Positions 1-64,000 of a DNA stretch of 64,000 bases are shown here, piece by piece. Location: the NCBI RefSeq assembly GCF_900143675.1, contig NZ_FRFC01000004.1, forward strand, positions 62,001 to 126,000. The letters are read 5' to 3'. How positions within the stretch are numbered: position 1 is the first letter of the stretch; each line of letters opens with the position of its first letter. Position numbers and translations under genes: made by a program. This DNA is from Candidatus Nitrosotalea sinensis (GTDB lineage: Archaea; Thermoproteota; Nitrososphaeria; Nitrososphaerales; Nitrosopumilaceae). The notes under the pieces were generated by a model. It had not been told where the DNA came from and ran no database searches. It saw nothing but the letters and a program-made list of their open reading frames with translations.

Positions 1-15
1 TGATTTTAATCGTAT

Positions 16-741
16 GTGCATGATACTTGGCATCACGATATGATTTCACGAATTGAAGAAAATGATCTAGGTTTTACTAGCCTCTGGAGCAATGCTAAAA
101 AAATGGAATGTGGCACATTGTTCCTAAATACATTGTTTACAGATGATCTTTTTTTTAACAAATTATCTGATGTTTCATGTATTAGCGAGCAAATGATTGA
201 TGAATCCATAAAATATTTTCAGAAAGAACATTTGCTCCCCTGTGTATATTCTGTAAATTATAAAGAACTTGAAAATCTGCTTGAAAGAAAAGGATTTGTG
301 CATCATGATACGTTGCACGTATTAAAAAGAAATACTGGAGAAAATAGGAAAATAAGTGCAATCAAAATAAACACTGATACTGTTTCACTGTGGACTGATA
401 TTTTTTGCAGGGCATATGATTGTCTAGAATGGGGACCAGATGTGACAAAAGCTGTTGAAAATTCGTTACAGTGTGCAGATTACTTTATAGATGAATCAAA
501 GAGCTCATGCGTGGCTCTATATGAGAAAAATGATATTCTTGGCCTGTATTGTCTTGGAACCGTCACTGATCGAAGAAATAGCGGGCTTGCCTCACTGCTT
601 GTTGACTTTGCATCAAATGAGGTCAAATCAAGGTCTTTAGAATGCCTTATCCTGGAAACATATGGCAGGGATAATCTTTTGAAATTTTATTCAAAGCTTG
701 GATTTGAACAGGTCTATGAAAAAAAAGTCTATACTATTTGA
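16..741 (+). CDS. GNAT family N-acetyltransferase
   Basis: A 241-residue protein whose last 80 residues look like a GNAT acetyl-CoA-binding fold: a strand with GLYCLGTV, then DRRNSGLASLLVDFA (a variant of the R/Q-x-x-G-x-G/A loop), and a C-terminal LKFYSKLGFEQ typical of the family. The N-terminal 110 residues have no motif I recognise. The chosen start is GTG just after an in-frame stop; an ATG at 40 is also possible. The acceptor substrate cannot be deduced. The 3' end overlaps the convergent deoxyhypusine synthase gene by 8 nt. Confidence 0.75.
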   Translation: MHDTWHHDMISRIEENDLGFTSLWSNAKKMECGTLFLNTLFTDDLFFNKLSDVSCISEQMIDESIKYFQKEHLLPCVYSVNYKELENLLERKGFVHHDTLHVLKRNTGENRKISAIKINTDTVSLWTDIFCRAYDCLEWGPDVTKAVENSLQCADYFIDESKSSCVALYEKNDILGLYCLGTVTDRRNSGLASLLVDFASNEVKSRSLECLILETYGRDNLLKFYSKLGFEQVYEKKVYTI

Positions 742-1672
742 GCTTGGAAACTAGTGCAGAATAAAGGAAAGGTAGAATGGTTGTTGCTTCAGCATGGATT
801 GTAGTCTGCTTGGCATTTTTTGTCACTTTGCCCCATGATATTGCTTCTCTGACAAGTGCTCCACTAAGACTTCCGTCAAATTCTTGAGCTGTTGTAATGT
901 ATACTGCATAATCTAGACCTTCTCGATATTGGTTCCACCATAAAGTGTGGTGTTTTGATATTCCGCCGCCTATCATGAGTGCTCCTGATTTTTTTGCCTT
1001 GAATATCAATCCTGACAACAAGTCGCCATCTGCAACAATGTTGAGCTTAAAATCTGCATGATTTTGTGAAAACATCCAGATTTGACTTCCTACTGCACCG
1101 TCCATTATGCCAGGTACTATTACAGGTATGTTGTTTTTGCTTGCCCAGTACAAGAACGAGTCTTCTCCCAAGTTCTCACCTATCATTTTTGTTATCTCAT
1201 GAGTTGACATGTCTTTCTTGCCTTCCTTGTATGCTTTTTGCAAAAAGCCCTGCATCTTTTCTTCTATGAGTGGACCGTAGCTTTTCAGAGGGACTAGAAC
1301 ATTTCCTAATCTGTGAATTTCTTTTTCGACAAGCTCACTATCATCCATTGTAAATGATCCTTCTAGATAATTGGAATAATGTCGAGCAATATCATGATCT
1401 AGCGCACCGCATGTTGTTATTATGACATCACACATTTTGTTTTTCACCATGTCTGTAATTATGCCTCTCAGGCCGGTTGACACCACTGCCCCCACAAATG
1501 ACATGAATTTCAAACAATTCTTGTCTTCGATCATGGAAGTTAGTATGTTGAGGCCGTCTACCAGATTCTTGGATTCAAATCCACCTGATTTTGACATTTG
1601 TTCAAATATTGACTCTATGGAATCTCCTTTCTTGATGGATATGTCTTTAACTGGTTTACCAGGCTTTATCAT
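734..1672 (-). CDS. dys: Deoxyhypusine synthase
   Basis: Catalyses transfer of the aminobutyl group of spermidine to a lysine of aIF5A, the first step of hypusine formation (family knowledge). The 312-residue length fits the family. Visible hallmarks are the NAD-binding TTCGALDHD near residue 87, GGGISKHH at 235-242 with the paired histidines, DYAVYITTAQEFDGSLSGA, and SWGKV with the lysine expected to carry the enzyme intermediate at residue 282. A TATA-like box near 1697-1708 on this strand lies at the right distance for a nearly leaderless mRNA. A paralogue lacking the paired histidines lies at 25380-26444. The gene is divergent from inositol-phosphate synthase. Confidence 0.93.
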   Translation of the reverse strand: MIKPGKPVKDISIKKGDSIESIFEQMSKSGGFESKNLVDGLNILTSMIEDKNCLKFMSFVGAVVSTGLRGIITDMVKNKMCDVIITTCGALDHDIARHYSNYLEGSFTMDDSELVEKEIHRLGNVLVPLKSYGPLIEEKMQGFLQKAYKEGKKDMSTHEITKMIGENLGEDSFLYWASKNNIPVIVPGIMDGAVGSQIWMFSQNHADFKLNIVADGDLLSGLIFKAKKSGALMIGGGISKHHTLWWNQYREGLDYAVYITTAQEFDGSLSGALVREAISWGKVTKNAKQTTIHAEATTILPFLYSALVSKLK

Positions 1673-1759
1673 GAAAACCCAAATTAGTTTTGGGCTATAA
1701 AATCCTCTGTTCTAAATCACAAGTAATTAATATAATGGGTTATTTGGTAGCTATCGAAG
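1673..1759. promoter_or_regulatory. Divergent promoter region of dys and ino1
   Basis: For the rightward gene, an AATTAATATAATGG stretch at about 1726-1738 is centred about 26 nt before the TTG start at 1760, which predicts a leaderless transcript. For the leftward gene, a TATA-like box lies near 1697-1708. An inverted repeat CCCAAA-N5-TTTGGG at 1678-1694 sits between the dys TATA box and its start codon and could be an operator; it is short and may be chance. Confidence 0.5.
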
Positions 1760-2827
1760 TTGGGTAAGAAAATAAAGATTGCAATAGCTGGAGTTGGTAA
1801 TTGTGCTTCGGCAATAATTCAAGGTGCAAAATATTATACTGAAAATAGACATGACACAATCGGCCTTACGGCCTATAATATCGGAGGATATGAACCAGGA
1901 GATATTGAGGTTGTAGCGGCATTTGACGTGGCAGACACCAAAGTAGGCAAAGATGTAGCAGAAGCCATCTATGCAAGACCAAATAATACCATTACAGTGG
2001 CTGAAGTGCCAAAAACAGGTGTAATTGTACAAAAAGGTCCTACCCTTGACGGTGTTGGAAGACACCTAAGCAGAATCGTCACTCCTTCATCAGATCCTGA
2101 TGTTAACGTAAAGAAAATTCTCCAAGACAGTGGGGCTGAGATGCTTGTGAATTATCTTCCAGTGGGAAGCACAAATGCAGTAAGACATTATGCAAGTCAG
2201 GCTTTGGAGGCAGGAATTGGATTTCTAAATGCCATCCCTGTGTTTATTGCATCTGAACCAAAATGGCAACAAGCCTATGCGGATAAGAAAATTCCACTTG
2301 CAGGAGATGATGTCATGAGTCAGCTAGGTGCTACCGTAGTTCACAAGACCCTTGTCAAACTCTTTGTGGATAGAGGTGTCCAGATTGATGGAACATATCA
2401 ACTAAACATTGGTGGTGACATGGACTTTTACAACATGCTTGATGAGGAACGACTTGAGGACAAGAGAATAAGCAAGACCAGTGCTGTAAAAGCAATGGCA
2501 GATTATGATATTCCCATGAGAATTGGCCCAAGTGATTATGTTGATTTTATTGACAATGAGAAGATCTGTTACATTAATTTAGAAGGAAAGTACTTTGGTA
2601 AAATCCCAGTCAAATTAGATCTTAAACTCAAGGTAATTGATGCATACAATAGTGCAGGAATAATGATCGACGCAATAAGAGGATTAAAGATTGCACTTGA
2701 TCGAAAATTGTATGGTCCAATGACTAGCATTTCCTCATACTGTTTCAAGCATCCTCCAATCCAGATGCCATATACTGAGGCAAAGAAAGCATTTGGAGAA
2801 TTTGTAGAAGGCAAGAGAGACAGTTAG
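1760..2827 (+). CDS. ino1: myo-Inositol-1-phosphate synthase
   Basis: NAD-dependent isomerisation of glucose-6-phosphate to L-myo-inositol-1-phosphate, the head-group precursor for archaeal inositol phospholipids (family knowledge). The 355 residues begin with a Rossmann motif IAIAGVGNCASA. Further family blocks are NYLPVGS, FLNAIPVFIAS and LAGDDVMSQLGATVVHKTL, and LNIGGDMDFYNM. The start is TTG, supported by a TATA box about 26 nt upstream. A CDP-alcohol phosphotransferase at 28838-29410 could use the product. The gene stands alone between dys and smc. Confidence 0.93.
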   Translation: MGKKIKIAIAGVGNCASAIIQGAKYYTENRHDTIGLTAYNIGGYEPGDIEVVAAFDVADTKVGKDVAEAIYARPNNTITVAEVPKTGVIVQKGPTLDGVGRHLSRIVTPSSDPDVNVKKILQDSGAEMLVNYLPVGSTNAVRHYASQALEAGIGFLNAIPVFIASEPKWQQAYADKKIPLAGDDVMSQLGATVVHKTLVKLFVDRGVQIDGTYQLNIGGDMDFYNMLDEERLEDKRISKTSAVKAMADYDIPMRIGPSDYVDFIDNEKICYINLEGKYFGKIPVKLDLKLKVIDAYNSAGIMIDAIRGLKIALDRKLYGPMTSISSYCFKHPPIQMPYTEAKKAFGEFVEGKRDS

Positions 2828-2912
2828 ATCTCAGATTGTAATTTTTATTCTGCAGCTCAAGTAAACTTGTCAATAATCGGTTATTTCGGTTCAAACCTCT
2901 ATTTCCTTTGCA

Positions 2913-5900
2913 ATGGTCCATATTCGTAAGCTAGAGATCTTTGGGTTCAAGTCATTTGGGTACAAAAATACCATTGTTAACTTTGAGCAGGGACTGGTAG
3001 CAATCTCTGGCGCAAATGGATCTGGTAAAAGCAACATTCTTGATGCCATTTCTTTCTCATTGGGTGAAAATTCACCCAAGGTAATGAGGGTGGACAAGTT
3101 ACGCTCTTTACTTCATGATGTGGATAATGCTAAACATGGCGCAAAAATTGCACGTGTGAGTTGTCATTTTGATAATACTGATAGAAAGATTCCTGTTGAT
3201 TCTAACACCGTTACAATAACAAGGGAAATGGACGAAAACGGTGAAAATATCTACTATTTGAACCAAAAAAAAGTGCTCAGAAACCATATTCTTGATATTT
3301 TAGAGGTTGCAAATTGCGGCATTCACAAACTAAACATTGTACAACAGGGTACAATTACAAGAATATCAGAATTCAACTCAGAAGAAAGACGAAAGATAAT
3401 TGAAGATATCATCGGACTTGCATATTTTGATGAAAAAAAGACTGAATCTCTAAAACAACTAGATGAAGCAGACAGAAGACTAGAGATTGCACTTGCAAGA
3501 ATGGATGAAATAAAAAAACGCATTGATGACCTTGAACTAGAACGCAATAACCAATTGAGATTTGACGCTATTGATAAAGAACTAAAGAGACTCTATGCAA
3601 TACAATCATCAAACAAACTAAGAGATATTGAAACAACAAAGGTGTCAAAAGAAAGAAACCTCAATGCAATCCAATCTGAATCCAAAAAATTCGAAGAGCA
3701 AAGAAATCTCTTGCGAGATGAAATAAAGAAACTTGAAGAAGAAAAACAAAAATTCATGGATGAAGTGAATGTATACAATCAAGCTAAAGCAACAATTGAC
3801 TCTGAATTGGCAGCAGCGATGCATCAGTTCGAATCCGCAAACAGCAAGCTTGCTACAAATGCCAGGCGACTGTCTGCAATTGAATCTAGGTTGCCAGAAA
3901 TCCAATCAGAACTTGCTGGATTAAATGAGCGACGCACTATTCTCGAAAACCAAATAACTGAACTGAAAAATTCTGTTGCGGCAATGAACGAAACCCGGAA
4001 ATCAGCAACTGCTGAACTTGCATCTGTAGACTCGGAAATAAGCCAAGTCTTAAAACAACAATCACAAATTGCTGCAAATAAACTTCGTGTGGATGAAACA
4101 GTCAGAAAGCTTACCGACCAACTCACTGAAACAAAATTATCAATTTCAAAACTTGAGCAAGAAAGACTTGATATTCAAAACAAGGTGGAACAAAACTCTT
4201 CAAAGGTAAAAACAATACTTACAGAGAAAGAGCATCTGTTGGACTTTGAGAGAAAATTAAGACAGGTGCGAGCAGGACACGAAGCTGCAATCAATGACAT
4301 AAAATCAAGACTTGCTAACATGCGTGAAAGACGAACCAAGATTGAAAAAGACATTGAGGAGACATCTATAATATTTGAAAAGGCAAGCAAGGCTGCAGCA
4401 CAGTATGAAGCAAAAATCAAAGTAGTCAAGGAAGTGATGCACGAAGATTATTCTATTGCAAAACTCAAGGAAGATTCAAAGAGACTTGGAATTCAAGGAT
4501 TGGTATTTGAGATTCTTACCTGGGACAAACAATATGAAAGACCAATTCTTGCAGTAGGATCTGATTGGCTCAAAGGTCTAGTAGTAAATGATTTTGCAAC
4601 ACTTCTTGGACTTGCAGAATTCGCACAAGAAAAAAAATTGCCAAAAATAAGAATAATCCCGTTAGATGCCATCTCTGACTCTAAGATATCTGTGAATAAA
4701 GAACAAGGTGTCATGGGAATATTGTCTGATTTTGTTAAATGTGATTCAAAGTTTGAATCTCTTAAAAATTTCATTTTTGGAAATATTGTACTAGTTGATT
4801 CCAAGCAGAAAGCGTATGAACTATCAAAGAAAGGATATAGGTCTGTTACAGTAGATGGGCAATTCTTTGAAGCAGATGCAAATGCAGTTGTTGTCGATGT
4901 AAATTCAAAAGTATCACATCTCACAAAAATAATACTGCTCAGCACTTCTGTGGATGGCCTTGTACAGTCTCTTGAACTCTTGAGAAGATTCATACAAAAC
5001 AAGAAAGGTCAATTAAAAAAATTAGAACGAATTACTGACAGTCTGGAAAACAGATACAATTCATCTGAGACTGGCCTTGCAAATGTTACTCTAAACCTCA
5101 ATGAAATCAAGACAAAACTAAAGGGATTGGGCATATCTGAAGACCAACTTACATCAAGAATCACACAATTGCGTAAACGAGAAGACAGCATAATGGTTAG
5201 CCTGTCAAAACTACAATCTTACGAGTCATCATTAGACGAACGCATCTATCTAACAAAGGAAAATTATGCTGATGAGGGTCAAGCACGAGTGGCAAGCCTG
5301 CTGTCATCTTTGAACGAGAAACGTGCAAGCCTACTTGGTTCACATAGTACAATATCTACACAGTTCAGAGAATTGACAGGAAACCTGACTAACCTTGGAA
5401 ATGAAGAAAATTCCCTCAAGGCAAATGTCAGGCTCTTGACGCAGGAGCAATCCTCGTTAAATCATGAGAAATATGACATTGAAGTCCAATCCAGAGCGCT
5501 TGCCAAAGAAAAGGAAGGCATAGACTCTGTACTTGTCACATTAAGAGAAAAAGAACAGCAGCTCATATCTACATCAGGAACCTCTGTATCTACTCTGAAA
5601 GAATATGATGCTAAACTAAAGAACTTGTATGAATCTGAACGGGGTATAAGTAAAGAGGTCAACGGTCTTGAAAGACAATCTGATTCATTGATGCGTGATA
5701 TTAGAGATCTGACAGAAAATGAGACAAGAATAAGAAAAACACTGGAATCATATGGGTATGATTCTCTCTTGGAATCGTTTGACGTTGATCAAATATTGAT
5801 TGAACTAGAATCTGAAAAGAAAAGAATGGCGGGTTCTCTTAATACAAGAGCCCCTGATCTGTATGTTGAAGTCTCTAATGGTTATCGTTCCATGTCGTCA

Positions 5901-6437
5901 AGAAAGAACGAGTTGGAAGAAGAAAGAAACTCTATTGTAAAATTCATCGAAGAAATCGATAAAGGAAAACGACAAACATTCCTTGAGTCCTATGATAAGG
6001 TTGACAAGGATATTAGGGAGATATTTAGCAAGATGACTGGTGGGAATGCATGGCTTGAAATTCAAAACGAGGATGACATCTTCTCATCAGGAATATCATA
6101 TCTGGTGCAATTTCCAAACAAACCAAAAAGAGAATCAACATCAATCAGTGGTGGTGAAAAAACACTTGCAGCAATTACCTTCTTGCTTGCGCTTCAAAAA
6201 CTAAAGCCTTCTCCATTCTATCTTCTTGATGAAGTCGACGCACATCTTGACGCACTAAATACTGAAAGGCTGTCCAATATACTTGAGGACAGAGCTGGAG
6301 GAAATCAAATAATCATGGTGTCGCTCAAGGATTCAGTGGTAAAAAAAGCCAGGCTAGTCTATGGCGTATTTCCACGAAATGGTGTATCACATGTTGTATC
6401 ACACAGAATATCTAATATTTCAGAAGTTGCTAACTAG
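2913..6437 (+). CDS. smc: Chromosome segregation ATPase SMC
   Basis: A 1174-residue structural-maintenance-of-chromosomes protein, full length. The N-terminal head has a Walker A GANGSGKS at residues 33-40. Two long heptad-rich coiled coils flank a hinge at about residues 525-660 (from GIQGLVFEILTW onward). The C-terminal head carries the ABC signature SISGGEKTLAAITFLLAL and a Walker B FYLLDEVDAHLDALN. It organises and compacts DNA, usually with kleisin partners ScpA and ScpB; no such gene is visible in this window. The ATG start follows an 85-nt gap after ino1. The 3' end overlaps the convergent ABC ATPase gene by 4 nt. Confidence 0.96.
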   Translation: MVHIRKLEIFGFKSFGYKNTIVNFEQGLVAISGANGSGKSNILDAISFSLGENSPKVMRVDKLRSLLHDVDNAKHGAKIARVSCHFDNTDRKIPVDSNTVTITREMDENGENIYYLNQKKVLRNHILDILEVANCGIHKLNIVQQGTITRISEFNSEERRKIIEDIIGLAYFDEKKTESLKQLDEADRRLEIALARMDEIKKRIDDLELERNNQLRFDAIDKELKRLYAIQSSNKLRDIETTKVSKERNLNAIQSESKKFEEQRNLLRDEIKKLEEEKQKFMDEVNVYNQAKATIDSELAAAMHQFESANSKLATNARRLSAIESRLPEIQSELAGLNERRTILENQITELKNSVAAMNETRKSATAELASVDSEISQVLKQQSQIAANKLRVDETVRKLTDQLTETKLSISKLEQERLDIQNKVEQNSSKVKTILTEKEHLLDFERKLRQVRAGHEAAINDIKSRLANMRERRTKIEKDIEETSIIFEKASKAAAQYEAKIKVVKEVMHEDYSIAKLKEDSKRLGIQGLVFEILTWDKQYERPILAVGSDWLKGLVVNDFATLLGLAEFAQEKKLPKIRIIPLDAISDSKISVNKEQGVMGILSDFVKCDSKFESLKNFIFGNIVLVDSKQKAYELSKKGYRSVTVDGQFFEADANAVVVDVNSKVSHLTKIILLSTSVDGLVQSLELLRRFIQNKKGQLKKLERITDSLENRYNSSETGLANVTLNLNEIKTKLKGLGISEDQLTSRITQLRKREDSIMVSLSKLQSYESSLDERIYLTKENYADEGQARVASLLSSLNEKRASLLGSHSTISTQFRELTGNLTNLGNEENSLKANVRLLTQEQSSLNHEKYDIEVQSRALAKEKEGIDSVLVTLREKEQQLISTSGTSVSTLKEYDAKLKNLYESERGISKEVNGLERQSDSLMRDIRDLTENETRIRKTLESYGYDSLLESFDVDQILIELESEKKRMAGSLNTRAPDLYVEVSNGYRSMSSRKNELEEERNSIVKFIEEIDKGKRQTFLESYDKVDKDIREIFSKMTGGNAWLEIQNEDDIFSSGISYLVQFPNKPKRESTSISGGEKTLAAITFLLALQKLKPSPFYLLDEVDAHLDALNTERLSNILEDRAGGNQIIMVSLKDSVVKKARLVYGVFPRNGVSHVVSHRISNISEVAN

Positions 6438-7393
6438 TTTATCTTGACAAAACATGCAACTTGTCTTTCTTTGGACACATTTTCTAATTTTGGTTCTTGC
6501 ATGCATTTTTCTATTGCATAAGGACATCTTTCTCTGAATCTGCAGCCTTGCTGTGCACTCTTTGTTTGTTCTTTAATTCGTATCTCTTTTTCTCTGTGCA
6601 AATTATCTGGGTCTGGATTTGAAATAGAATCTAAAAGTGCCTGAGTGTATGGATGAAATGGTGTTGCTAATACATCGCGTATGGGTCCTGTCTCTACAAT
6701 CTGTCCGCTGTATAAAATAGCAATTCTGTGTCCAATATATCCAGCAGTTGACAAGTCATGTGTTATGTAAAGAAAAGATATTCCATGTTTTTGTTGCAAT
6801 TCTTTTATTAGTTCTAGTATGCCGATTCTAACTGATACATCAAGCATGGAAACTGGTTCATCTGCTATGACAAGTTTTGGATTTGTTACAATTGCTCGCG
6901 CGATTGCAACTCTCTGTCTTTGTCCTCCTGAAAGCATGTGTGGATATTTTCGTGCAATCTCTTCTACGGGTTCAAGTTTGACTTGTCCTAGTGCTTGCAG
7001 TGCATATGACGTTCTTTCATCCTTGTTTCCTTTTTGATGAATTTCCAGAGGCTCTTTGACAGTGTCTAGCACTGTCATTCTTGGATTGATGGATGCATAC
7101 GGGTCTTGGTGGATCATCTGGCATCCAAGTCGTATTTTCTTTAAGGAGTTTTGATCATTTGTTATCTTGACACCGTCAAAAATTATCTCTCCTGAATCTG
7201 GTTCTAATACTCCTAGTATCAGACGTGCAATACTGGTCTTTCCAGAACCTGATTCTCCTGCAAGAACTAGCGTCTCTCCTTGTTTTATCTCAAATGAGAT
7301 CCCATCTGCCACTTGCGTGATCTCTTTTGTTCCTCTTGATCCTTTTTTCGTGAATTTCTTTTTGAGATCTTTTACTATTAGGAGATCATTCAT
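6434..7393 (-). CDS. Oligopeptide/dipeptide-type ABC transporter ATPase (DppF-like)
   Basis: An ATP-binding subunit of the peptide/nickel (Opp/Dpp) importer family. Walker A GESGSGKTS, Q-loop QMIHQDPYASINPRMT, signature LSGGQRQRVAIARAI, Walker B KLVIADEPVSMLDVSVR and H-loop YITHDL are visible. A Cys-rich C-terminal extension (GCRFRERCPYAIEKC) is typical of this family and in some members binds an Fe-S cluster. The ATG at 7393 is chosen because a TATA-like box at 7413-7422 is centred 26 nt upstream; the frame stays open to 7423. Its partner ATPase is at 8444-9379, but no permease or binding protein is in the window, so the substrate is unknown. Confidence 0.9.
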   Translation of the reverse strand: MNDLLIVKDLKKKFTKKGSRGTKEITQVADGISFEIKQGETLVLAGESGSGKTSIARLILGVLEPDSGEIIFDGVKITNDQNSLKKIRLGCQMIHQDPYASINPRMTVLDTVKEPLEIHQKGNKDERTSYALQALGQVKLEPVEEIARKYPHMLSGGQRQRVAIARAIVTNPKLVIADEPVSMLDVSVRIGILELIKELQQKHGISFLYITHDLSTAGYIGHRIAILYSGQIVETGPIRDVLATPFHPYTQALLDSISNPDPDNLHREKEIRIKEQTKSAQQGCRFRERCPYAIEKCMQEPKLENVSKERQVACFVKIN

Positions 7394-7406
7394 CAAATCA
7401 TGGTAT

Positions 7407-7429
7407 GATCGCAAATATATCAAGCGATC
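7407..7429. promoter_or_regulatory. Inverted repeat enclosing the TATA box of the DppF-like gene
   Basis: GATCGC at 7407-7412 and its reverse complement GCGATC at 7424-7429 flank an 11-nt AT-rich core that holds the predicted TATA box (7413-7422). A protein bound here would block TBP, so a repressor operator is a reasonable inference. The same GATCGC hexamer occurs upstream of the partner ATPase gene at 9442-9447. Confidence 0.45.
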
Positions 7430-7475
7430 ACTATCTAAGAACCTGATCAGCGCAAAGTTTTAAAAGGTATACCAT

Positions 7476-8417
7476 ATGAGGAGATTCGTGAACTCAAAAC
7501 TACTCGCAATCTCAGTTATAGCCGGGTTGGTATTTAGTGCAGGTTCCGTTTACATTAGTCACAAAGTATTCGCTGATGATCCATGGTCTGATATTGCAGC
7601 AAGACAACAAGCTGCAGAACAAAAGGCTATGGCAAAATACATGTCATACTACCAGTTTGCAAACATGGATGAATCCAAGAGAAACTGGTCTGGCCTTACC
7701 AGCGTAGAGACTGATGAAACAAGCAGAGGCAGAGATATTCCAGCTCAAGCACAAGTTTCATTACAAAACGCCATTGCTCAATTTGACAATATTCACGCAA
7801 AGCAATTGACTGACTTACAATCAAATGCTTATCTTGGTCTAAACGATACTGCTACTGATACACAAGGAAGAGATAGAAATGCAATGCTTGACGCTGCAAG
7901 AGCATCATCGTTGGCTCAAGCAGAAGATATTGTTGGCCAATTAACAAAGATTCAGCAAGACTATGCAAACTTCCAACCAGGTGCAGTAACTGATACAACA
8001 TCTACTTATGATAGACAAACTCAAATAACAAAGAACATGGATGATGCCGAAACACAAGCAGCAGCACTAGTTAACAAATTGGCAACACTTGACCAAGTCT
8101 ATGTAGACTTGAGCCAATATGTGGACCCAGCACAGTTTACATACAAACCAAACACTGTTACAAATGAACAAACTCATCCAGGTCGCAACTTGAGCCCACA
8201 AGAGGCATACGCATTAGAAAAAGCAGTCATGATATTCAACCAAATTCATGAGAGACACATTGCATTGCTACAGTCAAACTACTATGGATTGACAAGTACA
8301 CCAACTAATGAAAACGGTGCAGATAGAAATGCATTACTTGCACAAGCACAGCAAGTCTCAATGGACAATGCCTTGAGAATATACAACTCTTACTACAACG
8401 GCACAGGCCTCAAGTAA
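7476..8417 (+). CDS. Secreted helical protein with internal duplication, function unknown
   Basis: A 313-residue protein with an N-terminal signal-like segment (LAISVIAGLVFSAGSVY, then FADDPW). The rest is alanine- and glutamine-rich and probably helical. A segment of about 60 residues occurs twice: around residues 89-148, with FDNIHAKQLTDLQSNAYLGL and GRDRNAMLDAAR, and around residues 250-308, with FNQIHERHIALLQSNYYGL and GADRNALLAQAQ. I do not recognise the family. The gene lies on the opposite strand between two peptide-transporter ATPases. A TATA-like TTTTAAAA at about 7458-7465 would place transcription start near 7487, so the GTG at 7488 may be the true start. Confidence 0.7.
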   Translation: MRRFVNSKLLAISVIAGLVFSAGSVYISHKVFADDPWSDIAARQQAAEQKAMAKYMSYYQFANMDESKRNWSGLTSVETDETSRGRDIPAQAQVSLQNAIAQFDNIHAKQLTDLQSNAYLGLNDTATDTQGRDRNAMLDAARASSLAQAEDIVGQLTKIQQDYANFQPGAVTDTTSTYDRQTQITKNMDDAETQAAALVNKLATLDQVYVDLSQYVDPAQFTYKPNTVTNEQTHPGRNLSPQEAYALEKAVMIFNQIHERHIALLQSNYYGLTSTPTNENGADRNALLAQAQQVSMDNALRIYNSYYNGTGLK

Positions 8418-8443
8418 GTCTATAAAAAACTAGAAATTTTTTA

Positions 8444-9379
8444 CTAACTGTATAGCCAACACATTACGAAACCTGAAGATGTCTCTATTTTCGGAGGGTC
8501 TTTTTTGCATTTTTCCATTGCGTGTGGACATCTGTCATAAAATCTACACCCGCTCGGAGGATCTATAAGACTTGGAGGGTTGCCCTTTAGAGGTGTTTTT
8601 TGCACTGATTCATCTATCTTGGGTATGGAATCAAGTAATGCTATTGTGTAAGGATGTTGGGGATTGTTATAGACATCTGCTAAATTCCCGAATTCTACTA
8701 TCTGACCAGCATACATGATTCCAATTTTTTCTACAATCTCCGACAAGATGCCTAAATCATGTGATATGATGACAATTGACAGTCCGTCTTTTTTTAATTT
8801 CTTGAGTAGGACCATTATTTGAGCCTGGACAAGTACATCAAGTGCAGTTGTAGGCTCGTCTGCAATGACCATTTTTGGTTTCAAAATTAATGCCATGGCA
8901 ATGATGACTCGTTGCTTCATGCCACCACTGATTTCATGTGGATACTTGGCCAAAATCGAGTCTGACAACCCCACTGATGATATTATCTCACTTATTGCTT
9001 TTTGATGATCGCCATTGAAATTGTGCTTTTTGAGAATTTCTTCAAATTGTTTTTTTATGGTAAATACTGGATCCAATGAATTCATGGCGCCCTGAAATAT
9101 CATGGATATTTGCTTCCATCTTATTTTCTCTGAAAATTCTGAGTCAGTCATGTCAAGTATTGGCATGTCGTTGAAAATTATCTGACCACTGACCATGGCG
9201 TTTTTCTGTAATGACCTGAGAATGGCAAGCCCAAAAGTACTTTTTCCGCATCCACTCTCTCCTGCAATGCCTACGGATTCATTTTCCTTACATGAAAATG
9301 ATACATGATCTACAGCATGAACCAATTTCTCATTGTTGATGTATTGGACCACTAGATCCTTTACAGACAAGGTCGTCAC
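8444..9379 (-). CDS. Oligopeptide/dipeptide-type ABC transporter ATPase (DppD-like)
   Basis: The second ATPase of an Opp/Dpp-type importer, 311 residues. It has Walker A GESGCGKST, Q-loop ISMIFQGAMNSLDPVF, signature ISGGMKQRVIIAMAL, Walker B KMVIADEPTTALDVLVQ and ISHDLG. The C-terminal CRFYDRCPHAMEKC extension matches the partner. The start is GTG. Two such ATPases normally form a heterodimer under two permeases, which are not in this window. It is separated from the DppF-like gene by an oppositely oriented secreted-protein gene. Confidence 0.9.
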   Translation of the reverse strand: MTTLSVKDLVVQYINNEKLVHAVDHVSFSCKENESVGIAGESGCGKSTFGLAILRSLQKNAMVSGQIIFNDMPILDMTDSEFSEKIRWKQISMIFQGAMNSLDPVFTIKKQFEEILKKHNFNGDHQKAISEIISSVGLSDSILAKYPHEISGGMKQRVIIAMALILKPKMVIADEPTTALDVLVQAQIMVLLKKLKKDGLSIVIISHDLGILSEIVEKIGIMYAGQIVEFGNLADVYNNPQHPYTIALLDSIPKIDESVQKTPLKGNPPSLIDPPSGCRFYDRCPHAMEKCKKDPPKIETSSGFVMCWLYS

Positions 9380-9422
9380 AAAATCATGTAAGATCTAGTA
9401 CTACATTTGAGTTTTGAATTGT

Positions 9423-9450
9423 GTGATTGCTGTGATTATGTGATCGCTGT
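9423..9450. repeat. Imperfect 11-nt direct repeat upstream of the DppD-like gene
   Basis: GTGATTGCTGT (9423-9433) and GTGATCGCTGT (9440-9450) are direct copies 17 nt apart in the 118-nt gap between the DppD-like gene and the NusA-like gene. The second copy contains the GATCGC hexamer found around the DppF-like TATA box. It may be a shared regulator site; this is inference from sequence similarity only. Confidence 0.35.
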
Positions 9451-9497
9451 TTTCGCATGGTTTATCTGATAGTTTTGCAGGCAAAAAATCGATTTCC

Positions 9498-10007
9498 TTG
9501 AAGACGCCAATTTGTAATTTTGATGCAATGAATGGGATCTTGTGCCCTCAATGTGAGTCAAAACTTGAACAAGGTACACTGACAAAAGCAGATGTTGACG
9601 CATCAATAAAATTGGTCAAGATTGCTCAAAAAGTGCCTCCTGTAGACAAATTTACCTTAAATTCTTGTAGGGAATCTAACGGAGATTATGTACTGTATTT
9701 GAACAGCCAGGATATCATGACTATAAGGCAAAGCAGGGAATTATACAGAATACTTCAGGGTGAATTTCCGGGAAAGATATGGCTTGTGCATCATGGCTCT
9801 GACAATGAGAAATTCATAGAGGATGTTTTTTTCCCAATCAAGATTCTTGGGATAAACCAAGTCTGGGCCCCAGGTGGTTTGACAAAAACCAAGGTAATCG
9901 TATCTGGAAAAAAGACTGCCCGATTTCCTATTGATATAGATAAGTTAATTGCAATTGCACACGATCTTCGAAAGATAGAACTAGTAGTAGAATTTGAAAG
10001 AAAGTAA
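9498..10007 (+). CDS. NusA-like KH-domain protein with zinc-ribbon start
   Basis: A 169-residue protein with a CxxC pair (CPQCESK) near residue 16. It then resembles archaeal NusA-related RNA-binding proteins: residues 60-110 contain a helical region ending in GKIWLVHHGSDN, followed by FPIKILGINQVWAPGG and VIVSGKKTARFPIDIDKL. The role is probably transcription or RNA binding. The TTG start is about 9 nt after the predicted transcription start. It ends 11 nt before the aspartyl-tRNA synthetase gene, so the two are probably one transcript. The NusA assignment rests on remembered family similarity. Confidence 0.7.
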   Translation: MKTPICNFDAMNGILCPQCESKLEQGTLTKADVDASIKLVKIAQKVPPVDKFTLNSCRESNGDYVLYLNSQDIMTIRQSRELYRILQGEFPGKIWLVHHGSDNEKFIEDVFFPIKILGINQVWAPGGLTKTKVIVSGKKTARFPIDIDKLIAIAHDLRKIELVVEFERK

Positions 10008-10018
10008 GGAAATTTGAA

Positions 10019-11305
10019 ATGGATATTCAAAAAACCCACAATATTGGCACATTAGGTCCTTCAATGAAGGGACAAAAAGTAACAGTTGCTGGGTGGGTTG
10101 AAGACTTGCGTGAGCTTGGAAAATTGACTTTTCTTACATTGAGGGACGTTACAGGCGTATCGCAAATTGTCGTGGCAGGTCCTGATAATCTTGCTCAGGT
10201 AAAAGATCTTACACGACAAAGCGTAGTTAGAATACTTGGTACTGTACAAGAATCCAAGGCGCGAGATTTTACTTTTGAGATTAAAGCTGATACAATTGAT
10301 GTACTTTCACGAGCAGTTCATCCATTGCCAATAGATCCACTCGGAAGACTTGAAAGTGGAATTGACAATAGGCTAAATGCTCGCGCACTTGATCTTCGAA
10401 ACCAAAAGACTGCAGCCATCTTCAAGTTAAGACACAACACGCTATTGTGTATACGAAAGACCCTTACTGATCTTGGATTTCTCGAAGTAAATACTCCAAA
10501 AATTATTGGTAGTGCAAGTGAAGGCGGTGCAAACTTGTTTTCACTGAAATATTTTGACAAGCAAGCGTATCTTGCGCAGAGTCCACAGCTATACAAAGAA
10601 CAATTGACACTTGGCCTTGAAAGAATATTTGAGATATCATCATTTTACAGGGCTGAAAAATCTCACACAGTAAGGCACCTTACAGAATTTACCAGTATTG
10701 ACATTGAAGCAGCATTTATGGATTATACTGATGTAATGCAGATTCTCGAAAGTCTGGTGGTAAATGTATTTGAGTATGTAGAAAAGAACTGCATCTCTGA
10801 ACAAAAAAGCCTTGGAATTGAAATTAAAAAACCCAAGGCACCATTTGACCGTGTCACATACACACAAGCAATTGAGGAACTAGGAAAACAAGGGTTGGAA
10901 CTACAATTTGGAGACGACCTACTTGATTCTCACTTGCGTAAACTTGGGGAACTTCATCCTGGGTTCTACTTTTTAACTGATTGGCCGCTTAAGCTAAAAC
11001 CATTTTACATCCATGAAAAAGACGACCCATCACTTTCCAAGTCCTTTGACCTCCAGTATGGATATCTTGAATTGTCATCAGGCGGCAGAAGGTTGCATGA
11101 TCCTCAAAAGATAAGGGCAAGACTGGTAGAACAAGGGCTCAACCCTGCTCAATTTGAAGACCACTTGAGAGCATTTGACTGGGGAATGCCTCCTCACTCT
11201 GGTTGGGGATTGGGACTTGATAGGTTGATGGCTGTATTGACTCAGATTGATAATGTGCGAGAGGTAGTACTGTATCCACGTGACCCTGAGAGGCTGTTTC
11301 CATAA
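10019..11305 (+). CDS. aspS: Aspartyl-tRNA synthetase, archaeal type (first copy)
   Basis: A class IIb aminoacyl-tRNA synthetase, 428 residues. The N-terminal OB anticodon-binding domain begins VTVAGWVEDL. The aspartate-type QSPQLYKEQL, motif 2 FYRAEKSHTVRHLTEF, a serine/glycine block LELSSGGRRLHD and motif 3 GWGLGLDRLM follow. Some blocks (KYFDK, RAEKS..RHLTEF) recall archaeal asparaginyl enzymes, but QSPQ favours aspartate. A second complete AspRS-like gene sits beside gatCAB at 53578, so the two probably split discriminating and non-discriminating roles. Co-transcription with the NusA-like gene is likely. Confidence 0.88.
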   Translation: MDIQKTHNIGTLGPSMKGQKVTVAGWVEDLRELGKLTFLTLRDVTGVSQIVVAGPDNLAQVKDLTRQSVVRILGTVQESKARDFTFEIKADTIDVLSRAVHPLPIDPLGRLESGIDNRLNARALDLRNQKTAAIFKLRHNTLLCIRKTLTDLGFLEVNTPKIIGSASEGGANLFSLKYFDKQAYLAQSPQLYKEQLTLGLERIFEISSFYRAEKSHTVRHLTEFTSIDIEAAFMDYTDVMQILESLVVNVFEYVEKNCISEQKSLGIEIKKPKAPFDRVTYTQAIEELGKQGLELQFGDDLLDSHLRKLGELHPGFYFLTDWPLKLKPFYIHEKDDPSLSKSFDLQYGYLELSSGGRRLHDPQKIRARLVEQGLNPAQFEDHLRAFDWGMPPHSGWGLGLDRLMAVLTQIDNVREVVLYPRDPERLFP

Positions 11306-11316
11306 AAAGATAAATT

Positions 11317-11679
11317 TTGAAAACCATAGATGATTTTATGCAACAATGCGATTTCTGCGGTTCAGAGTTCGGAGATAGAACATGCTACTTTTGCGACAAA
11401 CATTGTTGCACGTCGTGCATGACCGATGACCGTACACGATGCAAACGTTGCTACATTGCAAAACGAAAACTTGGATGGAAAATATTCAAGAAAAATAAGA
11501 TATTGCTTGGCTTTATTGCATTTGTCTGGGCGTACACTGTATTTCCAGTACCATTGATTAAAGGAATTGACCCTACTTTTTACTGGGTATCCCTTGGAGT
11601 TGCAATAATGATTATGATACCTATAGGACTCTCGATGTTCTTCTGGTCAAGAGAGCCACCAGTATCTGATCTTAAATGA
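11317..11679 (+). CDS. Zinc-finger protein with two membrane segments
   Basis: About 120 residues from a TTG start, or 113 from the ATG at 11338. The N-terminus is dense in cysteine: CDFCGSEF, CYFCDKHCC, CTSC and CKRC, suggesting two zinc sites like a B-box or AN1-type finger. Two hydrophobic segments follow (ILLGFIAFVWAYTVF and WVSLGVAIMIMIPIGLSMFFW). The finger would lie on the cytoplasmic side if the short loop faces outside. The function is unknown. The 3' end overlaps the convergent leuB-like gene by 8 nt. Confidence 0.7.
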   Translation: MKTIDDFMQQCDFCGSEFGDRTCYFCDKHCCTSCMTDDRTRCKRCYIAKRKLGWKIFKKNKILLGFIAFVWAYTVFPVPLIKGIDPTFYWVSLGVAIMIMIPIGLSMFFWSREPPVSDLK

Positions 11680-12688
11680 TGCGAGATATCACATTTTGTG
11701 TAAATTCTTTTGTGCTCTTGTTACCGCCAATATCTTTTGTTTTTATTCCATCTTTAACTATGCCATAAACTGCATCTTCCATTTTTTTTGCAATATCGCT
11801 GCATGATTTGTCATTGTTCTTTGTACTAAGCCACTCAAACATCATCTTTGCAGACAAGATAAATGAAGATGGATTTGCTATCTGTTTTCCTGCAATATCA
11901 AAAGCTGCGCCATGGACTGGCTCAAACAATGCAAAATTATCCCCAATGTTTGCTGCTGGCGCCATTCCAAGTCCTCCCACTACCTGGGATGCCTCATCTG
12001 ATAATATGTCTCCAAATAGATTTGTAGTAACTATGACATCAAAGGCTTCAGGTTGTCTGATTAGATTCATGGCACATGCATCAACATACATGTTCTCAAA
12101 TGCTACATTTGGATATCTTTTTGACACCTGCTCACATGTTCTTGCAAAAAGACCGTCGGTCTTTCTCATTACATTTGACTTGTGAACACATGTGACCTTT
12201 TTCTTCTTGTTTCTTTGCTCTGCTGTGATAAAGGCATAGTTTGCAATTCTCTCTGATGCTCTCTTTGAGATTGAACGCAAGGCTATGCTGGTATCTCCCA
12301 TGTCAAACTCCATGCCTGTGTACAAATCCTCTGTATTTTCTCGTACTATGACCATGTCTGTATTTTGATTCAATGATGGCATGTTTGGATATGCCTTGGC
12401 AGGTCTGATATTTGCATACAAGTCTAGCAACCTACGCAATACTACGATGACATCTGCTGCACTTTCACCCACTGGTGCCTTCAAACATGCATCTGATTTT
12501 TTTATTGTATCAAGTGTTTCATCTGGAAGAGCCTTGCCAGTTTTTTTAAGAGCGGCATCACCTGCCTCTAGTTTTGTAACTTGAACCTTGACTCCTATCT
12601 TATCATTTATTGCATCAAGTATGTTGATTACGGATTCTGATAATTCAGGACCTATGCCATCTCCTGTGATAAGTGATATTTTGTACAT
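11672..12688 (-). CDS. leuB: 3-Isopropylmalate dehydrogenase-like enzyme
   Basis: A member of the isocitrate/isopropylmalate dehydrogenase family, 338 residues, performing NAD-dependent oxidative decarboxylation of a beta-hydroxyacid. Visible blocks are ITGDGIGPE, RRLLDLYANIRPAK (substrate arginines), VRENTEDLYTGMEF, DACAMNLI, NLFGDILSDEASQVVGGLGMAP and FEPVHGAAFDIAGK. It begins directly at the end of the leuA-like gene in the ilvB-ilvN-leuA-leuB operon, which favours the leucine pathway; homoisocitrate dehydrogenase activity cannot be excluded. leuC and leuD are not in the window. Confidence 0.85.
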   Translation of the reverse strand: MYKISLITGDGIGPELSESVINILDAINDKIGVKVQVTKLEAGDAALKKTGKALPDETLDTIKKSDACLKAPVGESAADVIVVLRRLLDLYANIRPAKAYPNMPSLNQNTDMVIVRENTEDLYTGMEFDMGDTSIALRSISKRASERIANYAFITAEQRNKKKKVTCVHKSNVMRKTDGLFARTCEQVSKRYPNVAFENMYVDACAMNLIRQPEAFDVIVTTNLFGDILSDEASQVVGGLGMAPAANIGDNFALFEPVHGAAFDIAGKQIANPSSFILSAKMMFEWLSTKNNDKSCSDIAKKMEDAVYGIVKDGIKTKDIGGNKSTKEFTQNVISRII

Positions 12689-14212
12689 TTATTGTCCCAG
12701 GTTTTTTTGCTTGAGTATCTTTTTGAGCATGATTCTGTTAATTCCGTCTATCATAGCTTGAACACTTGTGATGACAATGTCTTCGCCTACTGACTTTGCA
12801 GAAGCTTGATTCCCATATGCATCTTCAACTTTGATTGTGACCTCGCAGAGTGCCTCTGATCCTCCAGAAATTGAATCAAGCTTGTAGTCCTTTATCCTGA
12901 CCTTTGAAGTCTCGCCGGTTATCTTCTGTATTGCATTAATTGATGCATCAACTGGACCCACACCATAATCTGTGCTGATGAAGTCCTTGCCTTCAACATT
13001 TAGCTTGACAAAAGCATATGGCATATTTCCAATTCCAGTAGATACTGAAAATCCTGCAAGATGTACCAGTCTTTTCAATCCTGGTTGCTGCATTATCTCT
13101 CCTGCTATTCCTAGCAACTCTACATCTGTTATGTGCTTTCCAGCATCTCCAAGTTTTTTCACCTTTTCTAAAATTTCATGAGTCTGTTCTTTTGTTGGCT
13201 GGATTCCATATTCTTCTAACATTGCTGAAACACCATGTGCTCCTGCGTGTTTTCCAACCTGGAACCATCTTGTCCTTCCTACAAGTTCTGGGCTAATTGG
13301 TTCGTATGTTAGCGGATTGCTTAGAACACCATGTGTGTGTATTCCTGATTCGTGCCCAAAGGCATTTTCACCCACAATTGCCTTGTTTGGCTGGACATGA
13401 ACTCCTACTATCTTTGAGACAAATCTCGATGTTTCATAAAGTAATTTTGTGTTGATGTTTGTTTCATATTTTTTATCAAACTGGAGACATTGTAATCCCA
13501 TGACTAATTCTTCAAGTGATGCATTACCTGCCCTCTCACCAATTCCATTTATTGTTACATGTGCACACTGAGCACCTGCCTGTATTGCTGATATTGCATT
13601 TGCAACTGCAAGTCCAAAGTCATTGTGACAATGCACGCTTACTGGCAAATGTGTAGCATCAATGGTGTCTTTTGTAATCTCTGCAATATACTGTGGAGTG
13701 GAGTATCCTACCGTATCAGGAATGTCTAGCCTGTCTGCTCCTGCTTCAGTTACTGCCTTGAATACTTTTTTTAGAAACTCCCTGTCTGTACGTGTTGCAT
13801 CTTCTGCAGAAAATTCTACTTTTAATCCAAGTGACTTGGCATACTTGACTGCATCTACTGCTTTTGCTAATGCTTGTTCTCTTGTTAGTTTTAGTTTGTA
13901 CTTGAGGTGTATGTCAGATGTTGCGATAAATGTGTGAATGTATTTCAAACCTACTGATGCTGCAGCATCAATATCTTTTTGCTCGGTTCTTGCTAGTCCG
14001 CAAATGTCTGCTTTGAGACCTGCTCCGGTGATTGCCCTTATTGCTTGCCTTTCTCCATCTGATATGATTGGGAATCCAGCTTCAATTGCATCAACCCCAA
14101 GTTCATCTAGTCTTTGTGCTATTGCAATCTTTTGATCTGGGGTTAATGCTACACCGGGTGTCTGCTCTCCATCTCTTAATGTGGTATCAAAAATTCTAAC
14201 TTTCATTTCCAT
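12689..14212 (-). CDS. leuA: 2-Isopropylmalate synthase
   Basis: Condenses acetyl-CoA with 2-oxoisovalerate, the committed step to leucine. The 507-residue protein starts with the TIM-barrel signature [15 protein letters not shown] and has the metal-binding [12 protein letters not shown] and [14 protein letters not shown]. The C-terminal region from about residue 370 resembles the LeuA regulatory dimer domain, which mediates leucine feedback. Citramalate or homocitrate synthase are related alternatives. The start overlaps the end of ilvN by 17 nt, so translation is probably coupled. Confidence 0.88.
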
Positions 14213-14687
14213 CTCCTCTTGCTAGTGCACATATTCCAGTTCTTGCCATCTCCAAGATTCCATATCCTTTGACTAGGTCTTCTAGCGCATTAATTCTATC
14301 TGGCGTTGCAGTAATTTCGAGTATGATTGAATTCTTCCTGACATCATGCACATCACACTTGAAGGCATTTGCCAGGTCAGTTATCTCTTTGATGTCTGTT
14401 GGTTTTGATACTTTGAGTTTCATCATGACAAGTTCCCTGTATACACTTTTTTTCTCTTCTAATAGTTTGACTTCTAATGTATCAATTAGCTTGTCTAGTT
14501 GTTTTAGGATTTGGTTTAACTGTTTCTCATCTGCCTCTGTGGTAATTGTCATTCTTGAGACTTCGGGGTTTTCAGTTACACCTACTGATATGCTGTCAAT
14601 GTTATAGTTTCTTGAACGAAATAGGTTTGTAATCTTGAACAAGACTCCGGGTTTGTTTTCTACTAGGACAGAGATTATGGACCACAT
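14196..14687 (-). CDS. ilvN: Acetolactate synthase small (regulatory) subunit
   Basis: A 163-residue regulatory subunit of acetolactate synthase. The N-terminal ACT domain begins MWSIISVLVENKPGVLFKITNLF with RSRNYNIDSISVG. The C-terminal domain (from about residue 80) has VYRELVMMKLKV and ends EMARTGICALARG, as in IlvN/IlvH. It activates the catalytic subunit and confers valine sensitivity. It lies 10 nt after ilvB and overlaps leuA. Confidence 0.94.
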   Translation of the reverse strand: MWSIISVLVENKPGVLFKITNLFRSRNYNIDSISVGVTENPEVSRMTITTEADEKQLNQILKQLDKLIDTLEVKLLEEKKSVYRELVMMKLKVSKPTDIKEITDLANAFKCDVHDVRKNSIILEITATPDRINALEDLVKGYGILEMARTGICALARGDGNES

Positions 14688-14697
14688 GTCATTTCAC

Positions 14698-16386
14698 CTA
14701 TGATGGTAATATCATATCCTTAAGTGATGTTCCTGGCGCTACAAATGGTAAAACATCTTCCTGTGGGTCAATTGGGATATCTATCACAGTTGCAACATCA
14801 CTCTTTATTGCAGTCTGGACTGCCTTGCCAACTTCATCAAGTGTCTGTGCGCGTATTCCTTGCGCCCCATATGCTTCTGCTATTTTTACATAATCTGGAC
14901 AATTTTTGAGATCTACACCAATCATTCTTCTATCATAGAAAGTTCTCTGCCATTGGGCGACCATTCCTAATGTAAAGTTGTTAAACAAGAATACTATGAC
15001 TGGTAGATTTTCTAGAACTGATACTGCAAGTGAATTTTCTGTCATGTTAAAGCTGCCCTCTCCTGCAATGTCCAAGACTGGAACATCTGGCTTGGCTGCC
15101 TTGGCACCAATTGCTGCTGGGAATCCCCATCCCATTGTTCCAAGTCCTGTGGAGCTGAAAAACGTGCCTGGATGTATCACATCAAAGAATAAAGATGCCC
15201 ACATCTGATGCTGTCCTACTTCTGTAGTCACAATTGATTGTGCTGGTAATACTTCTCTTAATTTCTTGAGAACTTTGGATGCTGCAAGTGGATGAGGATG
15301 AACTTTGAGATTTTCTCTATAGTATTGCTTGGTTTCATTTACTCTCTTTGACCATGCACTCTCACCGTTCTTTTTGATTGCCTTTTGAATCAACATTTTT
15401 ACCATTATTCTAAGTGATGTCTTTACATCGCCAACTACTGCTACATTTGTTGTCTGGTTTTTTCCTATTTCTGCTGGGTCTACATCCATGTGTATAATCT
15501 TCAAGTTTTTCTCAAATTCTTCAAAGGTTCCAACTGACCTGTCTGAAAATCTTGAACCGCATGCAAGAACACAATCTGCCTCTGTCATTATCTTGTTTGC
15601 TTCTGCATGTCCATGCATTCCTATGGGTCCAAGTGATAGCGGGTGATTTTCTGGAAATGCTCCCTTGCCTTTGAAGGTGGTGACAACTGGTATCATGAGT
15701 AATTCTGCAATTGATTGTAATTCTGCAAATGCACTTGAGATTATCACTCCGCCTCCTGCTAAAATGACTGGTCTTTCTGCAGAAAGTAGCATGTCTATAG
15801 CTCTTTCAATTTGTCTTACATCTGGGTCTACCCATGGATGGTATCCTCTAATTTTTACTTCAGGTGGAAAATGAATCTCTGCTTCATTTTGCTGTACATC
15901 TTTTGGAATATCTACTAAGACAGGACCAGGTCTTCCTGTTGCAGCAATGTAAAATGCTTTTTTGATAACTTCAGGAATTTCATTTGGAGTCATGGGTTGA
16001 AATGCATATTTTACAATTGGATTTGTAATTCCTATGATGTCACTTTCTTGAAATGCGTCACGACCAATCATCTTTGATGGAACCTGACCTGTTATTGCTA
16101 CCATTGGAGCCGAGTCTGCCTGGGCTGTTGCGATTCCTGTTACAATGTTTGTAGCACCTGGACCTGATGTTGCAAAACAAACACCTGGTCTTCTGCTTAC
16201 TCGTCCATAACCGTCTGCCATATGTGATGCAGACTGTTCATGTCTTACAAGAACATGTCTTATGTTGCTCTTGTATAATTCATCATAAATTGGCAAGTTT
16301 GCACCTCCCGGTAGACCAAAGGCGATATCTACGCCTTCTTTTTCCAAAGCAATCATGAGTGATCTAGCACCTGATATTTTTTCCAT
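14698..16386 (-). CDS. ilvB: Acetolactate synthase large (catalytic) subunit
   Basis: A ThDP-dependent enzyme that joins two pyruvates, or pyruvate and 2-oxobutyrate, in isoleucine, valine and leucine synthesis. The 562 residues show the catalytic-glutamate block VRHEQSASHMADGYGR, the central FAD-domain region, and the ThDP/metal motif DIAGEGSFNMTENSL with FLFNN. The ATG is preceded by AGGAG at 16396-16400 on this strand. It is the first full gene of the ilvB-ilvN-leuA-leuB operon. Unlike most genes here it has a long leader that carries a short reading frame and two hairpins. Confidence 0.95.
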   Translation of the reverse strand: MEKISGARSLMIALEKEGVDIAFGLPGGANLPIYDELYKSNIRHVLVRHEQSASHMADGYGRVSRRPGVCFATSGPGATNIVTGIATAQADSAPMVAITGQVPSKMIGRDAFQESDIIGITNPIVKYAFQPMTPNEIPEVIKKAFYIAATGRPGPVLVDIPKDVQQNEAEIHFPPEVKIRGYHPWVDPDVRQIERAIDMLLSAERPVILAGGGVIISSAFAELQSIAELLMIPVVTTFKGKGAFPENHPLSLGPIGMHGHAEANKIMTEADCVLACGSRFSDRSVGTFEEFEKNLKIIHMDVDPAEIGKNQTTNVAVVGDVKTSLRIMVKMLIQKAIKKNGESAWSKRVNETKQYYRENLKVHPHPLAASKVLKKLREVLPAQSIVTTEVGQHQMWASLFFDVIHPGTFFSSTGLGTMGWGFPAAIGAKAAKPDVPVLDIAGEGSFNMTENSLAVSVLENLPVIVFLFNNFTLGMVAQWQRTFYDRRMIGVDLKNCPDYVKIAEAYGAQGIRAQTLDEVGKAVQTAIKSDVATVIDIPIDPQEDVLPFVAPGTSLKDMILPS

Positions 16387-16407
16387 AATTTTCTACTCCT
16401 GAAAATT

Positions 16408-16464
16408 GCTGTACTCTACAGCACAACCTCGACTAGCAACAAAATCCCTGAAATGCTTGTCGAG
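16408..16464 (-). promoter_or_regulatory. Structured leader of the ilvB operon (two hairpins)
   Basis: Read on the minus strand, CTCGAC at 16464-16459 pairs with GTCGAG at 16433-16428. One mismatch and a further four pairs (AGCA with TGCT) extend this stem around a 15-nt loop. A second hairpin, GCTGTA-N3-TACAGC at 16422-16408, follows at once, then the AGGAG ribosome-binding site. The promoter is a CTTTATTAAT-type TATA box around 16506-16515, placing transcription start near 16484 and giving a leader of about 98 nt. The stems overlap the leader reading frame, as in attenuators. Confidence 0.65.
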
Positions 16465-16478
16465 TCCAATCTATCCAT
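16416..16478 (-). CDS. Candidate branched-chain amino acid leader peptide
   Basis: A 20-codon frame starting ATG at 16478, within about 6 nt of the transcription start predicted from the TATA box, and ending TAG at 16418-16416. Its last nine residues are ILLLVEVVL, eight of nine being Ile, Leu or Val, the end products of the downstream operon. Those codons lie in the loop and 3' arm of the first leader hairpin, and the stop codon lies in the second hairpin. Ribosome stalling at these codons could therefore switch RNA structure. No experiment supports it; the evidence is composition, position and structure. Confidence 0.6.
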   Translation of the reverse strand: MDRLDSTSISGILLLVEVVL

Positions 16479-16553
16479 ATTTGTCAATTGAATACCCTCT
16501 AATTTTATTAATAAAGATTTGGTCTTAAAACATACTGTATTTGGTGTATATGT

Positions 16554-17552
16554 CTAGTTGTTTGCCACGCATTGTCTTGCGTACATCAAGGCATTTGAGG
16601 CACCTTCATCTGTAATTGATCCAGCTGCCCAAAATTTGATAATTTTACTAGTCCACTGCGGCAGGACTAGTTTAGAGTTGACGGAGTTGCTTGGACATGT
16701 AGGTGTAGAAAGATTCTTGTTTTTTAACTCAACCAGTAGGCTGTCATAACTTGGCATCTTGATGTTTTGAGTTGGCAAATTCTGTACAGGCTTGTATGTC
16801 TCAAAACCGCCGGAGCCATAGATCTGTTTTATTTCGTTAATGTCTACTGTTGTAATGTCGTAATGATTTACACCATATGTCATTTCACTTTGAAGCATAA
16901 TTGATGGAGGATCTCTTTTTCCCATGTTGATGTCATACAATACTCCCTCGTTTACAATATAATGTCCTAATCCAAAAGAATGTCCAAGTTCATGACGAAT
17001 GGTTTCCTGCAGTTGTGGATCTGAAGCAAGAAATCCTGTAAATTGCATGACTGGAGTGTATTGAGTATAGTGTATGTTTCCAGAATTCCAACTAGAGTAT
17101 TTGACATCCCAATTGACCCCTAGATAATAAACTGTGATTTTAGCTTTGCCGCTTGTTGCATTAGGATATGTAACACCGACTTCTCTTAATTGTAGGTTAG
17201 GATCTTTTGGTTTTGGTTCATAGTTTATGGTTATGTCACATTTTGAATAGTTAAACCCACTTTGTTGGTCTAGTGGTATCTTGACCAGGGTCATATTCCA
17301 TGTGGGATGTCTGCCCTGCCCCTGATTCAATTTTGCTTTCCAATCTAATACTGCATATTCTGTTTCAGACAACATCTTGTCGCCTAATTTTGTAAAGTTG
17401 GAATCTGAAGGAGGCTCAATAGCGCATATTGTGGGACTGTGGAGCAGCTTTAAAATCGGTGGTTCAAAACCATCTGTGGCAAGTGATGATGGAACATAAA
17501 TTGAAAATGCAGATACGATGATGAGGAAAATTATGACTTTTTGAAAAACCAC
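16554..17552 (-). CDS. Secreted metzincin-type zinc metalloprotease
   Basis: Contains HELGHSFGLGH, the HExxHxxGxxH zinc site of metzincins (matrixin-like), followed by a plausible Met-turn SIML. The GTG at 17552 is preferred because a TATA box (GATAAATAAACT read on plus, 17575-17586) is centred 26-28 nt upstream. It gives a clean signal peptide (VFQKVIIFLIIVSAFSIYVPSSLA). The frame stays open to 17630. The last 36 residues, LPQWTSKIIKFWAAGSITD and onward, are a diverged copy of the Trp-rich module seen twice each in the surface proteins at 41507 and 51923. The substrate is unknown. Confidence 0.85.
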   Translation of the reverse strand: MVFQKVIIFLIIVSAFSIYVPSSLATDGFEPPILKLLHSPTICAIEPPSDSNFTKLGDKMLSETEYAVLDWKAKLNQGQGRHPTWNMTLVKIPLDQQSGFNYSKCDITINYEPKPKDPNLQLREVGVTYPNATSGKAKITVYYLGVNWDVKYSSWNSGNIHYTQYTPVMQFTGFLASDPQLQETIRHELGHSFGLGHYIVNEGVLYDINMGKRDPPSIMLQSEMTYGVNHYDITTVDINEIKQIYGSGGFETYKPVQNLPTQNIKMPSYDSLLVELKNKNLSTPTCPSNSVNSKLVLPQWTSKIIKFWAAGSITDEGASNALMYARQCVANN

Positions 17553-17667
17553 GATGTGTTTGAGGTCCTTGTTAGATAAATAAACTGAATGGCCTGATGA
17601 TATCTGAATTTCATGAATGTTCATGGCCATAAGACTTAAACTATATCTGTCTCAAGCAATACCGATT
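17553..17667. promoter_or_regulatory. Divergent promoter region, metzincin and NTF2-like genes
   Basis: With the starts chosen here (17552 on minus and 17668 on plus), both genes have TATA-like boxes centred about 26 nt upstream: 17575-17586 for the protease and CTTAAACTATATC at 17634-17646 for the NTF2-like gene. Longer reading frames on both strands overlap across this region, but the promoter boxes argue that the extensions are not translated. Confidence 0.55.
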
Positions 17668-18072
17668 TTGAGCGACAAAGACGACATCGTTGAAGTGATA
17701 ACGACATTTTTCAATGCAGGCAAGACAAAAAATGTAGCACCATTGAGCGTTATACAGCTAAATGATACACGATTTTCTGCATACAGTGATGTACCACCTC
17801 TTGATCTAAAGGACTTTGCTACAACTACTGCACTTGAACAACTCAGATTTGTCAGCATATCTGATTATGATTATGAATTAAAAAATATGCGAGTTGACTT
17901 GTTTGAGAACTTTGCAGTTGCCACATTTACTGTAAAGCAGACGGGAATGGTTGTAGACAATTACAGCTTTCGTGGAGAACATCTTTCCATGGAAAGCAGG
18001 GCGACCTTTGTTTTTGGTAAGTATGCCAAATGGAAGATTGTCCATCTTCACATGACTAAAATTTCAAACTAG
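17668..18072 (+). CDS. NTF2-like (SnoaL-like) small protein
   Basis: A protein of about 134 residues with the cone-shaped NTF2-like pattern: an N-terminal helix DIVEVITTFFNAGKT, then strands with FENFAVATFTV, RATFVFGKYAKWKIVHLHMT. Many such proteins are small enzymes or binding proteins (DUF4440/SnoaL-like groups). The catalytic role is not deducible. The TTG at 17668 is chosen because it coincides with the transcription start predicted from the upstream TATA box; an in-frame ATG exists at 17617. Confidence 0.75.
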   Translation: MSDKDDIVEVITTFFNAGKTKNVAPLSVIQLNDTRFSAYSDVPPLDLKDFATTTALEQLRFVSISDYDYELKNMRVDLFENFAVATFTVKQTGMVVDNYSFRGEHLSMESRATFVFGKYAKWKIVHLHMTKISN

Positions 18073-18073
18073 G

Positions 18074-18898
18074 TTATTTTTTGGACTTTTTTGGAGCAGA
18101 TTTGGCAGTCTCTGATTTTATCTTCTTGAAGATGTCATGTGCTTCTTTTGCAGTTGCTCTCTGGTGAACTATTGCTCTTACTGCTTTTATCATTGCCACT
18201 GGATGATCATTTTGCCAAATGTTTCGTCCCATGTCTACTCCTGCTGCACCTGCCTTTAATGCGTCGGCAGTCAAGTTAAAAACGTCCATCTCTGTTGCAA
18301 GTTTTGGACCGCCTGCAATTATCACTGGTACTGGACATGAATTTACAACCTTTTCAAAGTTATCGCAATAATATGTCTTGACAACATGTGCACCAAATTC
18401 TGCAGCCATTCTGCATGCAAGGCTAAGGTATCTGGCATCCCTTTTCTCAAGTTCTTTTCCTACTGCTGTGACGGCAAGTACTGGTATTCCATACTCTTCT
18501 CCTTCATTTACCAAGTTTCCTAAGCTGACAAGTGATTCATGCTCGTATGGAGCACCGATAAATATCGACATGGCAAGTGCAGAAGCATTTAGCTTGATTG
18601 CTTCTTTTACTGAGGTTGTTATTTTTTCATTTGAGAGGTCTTTTCCAATGATGCTTGCACCTCCAGAAACTCTCAATACTACTGGAACTGGAAAATTGGC
18701 ATCAACTGATGTTCTCAAGACTCCTCGTGTAAGCATAAGTGAATCTGCATATGGCAATAATGGGGCAATTGTCTTCCTTGGTACTTCTAGTCTTTCTGTT
18801 GGACCTAAAAAGTAGCCATGGTCTACAGCAAGCATGACACCACGTCGGTTCTGTGGCTTGATTATTCGTGCAAGTCTGTTTTTGAGTCCCCAGTCCAT
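18074..18898 (-). CDS. Class I aldolase of the DhnA/LsrF family
   Basis: A 274-residue TIM-barrel enzyme with MLAVDHGYFLGPTE near residue 20, AHVVKTYY carrying the likely Schiff-base lysine, VPVIIAGGPK and AGAAGVDMGRNIWQ. Relatives include archaeal fructose-bisphosphate aldolase, the ADH synthase of aromatic synthesis and LsrF thiolase; the AVDHGY and GRNIWQ blocks look most LsrF-like. The tail is lysine-rich. It lies 23 nt downstream of a zinc alcohol dehydrogenase gene in the same direction, so the two may act in one sugar or ketone pathway. Confidence 0.8.
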   Translation of the reverse strand: MDWGLKNRLARIIKPQNRRGVMLAVDHGYFLGPTERLEVPRKTIAPLLPYADSLMLTRGVLRTSVDANFPVPVVLRVSGGASIIGKDLSNEKITTSVKEAIKLNASALAMSIFIGAPYEHESLVSLGNLVNEGEEYGIPVLAVTAVGKELEKRDARYLSLACRMAAEFGAHVVKTYYCDNFEKVVNSCPVPVIIAGGPKLATEMDVFNLTADALKAGAAGVDMGRNIWQNDHPVAMIKAVRAIVHQRATAKEAHDIFKKIKSETAKSAPKKSKK

Positions 18899-18921
18899 AT
18901 TGAGATTGAGAAAAATTTGCC

Positions 18922-19965
18922 TTAGTTAAGCGTTTCTGAATTTGTAATTATTATTTTCATGGAATCGTTTCCCTTATGTGCATACTCAAGTGCCTGTGCA
19001 GAGTTGTCAAGTGTAAATTTGTGGGTCACAAGTTTTTGCACATCTATTGTCTTGTCCTTTATCATCTGCAATGCTTGGTTTGTGTCGGCCTCTGATGCTG
19101 CATAGCTTGGTGTGATTGTAATTTCTTTAGAATATATCTTGCTCATGGCAACTGACATCATTACATCTTTTGTTGGAACTCCAAACAACATTACAGTTCC
19201 GCCTTTTCTTACAAATTCTATTGCCTGTTCGATTGCACTGATGCTTCCTGTTGCAACCATGACCACATCTACGCCCCTGTCTTGTGTCATGGAAAGAATC
19301 TTCTTGTATGCATCAGGATCATCTGATCGTATTGTACTTGTGATGCCAAATTTTTTTGCAAACTCTAATCTGAAATCATTAAGGTCCATGCATATGATGT
19401 CCTTTACACCATATGATTTTGCAAGCATGATGTGCATCAGTCCTGTTGGACCGGTACCTAAAATTACAACAGAATCACCTTTTTCAAATTTGATTTTATT
19501 CCATGCGCGGACACAACATGCAAGGGGTTCTATCATTGCTGCCTCTTCAAAGCTTACATGGTCTGGAAGTTTTATGACTCCTCCATGAGAAACATTCCAT
19601 TGGGGGACTACGAACTCTTCTGCTAATCCGCATGGTGAGAGATTTGTTTCTGAGTATTTTTGGCACATGGTTTCATTTCCGTGGGTGCAATAGTGACACG
19701 AATAGCATGGCACATGGTGATGAGTAAAGACTCTGTCGCCTTTTTTGAAGTCTTGGACTCCTTTGCCAACTTGGACCACTACACCTGATGGCTCGTGTCC
19801 TAGTCTCATGGATGGTTGGCTGTACTTGCCGTAAATTTTTTCCAAGTCAGAGCCGCAAACTCCGCATGCCTTCATTGCTACTAGAATTTCACCATCTCCT
19901 ACTTGGGGAGCATCAATATTTTTTATCTTGACATCTGACGGCCCCGCCACATATACTGCCTTCAT
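18922..19965 (-). CDS. Zinc-dependent medium-chain alcohol dehydrogenase
   Basis: A 347-residue MDR enzyme. The catalytic zinc site is CGVCGSD with GHEPSGVV, the structural zinc site is CYSCHYCTHGNETMC, and the nucleotide fold is VVILGTGPTGLMHIMLA followed by DLNDFR, which favours NAD. It is closest in appearance to sorbitol or threonine dehydrogenases. A TATA-like box near 19990-20001 on this strand predicts a leaderless or near-leaderless transcript. It is probably co-transcribed with the LsrF-like aldolase. Confidence 0.88.
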   Translation of the reverse strand: MKAVYVAGPSDVKIKNIDAPQVGDGEILVAMKACGVCGSDLEKIYGKYSQPSMRLGHEPSGVVVQVGKGVQDFKKGDRVFTHHHVPCYSCHYCTHGNETMCQKYSETNLSPCGLAEEFVVPQWNVSHGGVIKLPDHVSFEEAAMIEPLACCVRAWNKIKFEKGDSVVILGTGPTGLMHIMLAKSYGVKDIICMDLNDFRLEFAKKFGITSTIRSDDPDAYKKILSMTQDRGVDVVMVATGSISAIEQAIEFVRKGGTVMLFGVPTKDVMMSVAMSKIYSKEITITPSYAASEADTNQALQMIKDKTIDVQKLVTHKFTLDNSAQALEYAHKGNDSMKIIITNSETLN

Positions 19966-20058
19966 TGATCTTGATGATTTTGAAATGTAGTTTTATCTTT
20001 TCGCTAATTGTGCAATGCTATGCTGTCAATTAAATAGGACTAGTTTTTGAAGAAAACC

Positions 20059-20589
20059 ATGGATTTGTGGCACGATATTGAAACCGGTCCAAAAGTACCA
20101 TCACTGATAAATGTTATAGTTGAAATTCCAAAAGGCTCTCAAAACAAGTATGAATATGACAAAAAAAGAGGAGTCATAAAACTTGACCGTGTATTGTTTT
20201 CGCCATTTTTCTATCCTGGAGAATATGGTATAATCCCACAAACATTTGCAGAAGATGGAGACCCAATGGATGCACTTGTTATGGTGACAAATCCTACATA
20301 TCCTGGTGTACTAATTGAAGCACGTCCAATAGGAATGCTTCGAATGAAAGATGGTGGAGAGATGGACAACAAGATACTATGTGTCGCAAACGACGATGTT
20401 CGATTTGAGAATCTAAAAGACATCTCAGGCCTTGATGAGCACTATCTAAAAGAGATAGGACACTTTTTTGAGGTATACAAGCAACTTGAAGGAAAGAAAG
20501 TAGAGATTCTCGGATGGAAGAATGCTGAAGCTGCAAGAAAAGAGATACTTGCAGGTGTCAAACTCTACCAGAAGAGCTTCAAGAAATAA
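20059..20589 (+). CDS. ppa: Inorganic pyrophosphatase, family I
   Basis: Hydrolyses pyrophosphate to drive biosynthetic reactions. The 176 residues include VIVEIPKGSQNKYEYDKKRG, the DP-x-D metal site EDGDPMDALV, a further metal aspartate in MKDGGEMDNKILCV, and the C-terminal HFFEVYKQLEGK. The ATG at 20059 is preferred because an AATTAAATA box is centred about 26 nt upstream; a TTG four codons earlier is also open. Confidence 0.95.
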   Translation: MDLWHDIETGPKVPSLINVIVEIPKGSQNKYEYDKKRGVIKLDRVLFSPFFYPGEYGIIPQTFAEDGDPMDALVMVTNPTYPGVLIEARPIGMLRMKDGGEMDNKILCVANDDVRFENLKDISGLDEHYLKEIGHFFEVYKQLEGKKVEILGWKNAEAARKEILAGVKLYQKSFKK

Positions 20590-20650
20590 CACCTCTGATA
20601 TAAAAAATCAAAGCAAAAACGGTATAAACCTGTAGCCTTGTGAATATGTT

Positions 20651-21109
20651 ATGAACGAGGGCGATAGCGCACCTGACTTTGAGCTTGCTGCAAATGATGG
20701 TACTAATGTAAAATTGAGTTCATTTCTTGGCAAGAAAAATGTCGTACTGTGTTTTTATCCCAAGAATCACTTGTTTGCATGCCCGTCAAAGAAGGTCTTT
20801 GAAATGGCACAAGCTACTATTGCAGTGTACCCAAAGATAAAAGAACTTGGCGCAGAACTATTTGCAATATCGATTGACACTGTACCAGACCAGAAAAAAT
20901 TCGTGCAAGAGTATGATGTGCCATATTTGCACCTAAGTGATACTGCCAAGACTGTATGCAAGGCATATGCAGGGCTGAACATTGCAGGACTTGCAAAAAG
21001 GTCTACTTTTGTCATAGGAAAAGATGGCAAGATCTCAAAAATTTTCAGGGATATCAATCCTGAAAAACACGGACAAGAAATAATTTCATCACTTCAAAAC
21101 TTGCCCTGA
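20651..21109 (+). CDS. Peroxiredoxin, BCP/PrxQ-like
   Basis: A 152-residue thioredoxin-fold peroxidase with the start APDFELAANDGTNVKLSSF and the active-site block CFYPKNHLFACPSK, with Cys44 as the likely peroxidatic residue. The family motif PxxxT/SxxC has leucine (Leu41) where Thr or Ser is expected. The conserved arginine is present in KRSTFVIGKDGKI. There is no cysteine five residues after Cys44, so it is not a standard BCP with that resolving cysteine. A TATA-like GGTATAAACC at 20620-20629 predicts a leaderless mRNA. Confidence 0.88.
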   Translation: MNEGDSAPDFELAANDGTNVKLSSFLGKKNVVLCFYPKNHLFACPSKKVFEMAQATIAVYPKIKELGAELFAISIDTVPDQKKFVQEYDVPYLHLSDTAKTVCKAYAGLNIAGLAKRSTFVIGKDGKISKIFRDINPEKHGQEIISSLQNLP

Positions 21110-21163
21110 TGATATTTTACAAAATTCAATATATTTTTAAAGATGTGGGTTAAGACTTGACTT

Positions 21164-21715
21164 GTGCTAGACCTAGTAGCAAAAAAAATTTTTCTGACAA
21201 AAGGAAAGGGAGTACACCCAGATAGACTAACAAGTTTCGAGTATGCATTACGTGATGCAGGAATTGCAGGAACTAACTTGGTGCTAATATCAAGTATATT
21301 TCCACCCGGATGCAAGCTCATCTCCAAGGCCGAAGGATTGAAGCTAATCAGGCCTGGCAGTGTTACATTTGCAATTTATTCACGACAGGAAAGCAATGAA
21401 CCACATAGATTGATGGCAGCATCAGTGGGAATTGCTGAACCAAAAGACAAGACAAAGTATGGCTATCTCTCTGAGTATGTCTCATTTGGTGAGACTGAAA
21501 AAGAGGCAGGTGACTATGCAGAAGACATTGCCGCACAAATGCTTGCTTCATCACTTGGAATTTCCTTTGATGTAAACAAGAGCTGGGACGAGAAAAGACA
21601 GCAATGGAAAATCTCTGGAGAGATATACAAGACTAGAAACATAACACAGAGTGCAGTTGGAGATGCTAAAGGAAACTGGACTACAGTGTTTACCGCCGCA
21701 GTCTTGATTCTGTAA
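21164..21715 (+). CDS. pdaD: Pyruvoyl-dependent arginine decarboxylase
   Basis: Converts arginine to agmatine, the entry to archaeal polyamine synthesis. The 183-residue proenzyme has the self-cleavage site in VLISSIFPPGC, with cleavage expected between Ser43 and Ser44 to make the pyruvoyl group. GKGVHPDRLTSFEYALRDAGI and EYVSFGETEKEAGDYAEDIAAQML are further family blocks. The GTG start coincides with the transcription start predicted from a TATTTTTAAAG box at about 21132-21142. It links with two deoxyhypusine synthase family genes in the window. Confidence 0.94.
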   Translation: MLDLVAKKIFLTKGKGVHPDRLTSFEYALRDAGIAGTNLVLISSIFPPGCKLISKAEGLKLIRPGSVTFAIYSRQESNEPHRLMAASVGIAEPKDKTKYGYLSEYVSFGETEKEAGDYAEDIAAQMLASSLGISFDVNKSWDEKRQQWKISGEIYKTRNITQSAVGDAKGNWTTVFTAAVLIL

Positions 21716-21733
21716 CTTTTATTTTCTAAAATT

Positions 21734-22915
21734 TTATCTTCTTTTCATGAACAAGTAGACTGCTGCTGCACCTACTGCAACAATCCCGACTAGAACGTAT
21801 ATCGAGTTATTGTCAGTCTTTGGAGGTGTGATGGTTGTCGTGGTGTTATTCTGACTTGGTTGATTGTCTGTTGGGAGGCCGGTGCCAAGTGTGATTGTCG
21901 CCTGGTCTTCTGTTATGGAATTGTCTTTTCCAAACAAGTACACTGCAGAGACCTGTTGTCCCTGTACTGGATCAAGCACCCAGCCTGTTTTTGTAAGATC
22001 TGATGGGACCTGTTGGCCGCCCTTTGTCGTTGTAGGTACTATGTCTCCACCATGACCTGTAATTGCAATTGTTTGATTTGCTATTACGGTGACATCAAGA
22101 ATTGAATTAAGCGGGAAGAATCCGACATCAAAGTAACTTGATTTTTGTAATGTGGGAACACCCAGAAGATCAAGTGGTTTGATTGTTGTTATTGTTCCTT
22201 TGATTGGAATGTGTTTTGAGACTTGGAGCTGATACAATGATGCTTCCTTGGCAGGTGTCATGGCAAATGTCACTGTTGAATTGCTATCTTCTGCCATCTT
22301 GCTTGCTGCAGTGAAAAATCCTCCGTCATCACGAATTTGTTTTGGTATCAATATGGCACTTAGTCCATCAAAAAGATATGCAGAGTCTGGTCTTGACATG
22401 GTGTATACAACTGAAATAGTTCTGTTTCCAGATACTACACCTGATGTACCAAGTGCGCTACTCAGGTCACCTTTTGGGTTGACATAGACGTTGTTAAATG
22501 CGGCATTTAATGCAAACGCCTTGTTGACATGACCGATAATTGTATCTCCTACTGCTTGAGCATCAGTCTGAATCTTGGTAATGTTGTATGATTCAATTAA
22601 TGAAGGCGAATTTATCACAACAATGACACATCCTTGGTCCTGGACTCCTAATACACAATTATTTGCATTTGTAATAACTACTGAAGTTACATTTGCAGCG
22701 TTCTGGATAGTCTCGGCAAGATCTGCTGGGACTCGCATCTCAACAGGGCTGGTAGATGCTAGTGTGACAAATGCAGTTGTCTGGTTTTGTACTTTTTCGT
22801 CAACTAGAATGTGAGCAGTTTCACGATATGATGCAAGTTGTGGTTGCTGGGCATGAACTGATACAAACGATGATGCAATTAACAAAACAAGTAATGATGA
22901 TGCAAGAATTTTCAT
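21734..22915 (-). CDS. Surface protein with signal peptide and C-terminal membrane anchor
   Basis: A 393-residue protein with an N-terminal signal peptide ending VSVHAQ, a large extracellular region, a Thr/Asn-rich linker (NQPSQNNTTTTITPPKTDNN) and a final transmembrane helix IYVLVGIVAVGAAAVYLFMKRR. The extracellular part has two cysteines in NNCVLGVQDQGCV and many potential N-glycosylation sites. I do not recognise the domain. It is convergent with the arginine decarboxylase gene. Confidence 0.75.
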   Translation of the reverse strand: MKILASSLLVLLIASSFVSVHAQQPQLASYRETAHILVDEKVQNQTTAFVTLASTSPVEMRVPADLAETIQNAANVTSVVITNANNCVLGVQDQGCVIVVINSPSLIESYNITKIQTDAQAVGDTIIGHVNKAFALNAAFNNVYVNPKGDLSSALGTSGVVSGNRTISVVYTMSRPDSAYLFDGLSAILIPKQIRDDGGFFTAASKMAEDSNSTVTFAMTPAKEASLYQLQVSKHIPIKGTITTIKPLDLLGVPTLQKSSYFDVGFFPLNSILDVTVIANQTIAITGHGGDIVPTTTKGGQQVPSDLTKTGWVLDPVQGQQVSAVYLFGKDNSITEDQATITLGTGLPTDNQPSQNNTTTTITPPKTDNNSIYVLVGIVAVGAAAVYLFMKRR

Positions 22916-22946
22916 TTAGTAAAATTCTTGGAGGCGAACTATTAAG

Positions 22947-23102
22947 TTATTCTCTTAATTTTTCTATCTTTATTGCAAATCTCTGAAATGGCTCTTCCTT
23001 AAAGTGGGTTCTACATACCAACATTGTTTGCTGTGGGTCAGGTCCGCAGTCATATGTTATCAGATATTCTGGTTCTCTGTTACAGCATCGTGGATATTTC
23101 AC
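22947..23102 (-). CDS. Small Cys/His-rich putative zinc protein
   Basis: A protein of about 51 residues beginning MKYPRCCNREPEYLITYDCG and containing TMLVCRTHF. The C..CC and C-x2-H pairs resemble the small treble-clef-like proteins at 26475, 39418 and 60753. The GTG at 23102 is preferred because a TTTTATTTTATC box (23121-23132) is centred about 26 nt upstream; the frame is open to 23135. The function is unknown. Confidence 0.6.
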   Translation of the reverse strand: MKYPRCCNREPEYLITYDCGPDPQQTMLVCRTHFKEEPFQRFAIKIEKLRE

Positions 23103-23185
23103 TTGGCAAGTAATGGATCTGATAAAATAAAACACTTCTCGATCTAAACTCTAGGTTTAAATTATAATTACAACATTGTACGCTT

Positions 23186-23250
23186 GACATCGGTTCAAAC
23201 CGTAGGGGAACATGCCTGGCAGTTGGGGGCGCTTGACTGCCAGGCGCTTT
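23186..23250 (+). ncRNA. Candidate small structured RNA
   Basis: A GC-rich island in an AT-rich gap. A TTTAAATTA box at 23156-23164 predicts a start near 23186. The following about 65 nt contain a small hairpin, CGGTT-CA-AACCG (23191-23202), and a perfect 10-bp stem, GCCTGGCAGT with ACTGCCAGGC (23214-23223 and 23236-23245) around a 12-nt loop, ending at a T-rich stretch. CGCTTGAC occurs twice (23181-23188 and 23230-23237). Its 3' end touches the stop codon of the convergent pepF gene, so a terminator role for either strand is an alternative. Confidence 0.4.
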
Positions 23251-25021
23251 AATTAATCAAATCTTCTAGCCTATCTGCCTGATTTTTGATGTACTCAAAT
23301 CCTTCTTGCCAGAAACTTTCTGATGTTATGTCAATGCCGTGCTCTTTTAGCAACACTTCTGGTTTCTTGGAGCCGCCTGCTGCCAGTATGTCAACATAGG
23401 TTGATGCAAAACTCTTTCCTTCCTTTCTGTATCTTTGGTACAACGACAGGGATAATAGGTTGCCAAAAGAGTACGAGTAGCAGTAAAACGGTGAGTGGTA
23501 AAAGTGAGGAATGCATGTCCACTCTATTCCAAAGTCTGGTGTCACATCAACTGACTTGCCAAACTGGTCCTTGAGTGTCTTCATGTACTCTGAAGTAATG
23601 TCCTGCACCATTGCTCCCTGACCTATTCTGTCATGGGCTGCAATCTCAAAGAGTGTAAAATAGGCCTGTCTTCCAACTGTTGCATAAAGATCATCAATGT
23701 GTTCTACCAGTATGGTTTGCTGTTCTTCGTTTGATATTTCTTCAAGTATCTTGTTGAATAATAGCATCTCTGAAAACGTTGATGCCGTCTCTGCAAGTGG
23801 AAGTGGAGCTTCTGCTATGAATATTGATTTTCCTGATGCTGCAACACTATGTATTGCATGACCCAATTCATGAGCCAAAGTAAAAACATCATTTGTCCTG
23901 CCCTTGAAATTCATAAGGACGTATGGTGTTAGTTTAGGAGATATGGTACTACAAAATGCACCGCTTCTTTTTCCTGGTCTGATTGTAGAATCTACATGTC
24001 TTTGCACAAAAACACGCCTTGCATATTCGCTTAATTGTGGACTGAAGTCATTAAGAGTGTCAAGTACTAATTTTACTGCCTTGTCATAGCTGTATCGTTT
24101 CTCCTCTTTTTTCTTGATTGGTGCGTAAATGTCATAACGTCGTAATTTTTTCATGTTGAGCAACTTGGCTTTTTGCACAAAGAACTTGGAAAAGACATCA
24201 GAGTTTTTCTTGCATACTGCTAGTAGGGATTCAACTGTCTTGTCATCAGTATCGTTTCCAATGTTTCTAACAGATATTGGAGAACTATATCCTCGTATCT
24301 GGATGCATTCGTCTTTCCAGTTTGATACAATGTTTTGATAAATCTCTCCCAAAACTCCCTTGTTTTTGTCAAATTCTCCAAGCAATGCCTTGTATGCAAT
24401 CTCTCTTGTCTTGGGATTGGGGCTTCGTACCAGGACAGTAAGCTCCTCTCTGTTGTATTTTTTTATCTTGCCATCAAGTTTTACCTCAAAAACAAATGCG
24501 TTTGTTATCTTGTCGTATATCTTGACTAGGGCAGAGTGGCCTGTGACATCTAGCGTATTGATTATGCGCTCTTCTGGCTCTGTGAGAGAATATTTGGCAA
24601 GTAACCTCTTGTATCGTAAAAATTCGTATAACTCTCCTGATGATTTCATTAATCTCTGGGCATTTTTTTCATCAATCTGTTTTTTCCACCATTGGTCAAA
24701 AAACAATGTCTGGTTCTCAAGCTGAGCGCCAAGCTTTCTCATCTTTGACAGGAGGGCGGTTGCCTTGTCAGATTGGGTGTCTGAAGAATATTCTAGTGAT
24801 GCATAGCCTGAGACTCGGCCAAACTCTTCTGTTATGTCCTCTAGCTGGTGCAACATTGAGAGAAACTTTTTTTCTGATATTTTTGGCGATAGTATCTTTT
24901 TGTTTTTTTCAAAATTTTTAACAGTATTTTGTATTGCTTGCAATCTTTTTGCAAACTGGGGCGAGTCTGGGTCCTTGACAAGTTCACTTAGATCCCATTT
25001 TTCTTCCTTGAAAACTTGCAT
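23249..25021 (-). CDS. pepF: Oligoendopeptidase F (M3B metallopeptidase)
   Basis: A 590-residue cytoplasmic zinc peptidase that degrades short peptides. The zinc site is TLAHELGHAIHS near residue 385, with the downstream acid in AETASTFSEMLLFNKIL. The helical N-terminal domain and the C-terminal block FYHSPFYCYSYSFGNLLSLSLY fit the family. It has no signal peptide. It is flanked by intergenic regions on both sides and is not obviously part of an operon. Confidence 0.93.
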   Translation of the reverse strand: MQVFKEEKWDLSELVKDPDSPQFAKRLQAIQNTVKNFEKNKKILSPKISEKKFLSMLHQLEDITEEFGRVSGYASLEYSSDTQSDKATALLSKMRKLGAQLENQTLFFDQWWKKQIDEKNAQRLMKSSGELYEFLRYKRLLAKYSLTEPEERIINTLDVTGHSALVKIYDKITNAFVFEVKLDGKIKKYNREELTVLVRSPNPKTREIAYKALLGEFDKNKGVLGEIYQNIVSNWKDECIQIRGYSSPISVRNIGNDTDDKTVESLLAVCKKNSDVFSKFFVQKAKLLNMKKLRRYDIYAPIKKKEEKRYSYDKAVKLVLDTLNDFSPQLSEYARRVFVQRHVDSTIRPGKRSGAFCSTISPKLTPYVLMNFKGRTNDVFTLAHELGHAIHSVAASGKSIFIAEAPLPLAETASTFSEMLLFNKILEEISNEEQQTILVEHIDDLYATVGRQAYFTLFEIAAHDRIGQGAMVQDITSEYMKTLKDQFGKSVDVTPDFGIEWTCIPHFYHSPFYCYSYSFGNLLSLSLYQRYRKEGKSFASTYVDILAAGGSKKPEVLLKEHGIDITSESFWQEGFEYIKNQADRLEDLIN

Positions 25022-25175
25022 CTGGTTTCAAACTCGAGTTTCTTCTTAAAATACTATTTGGCTAGTCTCTAGATTTTGTGGTATCATAGATGTTGCAGTA
25101 TAATTTTTGAAAAGAATGATTTCTATGAACAAATGATGCATACGTCTTAAATATTAAAAATTGTATTATTACGCC

Positions 25176-25295
25176 ATGAGCATGACAGCATGGCATTGTT
25201 ACAGGTGCAACCTGACTTTTAAAGACAAGTCGCATGTTGTTATGCATAAAGAAATCTCCCAACATGACGCAAGACAAGTAGAGATCCCAGAATAA
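25176..25295 (+). CDS. 39-residue C2H2-type zinc-finger protein
   Basis: A short frame from ATG to TAA. The residues WHCYRCNLTFKDKSHVVMHK then EISQH give C-x2-C-x12-H-x5-H, close to a classical C2H2 finger with the usual Phe in the middle. An AT-rich box (CTTAAATATTAAAA, around 25146-25159) lies about 25 nt upstream, supporting a leaderless transcript. It could be a micro DNA- or protein-binding factor. The gap up to the deoxyhypusine synthase-like gene holds nothing else I can recognise. Confidence 0.65.
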   Translation: MSMTAWHCYRCNLTFKDKSHVVMHKEISQHDARQVEIPE

Positions 25296-25379
25296 CTCTA
25301 CATTCTGTGTCATGCTTTTTTGAATTTTGATTTCATCACGCGGCAAGTGTTTATTTAGCCCAGAAATTAGTTGTCGTTC

Positions 25380-26444
25380 GTGGACCATCACAATTTCAAG
25401 GGTAAAGACATTCCCCACCTGAACATCAAGCCCAACATGGGAATAGATGACCTGGTGGATATTTTTGCAAGTACTGGGTATAATGCAAGACAACTCGGAG
25501 ATGCTGCCAAACTATTTTGCAAGATGATTGAGGATGACGCGACCATTTGTCTTACAGTAGCAGGTGCGATGACGCCTGTTGGCTTTGGAGGCCTTTTCAA
25601 GTCATTGATTGAAAGGGGTTTTGTTGACTGGATAATTGCCACCGGTGCAAATGTGTACCATGAGGACCACTTTGCATGGAATCTTCCTGTAAAGCAGGGA
25701 CACTTTGAGGTAGATGACATGATACTATACGACAAGGATATTGTTAGAATCCGTGATGTCTACATCAAGGGAGAAGAAACGCTCAAGGCAGAAGACAAGA
25801 TTGTTCAAAAAATGTTTGAAAAAAACCTGCTTGACAAGCCATTTACCACTGCAGAGTTTTGCAACGCGATGGGAAAATACTCGAAGCAGCATTCCAAGAA
25901 TCCAGAGCGAAGCTTTGTAGTAACTGCATATGATTATGATGTACCTGTTTACATTTCAACACTAAAGGATTCATCACTTGCACTAGATTTGGCACCATTA
26001 CGTCTTGCAAACAAGGTACACAGCCTTGACTTTGTAAGAGAGATAGTAGAGCAAGCTGCAATTTTGTACAATTCAAAAAAATCCGGAATTGTGGAACTTG
26101 GCGGTGGTGTTCCAAAAAACACTGCCCAGCAGACAGGTCCATTGCTTGACCAGATACTCGGACTGGGCCATGGTGGACAGAACTATATCATCCAGATAAC
26201 TGATGCACGACCTGACACTGGAGGACTATCTGGTGCAACACTGCAGGAAGGAAAGAGTTGGGGTAAAGTAAAAGATGCACACGAGGATGTTATCATGGTA
26301 TATACTGATGCAACAATTGCATTTCCGGTTCTATGCCTTTATGCATTAAGCAATGAAAAGCCAAGAAAGCCAAAGAGGCTGTACAAGAAGCTGCCTCAAT
26401 ACTATGAGGATCTATCTAAGGCATACTTTAACAAAAGAAAATAG
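25380..26444 (+). CDS. Deoxyhypusine synthase-like protein (paralogue)
   Basis: About 354 residues, clearly homologous to deoxyhypusine synthase. Counting from a TTG at 25371, it has GGGVPKN at 244-250 where the true enzyme has GGG..KHH, IIQITDARPDTGGLSGAT, and SWGKV with the catalytic-type lysine at 299. Loss of the paired histidines with retention of the lysine suggests another aminobutyl-transfer reaction, for example on a free polyamine rather than aIF5A. The GTG at 25380 coincides with the transcription start predicted from TTTATTTA at 25350-25357. Confidence 0.85.
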   Translation: MDHHNFKGKDIPHLNIKPNMGIDDLVDIFASTGYNARQLGDAAKLFCKMIEDDATICLTVAGAMTPVGFGGLFKSLIERGFVDWIIATGANVYHEDHFAWNLPVKQGHFEVDDMILYDKDIVRIRDVYIKGEETLKAEDKIVQKMFEKNLLDKPFTTAEFCNAMGKYSKQHSKNPERSFVVTAYDYDVPVYISTLKDSSLALDLAPLRLANKVHSLDFVREIVEQAAILYNSKKSGIVELGGGVPKNTAQQTGPLLDQILGLGHGGQNYIIQITDARPDTGGLSGATLQEGKSWGKVKDAHEDVIMVYTDATIAFPVLCLYALSNEKPRKPKRLYKKLPQYYEDLSKAYFNKRK

Positions 26445-26474
26445 CAGGATTTTCTGCAAAAAAATTCTATACCT

Positions 26475-26687
26475 TTAGAATCTGTCGAATCTGGCTCTCT
26501 CAGTATCTCTGTCGTCCTTTGTTGCCTTTTTCCATTCCTTGTAGTGTTCTTTGCAGAGTACTGTCTTTTTTGAGCCGCGTGGAACATCGAGTCCTGTTCC
26601 TTCTACCTTTGAGGCATTAAGGGAACGGACTCCTTCATTGTCACAGCCTGAGACGTTGCATTTTGCACCTTTTGATATTAGGCCCAT
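26475..26687 (-). CDS. Small Cys/His protein, 70 residues
   Basis: Starts ATG at 26687. It has AKCNVSGCDNEGVRSLNA, KKTVLCKEHYKEWKK and a charged tail, giving a C-x4-C ... C-x2-H zinc pattern shared with other small proteins in the window. The same frame stays open far upstream (to 27059), but the upstream part encodes an unrelated membrane-like segment and is better explained by a separate frameshifted gene. The function is unknown; zinc-dependent nucleic-acid or protein binding is plausible. Confidence 0.65.
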   Translation of the reverse strand: MGLISKGAKCNVSGCDNEGVRSLNASKVEGTGLDVPRGSKKTVLCKEHYKEWKKATKDDRDTERARFDRF

Positions 26688-26749
26688 GAGAGTTCTAAAA
26701 CGTACTATTATATCAGATTTAGGGGTCTGCACCAGTCTCTTGGGTGGTG

Positions 26750-27059
26750 TTAATCGGTTTTGTTTTTTGGATTTTTTCTTACCAAGAAAAAGCCAATGAG
26801 AAACAGTGTTGCACTCAATGAAAAAGACGTAAGGTTGAGTATCAGATATCCAATTCCAAGAGGTATCGGAATGTACGCTGTGGGGGATACAGAATCCATG
26901 TATGTATGTATCACAAGCTGGAAATCGTTTTGGGATCTGGTCTGAAATAGAAGCTGACTGTCTAGTTATCACTCCTATTGCATATGGAGACAAGAGTAAT
27001 ACTAGTCCCAAAATTGACTTTCTGTCAAACTTGGGGATCTTTTTGAGTATTGATGCCAT
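26750..27059 (-). pseudogene. Small membrane protein gene with apparent frameshift
   Basis: The first 30 codons encode MASILKKIPKFDRK followed by a hydrophobic segment ILGLVLLLSPYAIGVI. In that frame the following residues are polar and look non-natural. One base further on (skipping about position 26966), the frame reads LDSQLLFQTRSQNDFQLVIH, then YIPIPLGIGYLILNLTSF and ATLFLIGFFLVRKNP, a convincing second and third membrane segment ending at TAA (26752-26750). A single inserted base, a sequencing error or programmed shifting could explain this. Confidence 0.5.
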
Positions 27060-27114
27060 GCACGATCATTTCCAATAATTGATAATGTTTCCATTATAAT
27101 GCATTTAGCTAACT

Positions 27115-27151
27115 ATGTTAACTAACATGGTTGCGTAATTCTTTATTAATC
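27115..27151 (+). promoter_or_regulatory. Palindrome and promoter upstream of the Ig-like surface gene
   Basis: ATGTTA-AC-TAACAT (27115-27128) is a perfect inverted repeat just upstream of a TTCTTTATTAATC TATA-like box (27139-27151). The box is centred about 26 nt before an ATG at 27173. The palindrome lies where an activator or BRE-competing factor would bind. Confidence 0.45.
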
Positions 27152-27172
27152 AAAAATGGTAAATCGGGCAAA

Positions 27173-27223
27173 ATGAACCAAGATATGCCAGTATCGCTGT
27201 TCATCACCGGTGAGCAACTGTGA
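27173..27223 (+). CDS. Short upstream reading frame (16 codons) before the surface gene
   Basis: ATG at 27173, at the transcription start predicted from the TATA box, to TGA at 27221-27223, which overlaps the GTG start codon of the surface protein at 27220. The overlap suggests translational coupling: ribosomes would load on the leaderless short frame and reinitiate. The peptide (MNQDMPVSLFITGEQL) has no recognisable bias. It could be chance. Confidence 0.35.
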   Translation: MNQDMPVSLFITGEQL

Positions 27224-28734
27224 AAAATAATCCGCGATCATACAAACTGTCACTCTTGATGGTTGGCATCTGCATTTCCCTGATTGCTAGCAGTTCCTCA
27301 TCGCAGGCAATGGCATATCTTGGAAATTCGGTTCAAATTGATTTTACTCAAAGCAATTCTACTAGCACAAGTACAACTCCTGACACTACTACTCTTTCAG
27401 TGAATGCAAATCCTACATCTGTCACGTCTGTATCGTCGATATCTTTGACATCTACCGTGTCAGATGTTTCCAATTCTGCTTCCACTCCTACTGGCTCTAT
27501 ATCTTGGAGTGATGGAGGAACTGGTGGCACGTTTAGTGCATCTTCATGTACGCTTTCTGCTGGTTCATGTGGTGTATCGTATACTCCATCTGCCAACTCG
27601 CCGTCTTCTGTAACAATCACTGCAAGCTATGGCGGTGACACTACGCACAAGACAAGCTCCGGTACTTCATCTCTATCGGTGAATCTGTTGAACTCTAGTA
27701 TAGTTTCTGTCTCACACAGTCCCACAACTGTTTCATCTGGAGGATCTGTTAATTTTACTGCTACAGTTACAAGCAGTTCTGGCTCTCAAACAGTTCCAAG
27801 CGGCTCGGTGTCATGGAGTGATGGAAATGCAGGTGGAACTTTTAACACGCAATCTTGCACATTATCATCGGGATCATGCACTGTATCATATACGCCGTCA
27901 CTAAATCCTCCAAATGTGACAACAATAACTGCAAGCTATGCCGGGGATAATTCGTACCAACCAAGTACGGGCTCTAATCAACTTTCTGCTAATGTCATAG
28001 ACTCTACTGTCACAACTATAACGCCAAACCCTGCTCAAGTTACTGGCGGAACTCTTGTTACATTTACTGCAACAATATCAGATTCTGCAAATCCTTCCAC
28101 AGTTGTCATCGGGCTTGTAAAATGGAGCGACAATGGGGCAGGAGGATCATTTAGTCCTGATGCTTGCATTGTGTCAAATAACCACTGTTCACTTGATTAC
28201 ACCCCGCCTACAAATCTTTCAGGCCAAATTACGATAACTGCGTCATACGTGGGAGACTCGACCCACTCTGGAAGTTCAGGCTCGTCATTGGTAACACCTG
28301 CACCACAATCTTCTCCAACTGCACCGTCTCAAACTAGTCCTCAATCCACACCAAACGCTGCAATCCAGTCAACACCACCGCCAGTTTCTCAACCATCAAC
28401 TCCTATGCCTTCTCCTATAGTACCTCAATCCCCACCAGTAACTGCACCAACGCAAACTTCGCCATCTTCTAGCTCCCATACATCATCTTCATCGACAACA
28501 ACTCCAACGCCAACTATGCCTACTCCATCAACTACATCTTCACCACCAACTTCACAACCCTCAACTCCACAACCTTCACAGACTCAAGTAAAGTCATCAC
28601 AACCTACTAGCCAACCTACATCTTCTGCCAAACCTTCACAAACTAGTAATCTTCAACAGCAAGCTGTACAAGAAATTGATAATGCAATAAAAAACGTCGT
28701 ATCTATACTGGAGTCATTGTTTAGCAAACTCTAG
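27220..28734 (+). CDS. Secreted protein with three Ig-like repeats and a Pro/Ser/Thr-rich tail
   Basis: A 504-residue protein with a signal peptide (LSLLMVGICISLIASSSSSQAMA). Three Ig-like repeats of about 90 residues follow, each with a pattern of NPTSV/SPTTV/NPAQV, WSDGGTGGTF-type turn, SCTLSAGSC-type Cys pair, YTPS and ITASYGGD. The last 170 residues are low-complexity Ser/Thr/Pro/Gln, likely a stalk, ending in a short helix. It is a probable adhesin or cell-envelope protein. There is no C-terminal membrane anchor. Confidence 0.8.
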   Translation: MKNNPRSYKLSLLMVGICISLIASSSSSQAMAYLGNSVQIDFTQSNSTSTSTTPDTTTLSVNANPTSVTSVSSISLTSTVSDVSNSASTPTGSISWSDGGTGGTFSASSCTLSAGSCGVSYTPSANSPSSVTITASYGGDTTHKTSSGTSSLSVNLLNSSIVSVSHSPTTVSSGGSVNFTATVTSSSGSQTVPSGSVSWSDGNAGGTFNTQSCTLSSGSCTVSYTPSLNPPNVTTITASYAGDNSYQPSTGSNQLSANVIDSTVTTITPNPAQVTGGTLVTFTATISDSANPSTVVIGLVKWSDNGAGGSFSPDACIVSNNHCSLDYTPPTNLSGQITITASYVGDSTHSGSSGSSLVTPAPQSSPTAPSQTSPQSTPNAAIQSTPPPVSQPSTPMPSPIVPQSPPVTAPTQTSPSSSSHTSSSSTTTPTPTMPTPSTTSSPPTSQPSTPQPSQTQVKSSQPTSQPTSSAKPSQTSNLQQQAVQEIDNAIKNVVSILESLFSKL

Positions 28735-28837
28735 ATCTTGTCATATTAGATCTAATGATGTGGAACAGTATTTTTTCATCCACGCATGACTTGGCATATA
28801 TGGTATAAATTATTGTACAATTTCTTGTTGGTATTAG

Positions 28838-29410
28838 ATGCTCAACAACTTTAGAGAAGGTCTAAAACCTGCCTTGCAAAATATTGGTAAAGTATTTGCT
28901 GCCACTGGACTTTCTGCAAACTTTTGGACTGGGATAGGACTAGGATTTGCATTTGCATCTGCTATTGTCTATGCACTCCACTTGGAATATTCATTTATCC
29001 TTGGAGGTGTCTTGTTGTTAGTATCTGGTTTCTTTGATATTGTTGATGGCCAAGTTGCAAGAATAACTGGCAAAACGTCAAAAAAAGGTGCATTTCTTGA
29101 TTCCGTGTTTGATAAAATTGCAGAGGTTGCAATATTTCTTGGAATACTGATTGGCGGATACTCTCAAGGATATCTTGTACTTTTGGCAATTGGGTTGTCG
29201 TTGCTTGTGAGTTATACTCGTGCAAGGGCTGAATCTCTTGGTGTCCAGCTGCAGGGAATTGGAATTGGAGAAAGAGCAGAGAGATTGTTGGTTATTGCAA
29301 TAATTGGAATGATTGGTTTTCTAAATTATGCAGTGATTATTGTGGCAATCATTGCTGGAATAACTTTTGTACAAAGAGTAATTGCTACTTCAAAGGGAAT
29401 AAAGGAATAA
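28838..29410 (+). CDS. CDP-alcohol phosphotransferase, archaetidylinositol-phosphate synthase type
   Basis: A 190-residue membrane enzyme with the family signature DIVDGQVARITGKTSKKGAFLDSVFDK (D-x2-D-G-x2-A-R-x8-G-x3-D-x3-D) and several hydrophobic helices. Enzymes of this kind transfer a phosphoalcohol onto CDP-archaeol. In archaea the inositol-1-phosphate type makes archaetidylinositol phosphate, which fits the ino1 gene at 1760. Archaetidylserine or glycerol variants are possible. A GGTATAAATT box at about 28801 lies 30 nt upstream. Confidence 0.82.
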   Translation: MLNNFREGLKPALQNIGKVFAATGLSANFWTGIGLGFAFASAIVYALHLEYSFILGGVLLLVSGFFDIVDGQVARITGKTSKKGAFLDSVFDKIAEVAIFLGILIGGYSQGYLVLLAIGLSLLVSYTRARAESLGVQLQGIGIGERAERLLVIAIIGMIGFLNYAVIIVAIIAGITFVQRVIATSKGIKE

Positions 29411-29439
29411 TATTTTTTTCAGATATATTTTCTGAGAAC

Positions 29440-29727
29440 CTATCTGAGTCTGCCTGTTTGTCGTCTTGAATCTGCAGATCTAATCTTTAGAATTCCAAAG
29501 TGAATTGCACATGAAATACAATACCACTTGAGTACTGTAGGTGCTGCAATGTATGCCCCTTGTGCTCTAAGTTCTTTTGCAAGTGTATGTTCTACAAGGT
29601 TTAATCTTGATGTTACCTTCTTTGCCTTGTCTCTTGGGACTGTTGCACCACAGTTTGTACACTGGATACGATCTGAAGAACCCTTTCCTCCCTTCTTACG
29701 TCCTCTACTTGCACGCTTTAGTGGCAT
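29440..29727 (-). CDS. rps26e: Ribosomal protein S26e
   Basis: A 95-residue small-subunit ribosomal protein of the archaeal-eukaryotic type. It has a basic N-terminus RASRGRKKGGKG, the zinc CxxC in IQCTNCGATVPRDKAKK, and KWYCISCAIHFGILKIRS. A CGTTATAAAGAGG box centred near 29752 predicts a leaderless mRNA from the ATG at 29727. S26e occurs in eukaryotes and some archaeal lineages including thaumarchaea. Confidence 0.94.
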   Translation of the reverse strand: MPLKRASRGRKKGGKGSSDRIQCTNCGATVPRDKAKKVTSRLNLVEHTLAKELRAQGAYIAAPTVLKWYCISCAIHFGILKIRSADSRRQTGRLR

Positions 29728-29909
29728 AAGTTATCTGTATAGAGCCTCTTTATAACGATATTTGACGGAGCCTTTTTGGCAATATTTGGACTGTATTTTG
29801 CAGAAAAATCTCAAAACGCAATGCTGCCTTGATATTGTAATATCCTTGAAACAGATCTGTACAAGATATCTGTCAAAATTTAAATTTCGTTTGTAATGTG
29901 GGGTAAAAT
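29728..29909. promoter_or_regulatory. Divergent intergenic region with two promoters
   Basis: It holds the S26e promoter near its left end and, at 29876-29888, AAATTTAAATTTCG centred about 26 nt before 29907, which would start a transcript at the zinc-finger gene. The central part shows nothing I recognise apart from a small palindrome, ACAGATCTGT. Confidence 0.4.
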
Positions 29910-30014
29910 ATGCGTGGTCTTTGCCATGTCTGTCTTTCCTCCAATGTGGAAATTGTAATTGACAAGGGCAGGATAATCTGCCGGTCTTGTCTGCAGAGCC
30001 AGAAAAAGAACTAA
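29910..30014 (+). CDS. 34-residue double-CxxC zinc protein
   Basis: ATG to TAA encodes RGLCHVCLSSNVEIVIDKG followed by RIICRSCLQSQKKN, a compact C-x2-C ... C-x2-C zinc knuckle resembling a rubredoxin-like or zinc-ribbon core. A TATA-like box is centred about 28 nt upstream. Its stop is 26 nt before the ATG of the PfkB gene, so the two are probably co-transcribed. The function is unknown. Confidence 0.65.
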   Translation: MRGLCHVCLSSNVEIVIDKGRIICRSCLQSQKKN

Positions 30015-30040
30015 ATGGAAAGGTTCTATCACCAAATCAA

Positions 30041-30916
30041 ATGAAGATTGCAATATTTTCACATTGTACTATTGATGAAATTTCCAGGGAAGGCAAGACG
30101 GTGGAGACTCCGGGTGGTCCGGCACTATACTGCGGATTGACTGCAAAGAACATGAAGTTTGAGGTTGACTTACACACAAAGATTGGAAGTGATTTTACAT
30201 TCAAGGAAGATCTTGAGAAAAAAGGAATATTCTTTCCGCAAAGTGCCATGTCTGAAAATCCAACTACCCGATTCATGTTAAATGTAATGGGAACAGAGCG
30301 TGAACTGTACCTCAAAACAAGATGTGATCAAATCCAATCCATCAAGTCTGATGCAGATGCTGCCATAGTGAGTCCCGTCTTTGACGAAATTGCCGAAGAG
30401 ACACTAGATGACATTAAAGAAAACTTTGATTTCACATTGCTTGACCCACAAGGATATCTCAGACGAACATCTGATGACAACAAAGTTTTCATGGACAAGA
30501 CTTTGCTTGACCTGTCCAAGATATCTGCAATCAAGACAGACCCGGATGAGGCATTTTATCTGACAGGATTGAAAGAAAAAGAGGCGATGCTTGCATTACA
30601 GAAAAAAGGAGTAAAACATGTCCTTTACACCAACAAGCAAAACATAACAATGCTTGTAAAAGACAGGATGTATCATCTTAAAATCCCGAACATGAAAATT
30701 GGAGATACAACTGGAGTTGGAGATATCTTTTGTGCTGCATTTGCATGTTCATACTTGAAAGAAAAAGACCCGATATGGGCCATTTGCTTTGCAGTAGGAG
30801 CGGCCCAAGCTGCACTTGAGATTCAAGCCACGGGCCTCTCCAAGATTCCTTCTGGCGGAGACACTGAGAGAAATGCCGCGTATTTGTATAATTTGATGCA
30901 GTTTTCAAGTGTCTAA
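30041..30916 (+). CDS. PfkB-family carbohydrate/nucleoside kinase
   Basis: About 291 residues with PGGPALYCGLTAKNM (substrate region) and the catalytic anion-hole motif GDTTGVGDIFCAAFAC near residue 225, a slight variant of DTxGAGD. The N-terminal MKIAIFSHCTIDEI is a normal PfkB start, so the ATG at 30041 is preferred over a TTG at 29987 that overlaps the upstream zinc-protein gene. The substrate is unknown; ribokinase, nucleoside kinase and inositol kinase are candidates. Confidence 0.85.
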   Translation: MKIAIFSHCTIDEISREGKTVETPGGPALYCGLTAKNMKFEVDLHTKIGSDFTFKEDLEKKGIFFPQSAMSENPTTRFMLNVMGTERELYLKTRCDQIQSIKSDADAAIVSPVFDEIAEETLDDIKENFDFTLLDPQGYLRRTSDDNKVFMDKTLLDLSKISAIKTDPDEAFYLTGLKEKEAMLALQKKGVKHVLYTNKQNITMLVKDRMYHLKIPNMKIGDTTGVGDIFCAAFACSYLKEKDPIWAICFAVGAAQAALEIQATGLSKIPSGGDTERNAAYLYNLMQFSSV

Positions 30917-30948
30917 ACTTTTATTGTGTTTGGGGACAATCTATCTCT

Positions 30949-31938
30949 GTGAAGGTTGCAATCTACAGCCAAGACCATGAGCACACTGTAAAATCAGTCA
31001 AGGCCTCACTTGAGAGTCATGGTATCGAGTCTGTGAATCTTGGAAAAAAGCCTCTTGGTAAGGACATTGAATATGTAATTGTCACAGGTGGAGACAGGGG
31101 TGTTAGAAAATACTTTCACCATTACAATTCTGCAGTTCCTGTGCTTGGAATAAATGAATTTGAGTCAAGTGGATTTTTGGCACAGACTGATTTGAAACAA
31201 TTTCCGATATATCTTAACAGACTAAAAAAAGGAGACTTTTCAATAGAGGCGTTGCCGCGAGTCGGCGTCAAAATTGATGGTAAGCAAATCTATCCAGCAC
31301 TAAACGATGTTGCAATATTTTCTTCAAAGAGCGCCATACTTGTAGAACATGTGTTACGGATTAATGGAGAAGAGTTGTGGCATGACAGCAGTGATGGCTT
31401 GATCATATCAACGCCTATTGGTTCTTCGGCATACTCCATGTCAGCAGGTGGTCCTACTATTTATCAAAACTCCAAAGTGTTTGGAATTGTATCAGTAAAT
31501 TCACTTGATATCACCCGTCGTCCACTCATAGTTCCTGAAGATGCATTTATTGAAATTGATGATATTTCATCAAGCCTTAGATGTGAAGTTGTGATTGATG
31601 GAAAAGACCGATTCAAGGTTGATAAGACTGTTGTCTGCACCAAGTTTCCGCAATCTGCAAATGTAATCAGAATGAAAAAAGACTCTACTACGGTTTCTGC
31701 ACTTGCAAAAAAAGTAAAACTTGCAGACGAGTTGCTAAACATGCCGCCCAGCTCCAAATTATTGCTCAAGACTCTAGAATACGAGGGCTCGCTGACACAA
31801 AAAGAACTGGCAGAAAAAACGATGCTACCTGACAGGACTGTCAGACTGGCATTGAGTCACTTGCTTGAAAAAGGCTATGTTAAACGCCGCGTCTCATTGC
31901 GTGACACTAGGCAGAGAATATACGAAATCCCAAAATAA
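30949..31938 (+). CDS. NAD-kinase-like domain fused to a winged-helix domain
   Basis: Residues 1-260 match NAD kinase: VTGGDRG at 46-51 (usual GGDG; here Arg at position 50), VPVLGINEFESSGFLA, ALNDVAIF, SDGLIISTPIGSSAYSMSAGGP and RPLIVPEDAFIEI. Residues about 262-329 form a winged helix: LLKTLEYEGSLTQKELAEKTMLPDRTVRLALSHLLEKGYVKRR. NAD kinase makes NADP; the DNA-binding domain suggests a regulator that senses NAD(P), or an enzyme with self-regulation. The start is GTG, 32 nt after the PfkB gene. Confidence 0.85.
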   Translation: MKVAIYSQDHEHTVKSVKASLESHGIESVNLGKKPLGKDIEYVIVTGGDRGVRKYFHHYNSAVPVLGINEFESSGFLAQTDLKQFPIYLNRLKKGDFSIEALPRVGVKIDGKQIYPALNDVAIFSSKSAILVEHVLRINGEELWHDSSDGLIISTPIGSSAYSMSAGGPTIYQNSKVFGIVSVNSLDITRRPLIVPEDAFIEIDDISSSLRCEVVIDGKDRFKVDKTVVCTKFPQSANVIRMKKDSTTVSALAKKVKLADELLNMPPSSKLLLKTLEYEGSLTQKELAEKTMLPDRTVRLALSHLLEKGYVKRRVSLRDTRQRIYEIPK

Positions 31939-31940
31939 AA

Positions 31941-33551
31941 TCAGGTTGCAGAAGCTCGAATAAATGCCTCAAAGGACTCTTCTGGGTATCCTGGTCTGCT
32001 GCTAAACTCTGGGTGGTATTGCACCCCGAGATAGAACTTGTGGGTTGGAATCTCCAATACTTCCATTCTCCTTTTGTTGTCGCTGTACCCTGAAAATCTC
32101 ATTCCCTTTGATGCAAACAAATCCAAGTATTTCTGGTTGAACTCAAATCGGTGTCTGTGCCTTTTGTGAATTGTGTTGGATTTGTACAACTTGAATGCAA
32201 GTGTGTTGTCTTCTATTGTGATTTCATGTGCACCAAGGCGCAATGAGCCTCCCTTATTTTCTATGGTCTTCTGTTCTGGCAAAAGATCAATTACCGGATT
32301 TTCTGTATCTGGCGCAACTTCTGTAGTGTTTGCATTTGTCAGTCCGCATACATGTCTTCCAAATGCTACTGCTGCAAGCTGAAATCCATAACATATTCCA
32401 AGATATGGTATGTTCTTTTCTCTTGCAAAGTTTGCGGTGCTGATTATTCCTTCTACTCCCCTGTCTCCAAAACCTCCTGGAACAATTATTCCGTTATATC
32501 CTGCAAGTTTGTTGACATCCTTGATTTCTTCAGAGTCAATCCAGTCAATTATTACATTTTTGCCAATCTTAGCGCCTGCATGTTTTAGTGCATGGTTGAC
32601 ACTAACATAGCTGTCTGCAAGTTTCACATATTTTCCAACCATTGCAATCTTTACTGGGTCTTTGGCATTTTGGAATGAATCAATAATTTTATTCCACTTG
32701 TCCCAGTTTGCTGAAGTGTTGACAAGGCCTACCTTTCCAAATTTTTTGAATATTACATCGATGATTCCTTGGTCATAGAGCATCTGTGGAACTAGTAGTA
32801 TGGATTCTGCATCATGGCATGAAAACACATCTCGCTCTGAGACGTTTGAAAATAATGAAATCTTTTTCCTTGCGGCAGTCTCAAGGGGTCTTGTACATCG
32901 AACTGCAAGAAGGTCTGGCTGGATACCTATTCTTCGAAGTTCTTGCACACTGTGCTGGGTTGGTTTTGTCTTTTGTTCTCCCACTACATCAAGTGACGGT
33001 GCAAGTGTCACATGGACAAAAATTACATTTTCTGGTCCCTCTTCTAGTCTCATTTGCCTGAGCGCCTCAAGAAACGGAAGGCTCTCAATATCGCCTACAG
33101 TTCCTCCACATTCTACTACAAGCATGTCTAGGTGTTCGTTTTTGACAATCTCTCTCATCCTGTCTTTTATCTTGTCTGTGACATGCGGAATTATTTGGAC
33201 ACAAGCTCCTAGGTACTCGCCGCGTCTTTCTGCTTCTATGACACTAGAGTAAATCTGGGCAGTTGTGATATTGTGGGTCTTGGGCATGTCTTGATTGAGA
33301 AATCTCTCATAGTTTCCAATGTCCATGTCGCACTCTCCACCGTCTTCTGTGACATAGACCTCACCATGGGCAATTGGATTCATGGTGCCCGCATCATAGT
33401 TCAGGTATGGATCAAATTTTACACATGATACTTTTTGATTAGATAACTGCAATAGTTTGGCAATCGATGATGATACAACACCCTTGCCAAGGCCAGACAT
33501 GACACCGCCTGTTACAAAAATGTACTTTGTAGATTCTGTCTGCATATCCAT
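31941..33551 (-). CDS. pyrG: CTP synthase
   Basis: Amination of UTP to CTP using glutamine. The 536 residues comprise an N-terminal synthetase domain (FVTGGVMSGLGKGVVSSSIAKLL, DPYLNYDAGTMNP, GECDMDIGNYERF) and a C-terminal class I glutamine amidotransferase (LGICYGFQLAAVAF with the nucleophilic Cys; GVQYHPEFSSRP with the His-Glu pair). It lies 25 nt downstream of trpA in the same direction and may be read through from the trp operon. Confidence 0.97.
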   Translation of the reverse strand: MDMQTESTKYIFVTGGVMSGLGKGVVSSSIAKLLQLSNQKVSCVKFDPYLNYDAGTMNPIAHGEVYVTEDGGECDMDIGNYERFLNQDMPKTHNITTAQIYSSVIEAERRGEYLGACVQIIPHVTDKIKDRMREIVKNEHLDMLVVECGGTVGDIESLPFLEALRQMRLEEGPENVIFVHVTLAPSLDVVGEQKTKPTQHSVQELRRIGIQPDLLAVRCTRPLETAARKKISLFSNVSERDVFSCHDAESILLVPQMLYDQGIIDVIFKKFGKVGLVNTSANWDKWNKIIDSFQNAKDPVKIAMVGKYVKLADSYVSVNHALKHAGAKIGKNVIIDWIDSEEIKDVNKLAGYNGIIVPGGFGDRGVEGIISTANFAREKNIPYLGICYGFQLAAVAFGRHVCGLTNANTTEVAPDTENPVIDLLPEQKTIENKGGSLRLGAHEITIEDNTLAFKLYKSNTIHKRHRHRFEFNQKYLDLFASKGMRFSGYSDNKRRMEVLEIPTHKFYLGVQYHPEFSSRPGYPEESFEAFIRASAT

Positions 33552-33576
33552 GATGTAATTGTGGTCTTTTTATTTC

Positions 33577-34383
33577 TTATTCTGGCAGTGTGGTCTTCTT
33601 TAGACTTGATGTAAAAGATCGAATCTTTTCCTCGATCTTGTTAGATGGCGTATTTTCAATCAATCTGAGAAACGCACTGCCTACAATTATTGCATCTGCA
33701 CCTGATGATATCATTAGCTTGGCCTGCTCTGGAGTGCTAACACCAAACCCTACGCCAAGCGGAATCTTTGATGCTAGAATCTTTTTTGCATTTTTGATTG
33801 CATGCGTTGTGTAACTTTGAAACTTTTGCTGGCCTCCTGTGGTGCCAAAGACTGAGACTAGATACAAAAATCCAGATGATGCGTTGCTGATTTTTTTTAT
33901 CCTGTCAGGCTCTGTATTTGGAGATATCAGAAATATTGTATCAACATCATTCTCTTTTGCGGCTTTTAGAAACTCTTGTGATTCTCCAATTGACATGTCT
34001 GGAAGTATCAATCCATCAATTCCTGCCTTTTTTACAGTTGAGATGAACTTGTCATATCCTTGCCTGTACAAAATATTGGTATATGTCATCAAGACAAGCG
34101 GGATGTCAGTTTCTTTGCGGATTTTTTTTACAAGTTCTAGAAATCTTGAGAAATTCATACCTTTTTGAAGTGATGTAAATCCTGCATGCTGGATTACTGG
34201 TCCGTCTGCAAGAGGGTCTGAAAATGGCATGCCTAGTTCTATGATGTCAGCTCCTCCCTTGACAAGGCCTCTTACTGCTGAGAGGGTGTCTTTCTCGGTT
34301 GGAAAGCCTGCCATTACATATGCTATCAGAGCCTTTTGGTTCTTTGACCTAAGTGCGTTAAACTTTGATTTTATTTTTGACAT
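33577..34383 (-). CDS. trpA: Tryptophan synthase alpha subunit
   Basis: Cleaves indole-3-glycerol phosphate to indole and glyceraldehyde-3-phosphate. The 268 residues show the catalytic Glu and Asp region [36 protein letters not shown], and the phosphate site [13 protein letters not shown] with IVGSAF. The start overlaps trpB by 26 nt. It is the last gene of the trpEGDCBA operon. Confidence 0.96.
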
Positions 34384-35566
34384 TTTTACTCAGATATCTC
34401 CCTACTTCTTCTACGTCCTTGTCTCCTCTACCGGACAGTGTTACTACAATGCTTTCACTTTTTGACATTTTTTGGGCTAGCTTTATGGCATATGCTACTG
34501 CATGCGATGATTCAAGGGCTGGTATGATTCCTTCATGTTTTGACAGCAAGAGAAATGCCTCTACTGCCTCTCTGTCATTTACTGCATCATATTTTACTCT
34601 CTTTGAATCCTTGAGGTACGAGTGCTCAGGTCCGACTCCTGGATAATCAAGTCCTGCCGATACGCTATGTGTCTCACTAATTTGTCCTTCCTTGTCTTGC
34701 AACAAGTATGTCAGCATGCCGTGCAAGACTCCTTTTGATCCTCCGACAAGTGTTGCAGAATGGTGTCCACTTTTTACTCCCATCCCTCCAGCTTCGACTC
34801 CGAACATCTTGGTATTCTCGTCAATTAATGGATAAAATGTTCCAATTGCATTAGAGCCGCCTCCAACACATGCAACTACAGAGTCTGGTGATTTTCTTCC
34901 CAGTTTTTTCATCTGTGTTTTTATTTCATCACCAATCACTGATTGAAAGTCTCTTACCATTACAGGATATGGATGTGGGCCTACTGCAGAGCCCAGCAAG
35001 TAATATGTTGTTTTTACATTTGTTATCCAGTCCCGGATTGCTTCGTTTATTGCGTCTTTTAGTGTCTGGGTCCCGTCTTTTACTGGATGGACCTTGGTTC
35101 CAAGAATATTCATTCTAAATACATTTAGCTTTTGTCTCTGGGTGTCCTTGTAGCCCATGTATACTTCACCTCCTAGTCCAAGTGCGGCGCATGCCATGGC
35201 AGTTGCAACACCATGTTGTCCTGCGCCTGTCTCTGCAATGATTCTTTTTTTCTTCATTCTTTTTGCAAGAAGTGCCTGTCCTAACGCGTTGTTGATTTTA
35301 TGTGCCCCTCCATGTAACAGGTCCTCTCTTTTCAGGTAGATCTTGGCCCCTCCTGCAAATTTGGTCAGGTTTTCTGCATAGTATAATGGAGTAGGTCTTC
35401 CGGCATACTGGGTAAGGTAATAGTGTAATTCTTTCTTAAAGTCAGGGTCATTTTTGTACTTGAGATAGGCCTGCTCTAGCTCTTCTACTGCTGGAACCAG
35501 GGTCTCTGGTATGTAACTTCCTCCAAACTCTCCAAATTTTCCATTCTTGGGATATTTTATTTTCAT
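34358..35566 (-). CDS. trpB: Tryptophan synthase beta subunit
   Basis: A PLP enzyme joining indole and serine. The 402 residues include [12 protein letters not shown], the PLP lysine in [24 protein letters not shown], and [12 protein letters not shown] for PLP phosphate. The length and GAHKINN form fit TrpB1, the partner of TrpA. The start overlaps the trpC stop in an ATGA arrangement (35566/35563). Confidence 0.97.
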
Positions 35567-36336
35567 ATTGCCAACACCAACTCTGATACTAGTCCCTTGA
35601 TATCTCTACTCTTCATTATGCTGCTGCCTACAAGAAATGCATCTGCGCCGCATTTTTTCAAAAATTGGATGTCTTTTGGGGACTCGATGCCGCTCTCTGA
35701 CACTATGATTCTTTTTTCATTTCTGTCTTTGAGGATGGACTGGGTAGTAGCAAGGTCTATCTCTAGCGTGTCAAGGTTTCTATTGTTAATTCCTAGGATG
35801 TCTGCACTTGTCTTTGTCGAGTCTGCAAACTCTTGTCGGGTGTGTGACTCTAATAATACTAAGAGATTCTTCTTGTGGGCATATGAGACAAACTCGTCAA
35901 TGTCCTTTGCAAACTTGTTGTCAAATATTGCTTGAATCAACAATACGACATCTGCACCAAGTTTCTGGGCTGCATCAATCTGTATCTTATCTACGACAAT
36001 ATCTTTCATCAATAGAGGAATAGTTACTCCTTTTCGAACTTTTGTAAAGTATTCTGGTGAGCCATTAAACAAGTATGGTTGTGTGAGAACTGATAATGCT
36101 GATGCACCACCGTCTACCATTTGTCTTGCAATTTGTACTGGATCAGATATCTCTCTAATGTTTCCAAGCGACGGGGATGAGAACTTGACTTCTGTTATCA
36201 GTGATGCATGTTTGTTGTTTTTTATTACATCTACTAGGTTTTTTTGTGATTTTGTGTTGGCGTACCTGATATCATAGACTCCATCTTTTATTGCAGTCTG
36301 GGAATTGTTGGCAAGCTTCTCTAAAACACCTTTCAT
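35563..36336 (-). CDS. trpC: Indole-3-glycerol phosphate synthase
   Basis: Closes the pyrrole ring in tryptophan synthesis. The protein of 257 residues has [16 protein letters not shown] (catalytic Lys), [26 protein letters not shown] and [10 protein letters not shown]. The ATG at 36336 is chosen because it forms an ATGA overlap with the trpD stop, like the other junctions of this operon; the frame is open to 36369. Confidence 0.95.
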
Positions 36337-37373
36337 TTTAGCGCCTCCAGTTTTGAAATGTCTCCACAATCTTTGACAAATCTCTCAAACAAGTCATATG
36401 CCCTGCCGTTCTTAATTGTTTGAAGTGATATCTCTAATGCTTCGTCAAACTTGTCTACAAAGTCTCCAACAATGAGGCCTGCTGCCGCATTTAGTGCAGT
36501 TATCTCTGTCATCTGCTTTTTGGCAGTGTTGTTTAGCACTGACACAAATGCCTTGATTGCCTGTTCCTTTGTAGATACTTGGAGGTCCTCAAGTTTTGCT
36601 TTGCCAAGGCCAAGCTCCACAGGGTCAAGAATGGAGCTTGTCATCTCGCCATTGTGTAGCTGGTAGATGTGATTTTTTGATGTGGTTGAGAGCTCATCAA
36701 GGCCGTCTTGAGATATCACTGTAATGACATGCTCTGAGCCTCTTGATTCCAAGAGTGAAATGACGCGGCTGAGGTATTCCTTGGAATATACTCCTACAAG
36801 TTGGTGTTTTACTCCTGCAGGATTGCATAGTGGTCCAAGCAGGTTAAATGCAGTCCTTGTGCCAAGGCGCTTTCTTGCCTCCAAAGTATTTTTCATGGCA
36901 GGATGAAACGTGGGCGCAAACATGAATCCGATTCCGAATTTTTCAATTATTTTTTGGACATTTTCTGGTGTCATGTTTAGGTCGTATCCAAAATGCTCGA
37001 AAAGATCTGCACTGCCGTTTGTGCTTGAAATAGACCTGTTTCCATGCTTTGCTACCACGACCCCTGATGCTGCAATCACAAATGATGCTGTAGTTGAAAT
37101 GTTGAATGTGGCAAGTTTGTCACCACCAGTCCCGCAGACATCGATGATTTTTTGATCAATTCTTGGATGTATGTGGATGGAATTTTCTTGCATTTTATCT
37201 AACATTGCAAGTAGTTCCTGGTCGGTTTCTCCCTTTTCTGTCAAGGCCTTGAGAAAGTTTGTAGTTTGATCTACTGGGACCTTGCCTGATAATATCAGGT
37301 CCATCATATCAGACATTTCGTCATAACTCAAGTTTGACTTGGCAGACATTTTTGCAATACATTCTGATATCAT
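36333..37373 (-). CDS. trpD: Anthranilate phosphoribosyltransferase
   Basis: Transfers phosphoribose from PRPP to anthranilate. The 346 residues include the PRPP site DVCGTGGDKLATFNISTTASFV, KHGNRSISSTNGSADLFE (anthranilate side), and RKRLGTRTAFNLLGPLCNPA. The start overlaps the trpG stop by 4 nt (ATGA). Confidence 0.96.
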   Translation of the reverse strand: MISECIAKMSAKSNLSYDEMSDMMDLILSGKVPVDQTTNFLKALTEKGETDQELLAMLDKMQENSIHIHPRIDQKIIDVCGTGGDKLATFNISTTASFVIAASGVVVAKHGNRSISSTNGSADLFEHFGYDLNMTPENVQKIIEKFGIGFMFAPTFHPAMKNTLEARKRLGTRTAFNLLGPLCNPAGVKHQLVGVYSKEYLSRVISLLESRGSEHVITVISQDGLDELSTTSKNHIYQLHNGEMTSSILDPVELGLGKAKLEDLQVSTKEQAIKAFVSVLNNTAKKQMTEITALNAAAGLIVGDFVDKFDEALEISLQTIKNGRAYDLFERFVKDCGDISKLEALK

Positions 37374-37957
37374 TTTTTCACCTGCTTGATGAAATTGCTG
37401 AGAATCTTTTTTCCTTCTGTTGTCATTATTGATTCGGGATGAAATTGTACTCCTTCAATTAGGTATTTTTTGTGGCTTATTGCCATTATCTCGTTATCGT
37501 CCTTGGCAACTGCTGTCACCACAAGATCATCTGGAATGATTGTCTTGTCTCCCACAAGTGAGTGATATCTTGTTGCACGAAACGGATTCTGGACCCCTTC
37601 AAAGAGTGGAGATTTGGTGTATTCTACAGGGCTTGTCTTGCCATGTCTTACATGTCCTGCATTTACAACTTTACCTCCAAACGCATGAATTATTCCTTGG
37701 TGTCCAAGACAGACCCCCAGTATTGGCTTTGTTGGGCCAATCTCGCGAATCACCTTGGTGCATATTCCAAAATATTTTTCATCTTCCGGAGTCCCAGGAC
37801 CTGGCGAAATTATTATTGCGTCATAGTTTCCTTTTTTGATGTCATCTATTGTTACCTTGTCATTTCTAATTACGTCTGATTCTACGCCAAGTTCACCTAA
37901 AAGCTGGGCTATGTTGTACACAAACGAATCATAATTATCAATTATTAGAAATTTCAT
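37370..37957 (-). CDS. trpG: Anthranilate synthase glutamine amidotransferase subunit
   Basis: Supplies ammonia to TrpE. It has 195 residues from the ATG at 37957, beginning MKFLIIDNYDSFVYNIAQ. The catalytic triad regions are PILGVCLGHQGI (Cys) and GVQFHPESIMT (His, Glu). The ATG overlaps the trpE stop in an ATGA junction; an upstream in-frame extension to 38017 lies inside trpE and is not needed. Confidence 0.96.
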   Translation of the reverse strand: MKFLIIDNYDSFVYNIAQLLGELGVESDVIRNDKVTIDDIKKGNYDAIIISPGPGTPEDEKYFGICTKVIREIGPTKPILGVCLGHQGIIHAFGGKVVNAGHVRHGKTSPVEYTKSPLFEGVQNPFRATRYHSLVGDKTIIPDDLVVTAVAKDDNEIMAISHKKYLIEGVQFHPESIMTTEGKKILSNFIKQVKK

Positions 37958-39309
37958 TTTGATGCCTCCTTTAGTGCTGTAATCATTGCATTTGCCTTGT
38001 GGCTTGTCTCCATCCATTCGTTGTGGGCAACCGAGTCTGTCACAATTCCAGCACCTGACTGGACAAATCCTTCACTTCCATTCATGAATATGCTTCTTAT
38101 TGCTATTGCAAAATCGCAGCATCCATTGAATGAGAAATATCCTATTGCTCCTGCATATTCGCCCCTTGCGTCTGGCTCTAGTTCGTCAATTATCTCCATT
38201 GCGCGAATCTTTGGAGCGCCTGATACAGTGCCTGCCGGAAAGACTGCCTTGATTGCATCATACATGTCGTATTTTTTATCCAGTGTTCCTACTACATGAG
38301 TCACAATGTGTTGTACATGGCTGAATTTTTTTACTGCCATCAATTCTTTTACGTGGACTGAACCATATTTGCAAACACGGCCAATGTCATTTCGTCCAAG
38401 ATCTACTAGCATGGTGTGCTCTGCCAATTCTTTTTCATCATGCAACATTTCTTCTTTTAGTTCCTGATTTTTCTTTTCATCGTTTGTTATTGGCCTTGTA
38501 CCGGCAATAGGGAATGTCTCAACTTGAGTTCCAGTAATTCTCAACAACATTTCGGGACTAGAACCAATGATGGTTCTCTTCCCGAGTTTCATGTGATACA
38601 TGTAAGGTGATGGATTTATCTGGCGAAGAATTTTGTAAACTCGAAGATGGTCACCATCTGACTTGAAATTGACTTTTCTTGATAACACTACTTGGAAGAT
38701 GTCTCCATCGTGGATGTATTTTTTTGCCTTTTGGACCATGCTTGCGAATCTTTCTTCATCAAGATTTTCTGTAATGTTTGATATTGTGAATTTTCCACAG
38801 TCTATGCTGGAGCTTGATACATTGTTTATCCTGTTTTCATCATAGTAAAAGTAAAAAGTTCTTTTTTCCTTGTTGTCATAAATTATACCATCTGTGTAAA
38901 TGCCAAACTCCATCAAGGGCTCGTCTGAGATCTTGTGAGCTTGAGGAATTTTTTCCCACAATCTTATTGCATCATAATTGATTATGCCGACTGCTCCTCC
39001 GACATAACGGTATTTCTGGTCAGGGGTGTTCTGGACAAGCTTTTTAACCTCAGCCAGTGGGTTGCTTGTTGGTATTGTGATTGAGCTGCCCCTTTTGTAA
39101 TGCAATACCACTCTATCATGATACCCCTTGATGATTACAGATGGGTCAAATCCAATAAGTGATGTCTCTGCCATCTCTTCTGGGCCCGTGAGAGACTCGA
39201 AGAAGAATGAATGTTGGAATTGACGAGAGATGCTGTTGTACAGATCAAATTGCGAGCCAGTGTAGTCTAGAGGTATTATCTTAAGGCTTGAATGCCCAAA
39301 TGTGGCCAC
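37954..39309 (-). CDS. trpE: Anthranilate synthase component I
   Basis: Makes anthranilate from chorismate. The 451 residues have the chorismate-binding core: FQVVLSRKVNF, GSSPEMLLRI, FPIAGTRPITNDEKKNQEL, LVDLGRNDIGRV, PAGTVSGAPKIRAMEII, and YAGAIGYFSFNG. The start is GTG at 39309, about 3 nt after the transcription start predicted from a TTTAAATATA box (39334-39343). It is the first gene of trpEGDCBA. A palindrome lies between the TATA box and the start codon. No trpF is seen in the operon. Confidence 0.95.
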   Translation of the reverse strand: MATFGHSSLKIIPLDYTGSQFDLYNSISRQFQHSFFFESLTGPEEMAETSLIGFDPSVIIKGYHDRVVLHYKRGSSITIPTSNPLAEVKKLVQNTPDQKYRYVGGAVGIINYDAIRLWEKIPQAHKISDEPLMEFGIYTDGIIYDNKEKRTFYFYYDENRINNVSSSSIDCGKFTISNITENLDEERFASMVQKAKKYIHDGDIFQVVLSRKVNFKSDGDHLRVYKILRQINPSPYMYHMKLGKRTIIGSSPEMLLRITGTQVETFPIAGTRPITNDEKKNQELKEEMLHDEKELAEHTMLVDLGRNDIGRVCKYGSVHVKELMAVKKFSHVQHIVTHVVGTLDKKYDMYDAIKAVFPAGTVSGAPKIRAMEIIDELEPDARGEYAGAIGYFSFNGCCDFAIAIRSIFMNGSEGFVQSGAGIVTDSVAHNEWMETSHKANAMITALKEASK

Positions 39310-39315
39310 CCATAC

Positions 39316-39329
39316 GATAGCACACTATC
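39316..39329. promoter_or_regulatory. Palindrome in the trp operon promoter
   Basis: GATAG-CACA-CTATC is a perfect inverted repeat lying between the trpE TATA box (39334-39343) and the GTG start at 39309. A repressor bound there would block polymerase or TFB positioning. This is a positional inference. Confidence 0.4.
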
Positions 39330-39370
39330 TGTCTATATTTAAAATTAAGCCATTATTTGACGTCTAATTA

Positions 39371-39395
39371 CGGTATGGTACGGTACCTTTATATG
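39371..39395 (+). promoter_or_regulatory. Promoter of the small zinc protein with a triple YGGTA repeat
   Basis: CGGTA, TGGTA and CGGTA follow each other directly at 39371-39385. They are followed by CC and a TTTATATG TATA box (39388-39395) centred about 26 nt before the ATG at 39418. The tandem pentamer overlaps the expected BRE and may be a regulator site. Confidence 0.4.
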
Positions 39396-39417
39396 CGATC
39401 AAATTGTATGTAGATCC

Positions 39418-39633
39418 ATGTCTCAAGTGATGATTCCCGGGTTTGACAAGAGCAAATCCCTGTTATTCCAGGACCTTTATTTTCCAAGGAAAAAGACGCC
39501 AGTCAAGGCAACTGTATCTGAGGCATTATGCACGATATGCCAAAGAGGATTGGATGACGGTGTATCAATTACTGCAAAAAGAATAGGGCCAAAATTGAGG
39601 CTTTTCTGCCAGTATCATATGCCCCTGGAATGA
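39418..39633 (+). CDS. Small zinc protein, paralogue of the 60753 gene
   Basis: A 71-residue protein with FQDLYFPRKKTPVKATVSE then ALCTICQRGLDDGVSITAKR and LFCQYH. It aligns over its length with the 68-residue protein at 60753 (IQDVYIP..., CHVCKKELNGISITARS, FLCSHHY). The C-x2-C ... C-x2-H set suggests a treble-clef zinc site. The predicted mRNA is leaderless. The function is unknown. It is convergent with ilvD, with 2 nt between them. Confidence 0.78.
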   Translation: MSQVMIPGFDKSKSLLFQDLYFPRKKTPVKATVSEALCTICQRGLDDGVSITAKRIGPKLRLFCQYHMPLE

Positions 39634-39635
39634 TG

Positions 39636-41312
39636 TCACCAGATGGGCCTTGTTATTGCGCCTTCTGCAGCAGAGGTTACAAGTGATGCAAATTTTGCTA
39701 ATGCGCCTCTTTCATAGTTTGGTTTTCTTGGAGTCCATTCTTTTCTTCTTTGTGCAAGTTCATTTTCTGGCACCATCATGTCAATCGAGTTTTTGTCAAG
39801 GTTAATGACAATCTCGTCGCCTTCTTTTACAAGTGCAATGTTTCCGCCTACTGCTGCCTCTGGGGCAACATGTCCTATCATGAATCCTCTTGTTGCACCT
39901 GAAAATCTTCCATCTGTTATCAATGCAACTTTTTCACCAAGGCTTTGTCCTACGAGTGCTGCAGTTACTCCGAGCATCTCTCGCATTCCAGGTCCTCCCT
40001 TTGGACCTTCGTATCTGATTATTACCACGTCATTTTCTTTTATCTGTCTTTTTGATATTGCATCAAATGCATCTTCTTCTCTGTCAAAGACCTTTGCTCT
40101 TCCTCTGAATTCTTTTGTGTGAACTCCTGCAACTTTGACAACTGCGCCTTCTGGTGCTAGAGAGCCTTTGAGTATTGTTAATGTGCCAACTTCATGTATC
40201 GGAGATTCAATTGATTTTAACACTTTTTGGTTTGCATCAAATGATGTATGGATTGCTTCCAAGTTTTGTTTTACTGTCTTTCCTGTTGCAGTGATGACAT
40301 TTTCATGGATGAGGTTTTTCTTTTGGAGGCTTTTCATCAAGAGCGGAATTCCTCCAATCTTGTCAAGGTCTAGCATTACGTATGTGCCACCTGGTCTCAT
40401 GTCTGCAATGTGCGGAGTCTTTCTTCTGATTCTCTCAAAATCTTCAAGTTGTAGTTTTACTCCTATTTCACGTGATAATGCAAGCAGGTGTAAAACTGCA
40501 TTTGTAGAGCCGCCTATTGCGTTTGCTACAGTGATTGCGTTTTCAAATGCCTCAAAAGTCAAAATGTCTTTTGGCTTGACTCCCGTTTCTAACAGATTCA
40601 TTACTGCCTTGCCGCTCTCGTAGACCATCTTTTCTCTTCGTGGGTCTTCTGCTGGAGGTGATGCATTTCCTGGAAGTGCCAATCCTATTGCTTCGCTGAT
40701 TGATGCCATTGTATTTGCCGTGTACATTCCTCCACAGGATCCAGAGTTTGGACATGCAACGTTTTCTAGATTTTTTAATGCCTCTAGCGTCAAGTTGCCT
40801 GCGTCATATGCGCCTACTGCTTCATACACGTCTTGAACTGTAACCTGTTTTCCCTCGTACACTCCTGGCATGATTGTGCCTCCATAGACAAACACTGATG
40901 GAAGGTTAAGGCGTGCCATTCCCATCATTGTACCGGGCAAGCTTTTATCGCAACCTGCAATGCCTACCAGTCCGTCGTACTGGTGGGCTCGTACCATTAA
41001 TTCAATAGAATCTGCAATAATTTCTCTGCTAACAAGAGATGATTTCATACCTTCGTGGCCCATTGCAATGCCGTCACTTACTGCAATTGTAGTAAATTCA
41101 CGAGGAGTTCCTCCTGCATTTTCAACTCCTGCCTTTGCATGAGTTGCCAATCTTCCAAGATGTATGTTGCATGGAGTTGCTTCATTTCCGCTATGTGATA
41201 CGCCAATGAATGGTTTTCCCAAATCTGTATCATCAAGGCCCATTGCCTTGTACATTGCTCGATGTGGTGCCCGTGATGGACCCTCTACTACATTTCTGCT
41301 AGATATTTCCAT
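39636..41312 (-). CDS. ilvD: Dihydroxyacid dehydratase
   Basis: An Fe-S enzyme dehydrating dihydroxyacids in valine and isoleucine synthesis. The 558 residues show the cluster cysteines in [14 protein letters not shown] and [16 protein letters not shown], plus [20 protein letters not shown] and [17 protein letters not shown]-like box around 41338-41350 is centred about 27 nt from the likely transcription start near 41317, so it lacks a long leader, unlike ilvB. ilvC is not in the window. Confidence 0.96.
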
Positions 41313-41506
41313 AGATGCCTTGTCTTTCTGTATCCCCTATTTTATACATACTAGATAATATCATACATGAGAGCAAAAATTCCAACCATGTCTTTGAGGT
41401 TGCAATTTTACAACAGACAGAATCACACCGTATTTGTAATATCATCATTATTATCGCTGATAATTTTACACTTTTCTTATATATTGACACTCGTTCTATA
41501 CAACGA
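41313..41506. promoter_or_regulatory. Divergent region between ilvD and the S-layer-like gene
   Basis: It contains the ilvD TATA box (41338-41350, minus) and a TCTTATATATTG box (41475-41486, plus) centred 26 nt before the ATG at 41507. A perfect inverted repeat ATTATC-GCT-GATAAT lies at 41450-41464 just upstream of the rightward TATA box and could be an operator. The remaining about 90 nt show nothing I recognise. Confidence 0.45.
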
Positions 41507-43438
41507 ATGAAACTTTTGTCTTTGGGTTCAAGATCGAAAAATAACACTAGAAACCTGATTATTTCAACTGTTTTGGTATTGGCGCTTTGTCTTGGTGCAA
41601 GCACATTTGCAATTGGCAATGTCTATGCGACCCAAGATGTAATTGAACTTGATCAGACTACATACAATTGGACAAGCATAGTGGGTGTGGCAATTGTTGC
41701 ACCAGAGTATGACTTGGATCCTAACCAAGCTGATGTCATAGGGATTAACGGACAGGGCATAGTCATGGCATGTACCAATGAAGCATGCATTCCAATCAGT
41801 CTGACAGAAACAAAACCTAGCAGCGGCATCTTTACAGGCGCTGTTACATTAACGGGGGATCCTTCTGCAAGTGGCGCATCTGGAATGCCTGGTATTACTG
41901 GAATTACTTCAAAATGCACTCCTGTGTGTGACTCTGCAACTGCCCAGATTCGTGCAGAACCATCAGACAAAATAACAATAACATTTACCGGAATAAACAA
42001 TCAAAAAATCTCTGCATCTGGAACTATAATTTCTACAACAAGCCTGTCATCCACATCATCTGATTACTCTAATTATGGATTGCTGCAAGGAGAATGGGTG
42101 CAATACAAGATGCATCTTCAAGTAGATTCTAACGATGCAGTCACCAAACAACAAGTCGAGGCAATCATGACAAAAATGTTTTCTGGCATGGTAGGCCAAC
42201 AACTAAACTCACTTGATGACATTGACTGGATAAAAGAAACTGTTACCCAAGTTTCATCAAGTGACATCACTACACACAGCGAAGTCCAAGTTCTAGGGAG
42301 ACACACTGATATTGGAGATTCTAGTCTCTCGCAATCTCACTCTACTGCAATACCAATCAATTCTCAAGTTGGAGATGTTTTTGACTCGCCATTGTCAACT
42401 GCGTCAAACCCAAACAAGGTCACACTAACCTCGATAAAACAAGAAAACATTCTTGGAAGTAACATCAACGTGTTTGAGCTTACATCTAGCAAGACTGCAT
42501 CTGGCGTAATGACCACACAAGTTGATCAAACACTCCACTATGATTCAAAGACTGGAATTCTTCTTGATTGGCTACTTGGTATGAAAATCTACAATGCTAC
42601 TGATTCTGTAAGTGTATCATTTACAATGACGCCAAACGGTTGGTCGCAAATATCTTCTGTCGCTAGTACAAGTCATGCTGCTCCTCCAAGCTGGGTAAAG
42701 ACTACTGCAAAGCTATGGTCGCAAGGAGATATTGGAAATGACGAATTTATCAAGGGAATTCAATACCTGATTCAACAAGGAATTATTACCGTGCCTTCAA
42801 CTCAGGTAAACTCGCAAATCACTACGGGAGTGCCTTCTTGGATAAAGACAACTGCAAAATTATGGTCACAGGGACAAATCTCAGATGATGATTTTGTCAA
42901 AGGCCTTCAATATTTGGTTCAAAACGGGCTCATTAATCCAAATCCTGTAAACCCACAACAAGGCAACCCTGCAAACCAGCAACAAGGTAACCCTGCAAAC
43001 CAGCAAGGCACCAACACGGGTTCGTCAGGAAATACGGGAGGTTCTAATGCTGTTGCAAAAGATCTCACTGGAAACTGGGCAGGTACTGCACAAGGAACTG
43101 TATCTTTTGATTACTATGAACCAGGTACTGGAGACACCACCGAAGTCTGCACATTCCAAGGACCGCTGACATTGACTCTGCAACAAGATGGCACACATCT
43201 TACAGGAAATATTTCTCCTGCATCATTTACTGTATCTGGCAAACCAATTTGCCAACAACGGTTTCAATTTCAGGGAGGTGCACTTGATGCAAATATCTTT
43301 GGATCTGGTTTTAGGGGAACTGTAGAAGGGGTGACTATCAGCGGCCAATTCACATCAGACTTGCTAAGGGGTACATTTAGTGGAGATGTTGGAACCCTGA
43401 CAATACAAGGACAGTTCACAGCATCACGTTCAGGCTAG
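41507..43438 (+). CDS. Secreted S-layer-like protein with two Trp-rich modules
   Basis: 643 residues from the ATG at 41507, with signal segment NLIISTVLVLALCLGASTFAIGNVYA. The first 170 residues resemble thaumarchaeal S-layer repeat domains (IELDQTTYNW, SLTETKPSSGIFTGAVTLTGD). Two copies of a 37-residue module follow (PSWVKTTAKLWSQGDIGNDE and PSWIKTTAKLWSQGQISDDD, each then FxKGxQYL). After a Gln/Asn-rich linker comes a beta-rich C-terminal domain (LTGNWAGTAQGTVSFDYYE). An in-frame ATG at 41315 exists, but the promoter argues against it. Confidence 0.82.
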   Translation: MKLLSLGSRSKNNTRNLIISTVLVLALCLGASTFAIGNVYATQDVIELDQTTYNWTSIVGVAIVAPEYDLDPNQADVIGINGQGIVMACTNEACIPISLTETKPSSGIFTGAVTLTGDPSASGASGMPGITGITSKCTPVCDSATAQIRAEPSDKITITFTGINNQKISASGTIISTTSLSSTSSDYSNYGLLQGEWVQYKMHLQVDSNDAVTKQQVEAIMTKMFSGMVGQQLNSLDDIDWIKETVTQVSSSDITTHSEVQVLGRHTDIGDSSLSQSHSTAIPINSQVGDVFDSPLSTASNPNKVTLTSIKQENILGSNINVFELTSSKTASGVMTTQVDQTLHYDSKTGILLDWLLGMKIYNATDSVSVSFTMTPNGWSQISSVASTSHAAPPSWVKTTAKLWSQGDIGNDEFIKGIQYLIQQGIITVPSTQVNSQITTGVPSWIKTTAKLWSQGQISDDDFVKGLQYLVQNGLINPNPVNPQQGNPANQQQGNPANQQGTNTGSSGNTGGSNAVAKDLTGNWAGTAQGTVSFDYYEPGTGDTTEVCTFQGPLTLTLQQDGTHLTGNISPASFTVSGKPICQQRFQFQGGALDANIFGSGFRGTVEGVTISGQFTSDLLRGTFSGDVGTLTIQGQFTASRSG

Positions 43439-43523
43439 ACTCAGTCAAATTTTTTTAGTTTAATTAACACTTCTAACCAATTCTACTGAGTTTTTAATAA
43501 TTAGAAATGATTGTTTCTTGGGT

Positions 43524-44753
43524 ATGGATACACGGCATTTGCTTTTCGTAATACCATCAATCATGATACTGTTTTCAATAATTCCAGCATATGCTGAAGT
43601 CACATCACTTAGCACTAGTGCCCCGTTCTACAAGGGGGGCAGTAAAATTATCTTTACTGGAAGTACTGCAGACACTGATCCCCCAAATATTACAATAATT
43701 GTATTTGATCCCACCAACAAATTCATCACATTGCTATCAGGTATGGCAGATAGTACTCACCACTTTCAAGTAAGTCTTGATACTAGTGACCAATCATATT
43801 CGCAACAATTTACACTCAAGGGAACATACAATGCAACTGCATTTATAGCAACAAAGGAAAACGGCAAGACTGCAAATTTCATATTTTCTCCTGACGGCTC
43901 TCCTGTAATCCCATCTTCTCCGCTATCATTGACAGCCTCTGTTCCATCATCAACTGAGATTGATATCAGCTGGTCTGCCCCCACAAATACTGGAGGTGCT
44001 GCACTGTCGGGTTATAGAGTTGACCGTTCTGCAGACAATGGTGCCACATGGACTACGGTTGCACCAAACGTAATAAACACAGTTACGTCTTATCCTGACA
44101 CCGGGCTTGCACCTGGTACAATCTATTCGTATAGGGTAGTGGCAATAAACCCAGCAGGGCCAAGTGACCCATCAAACGTGGTTACTGCATCAACACTGGC
44201 ATCTAATCAATCTACATCTTCCACAACTACTAGCTCTTCTGGTTCTCAAGGCAACTCTTCCTCACTTTCATTAGATGAGCTAATCAAGCAAAGGCTAGAG
44301 GACGCAAAAAGATTGCAAGCCATACTAAATGGCCAAACACCCCAATCATCAGGCGGCTCACTGCAAGGAAACACCCAGCAAAGCATCAACCTTACTGAAA
44401 GCATGTCAGTAGAAGATGTATCATCTAATCTTCCATCTGCAAGTTCTGGCAACACTACACAGGGTCCAGTTTCAATTCCTGTGAACTGGAATAATGTAAT
44501 TTATCCTGCAATTGCTCTTGTCGGAGTAGGCATTGTTGTATTCATACTGTATCAAAGAAAGAAACTAGCGCCATCTATGCCGCGCATCAAAAAAGAATCA
44601 CCCCCAGTGCCTACTCCACATGTTGATGCCGCCTCTGAAAAAGAAAAAGAAGATGAAGACTATGCCCTGGCCATACTCAAAAACAGATTGGCAAAAGGAG
44701 AGATAACACTTGAGCAGTTCAAGGAGATAAAAGACGAACTCTCAGAGCCCTAA
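43524..44753 (+). CDS. Membrane-anchored surface protein with FN3 domain and cytoplasmic SHOCT tail
   Basis: About 409 residues. A signal peptide (LLFVIPSIMILFSIIPAYA) is followed by a beta-sandwich-like domain, then a fibronectin type III domain (PSSPLSLTASVPSSTEIDIS to SDPSNVVTAST), a Ser-rich linker, a transmembrane helix (VIYPAIALVGVGIVVFILY) and a cytoplasmic end YALAILKNRLAKGEITLEQF, which matches a SHOCT motif. The ATG at 43524 coincides with the start predicted from GTTTTTAATAATTAG at 43491-43504. Confidence 0.82.
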   Translation: MDTRHLLFVIPSIMILFSIIPAYAEVTSLSTSAPFYKGGSKIIFTGSTADTDPPNITIIVFDPTNKFITLLSGMADSTHHFQVSLDTSDQSYSQQFTLKGTYNATAFIATKENGKTANFIFSPDGSPVIPSSPLSLTASVPSSTEIDISWSAPTNTGGAALSGYRVDRSADNGATWTTVAPNVINTVTSYPDTGLAPGTIYSYRVVAINPAGPSDPSNVVTASTLASNQSTSSTTTSSSGSQGNSSSLSLDELIKQRLEDAKRLQAILNGQTPQSSGGSLQGNTQQSINLTESMSVEDVSSNLPSASSGNTTQGPVSIPVNWNNVIYPAIALVGVGIVVFILYQRKKLAPSMPRIKKESPPVPTPHVDAASEKEKEDEDYALAILKNRLAKGEITLEQFKEIKDELSEP

Positions 44754-45352
44754 GTTATCAACTGGAATCCATCTAATCTGTCTAGCTGAGAATTAATCTG
44801 AGTTTCATTCTCGTTGCCATAAGATATCAGGATTCTGTCATGGTCCTTGAAGACGTAATTTCTAAGGCTTGGTATCTGGTGGTGGTTGACATAGAACTTT
44901 AGTGTGTACTTGTCATCAGTACAAAATGATCTCTTGTCTGGGAATGTAAAGCACTTGTCATCTAGTCCTATATGCAGTGAATCAAAGAGGAATCCCATTG
45001 TTACATTTGCTGCCATCATGTGAACCGTCTCACCATTTCCTTTCTGGAAACCAATGTATGGACTCTTTATCTGGTATGCTGCAGATGAATAATCAAACTG
45101 TTGTCCGTATATCATTGTCAACAACCCTGCATGGATATGAATTCCGCCAAGAGGTCCTGAACCAGGAGGCTCTCCTTGTGGTGTCACCTGTGATGATAAT
45201 ACGTAAAAGTTGTAACTTGAAATTCCAAGTACTGCGACAATTCCTGCCAAAATTCCTATGGCAATTGCCTTGTTCTTGAACTGGGTCTTTTGTCTTTTTT
45301 GATAAAAGCTCTCGCGTTCTTGATCGCGCTCTTCTCTATCCTTTCTTCCCAT
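44750..45352 (-). CDS. Membrane-anchored extracytoplasmic protein, function unknown
   Basis: A 200-residue protein with a charged N-terminus, one transmembrane helix (AIAIGILAGIVAVLGISSYNFYVL) and an outside domain. Notable features are GGIHIHAGLLTMIYG, a Cys pair in KCFTFPDKRSFC and NHHQIPSLRNYVF. The His cluster may bind metal. It is convergent with the FN3-SHOCT gene (4-nt overlap). I do not recognise a named family. Confidence 0.72.
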   Translation of the reverse strand: MGRKDREERDQERESFYQKRQKTQFKNKAIAIGILAGIVAVLGISSYNFYVLSSQVTPQGEPPGSGPLGGIHIHAGLLTMIYGQQFDYSSAAYQIKSPYIGFQKGNGETVHMMAANVTMGFLFDSLHIGLDDKCFTFPDKRSFCTDDKYTLKFYVNHHQIPSLRNYVFKDHDRILISYGNENETQINSQLDRLDGFQLIT

Positions 45353-45457
45353 TTGAAAAAACTCAAATTTTTACCCTAAATAACAGTATCTAACAGGCTT
45401 GACTCTTTTTGAGAATGTGAAGGTGAGTATAAATAAAATACGATAATGCCATGTACC

Positions 45458-45871
45458 ATGGACTGCCTGTTCTGTGACATCGTAAAACGAAAACAAGATG
45501 CGCACATTATCTATGAAGATGATTCCCACATTGCAATAATGGACAAGTACCCAATACAAAATGGCCATTCACTTGTAATGCCAAAACTACACCATGAAAA
45601 AATAATAGACATGTCAAATGACGAGGTAGGCCAATTGTTTTCACGAGTCCCGATAGTTGCGCGAGGAATACTTGCAGCAACAGGTGCAGACGGCTTTAAC
45701 ATTGGACAGAACAATGGCAAGTCTGCAAACCAGATAATCCCTCATGTACATGTTCACGTAATTCCAAGATACCAAAAAGTTGGAAACACTTGGGCAAGAA
45801 GGATGATTGCATCAAATGGCGATCTTGACACTCTTGCAAAAAAGATTCGAGACAATATCTCATCAAGATAA
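45458..45871 (+). CDS. HIT family nucleotide hydrolase
   Basis: A histidine-triad protein of about 137 residues with the motif HVHVHVIPRY near the end, CLFCDIVKRK at the start (Hint type with zinc-type CxxC) and GFNIGQNNGKSANQIIPH. Such enzymes hydrolyse AMP-linked substrates. The ATG at 45458 coincides with the transcription start predicted from TATAAATAAAA at 45428-45438; an ATG four codons upstream is also open. The 3' end overlaps the thioredoxin gene by 9 nt. Confidence 0.92.
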   Translation: MDCLFCDIVKRKQDAHIIYEDDSHIAIMDKYPIQNGHSLVMPKLHHEKIIDMSNDEVGQLFSRVPIVARGILAATGADGFNIGQNNGKSANQIIPHVHVHVIPRYQKVGNTWARRMIASNGDLDTLAKKIRDNISSR

Positions 45872-46195
45872 TTCTGATACAATAGAGTCCATGTCTGATT
45901 TTGTCAGGCCAATACTTTTCTTTGCATCCTTTCTTGATATTATTTTACCATTCTCAAAGACAATCATTGTAGGAACTGCTTGGATGTTGAATCTGTCCCA
46001 GAGTGGGTTTTCATCTTCATCTATGATGGAGCCAAACTTGTTTGCCTTTTCAATCTTGGCTGACTCGAACGTGGGTTTAAAGTTGGCACAATATGGGCAC
46101 CATGTAGCATAAAATAATACCACTGACTTTTTATTGCTTGACAAAACCTTTGAATCAAATTCTTCTGGTTTTACATGCTCCATGGTATAATACAA
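45863..46195 (-). CDS. Thioredoxin-like protein
   Basis: A 110-residue thioredoxin fold with active site FYATWCPYCANFKP and the cis-proline in QAVPTMIVFENGK. There is no signal peptide, so it is cytoplasmic. It lies on the same strand as prf1, dsbA and a winged-helix regulator. The WCPYC centre differs from classical WCGPC and is nearer to glutaredoxin-like or other thioredoxin relatives. Confidence 0.9.
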   Translation of the reverse strand: MYYTMEHVKPEEFDSKVLSSNKKSVVLFYATWCPYCANFKPTFESAKIEKANKFGSIIDEDENPLWDRFNIQAVPTMIVFENGKIISRKDAKKSIGLTKSDMDSIVSELS

Positions 46196-46225
46196 CTCTG
46201 GAAATTATTTAGAGATATGTTTTGA

Positions 46226-47500
46226 CTATTGGTTTGGATTGTATCTCAAAAATGCCCCGACCTTGCCAATGCTTGACAGCATTGTACCATACTCTGTTGC
46301 ACCTGTGATTACCTCCACCTTGGCACCTGCCTGGCCTGCAAGCAAGTCAAGATAATCTACAATATCTCGCTCTGATGATTCTAAATCCATGCTCTTGCAG
46401 CTTGGACATGGCTTGCTTAGCAACTCTTGAATTCTCGGGATTACTTTTGCACGGTCAAGTATCTCTGTCTGTACATTCTGACACCTCTTACAAGTAATGT
46501 CTATTTTTCTCAAATTGGTGTCATCTGTGATTAATACTGTTTGCACCACGTTTCTTTTGAGAAGATCAATAATGTCATTCAAGCCGTAAATTGCAAGGCC
46601 TCTTGAGAAATGAATATCGCTGAACAGCTTGTCAACCAACTTCTTTTCTTCTACCATTCTATAATCATTCAAAATGTCATGAGCCTTGGTGAATGCCTCT
46701 CGGACTCCCTCTGCACCTGCATACGAGCAGTCAAGTGTAGCAAGTACGTTGTTTTGCAATCTGTATTCCAGATAATTTTCTTTAAGAAAATTCTCCTTTG
46801 TGGGTCCGGGGCCTGACACTATGAGGCCTTTTACTGGATAAATGTCGATGAAATATTCTCTAGTGGTATGCGCAACTCTGTTATAGTATTCGTTTAATTC
46901 CATCTCTCTGAGTCTCTCAAATCTTCTTGCAGACTGGCCTCCCTGTCTGTGCTTTCCTGCTACACCTGATGATGTCTCAGACAATACGTCTAGCTTGTCT
47001 CCGCGCAACAGTCCCCATCCTGCATCTTTTGCATCAAGTGCCAAAAATCCAATCATGTTGTCGTCTTTTAGCATGTCTTTTAGAATGTCAACATGGAAAT
47101 GATCATCGCACCTGTACAGGAATGTCTGCAACTCTTTTGGAGGCTCTATCTCAAATAGTTTGATTACCTCACTTCCAATGGGTCCACCACCTGGCGGTGG
47201 AAGTGCACCGCAAAACATGACAAGGCCCTTATCAGGAGTTGACTTGTAGAGTTTGAGTCTCTGGATTACCCTAGACAATGCATCAACAACATGAGTCCTT
47301 GTAAGGTCAGACTTGATATTGTCTGCAGTGCCTTGCTCCTCTCTTAGGTTGTTTATGACTTCATGCAACGCCTTTTTCGGAGGGACATATAGCGTGATTA
47401 ATTCAGTACCGCGTCCTGAATGATCAGACAATTCTTCAAGCATCTTTCGAAGCTTGTATAATTTTACAGAATCTTGTTTTTCAATCTTGGGCTTGACCAT
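46226..47500 (-). CDS. prf1: Peptide chain release factor aRF1
   Basis: Recognises all three stop codons and triggers peptide release. The 424 residues have the NIKS motif in TADNIKSDLTRTHV, the GGQ motif in KHRQGGQSARRFERLRE, and a zinc-like pair of CxxC motifs in ITCKRCQNVQ and KPCPSCKSM in the C-terminal domain. It begins 11 nt downstream of the DsbA-like gene. Confidence 0.96.
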   Translation of the reverse strand: MVKPKIEKQDSVKLYKLRKMLEELSDHSGRGTELITLYVPPKKALHEVINNLREEQGTADNIKSDLTRTHVVDALSRVIQRLKLYKSTPDKGLVMFCGALPPPGGGPIGSEVIKLFEIEPPKELQTFLYRCDDHFHVDILKDMLKDDNMIGFLALDAKDAGWGLLRGDKLDVLSETSSGVAGKHRQGGQSARRFERLREMELNEYYNRVAHTTREYFIDIYPVKGLIVSGPGPTKENFLKENYLEYRLQNNVLATLDCSYAGAEGVREAFTKAHDILNDYRMVEEKKLVDKLFSDIHFSRGLAIYGLNDIIDLLKRNVVQTVLITDDTNLRKIDITCKRCQNVQTEILDRAKVIPRIQELLSKPCPSCKSMDLESSERDIVDYLDLLAGQAGAKVEVITGATEYGTMLSSIGKVGAFLRYNPNQ

Positions 47501-47511
47501 AATATCACCAG

Positions 47512-48159
47512 TTAACTAGTTTGGAATTTATCAATGACTTGCTGGAATACCGACAAGGGCTGGGCTCCGACTATCTTTGTGATGTCCTTGGAGTTGAACA
47601 CCACAAATGACGGTGTGCCATCAATGCCTATAGTGTTTCCGAATTTTTGATTGTCAAGCACCTTTTGCTCATATTTATTGTCAGACAAGCACTTGTCAAA
47701 TGTACTCAAGTCAAGTCCCACTGTTGTGGCAAATGTATCAAGAGACTTTTGGTTTACCCATCCAGTTTTTTCTCCTCCCCAGTTTTTGTACAACTCGTCA
47801 TGGTACTGCCAGTACTTGCCCTGGTCTCCTGCACAATATGCCGCATCTGCAGCAAAGACAGAGTCAGGACCATTTAGTGGATAGTCCCGGAATACAAAGT
47901 TGACCTTGCCGGTATCGACATATTGTTGAAGCAATGCATCTTTTGTATTTTGATGGAATAGGTGGCAGTATGTACATTGATAATCTCCAAACTCTACTAT
48001 TGTTACCTTGGCATTTGGATCACCTAGCATTGGCGAGCCATTTTGCACAAGCATCTGTGGTGTCAACTCATTTGACTTGCTCTCATGCGGAGTTGTCATG
48101 TATAATACGGCAATTATTGTAATGACTATTGGTATTGCTACAAAATAGATTCTTTTCAC
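47512..48159 (-). CDS. Membrane-anchored DsbA-like thiol oxidoreductase
   Basis: A 215-residue thioredoxin-fold protein with an N-terminal membrane anchor (IYFVAIPIVITIIAVLYM). The active site is EFGDYQCTYCHLFHQ (CxxC), the helical insert has DAAYCAGDQGKYWQYHDELY, and the cis-proline is in GIDGTPSFVVF. It probably oxidises or isomerises disulfides outside the membrane. It lies between a winged-helix regulator gene and prf1 on the same strand. Confidence 0.92.
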   Translation of the reverse strand: MKRIYFVAIPIVITIIAVLYMTTPHESKSNELTPQMLVQNGSPMLGDPNAKVTIVEFGDYQCTYCHLFHQNTKDALLQQYVDTGKVNFVFRDYPLNGPDSVFAADAAYCAGDQGKYWQYHDELYKNWGGEKTGWVNQKSLDTFATTVGLDLSTFDKCLSDNKYEQKVLDNQKFGNTIGIDGTPSFVVFNSKDITKIVGAQPLSVFQQVIDKFQTS

Positions 48160-48197
48160 TTTTTTAAATGAATTTTCTTTGAATATTAACTATTTGA

Positions 48198-48527
48198 CTA
48201 GTTTGGGCTGAGAGTTATTGTAGGCTCGGGTTTTTTTATGCTGATTTCCGCCCTGCTTATCCTGCTCTTGTAGACCTTGAATTTTTTTCCGCTCTCTGAG
48301 AGCACCCACTTGTCCACCTTGACAAGTGTCAGCTCCTCAAGATCTGCAATTTTTTTATACACTGAGCTTAACGGAATCCTGTACTTTTCTGACAACTCCA
48401 ATGCCGTCATGCCTTCTTTTACTATTGAAAACAATATGGAACGTGATTGCACATCTGCAAGCGCTTCCAAAATTTTCTGGTTAATGTCATATTTTTTTAA
48501 TTGCGACAGTGGAACTTTTTTCTTCAA
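48198..48527 (-). CDS. Small winged-helix transcriptional regulator
   Basis: A 109-residue protein with a winged helix: KILEALADVQSRSILFSIV, GMTALELSEKYRIPLSSVYKKIADLEELTLVKV, then a wing DKWVLSESGKKFKVYKSRI. It resembles ArsR/TrmB-type archaeal regulators. No metal-binding Cys or His set is obvious. The start is TTG, about 5 nt from the predicted transcription start. It faces a ZIP transporter gene across a 131-nt region with paired palindromes, so control of metal uptake is likely. Confidence 0.8.
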   Translation of the reverse strand: MKKKVPLSQLKKYDINQKILEALADVQSRSILFSIVKEGMTALELSEKYRIPLSSVYKKIADLEELTLVKVDKWVLSESGKKFKVYKSRISRAEISIKKPEPTITLSPN

Positions 48528-48538
48528 TATTTTTTGAA

Positions 48539-48552
48539 TTAGGCAAGCCTAA
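48539..48552. promoter_or_regulatory. TTAGGC-type palindrome at the regulator promoter
   Basis: TTAGGCAAGCCTAA is a perfect inverted repeat placed between the regulator gene's TATA box (GTTTAAATAG on minus, 48553-48562) and its start. It resembles DtxR/IdeR-type metal boxes (half-site TTAGG). A diverged copy is at the ZIP promoter. Confidence 0.6.
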
Positions 48553-48591
48553 CTATTTAAACGACACGAGTTATTCTATGTCTTTAGAATG

Positions 48592-48617
48592 ACTGGTTCC
48601 AAGTTTTTGGAACTAGT
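48592..48617. promoter_or_regulatory. 26-bp near-perfect palindrome upstream of the ZIP gene
   Basis: The arms ACTGGTTCCAA and TTGGAACTAGT surround a 4-nt core; only one of the eleven pairs is a G-T mismatch. It sits upstream of the ZIP TATA box (48624-48633) and could bind a dimeric regulator distinct from the TTAG-box protein. Confidence 0.55.
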
Positions 48618-48634
48618 TAGTGATTTAAATAAAG

Positions 48635-48648
48635 TTAGCTTATCCTAA
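48635..48648. promoter_or_regulatory. Second TTAG...CCTAA box at the ZIP promoter
   Basis: TTAGCTTATCCTAA keeps the outer TTAG and CCTAA of the box at 48539. It occupies the equivalent place, between the ZIP TATA box (48624-48633) and the TTG start at 48659. Repression by a metal-bound regulator is a reasonable inference. Confidence 0.5.
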
Positions 48649-48658
48649 TAAAATTACA

Positions 48659-49507
48659 TTGATTGATTACTGGCAGCTATTGGTTCTTGGTGCCATAGCG
48701 GGATTTACAATATTCCTAGGGTTGCCAGTTGCAGCACTTCAAAACCTCAGTCACAAAAAGAAGGGGTTCCTTAATGCATTTGCACTTGGAATCCTGGTAT
48801 TTTTGATAATTGATGTGTTCAGTCATGGATGGGAGACTGCATCAACTGCAGCAACAGATGCGGCAGCAGGAAAAGGCCCTGTGGGAATCGCAGTAGTTGA
48901 TCTTGCCGCATTGTTTGGAGGAATTGCAATTGGATTGCTTGGACTGATGATATATGAATCAAAATTTATGACAAAAAGTTTTCCGCAGATTTTATCACTT
49001 GAAAATCTAAAGGAAGGGGATGATCACTTACACAAACTCTTCCATGAAGCAAATGCATACAAGCTTGCAACAATGATTGCAGTAGGAATTGGTGCACATA
49101 ATTTCAGTGAAGGACTGGCAATAGGTCAGTCTTATGTTGCAGGAGAAATTGGACTTGCTATAATATTGATTATAGGATTTGGAGCTCATAATGCAACAGA
49201 AGGATTTGGAATTGCAGGACCATTGACAGGAATATTGCAGAGGCCAAATGCCAAGTTTCTTGCCAAGGTAGGGCTTATTGGAGGAGGCCCTACATTTGTT
49301 GGAACAATGCTTGGTAGTTTGTGGATATCAGACATTGCATACATCTTGTTCTTGTCAATGGCAGGAGGTGCGCTAGTCTATGTCTCCATGCTGATGTACA
49401 ATTCAGGACGAAAACATACAACTAACAATGTAATGATGATTGGAATCTTTGTTGGTCTGTGTGCCGGATTTATCACTGATCTTATAGTGACACTTGGCGG
49501 AGCTTAG
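48659..49507 (+). CDS. ZIP family metal transporter
   Basis: A 282-residue membrane protein with about eight hydrophobic helices. The metal-binding helices carry GIGAHNFSEGLAIGQ and GFGAHNATEGFGIAG, the HNxxEG signatures of ZIP helices IV and V. A loop has DDHLHKLFHEANAY. It imports zinc, iron or manganese. The start is TTG, about 5 nt from the predicted transcription start, and the promoter has TTAG-box and palindrome elements shared with the divergent winged-helix gene. Confidence 0.92.
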   Translation: MIDYWQLLVLGAIAGFTIFLGLPVAALQNLSHKKKGFLNAFALGILVFLIIDVFSHGWETASTAATDAAAGKGPVGIAVVDLAALFGGIAIGLLGLMIYESKFMTKSFPQILSLENLKEGDDHLHKLFHEANAYKLATMIAVGIGAHNFSEGLAIGQSYVAGEIGLAIILIIGFGAHNATEGFGIAGPLTGILQRPNAKFLAKVGLIGGGPTFVGTMLGSLWISDIAYILFLSMAGGALVYVSMLMYNSGRKHTTNNVMMIGIFVGLCAGFITDLIVTLGGA

Positions 49508-49509
49508 TA

Positions 49510-50535
49510 TCAAGTAACTATCTTTGAGATGCTATTCTTGCTTTCGGCATTTTTGACCTCTCTTGCTATTCTTCTTCCCATGCTCATTGGCTCGTTATAG
49601 AGAAGTGACGAATATGGGGAACCGTCTACATAGAGATTGGTACCTGCAACTATGCGCGCAGAAAACTCAAATGCGGTAAATTTCCCATTCTCATCATAGA
49701 CTCCTTCCAGGCAGAATGGTCCTGGCATACCAGGGGCGACAAGTCTTTTTGCAGCATCTACAAATCTCTCGCCCATTGCGTAGACGTCTTCTAACAATGA
49801 TTCTCTTAATACCAGAGGGCTGTTGCCTACCACATTAAATGACGGAATCAAATCAACATCAATTTGCTCCTGAGCTGGAATCCTACCAAGACCGTCAATG
49901 TCTGATTCATATCTTCTGTCAACGCCGAAAAATTCTAGCTCACCTGATAATTCAGAATAGAAATACTGTAAATATGCTGACACTCCAAGAGCATACTCTT
50001 GCAAGTACAAGTCTTGATCTCCTCTGATAATTCCATCTCTTACTAGTTTGTCACGCTTTTTGATGTAATCTTCCTGGTTTGTTGCAAGAAAATATCCCTT
50101 TCCTCCTGCTGCACCGTGTCTTTTTGCAATTGTCAATCCCTTGATATGTTCAGGTCCTGGCAGTGATTGTGGAATTTTTAGTTTTGATTCTACCATGAGT
50201 TTTTCTTTCATGTTCCTGTCTGACTCCCATCGTAGAATCCACTTGTTTCCAAAAATTGGAGTCTTGATGGATTCAATCTCTGATGAATCCATCTGGGCAA
50301 TCAGGGTTCCATGTGGAATTATTATTGCATTATTTTCTTTTAGAATGTTGGCGCATCTTTGCTCCATTACTTCTTTAAATGAATCAACCAGAACATATTC
50401 ATCGATAAACTGGAATCGCTTGTATAGTCTTTCACGTCTTTTTTCACATACTAGAATTGTCTTGAAACCCTCGTCTTTTGCACCTTTGAGGACCTGGAGT
50501 GCACAATGTGAGCCAAGTGTTGCAATTGATGTCAT
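49510..50535 (-). CDS. purP: Formate-dependent IMP pathway enzyme PurP (FAICAR synthetase)
   Basis: The archaeal enzyme that formylates AICAR using formate and ATP. The 341 residues show IATLGSHCALQVLKGAKDEGF, an ATP-grasp core with TIAKRHGAAGGKGYFLA, YLQEYALGVSAYLQYFYS and the metal site FCLEGVYDENGKFTAFEFSARIVAGTN. It is the first part of a possible run with the 71-residue protein and rlmN upstream on the same strand. Confidence 0.92.
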   Translation of the reverse strand: MTSIATLGSHCALQVLKGAKDEGFKTILVCEKRRERLYKRFQFIDEYVLVDSFKEVMEQRCANILKENNAIIIPHGTLIAQMDSSEIESIKTPIFGNKWILRWESDRNMKEKLMVESKLKIPQSLPGPEHIKGLTIAKRHGAAGGKGYFLATNQEDYIKKRDKLVRDGIIRGDQDLYLQEYALGVSAYLQYFYSELSGELEFFGVDRRYESDIDGLGRIPAQEQIDVDLIPSFNVVGNSPLVLRESLLEDVYAMGERFVDAAKRLVAPGMPGPFCLEGVYDENGKFTAFEFSARIVAGTNLYVDGSPYSSLLYNEPMSMGRRIAREVKNAESKNSISKIVT

Positions 50536-50561
50536 GATATCAAACCTATTTTTGCGGTTAT

Positions 50562-50777
50562 TTATGAAAGTTCCATGGGTCTAGTTGAGATAAATGCAAA
50601 AACATCATCGATCAAGTCCATGGACAGGTCTTGCTTGTATTCTTGAGGGATATTTTTTATGATAAAATCAATCACTGATTGGTTCTGCGGTACTTCGCCT
50701 TGCTCTGCCCTTTCTGAATATACTCGAACCAAGTGAGATACAATTATTGCAGTTTTTTCCTTGCTTGAGAGGACCAT
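50562..50777 (-). CDS. Small conserved-looking protein, 71 residues
   Basis: An all-helical acidic protein: SSKEKTAIIVSHLVRVYSER, then QNQSVIDFIIKNIPQEY and LSMDLIDDVFAFIS. It has no Cys and no membrane segment. It lies between purP (26 nt) and rlmN (20 nt) on the same strand. I do not recognise the family; the spacing and codon pattern support it as a real gene. Confidence 0.62.
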   Translation of the reverse strand: MVLSSKEKTAIIVSHLVRVYSERAEQGEVPQNQSVIDFIIKNIPQEYKQDLSMDLIDDVFAFISTRPMELS

Positions 50778-50797
50778 GAATTTGGTACTCTGTCTTT

Positions 50798-51880
50798 TTA
50801 ATTTAGAGGTTTTGTAGGCTTGATCTTCTGTATTGTATCAGTTCTCAACTGACCGCAAGCGGCTGCAATTTCTACTCCTTTTTCCACGCGGACTGTGCAG
50901 TTTACACCTCCATCACGGAGTATCTGTTGGAATGCCAAGACTCGTTTTCTGGCAGGACGGCTGTATCCTCCGGCTGTGGGGTTCATCGGGATCAAGTTTA
51001 CGTGTGCTCCGTTTCCCTTGAGCAGGCTTGCAAGTTCTGATGCTACCTGGTTTGAATCGTTGATTCCATCAATTAGTGCATATTCAAAAGTAACACGACG
51101 GCCTGTTTTTTTGAAATAACGTTTTGCTTCTGAAATCAAATCTTCAACTGAGTGTGGTCCTGCAGTTGGCACAAGATGTTTTCTCAACTGGTTGTTTGGA
51201 GCATGCAAGGATATGGCAAGCTTTACCTGGATGTTTTCATCTGCAAGACGGTCAATTCCTGATATGACACCTACTGTTGAGATTGTAATGTTTCTCTGTC
51301 CTAGACCAAATGCCCTCTCATGTGTCAGAATTTTGATGGCTCGAATTGTCTCATCATAGTTTGCAAGTGGCTCCCCCATACCCATAAAGACTAAGTTTGT
51401 GACATGCTCTTTTCTTTTCTGTAAAATCCTGGAGAAGTGAAGTACTTGGCAGACAATCTCTTCGGCTTTGAGATTTTTTTCAAAACCCATCTGACCTGTT
51501 GCACAAAAGACACAGCCCATGGGACAACCAACTTGGGTTGACACACATACGGTTGATCGTGGATGTGTCTTGTCTTGTCTTGGGTCGTATTGCATCAGTA
51601 CTGTCTCAATCATTGTTTTATCATCAAACTTGAGTAGAAGTTTTGTGGTATGTCCGTCCTCACTTACAATCTGGCTTATCTCATCTTCTTGACCTATGGT
51701 ATATCCCAATGATGTCAATGCGTCTCGCATGGCGGTTGGAATCTGTTTTAGGTCTGAGATTTTTCTTGGAAAATTATGATACAAGGAATGGAGCAACTGG
51801 TCTGCACGATATCGTGGCTGTCCTAGGTTTGCGACTAGATCATCAATTTCCTCAGGTAATAATCTGTACAAACTTGGCAT
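50798..51880 (-). CDS. rlmN: 23S rRNA (adenine-C2) methyltransferase RlmN-like radical SAM enzyme
   Basis: A 360-residue radical SAM methylase. The cluster cysteines are in QVGCPMGCVFCATGQMGF. Other family blocks are NLVFMGMGEPLANYD, ITISTVGVISGID, KLAISLHAPN and FEYALIDGINDS. The conserved C-terminal Cys is in EIAAACGQLR. The bacterial enzyme methylates A2503 of 23S rRNA and some tRNAs. Its presence in an archaeon suggests ancient transfer from bacteria; Cfr-type activity is an alternative. Confidence 0.93.
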   Translation of the reverse strand: MPSLYRLLPEEIDDLVANLGQPRYRADQLLHSLYHNFPRKISDLKQIPTAMRDALTSLGYTIGQEDEISQIVSEDGHTTKLLLKFDDKTMIETVLMQYDPRQDKTHPRSTVCVSTQVGCPMGCVFCATGQMGFEKNLKAEEIVCQVLHFSRILQKRKEHVTNLVFMGMGEPLANYDETIRAIKILTHERAFGLGQRNITISTVGVISGIDRLADENIQVKLAISLHAPNNQLRKHLVPTAGPHSVEDLISEAKRYFKKTGRRVTFEYALIDGINDSNQVASELASLLKGNGAHVNLIPMNPTAGGYSRPARKRVLAFQQILRDGGVNCTVRVEKGVEIAAACGQLRTDTIQKIKPTKPLN

Positions 51881-51922
51881 TTGTCTTTTTGATATGGTTT
51901 TGCAGATATGACTCTTGTGAAG

Positions 51923-52750
51923 TTATGGTCTTCCTGCATCTTGCCAGTATTTTTCCCAGTTTGTCGCTATTTGGTTTTGTGCAGTTGCCAAGTCCATTGT
52001 ACCAGAGCAGACTTGCTTGTGTAGATAGTTTTCAAACTTGTCCTTGTCAAATGAACTTGGAGTTGTATTGTGTGGCTCTGGCCAAAGATTTTTGATATCA
52101 GTTGGGTTTCCTCCTACCTCTAATGGAATTAGATGATCAAACTCATAGTTTTTTGGACTGTCTGTAAATCCATATGCGTCCATCATCTTGAGTTTTAGTG
52201 GCTCTGTGTATGATACTGGCGGTCTTACAGTCTTGGTGTATCCTGGAACGCATATTGTAGAGTCAATGTTATCTTGTGTCACACGTGGGTCGATTGCCCC
52301 TGGTGTACAATTTGGATCTGGTAAAATTCCGTCTTCTTGAGCAGTACATGTAGTTGGAATGATATCAGGTGTCACTGTTTGAGAATTTTGTTCTGATTTT
52401 TGTGTGGCATTTGTCTGTATGATTCCTGTTTGTACTAGATACTCTATTCCTTTGACAAAATCTGAATCATTGATGGTCCCATTTACCCATTGTTCCGCAT
52501 TGTTTTTTATCCATTTTGGGATGTGCTTTGAAGTTGCTTGCATTTTGGGTATAGATTGGATCTTGATTACTCCTTGTTGTACTAGATATTCAATTCCTTT
52601 TGTAAAATCATTATCCTGAATTGTTCCTTCTGACCAAAACTTGGCATTTTTCTTTATCCATGATGGGATGTTGTAATCTTGGGAAAAAGAAGGGGTTGTA
52701 CTACATATGACTAGGCTCAATACAAGAAGAAATAGAATGAAATTTTTCAA
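51923..52750 (-). CDS. Secreted HNH-nuclease-like protein with two Trp-rich modules
   Basis: A 275-residue protein with a signal peptide (FILFLLVLSLVICSTTPSFSQ). Residues about 28-110 are two Trp-rich modules (IPSWIKKNAKFWSEGTIQDND and IPKWIKNNAEQWVNGTINDSD, each ending GIEYLVQ). The C-terminal domain has Cys pairs and YEFDHLIPLEVGGNPTDIKN followed by LWPEPHN, a D-H ... N-x2-N pattern typical of secreted HNH endonucleases. It may degrade extracellular DNA for nutrients or defence. The start is TTG. It is head-to-head with a second HNH gene. Confidence 0.8.
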   Translation of the reverse strand: MKNFILFLLVLSLVICSTTPSFSQDYNIPSWIKKNAKFWSEGTIQDNDFTKGIEYLVQQGVIKIQSIPKMQATSKHIPKWIKNNAEQWVNGTINDSDFVKGIEYLVQTGIIQTNATQKSEQNSQTVTPDIIPTTCTAQEDGILPDPNCTPGAIDPRVTQDNIDSTICVPGYTKTVRPPVSYTEPLKLKMMDAYGFTDSPKNYEFDHLIPLEVGGNPTDIKNLWPEPHNTTPSSFDKDKFENYLHKQVCSGTMDLATAQNQIATNWEKYWQDAGRP

Positions 52751-52760
52751 GAATTTTTAC

Positions 52761-52929
52761 AAATAATTCCCAATAAATAATTGATGCTAAATCAGACAAA
52801 TATATCGACAAGGAGTAGAAAAGGATCTCTCTCGATTACGAACAAAAATTCGTACTGTCTATGTTATAGAATACATTATGATTTGTTGGGAATTATTTAT
52901 TTTTTAGTATCAGAAAAATAATTCTGATA
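52761..52929. promoter_or_regulatory. Divergent control region between two HNH genes
   Basis: Two inverted elements are seen. AAATAATTCCCAA (52761-52773) is repeated in reverse complement as TTGGGAATTATTT (52886-52898), one copy near each gene. TATCAGAA-N6-TTCTGATA (52908-52929) is a perfect 8-bp palindrome overlapping the predicted transcription start of the rightward gene. Together they suggest co-ordinated control. The middle (about 52775-52885) is AT-rich with no gene. Confidence 0.5.
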
Positions 52930-52934
52930 AACAT

Positions 52935-53480
52935 TTGACAGGATTATTTACATCCAAAGAGGAAAAACAAGCCAGAAAAGAACTTGAGAATAAGGTGAAG
53001 ATTCTCTTGAAAAAGTATGAGTTGGATGATATGCAGAAACTCTGTCAAAATGTTATTGGAAAGGAGCCTAAACCATGGAGAAAATACGGTGAAGAATACC
53101 CTGTGAAAGGAGGGACAATTCAAAATTATTATCCGCCTGATAGGGGAGATTTCGAAGATTTCATTTGGGATCATATGAAGAAAAAAGAGATAACCTATGA
53201 ACAAATTCAAGATTATGCCATACGCCATAATCTAGTTCCGCGAAATTACTTTTCTGATAGACCTAATCTTGGTTCCTCTAACAACATTAGAAGAGGATTT
53301 TCACAATTGATAAAGGATGAAGTTTTGGAAAAGCAGAAAGGAAAATGTGCAAACTGTGAAAAACATTCTGCTTCTTTTCAATTCGATCACATCGATGGAA
53401 ATAGAAACAATAATTCTTCTGATAATTGTCAAGCCCTTTGTCCGAATTGTCACGACGTTAAAAGTCGTAATTTAGATTGA
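52935..53480 (+). CDS. HNH endonuclease domain protein, cytoplasmic
   Basis: A 181-residue protein from a TTG start with no signal peptide. The N-terminal 120 residues are charged and helical with no known motif. The C-terminus is a classical HNH domain: GKCANCEKHSASFQFDHIDG, NRNNNSSDNCQALCPNCHD, with two CxxC zinc pairs and the D-H catalytic pair. It could be a restriction-type, homing-type or repair nuclease. The neighbouring gene is a secreted HNH protein in the opposite direction. Confidence 0.85.
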   Translation: MTGLFTSKEEKQARKELENKVKILLKKYELDDMQKLCQNVIGKEPKPWRKYGEEYPVKGGTIQNYYPPDRGDFEDFIWDHMKKKEITYEQIQDYAIRHNLVPRNYFSDRPNLGSSNNIRRGFSQLIKDEVLEKQKGKCANCEKHSASFQFDHIDGNRNNNSSDNCQALCPNCHDVKSRNLD

Positions 53481-53577
53481 TCCTCTTTGTAAATTAGTTA
53501 ACCCTATTTTTTCAAAAAATGTCCATTTTTACCCATTTATCAGAAAGATCGACCTACCAAATACACCAAATCTCCTC

Positions 53578-54933
53578 ATGGTAACACAAATTAACACTAG
53601 ACAAGTCACATTTGATGAAAACATGATAGGCACAGAACTTGGAGACTGGCGCAGAACAACATATTCTGACCAGCTGGACCCATCCATGGACGGAAAACAA
53701 GTAACTGTCATGGGGTGGATCTCAAGTGTTCGAGACCATGGAAACCTAGTATTCATACTGTTAAACGACAAGCAAGGCCAGATGCAAATTACTGCAAAAG
53801 CAGGAGTCTGCCCTGACGATATCAAAGAAACTCTAGTCAAGCTAAAAGAGCAATCAACAATTGCAGTCAAGGGTACCGTAAAACCATCACCCAAGGCACC
53901 AAAAGGAGTAGAGATTGCACCTACAGAGCTACGGGTATTCTCACAAGTTGAAAAAATTGCCCCATTTACATGGCAGACAAAAACAGTACCAAATATTGAT
54001 ACAAGACTAGAGCTTCGTGCAGTAGACCTTCGACGAAACATACTGCAACACGTATTCAAGATGCGAAGCCTGGTGCTAAAATCAATTCGAGATTATCTAT
54101 ATGAAAAACAATTCCTTGAAGTAAACACACCAAAGATGATTGCAACTGCAACAGAAGGAGGTGCAGCCTTGTTTCCAATATTTTACTATAACAAGGAGGC
54201 ATTTCTTGCACAAAGCCCCCAGTTGTACAAGGAACAGCTCACACTGTCATTTGAAAAAGTATTTGAGATTGCACCAATATTTCGTGCAGAAGCATCAAGA
54301 ACTAACAGACATCTCTCAGAGGCAATCTCAATAGACCTTGAAGAAGCATTCTCAGATTACAATGATATCATGGGACACATTGAAAATATCATCAAAAGAT
54401 CAATTACTACAGTAAAAGAATATTGTGAGAAGACGAAAAGTACTGATTACAAGATACCTGAAATTCCTGACAAGATACCGCAATACACCTATACTGAACT
54501 TGTAGAAAAAATGCAAAATGCGGGAGCCAAGACAAAGTGGGGAGACGACCTGTATCCGTCACAGCTCAAAAAAATAAACCTCACAGGATTTTACTTTATC
54601 AAGGACTGGCCTTTGGCACCAAAACCATTTTATGTCAAAGCAAAAAGCGACAATGACAAGACATCAGAATCATTTGACTTGATGTTTGGCGACCTGGAGC
54701 TATCATCAGGCAGTACAAGAATTGAAAAAAGAAACGAACTTGAAGAGAGGATGAAGAACAAGGGATTCAAGCTTGATGCATTTGATTATCACTTGAGAGT
54801 ATTTGATTATGGGGTTCCTCCTCACGCAGGATGTGGAATAGGACTGGAAAGACTGATGATGGCACTTACAGGCACTGAGAACATTCGTGACGCAACATTC
54901 TACCCACGAGATGTGGACAGACTGACACCATAG
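53578..54933 (+). CDS. aspS: Aspartyl-tRNA synthetase, probably non-discriminating (second copy)
   Basis: A class IIb synthetase, 451 residues: OB domain with VTVMGWISSVRDHGN, QSPQLYKEQLTL, motif 2 FRAEASRTNRHLSEA, ELSSGSTRIE and motif 3 GCGIGLERLMMAL. Pro108 in PKAPKG aligns with the position where archaeal discriminating enzymes have Lys85 and non-discriminating ones have Pro (literature memory of Thermococcus AspRS). It is followed at once by gatC-gatA-gatB, so it probably makes Asp-tRNA(Asn) for amidation. An AsnRS identity is a less likely alternative. Confidence 0.85.
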   Translation: MVTQINTRQVTFDENMIGTELGDWRRTTYSDQLDPSMDGKQVTVMGWISSVRDHGNLVFILLNDKQGQMQITAKAGVCPDDIKETLVKLKEQSTIAVKGTVKPSPKAPKGVEIAPTELRVFSQVEKIAPFTWQTKTVPNIDTRLELRAVDLRRNILQHVFKMRSLVLKSIRDYLYEKQFLEVNTPKMIATATEGGAALFPIFYYNKEAFLAQSPQLYKEQLTLSFEKVFEIAPIFRAEASRTNRHLSEAISIDLEEAFSDYNDIMGHIENIIKRSITTVKEYCEKTKSTDYKIPEIPDKIPQYTYTELVEKMQNAGAKTKWGDDLYPSQLKKINLTGFYFIKDWPLAPKPFYVKAKSDNDKTSESFDLMFGDLELSSGSTRIEKRNELEERMKNKGFKLDAFDYHLRVFDYGVPPHAGCGIGLERLMMALTGTENIRDATFYPRDVDRLTP

Positions 54934-54944
54934 TGGGAAATACC

Positions 54945-55211
54945 ATGGTAGAAAAAAAAGAGATAGAGCACCTTGGAGACCTTGTAAAAGTAGATCTAAA
55001 AGAACCTGAAAAACACATCAAACAGGTAGAGCAAATCATAAAATATTTTGACAGCCTTGACAGCGTCGAGTTTGACTCTGATGATATCCTGCGAAGACAG
55101 GTTGATGCAGATGCATTGCGAGACGACAAGTACATTCCATATTCTGATTCTCTGATTGAACACCTAAAAAAAGACCCAAACAATTTCATCCGCGCACCAA
55201 AAATGGTTTAA
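54945..55211 (+). CDS. gatC: Asp-tRNA(Asn) amidotransferase subunit C
   Basis: A small subunit of about 88 residues that stabilises GatA-GatB. It begins VEKKEIEHLGDLVKVDLKE and has QVEQIIKYFDSLDSV and RRQVDADALRDD, as in GatC. The ATG at 54945 is preferred; a GTG at 54933 overlaps the aspS stop. It is directly followed by gatA. Confidence 0.9.
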   Translation: MVEKKEIEHLGDLVKVDLKEPEKHIKQVEQIIKYFDSLDSVEFDSDDILRRQVDADALRDDKYIPYSDSLIEHLKKDPNNFIRAPKMV

Positions 55212-56663
55212 ATGAATCTAGGAATCTCTGCCACAGAATTTGTATCGCAAGCCAAAGATGGCACTATATCAGTAGAAGAATTTGTAGCAAAGACACTAGA
55301 CAGAATATCTCAAGTTGAAAGCAAAGTTCACGCATTTATCTCAGTAGACAATACGGGTGCTCTAGCAAAAGCAAAAGAGATTGACAAAAAAATCAAAGCC
55401 AAAGAAAAAACAGGAATTCTTTTTGGAATGCCAATTGCAATCAAGGATAACATCTGTACTGCAGGACTCAAAACAACATGTGCATCAAAGATTCTTGAAA
55501 ATTTTGTCTCACCCTATGATGCTACAGTAATATCTAGACTCAAATCACAAGATGCCATAATAATTGGCAAGGCAAATCTTGACGAGTTTGCAATGGGCTC
55601 GACAACAGAGCATAGCTATTTTGGCCCAAGCAAAAACCCATGGAATACAGATTATGTACCGGGAGGATCATCAGGCGGAAGCGGAGTAGCTGTTAGTGCC
55701 AAAGAATGTCTTGCATCACTTGGCTCTGACACTGGAGGCTCTGTTAGAAGTCCTGCAAGTTTCTGCTCTGTTGTAGGATTAAAGCCAACATATGGATTAA
55801 TCAGCAGATATGGACTGGTATCATACTCTAACAGCATAGAGCAGGTAGGTCCAATGGCAAGAACTGTGGAAGATATAGGTCTTGTACTAAATATAATATC
55901 AGGACATGACCCACATGATGATACCACAGTAAACAATCCTCCTGTTGACTATGTCAAGGACATCAAAACAGGAATATCTGGCAAAAAAATTGGAATAATA
56001 TCTCAAATGATAGGCCAAGGAGTAGACAAGCAAGTCGAGTCTGCCACAAAAAGAGCAATCTCAAAACTAGAAAGCCTAGGCGCACAATGTATCCCAATAT
56101 CACTTGATGCCATACAGCATTCTGTTGCAGCATATTATACAATAGCATCAGCAGAGGCAAGCAGCAACCTTGCAAGATATGACAACCTAAGATACGGATT
56201 TGATTTTGGAACTGAAGGATACGAGTTCAAGGCGTATGTTGCAAAGGTGCGAAGTAATTTCGGACCCGAAGTGACACGAAGAATGCTTCTTGGGGCATTT
56301 GTGTTATCTGCGGGATATTATGGAAAATACTATCTCAAGGCCCAAAAGGTTAGAGCAATGATAAAGTCACAACTAGACCATGCATTCAAGCAAGTTGATT
56401 TTCTAATATCACCCACCATGCCTATACTGCCATTTAAAATCGGAGAAAAAATTGACGATCCTCTCAAGATGTACCTTACTGATATCAATACCATCACCGC
56501 AAACCTGTCAGGAATCCCTGCAATTTCAGTACCATTTGAGATATCAACAGAAGGCCTTCCAATTGGGATGCAGTTGTTTGCAAATTCATTTGAAGAAAAA
56601 AAACTTCTCCAAGCAGCATATGCGTTACAACAAACAGTCACACTTCCGGAGGTACCTCTATGA
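55212..56663 (+). CDS. gatA: Asp-tRNA(Asn)/Glu-tRNA(Gln) amidotransferase subunit A
   Basis: The glutaminase subunit that releases ammonia. The 483 residues have the amidase signature with the Ser-cisSer-Lys triad: the lysine in GMPIAIKDNI, and GGSSGGSGVAVSAKECLASL and GSDTGGSVRSPASFCSVVG. ATG immediately follows the gatC stop and the stop overlaps gatB in an ATGA junction. Confidence 0.96.
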   Translation: MNLGISATEFVSQAKDGTISVEEFVAKTLDRISQVESKVHAFISVDNTGALAKAKEIDKKIKAKEKTGILFGMPIAIKDNICTAGLKTTCASKILENFVSPYDATVISRLKSQDAIIIGKANLDEFAMGSTTEHSYFGPSKNPWNTDYVPGGSSGGSGVAVSAKECLASLGSDTGGSVRSPASFCSVVGLKPTYGLISRYGLVSYSNSIEQVGPMARTVEDIGLVLNIISGHDPHDDTTVNNPPVDYVKDIKTGISGKKIGIISQMIGQGVDKQVESATKRAISKLESLGAQCIPISLDAIQHSVAAYYTIASAEASSNLARYDNLRYGFDFGTEGYEFKAYVAKVRSNFGPEVTRRMLLGAFVLSAGYYGKYYLKAQKVRAMIKSQLDHAFKQVDFLISPTMPILPFKIGEKIDDPLKMYLTDINTITANLSGIPAISVPFEISTEGLPIGMQLFANSFEEKKLLQAAYALQQTVTLPEVPL

Positions 56664-58057
56664 CACGAATTGGATTAGAGATTCACTGCCAACTGACAAA
56701 GCTTGAAAGCAAATTATTCTGCTCATGCAAGGCAGAATATAGAAACCTTGAACCAAACACCAACATCTGTCCAGTATGTGTCGGATTGCCAGGCTCACTT
56801 CCAATGCTAAACAAAAAGGCAGTTGAAAAAGCAGCAATGATATCACTTGCCCTGGGGTGCAAGATTCCAGAGCAGATTGGATTTTTCAGAAAGAACTATT
56901 TCTATCCTGACTTGCCAAAGAATTTCCAAATTACCCAGTACAATGCATACGGACCCACAAGCATCGGCTCTGACGGAAAAATCGAGATTGAAGGAAAGCA
57001 AATCAGAATCAGGAGAATCCAGTTAGAAGAAGACCCTGGAAGGCTAGTCTATGAAGGAAAATCAATGCTTACACTTGTTGATTACAACAGGGCGGGAACC
57101 CCTCTTGTAGAAATTGTAACAGAGCCAGACTTTGAGACACCCAAACAGGTACGTGTATTCTTGAATGTCTTGGCAGATTTGGTTGAAAATATAGGGGTTG
57201 GAGACCCATACCTTGAGGGTGCAATGAGAGTTGACGGCAACATTTCAGAAGGTGACGGAAATAGAGTTGAAATCAAAAACGTAGGCTCATTCAGAGATAT
57301 TGAAAAAGCATTACACTTTGAAATCACGCGACAGCAAAGCCTTGTTGAAAGGGGAATCGAAGTTGCAGCAGAGACAAGACACTGGGACGAAGCAAGAAGA
57401 ATCACAGTATCATCAAGGTCAAAAGAAGAAGAGCAAGATTACAGATATCTTCCCGAGTCTGATATTCCAATTGTAAACATCAAGAGCCAGACTGTAAATA
57501 AAATCAAGGACCAGATGCCTGAAAGTATAGTTGCAAAACGAGAAAGATACATCACAAAATATGGAATTCCTGCACAGGTAGCAGACGTATTATCCTCTGA
57601 CAGATTCTATTCTGACCTGTTTGACAAATCTCATAATGAAAAAAATGCCAAAGAAGTATCAAATATTATAACAACAGACCTGATGGGATTTGCAGACACC
57701 AGAGAGAAAAAATTAGAGCTCAAGATATCACCACAACACATCTCTGATCTTGCAGATGCAATAACTACAAACAAGATAACACGAAATTCTGGCAAGCTAG
57801 CACTACAAGAAATGGTAAAGACCGGAAAATCACTTGCAGATGTGATATCAAGTCTGGACTTGGGACATGTAAGTGATGTAGGTTCTATAGAAAAAATAAT
57901 CGACGAGGTATTCAAAGAGGAAGAAAAGGCAGTAGCAGAAGCAAGACAAAACCCTGCCACAATAAACTATCTTGTAGGCAAAGTGATGAGAAAGACCAAG
58001 GGAAAAGCCGACCCCACAACTACGCTTGAAATCTTGAGAAAGAAATTATCTTCCTAA
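56660..58057 (+). CDS. gatB: Asp-tRNA(Asn)/Glu-tRNA(Gln) amidotransferase subunit B
   Basis: The kinase/amidotransferase subunit that activates the misacylated aa-tRNA. The 465 residues start RIGLEIHCQLTKLESKLFCSC with CPVCVGLPGSLP (zinc pair), then FYPDLPKNFQITQYN and the MRVDGNISEGDGNRVEIKNV block. The C-terminal helical YqeY-like tail (NPATINYLVGKVMRKTKGKADP) is intact. In archaea, GatCAB generally serves Asn-tRNA while GatDE serves Gln-tRNA (family knowledge). Confidence 0.97.
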   Translation: MTRIGLEIHCQLTKLESKLFCSCKAEYRNLEPNTNICPVCVGLPGSLPMLNKKAVEKAAMISLALGCKIPEQIGFFRKNYFYPDLPKNFQITQYNAYGPTSIGSDGKIEIEGKQIRIRRIQLEEDPGRLVYEGKSMLTLVDYNRAGTPLVEIVTEPDFETPKQVRVFLNVLADLVENIGVGDPYLEGAMRVDGNISEGDGNRVEIKNVGSFRDIEKALHFEITRQQSLVERGIEVAAETRHWDEARRITVSSRSKEEEQDYRYLPESDIPIVNIKSQTVNKIKDQMPESIVAKRERYITKYGIPAQVADVLSSDRFYSDLFDKSHNEKNAKEVSNIITTDLMGFADTREKKLELKISPQHISDLADAITTNKITRNSGKLALQEMVKTGKSLADVISSLDLGHVSDVGSIEKIIDEVFKEEEKAVAEARQNPATINYLVGKVMRKTKGKADPTTTLEILRKKLSS

Positions 58058-58522
58058 AAGAGATACAGTCTCTCCGCTCTTGTCCATTGCTATTGCAACT
58101 CCTGATTCTTCTTTTGGATCAAGAGAATATACTGCCTTGGGGGTAAACATGATGACATCAGGCGTCTTGTTCTGGCTGATTCTCTCAAATATCTTGCTTG
58201 ATGTCTTTCCTGTTGCAGAGCGTGCAATGATGTCAGTTATCCTCGACTTTTCTTTTGAATCCGTGACAAAGCTGACCTTGCCTTTAAGCTGGTACCCTAT
58301 CAAGTCTTTTCTGTCAAAGACTCCTACACTTACCCACGGGATGGACCTGAAATTTCCTTGCGACTTGTGTTTGAAAAAGTCAAGCCAGTAAACTGCAGTA
58401 TCTGTAAAATAAAACGAAGTTCTAGGGGACAAGTTTGCAAGGCCGTTGATGTCTACTGAGCCTACGACAATGACTTTCTGGCTCTTGAACAATTGCTGGA
58501 CCTTGCTTGGAATCTTTATCAT
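58046..58522 (-). CDS. Pyridoxamine-phosphate-oxidase-like flavin split-barrel protein
   Basis: A 158-residue FMN-binding split-barrel fold: VIVVGSVDINGLANLSPRTSFYF, VYWLDFFKHKSQGNFRSIPWVSVGVFDRK, LIGYQLKGKVSFV. Such proteins include PNPOx and F420- or heme-binding relatives. The cofactor and substrate cannot be assigned. The 3' end overlaps gatB by 12 nt in convergent orientation. Confidence 0.75.
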   Translation of the reverse strand: MIKIPSKVQQLFKSQKVIVVGSVDINGLANLSPRTSFYFTDTAVYWLDFFKHKSQGNFRSIPWVSVGVFDRKDLIGYQLKGKVSFVTDSKEKSRITDIIARSATGKTSSKIFERISQNKTPDVIMFTPKAVYSLDPKEESGVAIAMDKSGETVSLLGR

Positions 58523-58587
58523 GATTTGATATTATTTCACAGATGTATTAAAGTAGACTGGAGGTTATCTGTTTTGAAAATAACGCC

Positions 58588-59850
58588 TTACATCTTGCCA
58601 AATTCATCTTCATCAGAATATGCACGCTCTGCGTGCTCTTCGATGTCCAAGCCTGCTTCCTCCACCTTTGGTGAAACCCTGATTCCTATCAGCTTGTCTA
58701 GTACCTTCATGATGGCAAATGTTCCAAAGAATCCCATGACACCTGCAACGCCTACTCCTATTGCCTGGATGAGCAATTGTTGTGGGTGTCCAAACAAGAG
58801 TCCGTTTGGACCGCTTGGGTTCACAAGTGAACTTGCAAAGATTCCTATTCCAAGTGAACCAATTATTCCTGCAACACCGTGGACTGAGCTTACATCTAGT
58901 GCATCGTCTATCTCCAAGTGCTCCTTGAAGAACAATACTGCCAAGTACGAGCCAATTCCTATCGCGATTCCTAGCACAAATGCATGCTCTACACTGACAT
59001 ATCCTGATGCCGGTGTAATTCCTGCAAGTCCTGCAATTGCACCGTTGATTGCCGCAATGACACTTGGCTTACCTGTTCTCATCCATGACAAGCCTACCCA
59101 GATTAGTGCCGAAATTGATGATGCAATGTGGGTATTGATTATGGTATTTCCTGCCAAGCTTCCAGATGCTAATGCACTTCCTGCATTAAATCCGAACCAA
59201 CCTAGCCATAATAATGAAGAACCTAAAACTGCAATTGGGATGCTATGTGGAATCATGATGGAAGGACCATAGTTTAGTCTCTTTCCAAGTGCAATAGCAG
59301 CTGCCAGTGCACCCATTCCAGCACTAGTGTGGATGACTATGCCTCCTGCAAAATCTACTACTCCCATCTGACCAAGCCAGCCACCACCCCATATCCAGTG
59401 GACAAGAGGATAGTAAATCAAACCACTCCATGCTACTATGAATATAACATACGCGCTAAACTTCATTCTCTCTGCAATTGCACCTGTTAACAGTAACGGT
59501 GTAATCACAGCGAACATCATCTGGAATTTTGCAAACAATACACCAGGAATTGTCGGTGCATAATGCAAACCTGAATCATACGGTACATTCTTGAGGAATG
59601 TCCAATCCATGTTTCCAGTAAGGCCCATTCCGGTATCAGGACCAAATGACAAACTAAATCCAAATGTAAACCACATTACACTGAGAATTGCCAACCCAAA
59701 GAAAATTTGCATGAAAATTGATACAGTGTTTTTTCTACGTAATAATCCTGCTTCGAACAACCCTAAAGCGGGAATCATCAACAACACAAGACTGGAAGCA
59801 ATAAGCATCCAGGCTGTATCACCTGTATCAATTGGCAAGATTTCTATCAT
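58588..59850 (-). CDS. amt: Ammonium transporter Amt
   Basis: Imports ammonium, the energy and nitrogen source of ammonia oxidisers. The protein of 420 residues has eleven predicted helices and the conserved histidines of the pore in FAGGIVIHTSAGMGALAAAI and SSVHGVAGIIGSLG. It starts IEILPIDTGDTAWMLIASSLVLLM, giving the ATG at 59850; the frame extends to 59997 but into the divergent PII gene. It is divergent from two PII genes, whose products typically gate Amt. Confidence 0.95.
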   Translation of the reverse strand: MIEILPIDTGDTAWMLIASSLVLLMIPALGLFEAGLLRRKNTVSIFMQIFFGLAILSVMWFTFGFSLSFGPDTGMGLTGNMDWTFLKNVPYDSGLHYAPTIPGVLFAKFQMMFAVITPLLLTGAIAERMKFSAYVIFIVAWSGLIYYPLVHWIWGGGWLGQMGVVDFAGGIVIHTSAGMGALAAAIALGKRLNYGPSIMIPHSIPIAVLGSSLLWLGWFGFNAGSALASGSLAGNTIINTHIASSISALIWVGLSWMRTGKPSVIAAINGAIAGLAGITPASGYVSVEHAFVLGIAIGIGSYLAVLFFKEHLEIDDALDVSSVHGVAGIIGSLGIGIFASSLVNPSGPNGLLFGHPQQLLIQAIGVGVAGVMGFFGTFAIMKVLDKLIGIRVSPKVEEAGLDIEEHAERAYSDEDEFGKM

Positions 59851-59951
59851 AGAAAAGACGTAGTATAAAAAAATTTGTTTTTCAACATCTTTTGATCGAT
59901 CTATAAAATTGCCACAAGATTTTTTAATCTCGCATTTTATTCTCTTGCATC

Positions 59952-60281
59952 TTGCTAAAGATTGAAGTAATACTTCCAGAAAATGAAATAAAATCAATCA
60001 GCGACGCGCTAAAAAAATTGTCTGTAGGCGGAATCACCGCATACAAGGGCTGGGGTAGAGGAAAGACCGTGGCCCATGAGATACATGCATCAAAAGGAAC
60101 AGAGGTATTTACTCCAGAATTTGGAGAAAGATTCATCCTTGATGTAATAGTTGCAGATGAGAAAAAAGACGAGGTCATTGCAGCAATTCGCTCATCTTCA
60201 AAATTTGGAAAAATATTTGTCACACAAATCTCAGAAGCGTACGACATCCAAACACCAAAGAAAGATGAGCAAGCAATCTAG
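59952..60281 (+). CDS. PII family nitrogen regulator (first copy)
   Basis: A 109-residue GlnB/GlnK-type trimeric sensor of ATP/ADP and 2-oxoglutarate. It has MLKIEVILPENEIKSISDAL, GGITAYKGWGRGKT leading into the T-loop, TEVFTPEFGERFILDVIV and SSKFGKIFVTQIS. The T-loop lacks the tyrosine used for uridylylation in enterics. The TTG start coincides with the site predicted from ATTTTTTAATC at 59920-59930. It lies divergent from amt, so control of the channel is likely. Confidence 0.93.
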   Translation: MLKIEVILPENEIKSISDALKKLSVGGITAYKGWGRGKTVAHEIHASKGTEVFTPEFGERFILDVIVADEKKDEVIAAIRSSSKFGKIFVTQISEAYDIQTPKKDEQAI

Positions 60282-60333
60282 ATTTTGCAGAAAATATTAT
60301 TTAGGCCCAAATCTGTAGACTGGTTCGTACAGC

Positions 60334-60663
60334 ATGATTAGGATAGATGCAATCGTTCCACAAAATGACATTCGCGCAATAAGCGATGCTTTAAAGAAAA
60401 TACACGTTGGTGGAATTACAGTCATGAAGGTAAGGGGAAGAGGCAAGACTGTAGGTCCCGCACTACATGCAGCAAAGGGCACCGAGACATTCATCCCAGA
60501 ATTTACAGACAAGTTCATCGTTACCGTAATTGTGGAAGACAAGGATGAAAACGAGACAGTGAACATAATCCGCAGTCATACAAAAATCGGAAAAATATTC
60601 ATGTACAAATTGTCTCGCGCAGTAGATATTGCAACTGGCGCAGAGAATGAACAAGCGATCTAG
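60334..60663 (+). CDS. PII family nitrogen regulator (second copy)
   Basis: A 109-residue paralogue of the adjacent PII gene: MIRIDAIVPQNDIRAISDAL, GGITVMKVRGRGKT, TETFIPEFTDKFIVTVIV, SHTKIGKIFMYKLS, with a similar C-terminal EQAI. The T-loop sequence differs from the first copy (VGPALHAAKG instead of VAHEIHASKG), so the partners may differ. It has its own AT-rich promoter at about 60290-60303. Confidence 0.93.
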   Translation: MIRIDAIVPQNDIRAISDALKKIHVGGITVMKVRGRGKTVGPALHAAKGTETFIPEFTDKFIVTVIVEDKDENETVNIIRSHTKIGKIFMYKLSRAVDIATGAENEQAI

Positions 60664-60752
60664 TCAAATTTTCAGATCGCGCAGTATTATACAAAAACCA
60701 TTTTTGAGAATTTGTCCATTACTTTAATAATGTTGGAGTCGATCTTTGATAC

Positions 60753-60959
60753 ATGGCAGATAGTTTCATCATCCAAGATGTGTATATTCCACACGGGAAA
60801 AAACTTGTCAGATCAGACGTCAGGCCGCTTGTATGTCATGTCTGCAAAAAAGAATTAAACGGAATCTCAATTACTGCTAGAAGCATTGACGGAAAGATGG
60901 TATTTTTGTGCTCACACCATTATACATTTGACCAGCACAAGATAGCCCTGGTGAACTAG
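60753..60959 (+). CDS. Small zinc protein, paralogue of the 39418 gene
   Basis: A 68-residue protein with IQDVYIPHGKKLVRSD, CHVCKKELNGISITARS and MVFLCSHHYTFDQ. It shares the order I/FQDxYxP ... CxxC ... GxSITAxR ... LxCxxH with the protein at 39418. An ACTTTAATAATG box at 60720-60731 predicts a leaderless mRNA. It is directly followed by an 89-residue gene and a universal stress protein gene. Confidence 0.78.
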   Translation: MADSFIIQDVYIPHGKKLVRSDVRPLVCHVCKKELNGISITARSIDGKMVFLCSHHYTFDQHKIALVN

Positions 60960-61229
60960 GTGGTGATACCTGCAGACATAAAAACAGCAGTTGAGAAAAA
61001 CATGGAACTAATGACCGGCCAGACAAGGACATATCTTCCATTTCTAAAAGTTGCATTTCCCAATGTCAAAGATTTTTCAGAATTGATATTCAACATGATG
61101 GTGGGAAACACATTGACCGTATTTGTGTCCCAGTATGCAATGCGTATGCAGAGCCCGTCTGAGGAAGATTTTGCAGAGTTTGGCAAATTAGTTGAACAAT
61201 ACAGGAAAAAAATAAAGGAGATGTTTTGA
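60960..61229 (+). CDS. Conserved-looking protein of unknown function, 89 residues
   Basis: Helical, with DIKTAVEKNMELMTGQTRTYLP, FPNVKDFSELIFNMMVGNTL and EDFAEFGKLVEQYRKKIKEMF. It has no Cys and no signal peptide. The GTG start abuts the stop of the upstream zinc protein, and its stop is adjacent to the universal stress gene, so the three form a transcription unit. Confidence 0.7.
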   Translation: MVIPADIKTAVEKNMELMTGQTRTYLPFLKVAFPNVKDFSELIFNMMVGNTLTVFVSQYAMRMQSPSEEDFAEFGKLVEQYRKKIKEMF

Positions 61230-61673
61230 TTGTTAAAAAATATCCTGGTTCCGTATGACGGCTCGCCACTTTCAAAAAAAGCACTGGAATTAGCAAAAGA
61301 TATTTCAAGAAACTTTAACGCAAGCCTGGATCTCTTGCTTGTAGTTCCAGATTATTATCCAATCAGCGATTCATTGTTTTCAGGAGTTGCTTCTACAAAT
61401 TACCAAAAAGTTGTAAAAACCCTAAAGGACAAGGGTGAAAAAGAGATGCAGTCTGTCACAGAAAAATGCAGACAGGATGGCTCCAAGGCGACATACAAGA
61501 TTGTCCATGATGACATTTCAAATGCAATCCTACAAGAAGCAAAAAAATCAAAGGTTGATCTTATAATCATGGGAAGCAGGAGGATGACAGGGATTGCATC
61601 CTTGAAGAGATTTGGAAGCACCGCAAGACATGTTGCAGAGCACGCCACCTGCCCTGTTACCATAGTGCACTAG
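61230..61673 (+). CDS. Universal stress protein (UspA family)
   Basis: A 147-residue Usp fold: ILVPYDGSPLSKKALELAK, DLLLVVPDYYP, VDLIIMGSRRMTGIASLKRFGSTARHVAEHATCPVTIVH. The nucleotide loop GSRRMTG has Arg where ATP-binding Usp proteins have a Gly (usually GSHG/GSRG), so ATP binding is uncertain. The TTG start directly follows the upstream stop. Confidence 0.92.
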   Translation: MLKNILVPYDGSPLSKKALELAKDISRNFNASLDLLLVVPDYYPISDSLFSGVASTNYQKVVKTLKDKGEKEMQSVTEKCRQDGSKATYKIVHDDISNAILQEAKKSKVDLIIMGSRRMTGIASLKRFGSTARHVAEHATCPVTIVH

Positions 61674-61724
61674 TACAAATCGTACAAATACCAGTTCCTT
61701 TGAAGATAAACCTATGATGACATC

Positions 61725-61832
61725 TTGAAGCTTCGAGAATGTGACTGCAAATGTGGATGCACCCGTGACATTTGGAGCAAATACTATTCATTGTGCATAT
61801 TTTGCACTCTCGGAAATCACAAAACAAAATAA
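61725..61832 (+). CDS. 35-residue cysteine-rich micropeptide
   Basis: A TTG-started frame encoding KLRECDCKCGCTRDIWSKY then YSLCIFCTLGNH and a short basic tail. Six cysteines (C-D-C-K-C-G-C and C-x2-C) and one histidine in 35 residues suggest one or two zinc or other metal sites. The start is uncertain because no ATG is in frame. It is convergent with the Hsp20 gene, with 1 nt between them. Confidence 0.45.
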   Translation: MKLRECDCKCGCTRDIWSKYYSLCIFCTLGNHKTK

Positions 61833-61833
61833 A

Positions 61834-62226
61834 TTATTTTATCGGTATCTTCTTGCCCTGGACTCGTTTTGGCATCATGATTCTCAGAATGCCGTTCTTA
61901 AATGATGCCGAGATTTGTTTTGCGTCCACTCCGCCTGGAATCTTGACGGTCTTTTTGAAATAATCAAACTCTGTTACAGTGTTTCCTCTTGAAACACAAA
62001 ATGTCTTTGTCAGTTTAGCCTTGATTGTAATACTGTCCTCAGAATGTGTTATCTCTATGTTCTTCTTGTCCACCATGGGCAAGTCCATGTCAAGTATCCA
62101 ACTGGAATGTCTCTCCTTTAGATGAGACAAGGGAATCAATTCCTTGTGGATAAAATCATTAAAGACTGTATCATCAAAAAACGAGCCCATCTGTTTTTCA
62201 ATGAATTTTCCAAAATCACTCATCAT
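61834..62226 (-). CDS. Small heat shock protein Hsp20
   Basis: A 130-residue alpha-crystallin protein: WILDMDLPMVDKKNIEITHSED, KKTVKIPGGVDAKQISASFKNGILRIMMPK and a C-terminal I-x-I motif (IPI). It holds unfolded proteins. It begins 3 nt downstream of the PAC2-like gene, suggesting one transcript. Confidence 0.92.
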   Translation of the reverse strand: MMSDFGKFIEKQMGSFFDDTVFNDFIHKELIPLSHLKERHSSWILDMDLPMVDKKNIEITHSEDSITIKAKLTKTFCVSRGNTVTEFDYFKKTVKIPGGVDAKQISASFKNGILRIMMPKRVQGKKIPIK

Positions 62227-62229
62227 ATA

Positions 62230-62964
62230 TCACTTGTATATCTGCGGGGGAACAGTTGATGGCTCTTTTTGCGCTTGTAATACATTCAATGTATCCTCCA
62301 TGAGTTGCCTGTTTTGCAATCTCAGATAGTCAATTTGTTTTTTAAACTCGTCAAGGTTTATCTCTTTTTTTATTATTTGGGAAACAGTCTTGATTGTCTG
62401 CATTGCAGCATCAGGATCTGGAAAGAAATAGTTGCACTCGGTATGAAATGTAATTGTGGGTATTGCAGAGCTTCTCAAATATGACAGAATGGTAGCATCA
62501 GGGCCACTTATCACACCTGAGAGAAACTTTGGTATGGAATTATCGTACAATAATTTCTCAAGGCTTTCATGTGTTACCAAGCCATATGTTTTCAAATGCA
62601 TAACATCTCTGTCTGGAACATGAATCCCAGACAAGAACACAATCAAATCAATGCGGTTCTTTTTTGAAAAATCCACAACAGATTCTGTAAACTCTATTGC
62701 ATTTTCATAATCTATTGGAATGTCTGACAAAATTGCATAAATGTTCTCTTTTTGATATATCCGTACAGGACCTACCATTTGTCCATTGTCTACAAAGATT
62801 ATGGATGCCGGACTGTCCTGTATCTCACCTATCAATTCCATCTTTAATGTATGAATGACATATGTGATTGACATTGTACCTATCAGCCCAGGTCCTGGCA
62901 AGCCAAGAAGCAACACTCTGGGAGTTTTTACCAATTCTGTTTTTTTCATCTTGGAGCTCTGCAT
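62230..62964 (-). CDS. PAC2 (proteasome assembly chaperone) family protein
   Basis: About 244 residues, with VLLLGLPGPGLIGTMSITYVI near the start, SPASIIFVDNGQM, IDLIVFLSGIHVPD, FLSGVISGPDATILSYLRSS and a C-terminal coiled-coil helix. PAC2 relatives in archaea are linked with the proteasome and protein quality control. The ATG at 62964 lies close to the start predicted from a TTATTTTTATACG box (62989-63001, minus); the frame opens at 63018. Confidence 0.85.
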   Translation of the reverse strand: MQSSKMKKTELVKTPRVLLLGLPGPGLIGTMSITYVIHTLKMELIGEIQDSPASIIFVDNGQMVGPVRIYQKENIYAILSDIPIDYENAIEFTESVVDFSKKNRIDLIVFLSGIHVPDRDVMHLKTYGLVTHESLEKLLYDNSIPKFLSGVISGPDATILSYLRSSAIPTITFHTECNYFFPDPDAAMQTIKTVSQIIKKEINLDEFKKQIDYLRLQNRQLMEDTLNVLQAQKEPSTVPPQIYK

Positions 62965-63082
62965 TTCCTTGTTGTTTATTGTATTTGACGTATAAAAATA
63001 ACATGCCTGCTTTACCATTAATGATTATCATTGTTGGAAATCTCCATCATGTTATAAAATTAAAAAATATCATGGTTCTATT

Positions 63083-64000
63083 ATGGCATCAGTCCAAACA
63101 ACCTCTGAAGGCATCCCGGTTATAGTGCTAAAAGAGGGCTCAAAGCAAGCCCGCGGAAGAGATGCACAGCGAAGCAACATCGCAGCTGCAAAACTAATTG
63201 CAGAGATTGTTAGTACAAGCCTGGGCCCACGCGGGATGGATAAAATGCTAGTAGATTCTGTTGGAGATATTACAATAACAAATGATGGCGCAACTATCCT
63301 AAAAGAGATTGATGTCCAGCATCCTGCAGCAAAGATGATGGTAGAGGTTGCCAAAGCAACTGACAGCGAGGTTGGAGACGGCACAACATCTGCCGTAGTC
63401 TTGGCAGGAGCGCTGCTTGAAAAGGCAGAAAGTCTTATCGATAATGACATTCATCCGGTAATAATTGCAGACGGTTACAAAAAAGCCGCTATGAGGGCAA
63501 TCTCACTGCTTGGAGAGATTTCACAAAAAGTCGAACCAAAAAACAGGGACATTCTTGAAAAAATTGCAATAACTACAATGCAGACCAAATTGATATCAGT
63601 AGAAGCAGCAGATCTTGCAAAACTTGTAGTAGATGCAGCCTTGTCAGTTGTCACACAGAAAGCATCTGGGAACAATGTTGATTTGAACAACATAAAAATT
63701 GAAAAAAAGACCGGAGGTTCTGTACTTGATAGCACCCTGATATCAGGTATAGTTTTAGACAAGGAAATTGTGCACAGCGGAATGCCAAGAAAAATTGAGA
63801 ATGCAAGAATTGCCCTAGTTACTGCACCACTTGAAATTGAAAAGACAGAATTTGAAGCCAAGATAAACATCTCAAGTCCTGATCAAATCAAGTCCTTCAT
63901 GGAAGAAGAAGATAGCATTCTTCGAGGAATGGTGGAGAAAATAAAATCATCCGGGGCAAATGTACTTCTCTGTCAAAAAGGAATTGATGATATTGCTCAG
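63083..64000 (+). CDS. Thermosome (group II chaperonin) subunit, cut by the window end
   Basis: The first 306 codons of a group II chaperonin. Visible blocks are [33 protein letters not shown] and [14 protein letters not shown] (ATPase site), [23 protein letters not shown], and the lid region. The frame has no stop before 64000. The ATG at 63083 lies about 26 nt after an AT-rich TATA box. Which thermosome subunit this is cannot be told from the N-terminal half. Confidence 0.96.

What the first reader, a model, noticed from the sequence alone, without database searches (positions are those of the whole stretch)
25380..26444. A deoxyhypusine synthase paralogue lacking the paired histidines, near polyamine genes
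The window has a standard deoxyhypusine synthase (734-1672, GGGISKHH, SWGK) and a second with GGGVPKN but the same SWGK lysine. Arginine decarboxylase is 4 kb away. Related divergent enzymes in bacteria act on free polyamines. The paralogue may make homospermidine or another polyamine instead of modifying aIF5A.
Basis: partly seen in the sequence, partly recalled or inferred. Interest (0 to 1): 0.6.

Follow-up and report, generated by a model that had tools for sequence, protein, structure and literature searches.

The report
Archaeal homospermidine-type deoxyhypusine synthase paralogue
An ammonia-oxidizing archaeon (a Nitrosotalea relative) carries, beside its normal deoxyhypusine synthase, a related enzyme that very probably makes a free polyamine (best guess homospermidine) rather than modifying the translation factor; nearly all sampled relatives in its family carry it, and none of them has the standard gene needed to make spermidine.

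Summary
Window 25380-26444 (+) encodes an intact 354-aa deoxyhypusine-synthase-family protein with GGGVPKN in place of GGGxxKHH and the SWGK lysine kept. A normal DHS lies at 734-1672 (-); a pyruvoyl arginine decarboxylase (ADC) starts 4.2 kb upstream. The genome is a Candidatus Nitrosotalea relative. The paralogue is not a DHS by any test available here: all DHS models score it below cut-off, it passes NCBI's 'homospermidine biosynthesis protein' model (477 > 450 bits), and a careful tree splits the KN class from true DHS at 100/100. Its clade holds ammonia-oxidizing archaea plus cyanobacteria. It is near-universal in the window's family (87 of 90 sampled genomes; two others carry the CdmS/SpeY type instead). 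None of the 90 has AdoMet decarboxylase. In 22 of 57 genomes with both genes on one contig, it lies within 3 kb of DHS, sometimes in a DHS-ADC-paralogue cassette. Best reading: a SpeY-like homospermidine synthase. A bolder reading, not excluded: its product is the aminobutyl donor for DHS. NCBI already names the family, so this is a new member of a known kind; the pathway inference and the natural gene swap are the interesting parts. No enzyme activity was shown.

The parts
25380..26444 (+). SpeY-like DHS paralogue (PRK00770/NF001980 type, KN class), 354 aa, GTG start
25349..25356 (+). TATA-like box about 27 bases before the GTG; suggests a leaderless transcript
   Evidence: sequence read; inference
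26100..26123 (+). codons for GGGVPKNT (residues 244-251 counted from TTG 25371), where DHS has GGGxxKHH
26256..26267 (+). codons for SWGK (residues 296-299 counted from TTG 25371); Lys299 = catalytic Lys329 of human DHS
734..1672 (-). canonical deoxyhypusine synthase (PRK01221 type), GGGISKHH, SWGK
21164..21715 (+). pyruvoyl-dependent arginine decarboxylase (agmatine supply)

Best explanation
The gene encodes a SpeY-like, NAD-dependent aminobutyl transferase that works on free amines. By the DHS mechanism, one amine is oxidised on NAD, its C4 unit is held as an imine on Lys299, and it is passed to a second free amine, most likely putrescine + putrescine giving homospermidine. Arginine decarboxylase (21164-21715) and agmatinase elsewhere in the genome supply the putrescine. 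Shown: family, predicted fold, retained catalytic lysine, phylogenetic separation from DHS, gene neighbourhoods, and failure to find a spermidine route. Inferred: substrate, product and any link to aIF5A.
For: NF001980 'homospermidine biosynthesis protein' 476.7 bits over the cut-off of 450, while every DHS model and the caldomycin-synthase model fall below theirs. Careful tree: true DHS and the KN class split at 100/100, the paralogue lies in an archaeal + cyanobacterial clade (100/100), and grouping it with archaeal DHS is rejected, p-AU 1.5e-13. Anabaena makes homospermidine through SpeA-SpeB-SpeY (PMC10385936); 35 of 194 Cyanobacteriota genomes pass NF001980, and several share TDARPDTGGLSGA with the archaeal proteins. 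In all KN-class proteins aligned, His288 of human DHS is Asn or Asp and a loop about 10 residues longer follows; SpeY/CdmS-type proteins share this. The genome has no hit for AdoMetDC or spermidine synthase, only sub-cut-off hits for the CASDH/HSS family, but has ADC and two agmatinase-family genes. Neighbourhood: 22 of 57 testable genomes have DHS and the paralogue within 3 kb, against about 0.4% expected per genome; DHS-ADC-paralogue cassettes in G084, G096 and G078. In G105 the gene is missing between conserved neighbours; G105 and G086 both carry a PRK02492 (CdmS/SpeY) type gene elsewhere (591 bits > 500 for the G105 copy).
Against: No activity and no polyamine profile of this organism. 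The Anabaena PCC 7120 SpeY sequence itself was not fetched, so its place in this clade is likely, not shown. The archaeal protein is only about 36-42% identical to the cyanobacterial and deeper archaeal ones, enough room for another substrate. Nitrosocosmicus agrestis cultures were reported to contain spermidine (PMC8573960), though that paper found no spermidine synthase gene and did not list homospermidine among the amines quantified.
Confidence: 0.68

Rival explanations
1. [quoted passage not shown] Same end product, different substrate.
For: Thermus CdmS is a KN-class DHS homologue using agmatine only (PMC10981699). Two agmatinase-family genes are present. Two same-genus genomes carry a CdmS/SpeY-type gene instead. 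D142, E293 and K299 match CdmS contacts.
Against: Scores 203.6 bits on the CdmS model, cut-off 500; separate clade at 100/100. Two residues modelled to hold the guanidino groups differ (S67 to A66, E136 to G134); these contacts come from a docking model, so this is weak.
Confidence: 0.15
2. A second DHS that modifies aIF5A, or a regulatory partner of the canonical DHS (as in trypanosome DHS heterotetramers).
For: DHS fold (TM 0.72-0.79 to solved DHS), catalytic lysine kept, often next to DHS.
Against: Both histidines gone, longer loop after them, no DHS model reached; bacterial KN-class enzymes act on free amines. A trypanosome-type partner is a degenerate subunit (own knowledge), whereas this one keeps the catalytic residues. 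Two relatives carry a protein only about 30% identical in its stead.
Confidence: 0.07
3. A free-amine aminobutyl transferase with another acceptor or donor (for example cadaverine, or scavenged spermidine + putrescine).
For: DHS-family enzymes differ in amine specificity (CdmS, SpeY, plant HSS). Cadaverine was reported in a Nitrosocosmicus culture. The position of human Asp243 is Leu/Met, not Phe as in CdmS.
Against: ADC and agmatinase point to a C4 diamine. Lysine decarboxylase and amine uptake genes were not looked for here.
Confidence: 0.1

Closest known systems
NCBIfam NF001980 / PRK00770 'homospermidine biosynthesis protein' (cyanobacterial SpeY-like)
   Same: Passes the equivalog cut-off; same clade at 100/100; KN motif; TDARPDTGGLSGA shared with several cyanobacterial members; ADC + agmatinase pathway as in Anabaena.
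   Different: About 36-40% identity; archaeal subclade; lives beside a true DHS; GGGVPKNT rather than GGGSPKNF.
Caldomycin synthase CdmS / proteobacterial SpeY (NF002699 / PRK02492)
   Same: KN class, catalytic lysine, hydrophobic residue in place of human Asp243.
   Different: Separate clade; 203.6 bits against a cut-off of 500; guanidino-contact residues S67 and E136 not kept.
Archaeal deoxyhypusine synthase (PRK01221; Sulfolobus 8put)
   Same: Fold, catalytic Lys, Trp, Glu, Asp238, GGG loop.
   Different: KHH replaced by KNT; Tyr305 to Gln, Tyr176 to Thr; longer loop; below all DHS cut-offs; tree split 100/100.
PRK00805 KN/KD-class paralogues of methanogens and basal Nitrososphaeria
   Same: KN or KD motif; a second paralogue beside a true DHS in several archaea.
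   Different: Separate clade; called 'deoxyhypusine synthase' by NCBI; function not found tested.

Membership tests
Deoxyhypusine synthase (true DHS) | GGGxxKHH with His288 | tested here: not met
   KNT in its place
Deoxyhypusine synthase (true DHS) | Reaches a curated DHS model cut-off | tested here: not met
   five models named DHS, all below cut-off
Deoxyhypusine synthase (true DHS) | Groups with characterised DHS in a tree | tested here: not met
   100/100 split; p-AU 1.5e-13 against
Deoxyhypusine synthase (true DHS) | Catalytic Lys329 in SWGK, DHS fold | tested here: met
   K299; model pLDDT 92.7, TM up to 0.79 to solved DHS
Deoxyhypusine synthase (true DHS) | Transfers aminobutyl to the aIF5A lysine | not testable with these tools
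   needs enzyme assay
SpeY-like homospermidine synthase (PRK00770/NF001980) | Score over the equivalog cut-off of 450 | tested here: met
   476.7 bits
SpeY-like homospermidine synthase (PRK00770/NF001980) | Same clade as cyanobacterial members | tested here: met
   100/100
SpeY-like homospermidine synthase (PRK00770/NF001980) | Putrescine supply genes present | tested here: met
   PvlArgDC and agmatinase-family genes
SpeY-like homospermidine synthase (PRK00770/NF001980) | Clade contains the characterised Anabaena PCC 7120 SpeY | tested here: inconclusive
   a Nostoc genome has both types; the PCC 7120 sequence was not fetched
SpeY-like homospermidine synthase (PRK00770/NF001980) | Makes homospermidine from putrescine | not testable with these tools
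   needs enzyme assay or polyamine profile
Caldomycin synthase (PRK02492/NF002699) | Score over the equivalog cut-off of 500 | tested here: not met
   203.6 bits
Caldomycin synthase (PRK02492/NF002699) | Modelled guanidino contacts S67, E136, D143, E293 | tested here: not met
   A66 and G134 differ; D142 and E293 kept

The most novel reading that the evidence does not exclude
In ammonia-oxidizing archaea that lack a spermidine route, two DHS-family paralogues work in series: the KN-class paralogue makes homospermidine from putrescine, and the canonical DHS uses homospermidine instead of spermidine as aminobutyl donor for aIF5A. This would make the paralogue needed for translation and would explain why the two genes are often neighbours or in one cassette with ADC.
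Probability: 0.4. Interest if true: 0.65.

Novelty: new member of a known kind. Interest (0 to 1): 0.42.

Why it matters
How archaea without spermidine make the deoxyhypusine of aIF5A is an open question (PMC5178350). No paper in the held library links ammonia-oxidizing archaea or Thaumarchaeota to homospermidine, and the AOA polyamine study that listed these genes named DHS and found no spermidine synthase gene. If right, a widespread group of archaea uses homospermidine, and the two-paralogue relay can be tested with two purified proteins and aIF5A.

Tried and rejected
Recent duplication of the AOA DHS: rejected (p-AU 1.5e-13). DHS-fusion idea from long open frames (670-722 aa) in some relatives: in G068, G082 and G107 the DHS ORF from its start codon is a normal 312 aa; G145 (535 aa) was not resolved. 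Human Asp316 to Leu as a specificity mark: dropped, true archaeal DHS also have Leu. Simple SpeY-versus-AdoMetDC exclusion: not absolute; three f2 and three f6 genomes have both. AdoMetDC occurs in 20 of 150 genomes of the class, none in the window's family; the pattern follows phylogeny, so it is supportive only. Spermine_synth hits in family members are mostly weak matches inside long (500-900 aa) frames; four genus-g2 genomes have a roughly 340-aa match without AdoMetDC, not followed. Searches failed on input errors and were redone in other form.

Full report
Observation. The window carries two deoxyhypusine-synthase-family genes, 734-1672 (-) and 25380-26444 (+), and a Pfam search of the whole 1.6-Mb genome finds only these two. 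The second has GGGVPKNT where the first has GGGISKHH, and both have SWGK. The closest relatives (94-95% identical) are Candidatus Nitrosotalea proteins, so the window is from a Nitrosotalea-like ammonia-oxidizing archaeon. The start at GTG 25380 fits the start of relatives and a TATA-like box about 27 bases upstream.

What it is. NCBIfam places the first gene as DHS (PRK01221, 446 > 350 bits) and the second as 'homospermidine biosynthesis protein' (NF001980/PRK00770, 477 > 450); no DHS model reaches its cut-off for the second. A careful tree of 71 proteins (IQ-TREE, LG+C20 PMSF) separates true DHS, including human, Pyrococcus and Sulfolobus, from all KN-class proteins at 100/100. Inside the KN class are three main groups and a small Archaeoglobales group: PRK02492 (Thermus caldomycin-synthase type, Pelagibacter, Sphingomonas, Nostoc plasmid type), a group around PRK00805 (methanogens, basal Nitrososphaeria, various bacteria) and PRK00770, the window's group. 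PRK00770 holds ammonia-oxidizing archaea, one deeper Nitrososphaeria family and cyanobacteria; the cyanobacterial branch sits with the deeper archaeal family (100/97), so the gene has probably crossed between domains. Family models on single proteins agree. An origin as a duplicate of archaeal DHS is rejected (p-AU 1.5e-13).

Active site. Against human DHS the paralogue keeps Lys329 (K299), Glu323 (E293), Trp327 (W297), Asp238 (D200), Lys287 (K249), the GGG loop and Ser317. It changes His288 to N250, His289 to T251, Tyr305 to Q275, Tyr176 to T137 and Asp243 to L205. His288 to Asn or Asp and Tyr305 to Gln run through the KN-class proteins aligned; the following loop is about 10 residues longer than in DHS. 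CdmS, a biochemically characterised KN-class enzyme, acts on a free amine and has a hydrophobic residue at the 243 position. Two of the CdmS residues modelled to hold guanidino groups (S67, E136) are A66 and G134 here, which leans weakly to putrescine over agmatine. AlphaFold gives a confident DHS fold (pLDDT 92.7; the 50 best matches are all DHS). No structure of a KN-class member was found in the PDB by sequence.

Pathway context. The genome has a pyruvoyl arginine decarboxylase (window 21164-21715) and two agmatinase-family genes, no AdoMet decarboxylase, no Pfam spermidine synthase and only sub-cut-off matches to the family of carboxyspermidine dehydrogenase and the non-DHS homospermidine synthase. 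Over 150 genomes of the class, an NF001980 match at E <= 1e-60 is in 118. By my count of rows there are 90 genomes of the window's family: 87 have the NF001980 type at 440 bits or more, two have the CdmS type, one (G146) has two DS genes not typed; none has AdoMetDC. Basal families with a single DS gene mostly have AdoMetDC and spermidine synthase. This pattern follows phylogeny and is supportive, not proof.

Gene neighbourhood. Where both genes are on one contig, DHS and the paralogue lie within 3 kb in 22 of 57 genomes, against about 0.4% expected in a 1.6-Mb genome. The genomes are related, so these are not 22 independent events, but the arrangement differs: divergent in Nitrososphaeraceae, tandem or with ADC between them in others. 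Three genomes have DHS-ADC-paralogue in a row, and in two more ADC abuts the paralogue. In the window's genus the 4-7 kb spacing to ADC is conserved synteny, not an operon.

A natural swap. In G105, same genus, the neighbours on both sides are present (homologues of 23249-25021 and 26475-27059) but the paralogue is missing from between them. A caldomycin-synthase/SpeY-type gene (591 > 500 bits) lies on another contig, overlapping an ornithine cyclodeaminase-family gene. G086 has the same flanking genes and its own copy of the same type. Two proteins about 30% identical thus seem to stand in for one another, which argues for a shared end product.

Mechanism. By homology to DHS the enzyme would oxidise an amine on NAD, hold the C4 unit as an imine on Lys299 and pass it to a second amine. 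Putrescine + putrescine to homospermidine is the most likely reaction (as described for Anabaena SpeY, PMC10385936); agmatine coupling followed by a ureohydrolase is the main rival. Human DHS can use homospermidine as donor (stated in PMC9992855). It follows, as inference only, that the canonical DHS here may take its aminobutyl group from homospermidine.

Limits. No activity was measured, aIF5A was not searched for in this genome, the Anabaena PCC 7120 sequence was not placed in the tree, and spermidine reported in a Nitrosocosmicus culture (PMC8573960) is not explained. All genome handles (G numbers) are anonymous; names come only from the contigs and the plasmid records. Three reference DHS rows in the tree are the partial sequences printed.

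Noticed in passing
L073:4674-6775 (G105), L074:5094-6152 (G086), L193, L192: Two same-genus genomes carry a CdmS/SpeY-type (PRK02492) gene overlapping an ornithine cyclodeaminase-family gene; the PRK00770 paralogue is missing from its conserved place.
   Followed up: partly
L075:3678-8117 (G078): Second DHS-ADC-paralogue cassette beside a thermosome gene in a genome that also has the ancestral set; its paralogue ORF is short (296 aa).
   Followed up: partly
L199-L226 (Cyanobacteriota), L079, L190: Cyanobacterial PRK00770 proteins group with one deep Nitrososphaeria family (100/97): transfer between domains, direction unknown.
   Followed up: partly
L071, L072, L078, L080, L081, L083: PRK00805 KN/KD-class paralogues, named 'deoxyhypusine synthase' by NCBI, lack the paired histidines; family f6 has DHS, PRK00770 and PRK00805 together.
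   Followed up: no
L016:1486-3093 (G145): DHS ORF of 535 aa from its first start codon, longer than the usual 310-340; possible N-terminal extension or misread start.
   Followed up: no
G082, G140, G090, G025: Roughly 340-aa spermidine-synthase-family gene without any AdoMet decarboxylase in one genus of the family.
   Followed up: no
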